Below, in pieces: positions 1 to 12,728 of a stretch of DNA of 12,728 bases. Every line of letters starts with the position of its first letter. Position 1 is the stretch's first letter. The notes beneath the pieces are model-generated. The model ran no database searches. It was not told the origin of the DNA and worked only from the letters and a program-made list of their open reading frames with translations. The stretch is taken from assembly GCA_029259835.1 (NCBI GenBank), contig JAJDEL010000742.1, forward strand, positions 1-12,728, given 5' to 3'. Source of the stretch: Planctomicrobium sp. GTDB lineage: Bacteria > Planctomycetota > Planctomycetia > Planctomycetales > Planctomycetaceae. The translations under genes were made by a program, and so were the position numbers.

Positions 1-999
1 GTCGACCAACAGAAATCCCTTGCCGTCATTCGTGACTTGCGGCATGGATGCAAACCCACCGGTACTGGTTAATCGCCGTTGCGACCCATCGCTCAAGTCA
101 CACAGGAATAAATCTTGGTCAGCACCTTTCAATACCACGACCCTATGTTCTGGTCCACCGAACACGATGGCTGCCCATCCATCATCCAGATGCGTGTCGA
201 TTTGTTCTTGAAAATCCCACAGCCAGATTTCCCGTTCGCCATATGGTGTCGACCCGGCCTTGGGGCGAGTCGTCACGAGATATCGGCCATCTCGCGAGAT
301 CTGGAGTGGCATTCCACGAGCAGAAATGTCCATCTTCGCGTCACGTTTATCACTAAGCTTAAGCGTCCGAAGGGTATCCAAGTCTTCTGTGTAGACGACA
401 ACGTCTCGACGAACTGACATCACTGCCGCAATGCCGACATCCTGTAAGGCGCCTGCGTCAGACTCCATGTCTAGCAATTTGACGGAAATGATTCTCCCCC
501 CGTGACCAAACCGCGAAACGTTTGAACGAGTTAAAATCAGATAACGACCATCAGATGATAACTGAACTGGGTCGTCAAGAACGCGTCCGAATGTCAGTTG
601 CGTTGACTCGCTACCATCGCCCTTCATTGACCAGATATGGCGTAAGCCGCCCTCTTCTTTCGAAAAAACAACTTTGTCTCCAGTAGCCGCGAACAGCGGT
701 GAAGCTTCGAAATCGTTCGATGTCGTCAGCTGGACTGGTGATTCACCAGCTTTTACGAGCGTATAAATATCGCCGTGGCCCGTGCTTGGCGATGCGAAAT
801 AGATCTTTTCGTGAATCGATCTACCTGATGGAGAGGCTGTCACAAACATACCACCGGACGTAAAGTGCTTCCAAGAATCCTCCCCGCCTTCCCCCCCGAC
901 AAAGGACCAGGCAGGCATAATTTGCAAAATCGCGGCGGTGATACACATTCCGACTGTCGCCAATACGGCTGCCGCCACCAGTACCGTACGAGGCTTCAT
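1..999 (-). CDS. TolB/WD40-like beta-propeller protein, exported or membrane-anchored (3' end outside window)
   Basis: The first 333 codons of a minus-strand gene are open from an ATG at 999 to the left edge with no stop, so the C-terminus is missing. Residues about 5-30 form one hydrophobic segment (TVLVAAAVLATVG...), a signal peptide or N-terminal anchor. After it come PD40-type propeller blades: 'GDIYTL..G..PVQLT', then 'SPLFAATGDKVVFS', 'HIWSMKGDGSESTQLT', 'VQLSSDGRYLILT', 'ISRDGRYLVTT', 'EIWLWDF' and 'DLFLCDLSDGSQRRLT'. This blade pattern is known from TolB and related periplasmic propellers, and it usually supports protein binding rather than catalysis. A GGAAAG sequence about 8 bases upstream of the ATG fits as a ribosome binding site. 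It is not a Pal-linked TolB that I can recognise, and no tol-pal genes are in view. The family call is firm; the function is unknown. Confidence 0.8.
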   Translation of the reverse strand, partial: MKPRTVLVAAAVLATVGMCITAAILQIMPAWSFVGGEGGEDSWKHFTSGGMFVTASPSGRSIHEKIYFASPSTGHGDIYTLVKAGESPVQLTTSNDFEASPLFAATGDKVVFSKEEGGLRHIWSMKGDGSESTQLTFGRVLDDPVQLSSDGRYLILTRSNVSRFGHGGRIISVKLLDMESDAGALQDVGIAAVMSVRRDVVVYTEDLDTLRTLKLSDKRDAKMDISARGMPLQISRDGRYLVTTRPKAGSTPYGEREIWLWDFQEQIDTHLDDGWAAIVFGGPEHRVVVLKGADQDLFLCDLSDGSQRRLTSTGGFASMPQVTNDGKGFLLVD

Positions 1000-1427
1000 A
1001 GTCAATCACTTTCCGAAATCTAGAAGGTCGAGACGTGTCGACTGAGTTTCACTGTCAGAAAAACGTTGTTTGTATTTACCGATTCATTGTATGACAAACA
1101 TCGCAACCCACTTGGGTGGTCCCGGTAGATTTTTCTTTCGAGGCGGCATAGCCGTGTGAAGCTGCTGTCAGGCTTCCTGTTTTGCATCATCCCTGGGTGC
1201 ATCACGTACGTCGATTCTAGAGTGAATGACCTGAACATCAACGAAGTGTCAAAGTTCCTAAAAGCGAGGTAGGTCAGGCTGTGCTTGATGATGCTTGATC
1301 CTCATCCACGTTGGTCGTTTTCTCCCCAATCGAGTTGGCTCACACGAGCCGTCAGATAGAACCTGACCTACTTCACTGTTCGAGAAGTTCTACAGCAATC
1401 GAAATCGATTACACAAATTTTAATATC
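1000..1427. other. gene-free intergenic region with REP-like repeat
   Basis: I find no convincing gene here. The longest minus-strand open frame, about 1020-1241, begins only at a TTG/ATG pair without a ribosome binding site and has no recognisable family character. The stretch holds the imperfect inverted repeat listed separately (1266-1374) and a small palindrome AATCGAAATCGATT at 1397-1410, close to the 3' end of the minus-strand gene that stops at 1428. Promoter signals for the propeller gene at 999 should lie in 1000-1100, but I could not pick a good -35/-10 pair. Confidence 0.5.
1266..1374. repeat. REP-like imperfect inverted repeat
   Basis: GAGGTAGGTCAGG (1266-1278) and CCTGACCTACTTC (1362-1374) are inverted copies matching at 12 of 13 positions, with the inner 10 perfect, separated by 83 bases. 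Inside is a smaller hairpin GGCT-CACACG-AGCC (1337-1350). From memory, 'GTAGGTCAGG...' palindromes are scattered between genes in several planctomycete genomes. Whether this is a decayed mobile palindromic repeat is inference. Confidence 0.45.
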
Positions 1428-1991
1428 TCACTTTTTGATTCTTCGACCTGATTGATAAAGAGTTTTGGTGGGCTCGAACGCTAGTACTTTGAATGTCTGA
1501 AAAGAGTCATCAAGTTTCAACATGAAAAGAGTTGAATTGAGTTTTAAAATCACAACTCCTGGTTCTATTACCTGCCAGGCCCCGTTGTTCACTTTATTCG
1601 TTGAAACAGTTCCATCACTCTCAAAAGAAAGCTGGTCGGGGTCATTCGTTCTGTTCCACGTATATCGCGAATTTCCTACTGCTTGCTCAGTTGCATACAA
1701 TTTGTCGGTTCGGTCACTTAACACGAGTTCTTTCTCGATCAGTGCGATGGCTCTTTTGATTCGGAGAGCTTCGTTAAGGTCTCCGTCTTTCGTAACAGTC
1801 ACCTCAGCTGACTTCAACTTCTTCAGGTAGTCGCGTCGTGCTCTCAGCATTGTGTTGTGATAATCTTTAGCTGCGGCTCTTGCTCGGGAACTTCGAAAGT
1901 TTTGAGCATTTGCGACTTGGGTTGATGGTGAAGAAATTATCAACACAAACAGGCATACCAAAAATCCCCGGACGATTGGTGTGTATAGCAT
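1428..1991 (-). CDS. secreted coiled-coil plus C-terminal beta-domain protein, function unknown
   Basis: 187 residues. Residues 1-29 are a clear Sec signal peptide: positive start, hydrophobic core FLVCLFVLII, and likely cleavage after ANA (29). Residues about 33-90 are charged and helical (RARAAAKDYHNTMLRARR..., GDLNEALRIKRAIALIEKEL). This resembles a short helical region common in exported planctomycete proteins, where it often precedes a catalytic or binding domain. Residues about 108-185 look all-beta: 'YTWNRTNDPDQLSFESDGTV' followed by alternating strands 'GAWQVIEPGVVILKL' and 'TLFMLKLDDSFQTFKVL', reminiscent of small lipocalin-like domains. The ATG at 1991 follows GGGGAG by about 7 bases. 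The gene lies downstream of rnpB on the same strand but behind its terminator-like end, so it is probably transcribed on its own. The exported location is a firm call; the role is unknown. Confidence 0.82.
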   Translation of the reverse strand: MLYTPIVRGFLVCLFVLIISSPSTQVANAQNFRSSRARAAAKDYHNTMLRARRDYLKKLKSAEVTVTKDGDLNEALRIKRAIALIEKELVLSDRTDKLYATEQAVGNSRYTWNRTNDPDQLSFESDGTVSTNKVNNGAWQVIEPGVVILKLNSTLFMLKLDDSFQTFKVLAFEPTKTLYQSGRRIKK

Positions 1992-2079
1992 TTCAACTCT
2001 CCCCTGAAATTACGTATTTCGGCATCGGGCAAATGTGGCCCAGTTTTACTGTCGCACATTGCGAATTAGATTTCATTAA

Positions 2080-2113
2080 ATTGAAACTCCTCGAACAAAT
2101 GACAAGTTTCAAT
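2080..2113. promoter_or_regulatory. 9-bp perfect inverted repeat upstream of the secreted protein gene
   Basis: ATTGAAACT (2080-2088) and AGTTTCAAT (2105-2113) are perfect inverted copies separated by 16 bases. They sit 89-122 bases upstream of the minus-strand start at 1991 and beyond the end of rnpB. The spacing could suit an operator dyad or an RNA hairpin in the 5' leader. No regulator is identified. Confidence 0.3.
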
Positions 2114-2145
2114 AATTCTGCATTCAATCAACATCCTCCAACAAC

Positions 2146-2164
2146 AAAAAAATCCAGAGTGGGC
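2146..2164 (-). terminator. U-run following the rnpB P1 helix
   Basis: On the minus strand the 3' arm of the P1 helix is followed by A and then TTTTTTT (2152-2146). The P1 hairpin closes the whole RNA, so it is not a classical local hairpin, but the GC-rich arm plus U-run probably marks the transcript end. Confidence 0.5.
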
Positions 2165-2550
2165 CTGTAAGCCGGGTTTTGTCGGGAGTGATCATTTCTC
2201 TGGGATGACGATTGCTCGCCACCTCGGCGCGACCGACCCGGACGTCGAACGTAGCGAACAGCTACGTGCCTTGCGAGTTGCCTCGAAAGACTTCGCCCTG
2301 CTTGGTCTTGCTCCCGGCGGGGTTTACCATGCCAGGACTGTCACCAGCCCCGCGGTGCGCTCTTACCGCACCATTTCACCCTTACCTGTGAGGAGACAAA
2401 CTCCTCCATCGGCGGTTTGCTGTCTGTTGCACTTTCCCGGTCCTCGCGGACGGTGGGTGTTACCCACCACCGTGTCCTGTGGAGCCCGGACTTTCCTCTG
2501 CCATATTCTCGCCAAAGCGGAAACGACAGCGATCACTCAGCCCACTCTGG
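2154..2550 (-). ncRNA. rnpB: RNase P RNA, bacterial class A
   Basis: The catalytic RNA of RNase P, which matures tRNA 5' ends, is read on the minus strand. The universal core is intact: GAGGAAAGTCCGGGCTCC (2481-2498), CAGCAAACCGCCGATGG, GGTAAGGGTGAAA, GGTGCGGTAAGAGCGCACC, the L15 region GGTAAACCCCGCCGGGAGC with the GGU that pairs with tRNA CCA, and CGACAAAACCCGGCTTAC (2167-2184). The ends are set by an 11-bp P1 helix, CCAGAGTGGGC at 2550-2540 with GCCCACTCTGG at 2164-2154. P2 is also visible: GAGTGATC (2538-2531) with GATCACTC (2193-2186). Length is about 397 nt, normal for class A. P1 is followed at once by A and seven Ts. Open frames across the locus in either direction are not genes. Confidence 0.97.
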
Positions 2551-2557
2551 AAGGGTA

Positions 2558-2563
2558 AGTATG
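2558..2563 (-). promoter_or_regulatory. possible rnpB -10 element
   Basis: CATACT on the minus strand ends 7 bases before the first base of the P1 helix at 2550, the right distance for a -10 box. No good -35 is found 16-18 bases further up; the nearest TTGATA is 21 bases away. This is a weak call. Confidence 0.25.
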
Positions 2564-2684
2564 TCATCTCTGCAAGATGTTGCCTATCAAGTGAGACGAC
2601 CGAACTCCCAAGAAGTTCGCTTGAAGAGGTGATTTCGGACTGGAGGGACTTAAAGTTTCGCTAATTCTCCTATTTGGGCGCGTA

Positions 2685-2713
2685 TTGACCGATGCCTGCA
2701 ATGGAAATAAACT
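2685..2713 (+). promoter_or_regulatory. sigma70-like promoter candidate for secA
   Basis: TTGACC (2685-2690) and TAAACT (2708-2713) are spaced by exactly 17 bases and point toward secA. Matches to the consensus are 5 of 6 and 4 of 6. It is the best pair I found in the intergenic region, but planctomycete promoters are poorly characterised. Confidence 0.4.
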
Positions 2714-2779
2714 TCGGCGGACAGGGAGTTTGCGGCAAAGGTGCTGCGATTGCCTGAATGAACGAAAGAATTCGACACG

Positions 2780-2826
2780 TTCACCGAATGACGAGATTCA
2801 GAGTTTCTGATGAAGCATTCGGTGAA
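2780..2826 (+). promoter_or_regulatory. nested hairpin in the secA leader
   Basis: TTCACCGAATG (2780-2790) and CATTCGGTGAA (2816-2826) form a perfect 11-bp stem. The enclosed 25 bases hold a second perfect stem, TCAGA-GTT-TCTGA (2798-2810). No T-run follows on either strand, so it does not look like an intrinsic terminator. It may be an RNA regulatory element or a DNA dyad. Confidence 0.45.
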
Positions 2827-2864
2827 TTGTGATGGGGGGATGTCCGTCAGTTCGAGGGAGTGAC

Positions 2865-2912
2865 ATGGCCGGTTCTGGCCCTGCGTCCCCGCTGCCGAGT
2901 CGGTATCTCTGA
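2865..2912 (+). CDS. candidate 15-residue leader peptide upstream of secA
   Basis: ATG at 2865 opens 15 codons (MAGSGPASPLPSRYL) and a TGA. GAGGGAG lies 4 bases before the ATG, slightly close but usable as a ribosome binding site. The ORF ends about 100 bases upstream of secA. The peptide is rich in Gly, Pro and Ser. In Escherichia coli secA is controlled by the arrest peptide SecM, but this peptide is far shorter, has no signal sequence, and shares no clear arrest motif. A chance ORF is the default explanation. Confidence 0.2.
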   Translation: MAGSGPASPLPSRYL

Positions 2913-3011
2913 ATAGTCATAAACGTATAACATTAACTGGTACAGAGGTTTACGAAATCGCTACGCAAGTCGATTCGCCTCTGAACTCATCAGACATCAC
3001 GGAAAGAAGAC

Positions 3012-6000
3012 ATGGACTTCTTTGATCGCCTTGGCGACTTTTTCAATACGGTGACTGCCTTCGTAGAAGGAATTATCCGCAAGTTCTTTGGTTCATCGAA
3101 TGAGCGCGAGATCCGTCGAATTGGGTTTATTCGGGATAAAGACGGGACGACGAAAGTTCAATCTGGCTCTGTCCTGGAGCAGATTAACTCGCTCGAACCT
3201 GAGATGGAGAAGAAAACGGACGCTGAATTGAAGGAAACAACGGACATATTGCGTGCAAAACTTGCCGATGGGCAAACTTTGGACGACATTCTTCCAGAAG
3301 CGTTTGCTTCGGTTCGAGAGTCTGGTCGCCGCAATTTGCACATGCGTCATTACGACGTGCAAATGGTCGGTGGTAACATTTTGCATCAAGGCAAAATCGC
3401 CGAAATGACGACCGGAGAAGGGAAAACTCTCGTGTCATCGCTGCCAGCGTATTTGAACGCTCTCTCTGGCAAAGTTCACATCGTCACCGTCAACGACTAT
3501 CTCGCGAAACGTGACATGGAATGGATGGGACCATTGCACCTTTCCCTGGGACTTACAGTCGGGGCGATACAAGGGCAAATGCGTCCGGCGGAACGTCAGG
3601 TCAATTACGCCTGTGATATCTGCTACGGAACGAACAACGAATTCGGCTTCGATTACCTTCGCGACAACATGAAGCCGACAGCCGAACTTCAAGTGCAAGG
3701 ACCGCTCGATTTTGCCGTCGTCGATGAAATTGACAACATTCTGATCGACGAAGCCCGGACTCCGCTGATCATCTCCGGACCTGCTTACGATGACATCACG
3801 AAGTATCCCAAAGCAGATCGCATCGCTCGTCAACTGGTCCGTGATGTTCATTTTGAAGTGAAGGAAAAAGAACATTCCTGCCATATGACCGACGAAGGAA
3901 TCCGCAAGGCCGAAGAGTTGGCAGGCGTCGAAAGCTTCTACGCTTCCGGAAATATGGAGTGGCCGCACCTAATCGATAATTCGCTCAAGGCACATTATCT
4001 CTATAAACGAGATGTGAATTACATGGTCGTTCAGGACGAAGTGATCATCATTGATGAGCACACCGGACGTCCGATGCCGGGTCGGCAGTGGAGCGACGGT
4101 TTGCATCAAGCGGCGGAAGCGAAGGAAGGCGTTCGCATTAAGGAAGTCAGTCAGACCCTCGCGACGATCACGTTACAGAATTACTTCAAGCTCTACGGCA
4201 AGTTGTGCGGGATGACCGGAACCGCGATGACCGAAGCGAACGAGTTCTACAAAATTTACGGACTCGATGTTGTCGCCGTACCAACGAATCGTCCGATGAA
4301 GCGGAAAAATTTCCAGGATACGATTTATCGATCCGAGCCTGAAAAGTGGCACGCTGTTGTCGATGAAATTACCGAAGTTCATAAAGAAGGAAGACCGATC
4401 CTGGTCGGAACGGTTTCTGTAGAGAAGAGTGAACGGCTCGCTTCGATGCTTTCCAAGCGTGGCGTGAAGCACAACGTCTTGAATGCAAAGAACCACGAAC
4501 GTGAGGCGGAGATCGTCGCTCAAGCTGGTCGCTATGCAGCGGTGACGATCGCAACGAACATGGCTGGTCGTGGTACCGATATTGTCCTCGGTGGAAACCC
4601 GGAGCACATGGCCTGGGATGTCTTGAAAAATAAATATGAGTCGCGCCTGGATGTCCCGAAAATTGAATGGGATGAACTTTCCGACAAAATTGCCGAAGAC
4701 GAAGGGATGAAAGACGACGGGCGAAAAGTCGCTGAACTTGGTGGACTCCACGTTGTCGGCACCGAGCGGCACGATTCACGCCGCATCGACTTGCAGTTGC
4801 GAGGACGTGCTGGTCGTCAGGGAGATCCTGGATCTAGCCGGTTCTTCCTTTCCTTAGAAGACGACCTGATGCGAATTTTCGCTGGTGACAAAGTGAAAGG
4901 AATGCTGACCTGGCTGGGAATGGAAGAAGGCGAAAGCATCGAGCATCCAATGGTCTCCCGGCAAATTCAAAAGGCTCAGAAGAAAGTCGAAGAGCGCCAC
5001 TTTGAGTCGCGGAAAAGCTTGCTTGAATACGACGAAGTGATGGACCATCAACGTAAAGAGGTATACAGCTATCGGCAGGATATTCTTGATGGCATCAACT
5101 GCCGTGATCTGATCGGTGGGATGCTCAATCAGCAGATTGAAAAATGGGCTGGGCAGTTTTTGTCTCGTGAATATCGCTGGGAAACGGCTGCAGCATTTGC
5201 TTCGCAAAACCTGGGACTCGTTGTCGACCCTGAAGCCCTCAGCAACATGGACAAAGATCAGATGATCGACTTCATGAAAGGTGAAGGCATTCGACAAGCA
5301 GAAGTTCTTCTTGAAGACCAGATGACGGAAAACTTGCCAGAAGAAGTCGACCAACGCGACTGGAACTGGCAAACCCTGGCAACATGGGCGAATCGACAAT
5401 TCAACATCAACACGAATGACCGCGAATTGCGCAAGCTCGCTCGCGATGGGATGCCTGATGGAGAAATTGATCGGGACAAAGTCTTTCGCTATCTCAATGA
5501 TCGCGCTGGTGAAGCGATTGACCGCTGGGATTTCAAACCGCTGGACGTCATCCTCGCGGATGATTTTGGGGCGAAACAACTCTCAGGTTGGCTACGCCAT
5601 CAATTTGGCGTTGAGATGTCGGCTGAGGAATTCACCGCATTCGACGAACCGATCGATGCGATTGAGTTCGTGCAACAGCGCGTGCGGGAACGTTACCGCG
5701 AAAAAGAAATTCAGTTTCCGATATTGATTGGGATGAACAAGTACGTCGGCGGACAGCAGAACGACCGTGCTGGTTTAATTGGCTGGGCGAACAGCCGGTT
5801 TGAAACGGATCTTTCTGAAGATAATTTCAAAGGCAAAGAGCGACAACAGGTTGCTGATGTGATGATCGAGCGTAGCGGAAAATTCTTCCCGGCTCCAGAA
5901 ACGCGTGACGAACTACGAACTCTTCTGGATGATGTCTTCACAATTCGACCAGAAGGCGAAGAAGAGGAAGCACGCGACCTGACTCGTCTCCTCACTTTCA

Positions 6001-6572
6001 TGCAGGAGCAGATGCAACTCGAAATCACTGAAGAAGAACTGACTGATCTTGATCCTGTGAAAGGCCGAAACTTGTGCCTTCAAAAAGTGAATGCACGCTT
6101 CCGTCCGGAACTCGGTCATGCGGAGCGGATGCTGCTCATGGAAATGCTCGATCACGCCTGGAAAGAGCATCTCTATTATATGGACCATTTGCGCAGCGGA
6201 ATCGGTCTGGTCGGTTACGCTCAAAAAGATCCAAAGGTCGAATACAAACGCGAAGGGATGAAGGCCTTTGAAGCGATGTGGGATCGCATCGCCGAACAAG
6301 TGACCTCCGCGATCTTCCGTATCGATTCGGAAAGTTCACCAGAATTCCTGGATTCACTCTGGTCGAATGCTTCTGCCCACCACGCTCAGGCGGAATCCGC
6401 AGCAACTGAATTCTCCGGAGAAGTTGAGGAAAGCAGCGGGGGAACTGAACCAGGACAGGAAAACAAAGCGACTGAGCCGATCCGCAACTTCGATGCAAAA
6501 GTCGGTCGCAACGACCCCTGTCCATGCGGCAGTGGAAAGAAATATAAAAAGTGCCACGGTGCGAATGCTTGA
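3012..6572 (+). CDS. secA: preprotein translocase ATPase SecA, with expanded wing region
   Basis: SecA is the motor that drives unfolded preproteins through SecYEG. It has 1186 residues against roughly 840-900 in typical bacteria. Motor motifs are intact: Walker A TGEGKTL (134-140), Walker B VVDEIDN (236-242) with [16 protein letters not shown] (423-428), [13 protein letters not shown] (517-529) and the Q/R-rich [12 protein letters not shown] (596-607). The scaffold starts at [34 protein letters not shown] (split here as residues 648-681). The C-terminal SEC-C zinc motif [13 protein letters not shown] (1170-1182) is complete and should bind SecB-type partners or lipid. Two differences explain the size: an N-terminal amphipathic extension of about 25 residues, and about 250 extra residues at 724-1033, where a roughly 45-residue unit recurs five times. 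ATG at 3012 follows GGAAAGAAG. The gene appears monocistronic. Confidence 0.97.
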
Positions 6573-6577
6573 TATTG

Positions 6578-6629
6578 CAGGCGCACTATCGCCTGGGCGG
6601 TTTGCCGTACACTTCAAGTGTGCGGCAAA
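6578..6629. terminator. tandem hairpins after secA, probably bidirectional
   Basis: Two hairpins follow the secA stop at 6572: CAGGCG-CACTAT-CGCCTG (6578-6595), then TTTGCCGTACACTT (6601-6614) paired with AAGTGTGCGGCAAA (6616-6629), 14 pairs including one G-T, realistically with a 5-base loop. Neither is followed by a T-run on the plus strand, or by one after the minus-strand copy. The position between convergent secA and the small gene at 6645-6860 suggests a shared transcription end. Confidence 0.6.
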
Positions 6630-6644
6630 ACACTAATCAACCAT

Positions 6645-6860
6645 TCACGACAAATTTCCGTCTTCTGTTTTAGTTTTATCAAAGCCGGTTTCAAGCGCTA
6701 CGAACTCTCCGCTTGAAGGCTTCTTCGGAGAACTTGGACACGCATGGCAGCTGCCACAGGCAGTCTGCTCACTGCTTGATAAAAACAACCGCGACCGAAT
6801 CGCAATACGCCAAGCGGCGAAAACGACGACAGCAAGTGCGATCCAAGTTTGCCAGTCCAT
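6645..6860 (-). CDS. FeoB-associated Cys-rich-like small membrane protein
   Basis: 71 residues. One N-terminal membrane helix (TWIALAVVVFAAWRIAIR, about 5-22) is followed by a basic linker and the cysteine cluster CGSCHAC (C35, C38, C41) plus PSSP, then a polar tail of 30 residues. This layout of a short helix plus a C-x2-C-x2-C cluster matches the FeoB-associated Cys-rich membrane protein family, which is usually encoded beside the ferrous iron transporter feoB. No feoA or feoB is present here, so the gene is an orphan in this window. The extended tail after the cysteines is longer than I expect for the family. Metal binding by the cysteines is inference. The ATG at 6860 has only a weak GGCTGGA upstream. 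It lies convergent to secA and divergent from the GH38-like gene. Confidence 0.7.
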   Translation of the reverse strand: MDWQTWIALAVVVFAAWRIAIRSRLFLSSSEQTACGSCHACPSSPKKPSSGEFVALETGFDKTKTEDGNLS

Positions 6861-7044
6861 CGTTCCAGCCTAAAATGGTTGTTGTTGAGCGCCTCGGCGC
6901 CACGTCGTTCTACTGTGAATACATTTTGAGTAGTCGGTTTTCGAAGAGCACTCAGTAGTCCATAATGGGATCATACCACTTCGGATCATGTAATAAAGAG
7001 AAAAGTGTTTGGGTCGCCATTATCAAGATTCAAACAATGTCAAT
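6861..7044. promoter_or_regulatory. divergent promoter region between the Cys-rich gene and the GH38-like gene
   Basis: The 184 bases separate two divergent genes. They hold a short palindromic GCGCC-TC-GGCGC (6889-6900) and two direct-repeat pairs: AGTAGTC at 6929-6935 and 6954-6960 (25 bases apart), and GGATCAT at 6968-6974 and 6983-6989 (15 bases apart). These could be regulator sites. I could not choose a convincing promoter pair. Confidence 0.3.
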
Positions 7045-9891
7045 ATGAAATATAATGAGCTGATTGTTCTCGTTCCTTGCCATAGCCTGGAAGATTTCCC
7101 GACTGAGCTTGGAGAAGACGCCGCAGCGAGCTTGCTGAATGCGTTTTCCATTTTGTGGCATCCATCGCTCTTGGCGTCGACTGGTGCGTTTCCACAATGG
7201 GAACGTGCCGACGAATCGTTAACGGTTCAGGCAGATCGACTTGTTGTCGTTCCCAAGCCAAGCGATGATTTGGTGCCAGCGACATGGATCGAACGTGCTC
7301 GCAGGGAAGGGTGCGTCGTCATCAGCGGGGAGCATGAGCGAAAAGCAATGCTCTCGCAGGCGCTCGATCCGCTTGAATTGAGTCAGGATCTTGACGCCGA
7401 TCTTGTCGCTGATTTCCTAGCCTTGGGGACAGTCTATTTGCAAACGGAACTACTGACGCGGCATATGCGGAACTTTAGTCATCTGGATGAATCGCACATG
7501 CAGCGAGAAGCGGTTGCCTCCGCTCAGGCAGCGATTGCGCACGATGCCGAAGCAACTCGCAAACACCTCAGTCACTGCTTTGAAATGTTGCTTGAATGCC
7601 GTGAGCGGTTTTACCCGGTCGGTTGTCATCTCATCGATTTGTGTCTGGTGAATACCGACTTTGCCAGCGATGAACTGAACACTCTGTTGGAGAGTTCCGT
7701 TCCGGTCAATGCTCTCGCAACAGCGGAGGATTGGAAGAAAATTGTTGACAAAGATGCAGCATGGTCCGAGAAAATTCGCGCAGCCGTTGTCAGTGGTTCT
7801 GTTGAACTCATCGGCGGTGAGCAGTCCGAATTTCCAACGCCACTCATGGCACTTGACTCAACGCTGTGGCAGTTGCGGCAAGGAAGGAAGACTCTCAAGC
7901 AATTGTTTGATGCAACACCAACAACCTGGGCGCGAAAGCGTTTTGGGTTAGGGAGTCATCTGCCGCAAATTCTTGATCGCCTCGGTTACAAGTCCGGCAT
8001 TCACTTCGTCATGGACGACGGCATCTACCCGGACGACGAGCAAACGCAAATGCGCTGGGAAGGTTCCGATGGTACCGCAATCGATGCGTTCAGTCGGATT
8101 CCACTCGCCGCTGATAGCGCGAGCAGCTTTTTGCGGTTGCCGATGCGGATGTCCGAATCGATGGACTACGACCATACGGCTGCGGTCGTCTTCGCTCGCT
8201 GGCCGAAAATGCGAACGCCTTGGCTGAACGACCTGCGGCGCGCGGCTGCGTATTCACCTGTGCTGGGTCAGTTCACAACGTTCGCGGATTTCTTTGAAAC
8301 TTCGGATTCGCCTGGCCGGATGTCCGACTTCAAAGCGAGCGGGTATTTTTCGCTCAACTTAATTCAGTCTGTTGCGAAAGAAGAGAAGAACCCGATCAGC
8401 CGCTGGATCGACTACTGGACGCGACGCCGGGAGTTTGAAATCCTCGACTGGTCGCAGCAACTGGTCACTCTCCTCAGCAAAGGCGTCGACAGCCTTTCTG
8501 CAGAGAACGAACTTGAATCTGCAGTTGAAGCCGCTCATCCAGAAGCGAATGAAGAAGTCATCAACGCCGCCGAAGCAACACTTCAAAAACATCAACAGCA
8601 ATCTCACGCGGATCTGACGCGCCTGTTCGCAGCGAAAGGAGAAACCGGGAAAGGACTTTTGATTTTCAATCCGCAATCTTTTTCTCGGAAAACATCGATT
8701 GAATGGCCGGTCGGGAAACCGGGATCAGACAAAGCAATTGTGCATCGACAAATTGAAGACGAGAACAGTTCGGCCCTCGTTGAGTTGCCTCCGTGTGGAT
8801 TTGTCTGGCTCTCCGCTAGTGATTCTCAACCGAATTCGGTCGTTGGAAAAACTCCGCTGGCGGAAGGTTTAACGCTGCGTAACGAAAACTTTGAAGTCTC
8901 TCTGAGTGATGTCACCGGAGGGATTTCAAGAATTGCTACGTATCGGCGTAGTCCCAACCGAATCAGTCAGCAAATCGCATTTCGCTTTCCACAAGAACGG
9001 ACTGTTGTGATTGGCGAAGGTGACGAGCAAGAGTCCTTCAAAACGTATTACTCGTTGATGCAAATGCGTGAGTCGCGCGTCTTGAGTGCTGGTCCCGTTG
9101 TGGGAGCTATTGAAACGGTCGGGGATCTGATCGATGGACAGAACAATCAAATCGTCGCGACTTATCGTCAAGTGACGCGCGTTGTCCGCGGGCGTCCGAA
9201 CGTTGATGTCGAACTCGAACTCGATTTACAAAAGACGCCAACTGGAGACCCTTGGACAAATTACATCGGCTGCCGATTCGCCTGGAAGCATTCGACAGCA
9301 TCGATCACTGGGTCGATGCAGCAAGGTGCTCACCCGATCGGAGACCAGCGCATTGAATCACCTCAGTATCTGGAAATCGCTGATGATGATTTCCGTACGA
9401 CGATCTTAACTCCAGGGTTGCCATTCCATCGCAAGACAGGTGATCGCATGATTGACACTCTACTTGTCACTGAAGGAGAAACGCGTCGGAAGTTTAACTT
9501 CAGCATTGCGGTCGATGTCAAATACCCGATGCAGGCACATCTCGACGCGTTCTCTGAACCGATCATCATTCCAACGGAAACAGCACCTGCCACCGGTGGT
9601 CAGCAAGGTTGGCTCTTTTTCGTCGGTGCCGCGAATGTCTTACTCACCCGTATTTTGACAATGCGTTCAGATGAAAATAATTCGGACAACAATAAAACCG
9701 GATTTATCGTTCGCTTGTTAGAAACAGAAGGACGCACAAAGACATTCCCTTTGAAATGCTTCAGCACTCCAAATGAAGCACGTCAGGTGGACTTCAATGG
9801 AGAGACAGTCCATTCGCTCACGGTTCAAGACGATCAAGTCCTGGTCGAAATCGCACCGTATGAAATCTGCGATATTGAACTGACGTATTAA
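7045..9891 (+). CDS. GH38 (alpha-mannosidase)-like protein lacking catalytic residues; probable pseudoenzyme
   Basis: 948 residues, no signal peptide, so cytoplasmic. The fold order follows GH38: residues about 1-400 a barrel-like domain, 400-530 a helical middle domain, 530-948 beta-sandwich domains ('GKGLLIFNPQSFSRKTSIEWP' split at 536-556, 'LRNENFEVSLSDVTGGISRI' at 611-630, and a closing 'GFIVRLLETEGRTKTFPLK'). The GH38 segment 'GSVELIGGEQ...LWQLRQGRKTLKQLF' then 'WARKRFGLGSHLPQILDRLG' (295-314) lines up with the family's 'W-L-P-D-x-F-G-x-x-x-x-L-P-Q-I-L', but the nucleophile Asp is Lys298. The N-terminal His-x-Asp zinc motif is replaced by PCHSLEDFP, and no HDA-type motif is seen in the middle. 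A sugar-binding or structural role is possible. I chose ATG 7045 over an upstream in-frame TTG at 7009 because MKYNELIVLVP starts the first strand; neither has a strong ribosome binding site. Confidence 0.8.
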   Translation: MKYNELIVLVPCHSLEDFPTELGEDAAASLLNAFSILWHPSLLASTGAFPQWERADESLTVQADRLVVVPKPSDDLVPATWIERARREGCVVISGEHERKAMLSQALDPLELSQDLDADLVADFLALGTVYLQTELLTRHMRNFSHLDESHMQREAVASAQAAIAHDAEATRKHLSHCFEMLLECRERFYPVGCHLIDLCLVNTDFASDELNTLLESSVPVNALATAEDWKKIVDKDAAWSEKIRAAVVSGSVELIGGEQSEFPTPLMALDSTLWQLRQGRKTLKQLFDATPTTWARKRFGLGSHLPQILDRLGYKSGIHFVMDDGIYPDDEQTQMRWEGSDGTAIDAFSRIPLAADSASSFLRLPMRMSESMDYDHTAAVVFARWPKMRTPWLNDLRRAAAYSPVLGQFTTFADFFETSDSPGRMSDFKASGYFSLNLIQSVAKEEKNPISRWIDYWTRRREFEILDWSQQLVTLLSKGVDSLSAENELESAVEAAHPEANEEVINAAEATLQKHQQQSHADLTRLFAAKGETGKGLLIFNPQSFSRKTSIEWPVGKPGSDKAIVHRQIEDENSSALVELPPCGFVWLSASDSQPNSVVGKTPLAEGLTLRNENFEVSLSDVTGGISRIATYRRSPNRISQQIAFRFPQERTVVIGEGDEQESFKTYYSLMQMRESRVLSAGPVVGAIETVGDLIDGQNNQIVATYRQVTRVVRGRPNVDVELELDLQKTPTGDPWTNYIGCRFAWKHSTASITGSMQQGAHPIGDQRIESPQYLEIADDDFRTTILTPGLPFHRKTGDRMIDTLLVTEGETRRKFNFSIAVDVKYPMQAHLDAFSEPIIIPTETAPATGGQQGWLFFVGAANVLLTRILTMRSDENNSDNNKTGFIVRLLETEGRTKTFPLKCFSTPNEARQVDFNGETVHSLTVQDDQVLVEIAPYEICDIELTY

Positions 9892-9897
9892 ATCATG

Positions 9898-9922
9898 CTG
9901 GCTAACCAACCGAGTTAGCCAG
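9898..9922. terminator. hairpin between convergent genes
   Basis: CTGGCTAAC (9898-9906) and GTTAGCCAG (9914-9922) form a perfect 9-bp stem with a 7-base loop. It starts 7 bases after the GH38-like stop and overlaps the last codons and TAG of the minus-strand aminotransferase gene. No strong T-run follows on either side. It probably serves both convergent transcripts. Confidence 0.55.
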
Positions 9923-10795
9923 GTGGTTAACAGTTTTCTTGTAGGCTTCGTCCAGTTTCGAGGCAACGGGACCGACCGTTCCGGTTCCGATTTTTTGTTG
10001 GTCAACCAGTGTGATCGGCAGAATTTCTGTCGTTGTTCCGGTGAGGAAGAGTTCATCGATTTCGCTGAGCTTATTGAGATGCAAGCCTTCTTCACGCATT
10101 GGAAAATGACATTCTTTGGCTAGCTGCATCAAAAGTTTGCGAGTAATCCCTGGCAGGATGTTCTCTTCAAGCGGGGCGGTCAGAATCGTGCCGTTGCGGA
10201 CGCCGAACAGGCTTGACCGGCTCCCTTCAGTGAGCCTTCCGTTTCCGTCGACGAACAGAGCTTCGGCACAGTCGGCTTCGGATGCCGCTTGAGCCGCCAT
10301 GCAGTTTGCCAGCAGATTGACCGACTTGATGTCGCAACGTTTCCAGCGCATGTCATTCAATACGATGACCGAAACGCCTTGCTTTCTGGTGTTGGCGTAC
10401 GGGTCTTCAAAATCTGCGACGTATATCAATTCGTTTGGCTGTGGGGCAGGGACCGGGTACTGATGTGTCCTCGGAGCCACGCCGCGTGTGACCTGAATAT
10501 AGACGATCCCTTCGACGACATCGCTGGCAGCGATGGTCTCACGAGTTCGCTCGCCGATGGCCACGGCATTTGCGGGCAGGCTGATTTTTTCCAGGTTCCG
10601 ACCAAGGCGGGAGACGTGATCTTCGAAGAGAAACGGGCATCCGTTGTAAATACGAATCACTTCGTAGATCGCATCTCCGAATAGGAATGCTCTGTCGAGG
10701 ACCGAGACCTTGACCTCGGACAACGGCATCAACTCGCCGTTCCAATTCGCGAGTGGATCTCGGAGAACTTGTGGGCTCATCTCAGGCTCAGACAT
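9902..10795 (-). CDS. dat: D-amino acid aminotransferase (class IV PLP enzyme)
   Basis: 297 residues, close to the 280-290 of the family. It transfers the amino group between D-amino acids and 2-oxo acids, for example D-Ala plus 2-oxoglutarate to pyruvate plus D-Glu, in the cytoplasm. The sequence tracks Bacillus D-amino acid aminotransferase well: DRAFLFGDAIYEVIRIYNG (34-52), the RGVAPRTHQYP carboxylate-trap motif (R109, H111), RWKRCDIKSVNLL with PLP lysine K157, LTEGSRSSLFG with E190, and LFLTGTTTEILP. The R-x-H motif and CDIKS favour D-specific over branched-chain or lyase members. D-Glu for peptidoglycan is a likely product use. ATG at 10795 shares one base with the TAA of the upstream cyclophilin gene (TAATG), so the two are probably co-transcribed and translationally coupled. 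A branched-chain aminotransferase is the less likely alternative. Confidence 0.88.
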   Translation of the reverse strand: MSEPEMSPQVLRDPLANWNGELMPLSEVKVSVLDRAFLFGDAIYEVIRIYNGCPFLFEDHVSRLGRNLEKISLPANAVAIGERTRETIAASDVVEGIVYIQVTRGVAPRTHQYPVPAPQPNELIYVADFEDPYANTRKQGVSVIVLNDMRWKRCDIKSVNLLANCMAAQAASEADCAEALFVDGNGRLTEGSRSSLFGVRNGTILTAPLEENILPGITRKLLMQLAKECHFPMREEGLHLNKLSEIDELFLTGTTTEILPITLVDQQKIGTGTVGPVASKLDEAYKKTVNHLANSVG

Positions 10796-11916
10796 TATTC
10801 AGACTGGGTCTCCGGGACGTATTCGTGATTCCGCTTGCGAGTCACTGTCGCTGAGATGATTTCATCATTTTTTTGTAAAGCGCGAGCGACGTCCAAGCCT
10901 TCAATGACCCGTCCGAAGACGGTGTGGACACTCGTTGGAGTAACCTCTCGGTCGAGGTGCGGCGTCGGCAAATGAGTAATGAAGAACTGAGAACCGCCTG
11001 TGTCCCTACCAGCATGTGCCATACTCAATGAGCCTGAAAAGTGACGTCGGGCATTGGGGCTATATGCTTCACATTTAATGTTGTAGCCAGGGCCTCCTGA
11101 GCCAGCACGCTGCGGATTCGTCTTGCTGAGCGGGCAGCCTCCTTGAGCCATAAAGTTCGGGATGACCCGGTGGAACTTCAAACCATCGTAGAATTTCTTT
11201 TCTACGAGACTCACAAAGTTCGCAACGGTGTTGGGGGCTTCGTTTTCAAAAAGTTCGATAACAATATCACCCCGACTGGTTTCGAATTTGACCCGAGGAA
11301 GTTGCTCGTCTCCTTGAGCGGCGTCCTCTTGAGCACGAATTGCCTGTTCCTTTTTCCAGTATTCGATGTATGATTTTGAAGTTTCCAGATAGCGTCCTCC
11401 GAGGTTACCTAAGAGTTGACCATTTTCTTTCGCCAAACTGAGGATTCGGTTTGAATCTTCAAAATCATGTTCTGCGAAACTGGCGATTCCGGAGAAGTTG
11501 ACAGCGTTATCATTTTTCGGATCCGCTTTGAGAATCGCTGCTGAAACTCTCTTCGTCGTTGGAAAGTCATTTCGGCTATAGGAATACTGCACGACCTCAT
11601 CGGCAATTTCGATCGTTGTTTTGTCTTTTGGGGTTTTCTCGAGTTGCCCCGCAACTTGCTGTGTCAATTGAGGGAAAATTTCTTTCTGCAAACGTGTTGC
11701 AATTTGCGTGAATTCAGTGGCAAGCTCATTCCGCTCCTCAGGTTTTGCGGTTTGAGCTTTTGCCTGGAGTTCTTTGAGTCGATCAAACGATTCCGTTCTG
11801 ACTTTAACGAGCTGCTCCCAAGACAGTTCTTTTTTTGCTTCCTGCGCGATGCTCACGTTAGAAAAGACAAACACAGCCAGTGTGAGTAGGGCTGCACAAT
11901 GGTGGCGAAACAACAT
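10795..11916 (-). CDS. exported cyclophilin-type peptidyl-prolyl isomerase with N-terminal helical domain
   Basis: 373 residues. Residues 1-24 are a signal peptide ([15 protein letters not shown], cleavage before Q25), so it acts outside the cytoplasmic membrane on exported proteins. Residues about 30-200 are helical and charged, partly TPR-like ('[22 protein letters not shown]'), a possible substrate or partner-binding module. Residues about 207-362 are the cyclophilin domain: [37 protein letters not shown] with catalytic R250, and [25 protein letters not shown] with F311/F312. The tryptophan that confers cyclosporin sensitivity in human CypA is His320, as in many bacterial members. ATG at 11916 follows GGAG by 6 bases. 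It is the first gene of a two-gene unit with the aminotransferase; the biological link between the two is unclear. Confidence 0.9.
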
Positions 11917-12176
11917 CTGAACTCCAGTAAAACTTTTGATTTATTCTGTGAACCTCTTCTGATTTCACAGAGTCTAAGGGACAGGCGGTATTTGCAAAAG
12001 CGTTCCCCAGTTTGAAGTGAATTGAAAGTTGAGATCGTTGACTGGAATAGGTCACATTTGGACAGGTTGTTGCTGATAGAGAAATTTCAAAGTTCTTTGA
12101 TCTCTTTGTTTCCGAAAAGCGTTTAAGTCTGTAGAGACTGCCCCGATTATCCCCTAACTGGGCAGAGGATATCCCG
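11917..12176. other. divergent intergenic region
   Basis: It lies between the minus-strand cyclophilin gene and the plus-strand membrane protein leader. An 8-bp perfect inverted repeat TCTGTGAA/TTCACAGA (11945-11952 and 11964-11971, spacer 11) lies 29-55 bases upstream of the cyclophilin ATG. A weak minus-strand promoter TTGCAA (11997-11992) and TAGACT (11976-11971) has a short 15-base spacer. CTGCCC (12138-12143) can pair with GGGCAG (12160-12165), next to the ribosome binding site of the leader ORF at 12177. Confidence 0.35.
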
Positions 12177-12239
12177 ATGTTGCAAACTCAACTGAAATAC
12201 GCTTGGAACCGGGAAAGGTTGAAAGGAGGAGAACGATGA
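12177..12239 (+). CDS. candidate 20-residue leader peptide
   Basis: ATG at 12177 opens 20 codons ending ...RLKGGER and a TGA. AGAGGA sits 7 bases before the ATG, a good ribosome binding site, and is partly covered by the 3' arm of the hairpin 12138-12165. The stop overlaps the start of the next gene as ATGA, the classic arrangement for translational coupling. The downstream gene's own AGGAGG lies inside this ORF, encoding its Lys-Gly-Gly-Glu. It could still be chance: 20 codons is short, and the purine-rich end is explained by that ribosome binding site. Confidence 0.35.
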   Translation: MLQTQLKYAWNRERLKGGER

Positions 12240-12526
12240 AAGATGACCCTAAAAGAAACATTCTGAAAAAATGGAAATCCGCATCTGTCGTTGGATTCGG
12301 GATGACCGGAATCGGTCTGGTCTGTTCCGCAATGATTATCGGTCAGTTGCTTCCAGCAATTTTGAACGGTCAAACCCCAGGTGTTTCGACTGTCGAGATG
12401 GCACTTGAAGCAACAGTTGCATTAATCTTTTTGATTTCCGGATTTGCCTTGATGGTCATTGGCTCTGATCCGTTCGAGGATCCATCGAGTGGATTTCGCG
12501 TCGAGAATGATCGAGACGAAGAATAG
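12236..12526 (+). CDS. small two-helix membrane protein, function unknown
   Basis: 96 residues. A basic N-terminus (MKDDPKRNILKKWK) is followed by two hydrophobic helices, about 17-43 (SVVGFGMTGIGLVCSAMIIG...) and about 55-76 (ALEATVALIFLISGFALMVIG), then an acidic tail ending ENDRDEE. By the positive-inside rule the N-terminus is cytoplasmic, and the tail would then be too. I do not recognise the family. The start is set by a near-perfect AAAGGAGG about 8 bases before ATG 12236; an upstream in-frame TTG at 12203 has no such site. The gene is preceded by the 20-codon leader and followed by a strong terminator, so it is probably a single-gene transcript. Confidence 0.75.
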   Translation: MKDDPKRNILKKWKSASVVGFGMTGIGLVCSAMIIGQLLPAILNGQTPGVSTVEMALEATVALIFLISGFALMVIGSDPFEDPSSGFRVENDRDEE

Positions 12527-12555
12527 GATGCCAAAAACATTCTCGATAAATGAAA

Positions 12556-12587
12556 GAAGCCCTTTCACCAAGTGGCGAAAGGGCTTC
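12556..12587. terminator. intrinsic terminator, bidirectional
   Basis: GAAGCCCTTTC (12556-12566) and GAAAGGGCTTC (12577-12587) form a perfect 11-bp stem with a 10-base loop, 30 bases after the membrane protein stop. The plus-strand continuation is T-rich but interrupted (GATATTTGAATTTCGTTTT); the minus-strand continuation is TTTCATTTAT. It lies between convergent genes and can serve both. Confidence 0.8.
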
Positions 12588-12610
12588 GATATTTGAATTT
12601 CGTTTTCTGG

Positions 12611-12728
12611 TTAGCCCTCTTCTGCGTCAACTGAAGTCGTTTGATCTGAAAAATACTGAACGTCGTATTTTTCAATCAATTTTTGAGCTAAGTTCCCACC
12701 AAAATCGCTAAGTAACTGGCTACCCATA
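12611..12728 (-). CDS. 3' end of an unidentified gene (5' part outside window)
   Basis: A minus-strand frame is open from the right edge to a TAA at 12613-12611. The visible 38 residues run from an in-frame Met at 12727 (MGSQLLSDFGGNLAQKLIEKYDVQ...) to an acidic end ...VDAEEG. The Met may be internal. The first half looks like an amphipathic helix. There is too little to name a family. That it is real is supported by convergence on the terminator at 12556-12587 and by ordinary codon use. Confidence 0.5.
   Translation of the reverse strand, partial: MGSQLLSDFGGNLAQKLIEKYDVQYFSDQTTSVDAEEG

Follow-up and report, generated by a model that had tools for sequence, protein, structure and literature searches.

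A SecA motor protein with five tandem units in its helical wing from a planctomycete

INTRODUCTION

Bacterial protein export depends on a single essential motor, SecA. The secA gene considered here lies in a window of 12,728 nucleotides (the whole stretch of DNA that was analyzed) from Planctomicrobium sp. A sequence-only reading of this window had proposed that the helical wing of the encoded SecA is expanded into five tandem repeats of one helical unit. What are the additional residues, where did they come from, and what might they do?

RESULTS

A canonical SecA with a long helical wing

The Pfam domains SecA_DEAD, P-loop_SecA, SecA_PP_bind, and SecA_SW were detected in this order in the window SecA, together with SEC-C, and the protein scored above the equivalog cut-offs of PRK12904 (1069 bits; cut-off, 814) and TIGR00963 (1020 bits; cut-off, 800). 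By the Pfam and NCBIfam models, the protein is a canonical SecA (SecA1). Its presumed role is ATP-driven preprotein export with SecY, the gene for which is present in the genome. The SEC-C zinc-binding tail, which is optional in SecAs, is retained. The gene is laid out as follows.

3012..6572 (+): secA, canonical SecA with an expanded helical wing; open reading frame of 1186 amino acids, assigned by domain and equivalog models
4947..5160 (+): first scaffold helix and wing entry helix, residues 646-716 (model helices 7-53 and 58-77)
5166..5330 (+): wing unit U1, residues 719-773, anchor F729
5355..5549 (+): wing unit U2, residues 782-846, anchor W792
5559..5726 (+): wing unit U3, residues 850-905, anchor W860
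5754..5918 (+): wing unit U4, residues 915-969, anchor W925
5967..6131 (+): wing unit U5, residues 986-1040, anchor F996; runs into the returning scaffold helix
6105..6332 (+): returning scaffold helices including the DHAWKEH landmark, residues 1032-1107 (model helices 393-425 and 435-468)
6507..6560 (+): SEC-C zinc-binding tail, residues 1166-1183, assigned by Pfam

The proposed repeat region, residues 724-1033, corresponds to positions 5181-6110. In a phmmer comparison with solved structures, residues 14-670 and 750-831 of Escherichia coli SecA were aligned to residues 52-703 and 1033-1115 of the window SecA, and the unaligned middle between the two blocks was ~80 residues long in E. coli SecA versus ~330 in the window SecA. 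We also measured the distance between the two scaffold landmarks that flank the wing. It was 365 residues in the window SecA, in agreement with the ~365 of the sequence-only reading and outside the range of a one-unit wing (about 110 to 125 residues). The distance was 356-384 residues in all 23 planctomycete rows, the window included, whereas it was 113-122 residues in 52 of 56 non-planctomycete SecAs (those with both landmarks found by pattern).

Five copies of one unit within the wing

The sequence-only reading had named 15 anchor residues, an aromatic residue followed by two hydrophobic residues at fixed distances in each of five segments, and all 15 were exact. As a sign of repetition, this spacing held up in part. 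A chain of five matches at a 60- to 75-residue spacing was obtained in 0 of 2000 shuffles (the longest shuffled chain, of four, occurred once), but the three-residue pattern itself is loose, with six matches in the stretch (an extra one at residue 886) in place of the five claimed, against a shuffled mean of 2.0.

The decisive tests were made on profiles. The stretch was cut into five, and a profile of each unit was prepared from 23 rows, the window SecA and 22 relatives (L003 and L019 being partial SecAs); L023 and L001 (partial) were left out of the alignments. In hhalign comparisons, all 10 pairs of units matched, with probabilities of 91-97% and scores of 33.3-48.3, whereas the best of 90 controls (the five units compared with each of 18 windows, 64 residues long, from other parts of the alignment) scored 18.6. 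The profile self-comparison suggested as a check thus returned significant self-similarity. With a unit HMM built from 80 units in 16 SecAs, all five units of the window SecA were detected at 35.7-53.0 bits, compared with a top score of 8.3 bits on shuffled wings (five shuffles of each of 177 wings). Single-sequence phmmer searches of unit against unit gave a weak signal that points in the same direction as the profile tests (U1/U2 and U3/U5 at E values of 1.5e-4 to 2.7e-4; remaining pairs weaker).

The units differ in how well they are conserved. Within the class of the window, mean identity over 23 core columns, fixed on a single MAFFT alignment, was highest for U2 (50.7%), 40.5% for U4, and lowest for U5 (24.2%). 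When units of this class were compared over the same fixed columns with those of the other five-unit families, the best-matching unit was the same-numbered one for just three of the five.

Residues 640-1115 of the window SecA were modeled with AlphaFold2 (mean pLDDT, 90.1; pTM, 0.80), and the units were compared by secondary structure and confidence values. An identical layout was predicted for all five: helix A, a 5-residue loop, a short helix, and helix B, with helix A starting at model residues 82, 147, 213, 280, and 352. In fold searches with the wing model, SecA was ranked first, possibly because of the scaffold helices; the Foldseek TM-scores were low (0.13-0.18 in the first 20 rows), and in the fold library pdb_via, SecA alone ranked above unrelated rows.

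These data bear on the possibility that the extra residues form a single unrelated helical fold and that their repeat is a chance spacing of aromatic and hydrophobic residues. The looseness of the anchor pattern would fit such a reading, as would the weak resemblance of single units to acyl carrier domains, which are helical but unrelated. Neither accounts for unit pairs that far exceed their controls or for five equal helix layouts, and, as described below, every unit also matches the single wing of other SecAs. On these three grounds, the unrelated fold was ruled out as scarcely credible, and the predicted secondary structure likewise bore out the sequence-only reading against it.

The repeated unit is that of the ordinary wing

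The canonical SecA helical wing (Pfam PF07516, SecA_SW; Bacillus subtilis 3jv2 and 6itc; E. coli 2fsf) has one unit, in contrast to the five found here. We compared the units with such single wings by profile-profile comparison, on which the tie between them rests. Against the single wings from 61 other Planctomycetota SecAs, each unit profile (49 rows) gave a match of 96-98%, and the matches fell at the position of the single wing unit itself (columns 42-104). The score was best for U3 (72.4) and lowest for U1 (45.8). The Planctomycetota single wing in turn matched the wing of 55 non-planctomycete SecAs at 99.8%. When the units were compared directly with the non-planctomycete wing, the probabilities were 91% for U3, 86% for U2, 51% for U4, 46% for U5, and 16% for U1. 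The canonical profile of the unit-pair and landmark analysis included at least one stray row (L026), which was excluded afterwards. As judged by these profiles, U3 is the unit nearest the ordinary single wing unit.

Simpler searches gave little. The sequence-only reading had named a single matching segment in the E. coli wing, and this was unconfirmed by sequence: of the 13 hits of the unit profile among PDB sequences at E <= 10, none was a SecA chain. In a Pfam search of 38 units, SecA_SW was found in none and PP-binding weakly in 3. The unit HMM gave two weak matches above 0 bits in 22 of 116 single wings.

Together with the predicted secondary structure and the surveys described below, in which outgroups have one unit, these comparisons uphold the proposed internal duplication. 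The helical wing, normally one ~65-residue unit between two long scaffold helices, was almost certainly expanded to five units by tandem duplication within the gene. The product would be a five-unit helical repeat arm ~250 residues longer than the usual wing.

Distribution and origin of the five-unit wing

We searched 392 Planctomycetota genomes with a 468-position scaffold-plus-wing profile at E <= 1e-60. Matches were obtained in 81 genomes, of which 80 carry the five-unit wing and one (G386) belongs to family f100, described below. The five-unit genomes matched in one piece in 78 cases, in two pieces of one frame in G361, and on two contigs in G295. All 40 sampled genomes of the class of the window had the five-unit wing; the other 40 fall into eight families (f7, f51, f60, f67, f73, f78, f89, and f96), which we infer to be Phycisphaerae-like. 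All five units were retained in every sampled member of this clade.

SecA was also read from 100 genomes across the families, and the wing could be measured at 99 of the 100 loci (L121 has no second landmark). Wing length was <=125 residues in 61 SecAs, 127-255 in 8, 339-386 in 27, and 410-770 in 3. With an ordinary-length wing in 61 of 99 Planctomycetota SecAs, the expansion is not a trait of planctomycetes as a whole. In Omnitrophota, 134 of 145 genomes matched the profile; among the matches listed, the flanks alone were covered, with a best score of 119.8 bits.

In a SecA tree built without the wing (113 cores, 709 columns), all 35 five-unit rows lay on one side of a branch with an SH-aLRT value of 99; in a smaller wing-free tree (45 rows), the value for the five-unit branch was 92. 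Both trees are of a quick kind, without bootstrap. This topology indicates that the five-unit arm had a single origin in the common ancestor of the class of the window and the eight other sampled families.

Other expanded wings in Planctomycetota

Still longer wings were found in 6 of 9 genomes of the class that contains families f15, f79, and f68. The wing has 769-770 residues in f15 and 790 and 828 residues in f79, and f68 matches the giant-wing profile over its whole length. The six SecAs (L108, L109, L201, L202, L204, and L187) have open frames of up to 1768 amino acids and wings of ~770-830 residues; L187 lies on a short contig and is fragmentary. In the giant-wing profile (six rows), ten unit matches were located at 54, 113, 178, 253, 324, 405, 475, 555, 630, and 703, with scores of 20.7-57.5 and the first three marginal; the 20 column-shuffled controls scored <=17.8. 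The first half of the giant wing aligned in register with the second over ~360 columns with a score of 151 (next, shifted alignment, 82). The f100 wing (410 and 407 residues) scored 183 and 220 against the two halves (next, 55). Because the halves and the f100 wing align in register, the giant wing may be regarded as two copies of a five-unit block that is also present in f100. On this reading, the giant wing would contain ten units, of which three are marginal. Four units of the f100 wing were detected directly, and its fifth was not detected directly by the unit search. In the class around f100, the long wing was present in both f100 genomes, and the other genomes matched by the flanks alone among the matches listed. 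AlphaFold2 predicted a mostly helical giant wing (six sequences; pLDDT, 84; pTM, 0.74), and in fold searches with this model, the best ten PDB rows and 24 of the first 24 rows were SecAs.

Wings of 180-255 residues (f27, f80, f81, f82, and f11) gave two unit matches each, of mixed strength, with a very weak third in f11. No clear second unit was found in f50 (174 residues, one unit), f55 (137 residues), or f70 (127 residues), which gave weak second hits at most. Across the relatives, the profile matches thus point to wing copy numbers of one, apparently two or three, five, and ten. A wing-like unit was also found at another site: L163 (G131, f75) has one inside an NBD2 loop (residues 571-615; 32.2 bits) besides its ordinary wing, the sole match above 10 bits outside a wing among 177 SecAs with landmarks.

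The expanded wings of the clade of the window, of f100, and of the f15/f79/f68 class could be separate gains, or they could descend from one old five-unit wing in Planctomycetota that was lost many times. The five-unit wing aligned in register with the giant halves (91.7 and 102.7) and with the f100 wing (77.6) at higher scores than the best shifted alignments (43.9, 71.9, and 45.6), which would fit common descent, although higher in-register scores are partly expected since such alignments are longer by construction. AU tests also left giant plus f100 (p = 0.166) and five-unit plus f100 (p = 0.235) unrejected as single clades. By contrast, one clade of all three groups was borderline rejected (p-AU = 0.047), the three groups stood on separate branches among single-unit rows in the free trees, and f100 was nested in a clade of single-unit rows with an SH-aLRT value of 99. 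We consider one old wing with many losses somewhat unlikely.

A second SecA-like protein and other observations

A second SecA-like protein is encoded in the genome of the window at positions 1-1170 (-) of L002 (G000:C581), where it is cut by the contig end. It contains SecA_DEAD and SecA_PP_bind and is 41% identical to the window SecA over the shared part. It is probably a "secondary SecA_DEAD protein" as in PVC bacteria, a second SecA-like ATPase in which, in the available text of PMC4452313, SecA_SW is described as lacking or largely lacking. The window SecA, with its SecA_SW, is the canonical one and not a protein of this secondary type. Adjoining the second SecA, at positions 1316-1987 (-) of L002, is an open reading frame of 223 amino acids with a ubiquitin-conjugating-enzyme domain (PF00179; E value, 6.6e-10), unusual for a bacterium, and a weak zinc ribbon.

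In the window itself, an open reading frame of 960 amino acids at 7009-9891 (+) has a glycoside hydrolase family 38 N-terminal domain (E value, 1.2e-9), and a class IV aminotransferase gene at 9902-10795 (-) adjoins one for a cyclophilin-type peptidyl-prolyl isomerase at 10795-11916 (-). Among the relatives, the record of L025 bears the title Candidatus Kuenenia stuttgartiensis, which looks wrong for this MAG: the encoded SecA is of the typical planctomycete type with five units and is 59% identical to that of the window.

DISCUSSION

Rearrangements that affect SecA_SW have been reported before. According to the available text of Kamneva et al. 2015 (PMC4452313), they occur in the canonical SecA of Planctomycetes except K. 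stuttgartiensis and are absent from other bacteria among 99 genomes. That description is at the Pfam level, and in the same text the repeat, the unit, the copy number, and the ten-unit form are not described. In the open-licence literature, a scope that most subscription papers fall outside, we found no description of wing repeats in SecA. The conserved signature inserts of thermophile SecAs (50 amino acids in NBD1 and 76 in NBD2) are likewise large and lineage specific, but in the accessible part of PMC7023208 they are placed in other domains and are not wing repeats, unlike the insertion in the window SecA.

The usual layout is preserved in the ATPase, preprotein-binding, and scaffold parts and in the SEC-C tail, so the motor itself should operate as it does in other bacteria. 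In the available text of PMC6123708, the preprotein-binding domain (PBD) shifts towards the wing upon ATP binding. We tentatively favor a mechanism in which the five-unit arm would provide a longer acidic protein-docking surface beside the preprotein clamp. The arm would engage a preprotein, a cytosolic factor, or a second SecA, ahead of hand-over to SecY. The arm of the window SecA carries a net charge of -28. Values run from -12 to -40 (median, -21) in 49 five-unit wings and from -16 to +1 (median, -10) in single wings; per residue, the five-unit wing is not more acidic. No extension of SecY paralleling the arm was found, with SecY open frames of 452-610 amino acids in 22 five-unit genomes and 442-541 amino acids in 21 others.

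Three other roles, or none at all, were weighed against this docking surface. The arm could be a membrane-contact or membrane-shaping device linked to the unusual planctomycete envelope, and the wing does contact the lipid surface in a solved SecA-SecY complex, as given in the available text of PMC6599042. We regard such a device as improbable. The negative charge of the arm argues against it just weakly, being similar per residue to that of single wings. Many Planctomycetota lack the five-unit wing, and Kamneva et al. 2015, in the available text, did not find the SecA_SW rearrangement to be associated with intracellular membranes, yet gave a phi correlation of 0.76 (PMC4452313). An on-board holdase that substitutes for the chaperone SecB is unlikely as well. 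No SecB was detected in the 39 genomes searched from the class of the window, while the E. coli positive control was matched. However, it was detected in just 3 of 99 Planctomycetota genomes regardless of wing length. Since SecB is nearly absent phylum-wide, its absence does not track the arm, and SecB replacement as the specific cause of the arm is weakened. The three SecB matches (G010, G044, and G096) were all partial, and G010 is a giant-wing genome.

The arm might also have grown neutrally, through tolerated duplications of a surface unit that later became locked in although the copies served no function of their own. Longer wings in several lineages, some of them (f50, f55, and f70) lacking a clear second unit, would be expected from such growth, as would the divergence of units to ~20% identity and the poor conservation of U5 and U1. 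It is harder to reconcile with the retention of five units throughout the sampled clade and with the good conservation of U2 and U4 within the class, and we consider it a fairly unlikely account. A protein-docking arm next to the clamp is the role we put forward, as a possibility. Taken as a whole, an explanation that combines a five-unit arm produced by duplication, a single origin, and a docking-arm mechanism is probable.

More speculatively, the wing unit may be a modular repeat that has been multiplied in Planctomycetota SecA, with an arm that would dock or hold substrates or a partner and a length that might tune export. The natural series of SecAs, in which one motor carries from one to ten wing units as read from the profiles, would offer a direct handle on the role of the wing. 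It also shows that a machine both essential and in other respects constant is able to acquire a repeat arm, and that such an arm can persist throughout a large clade.
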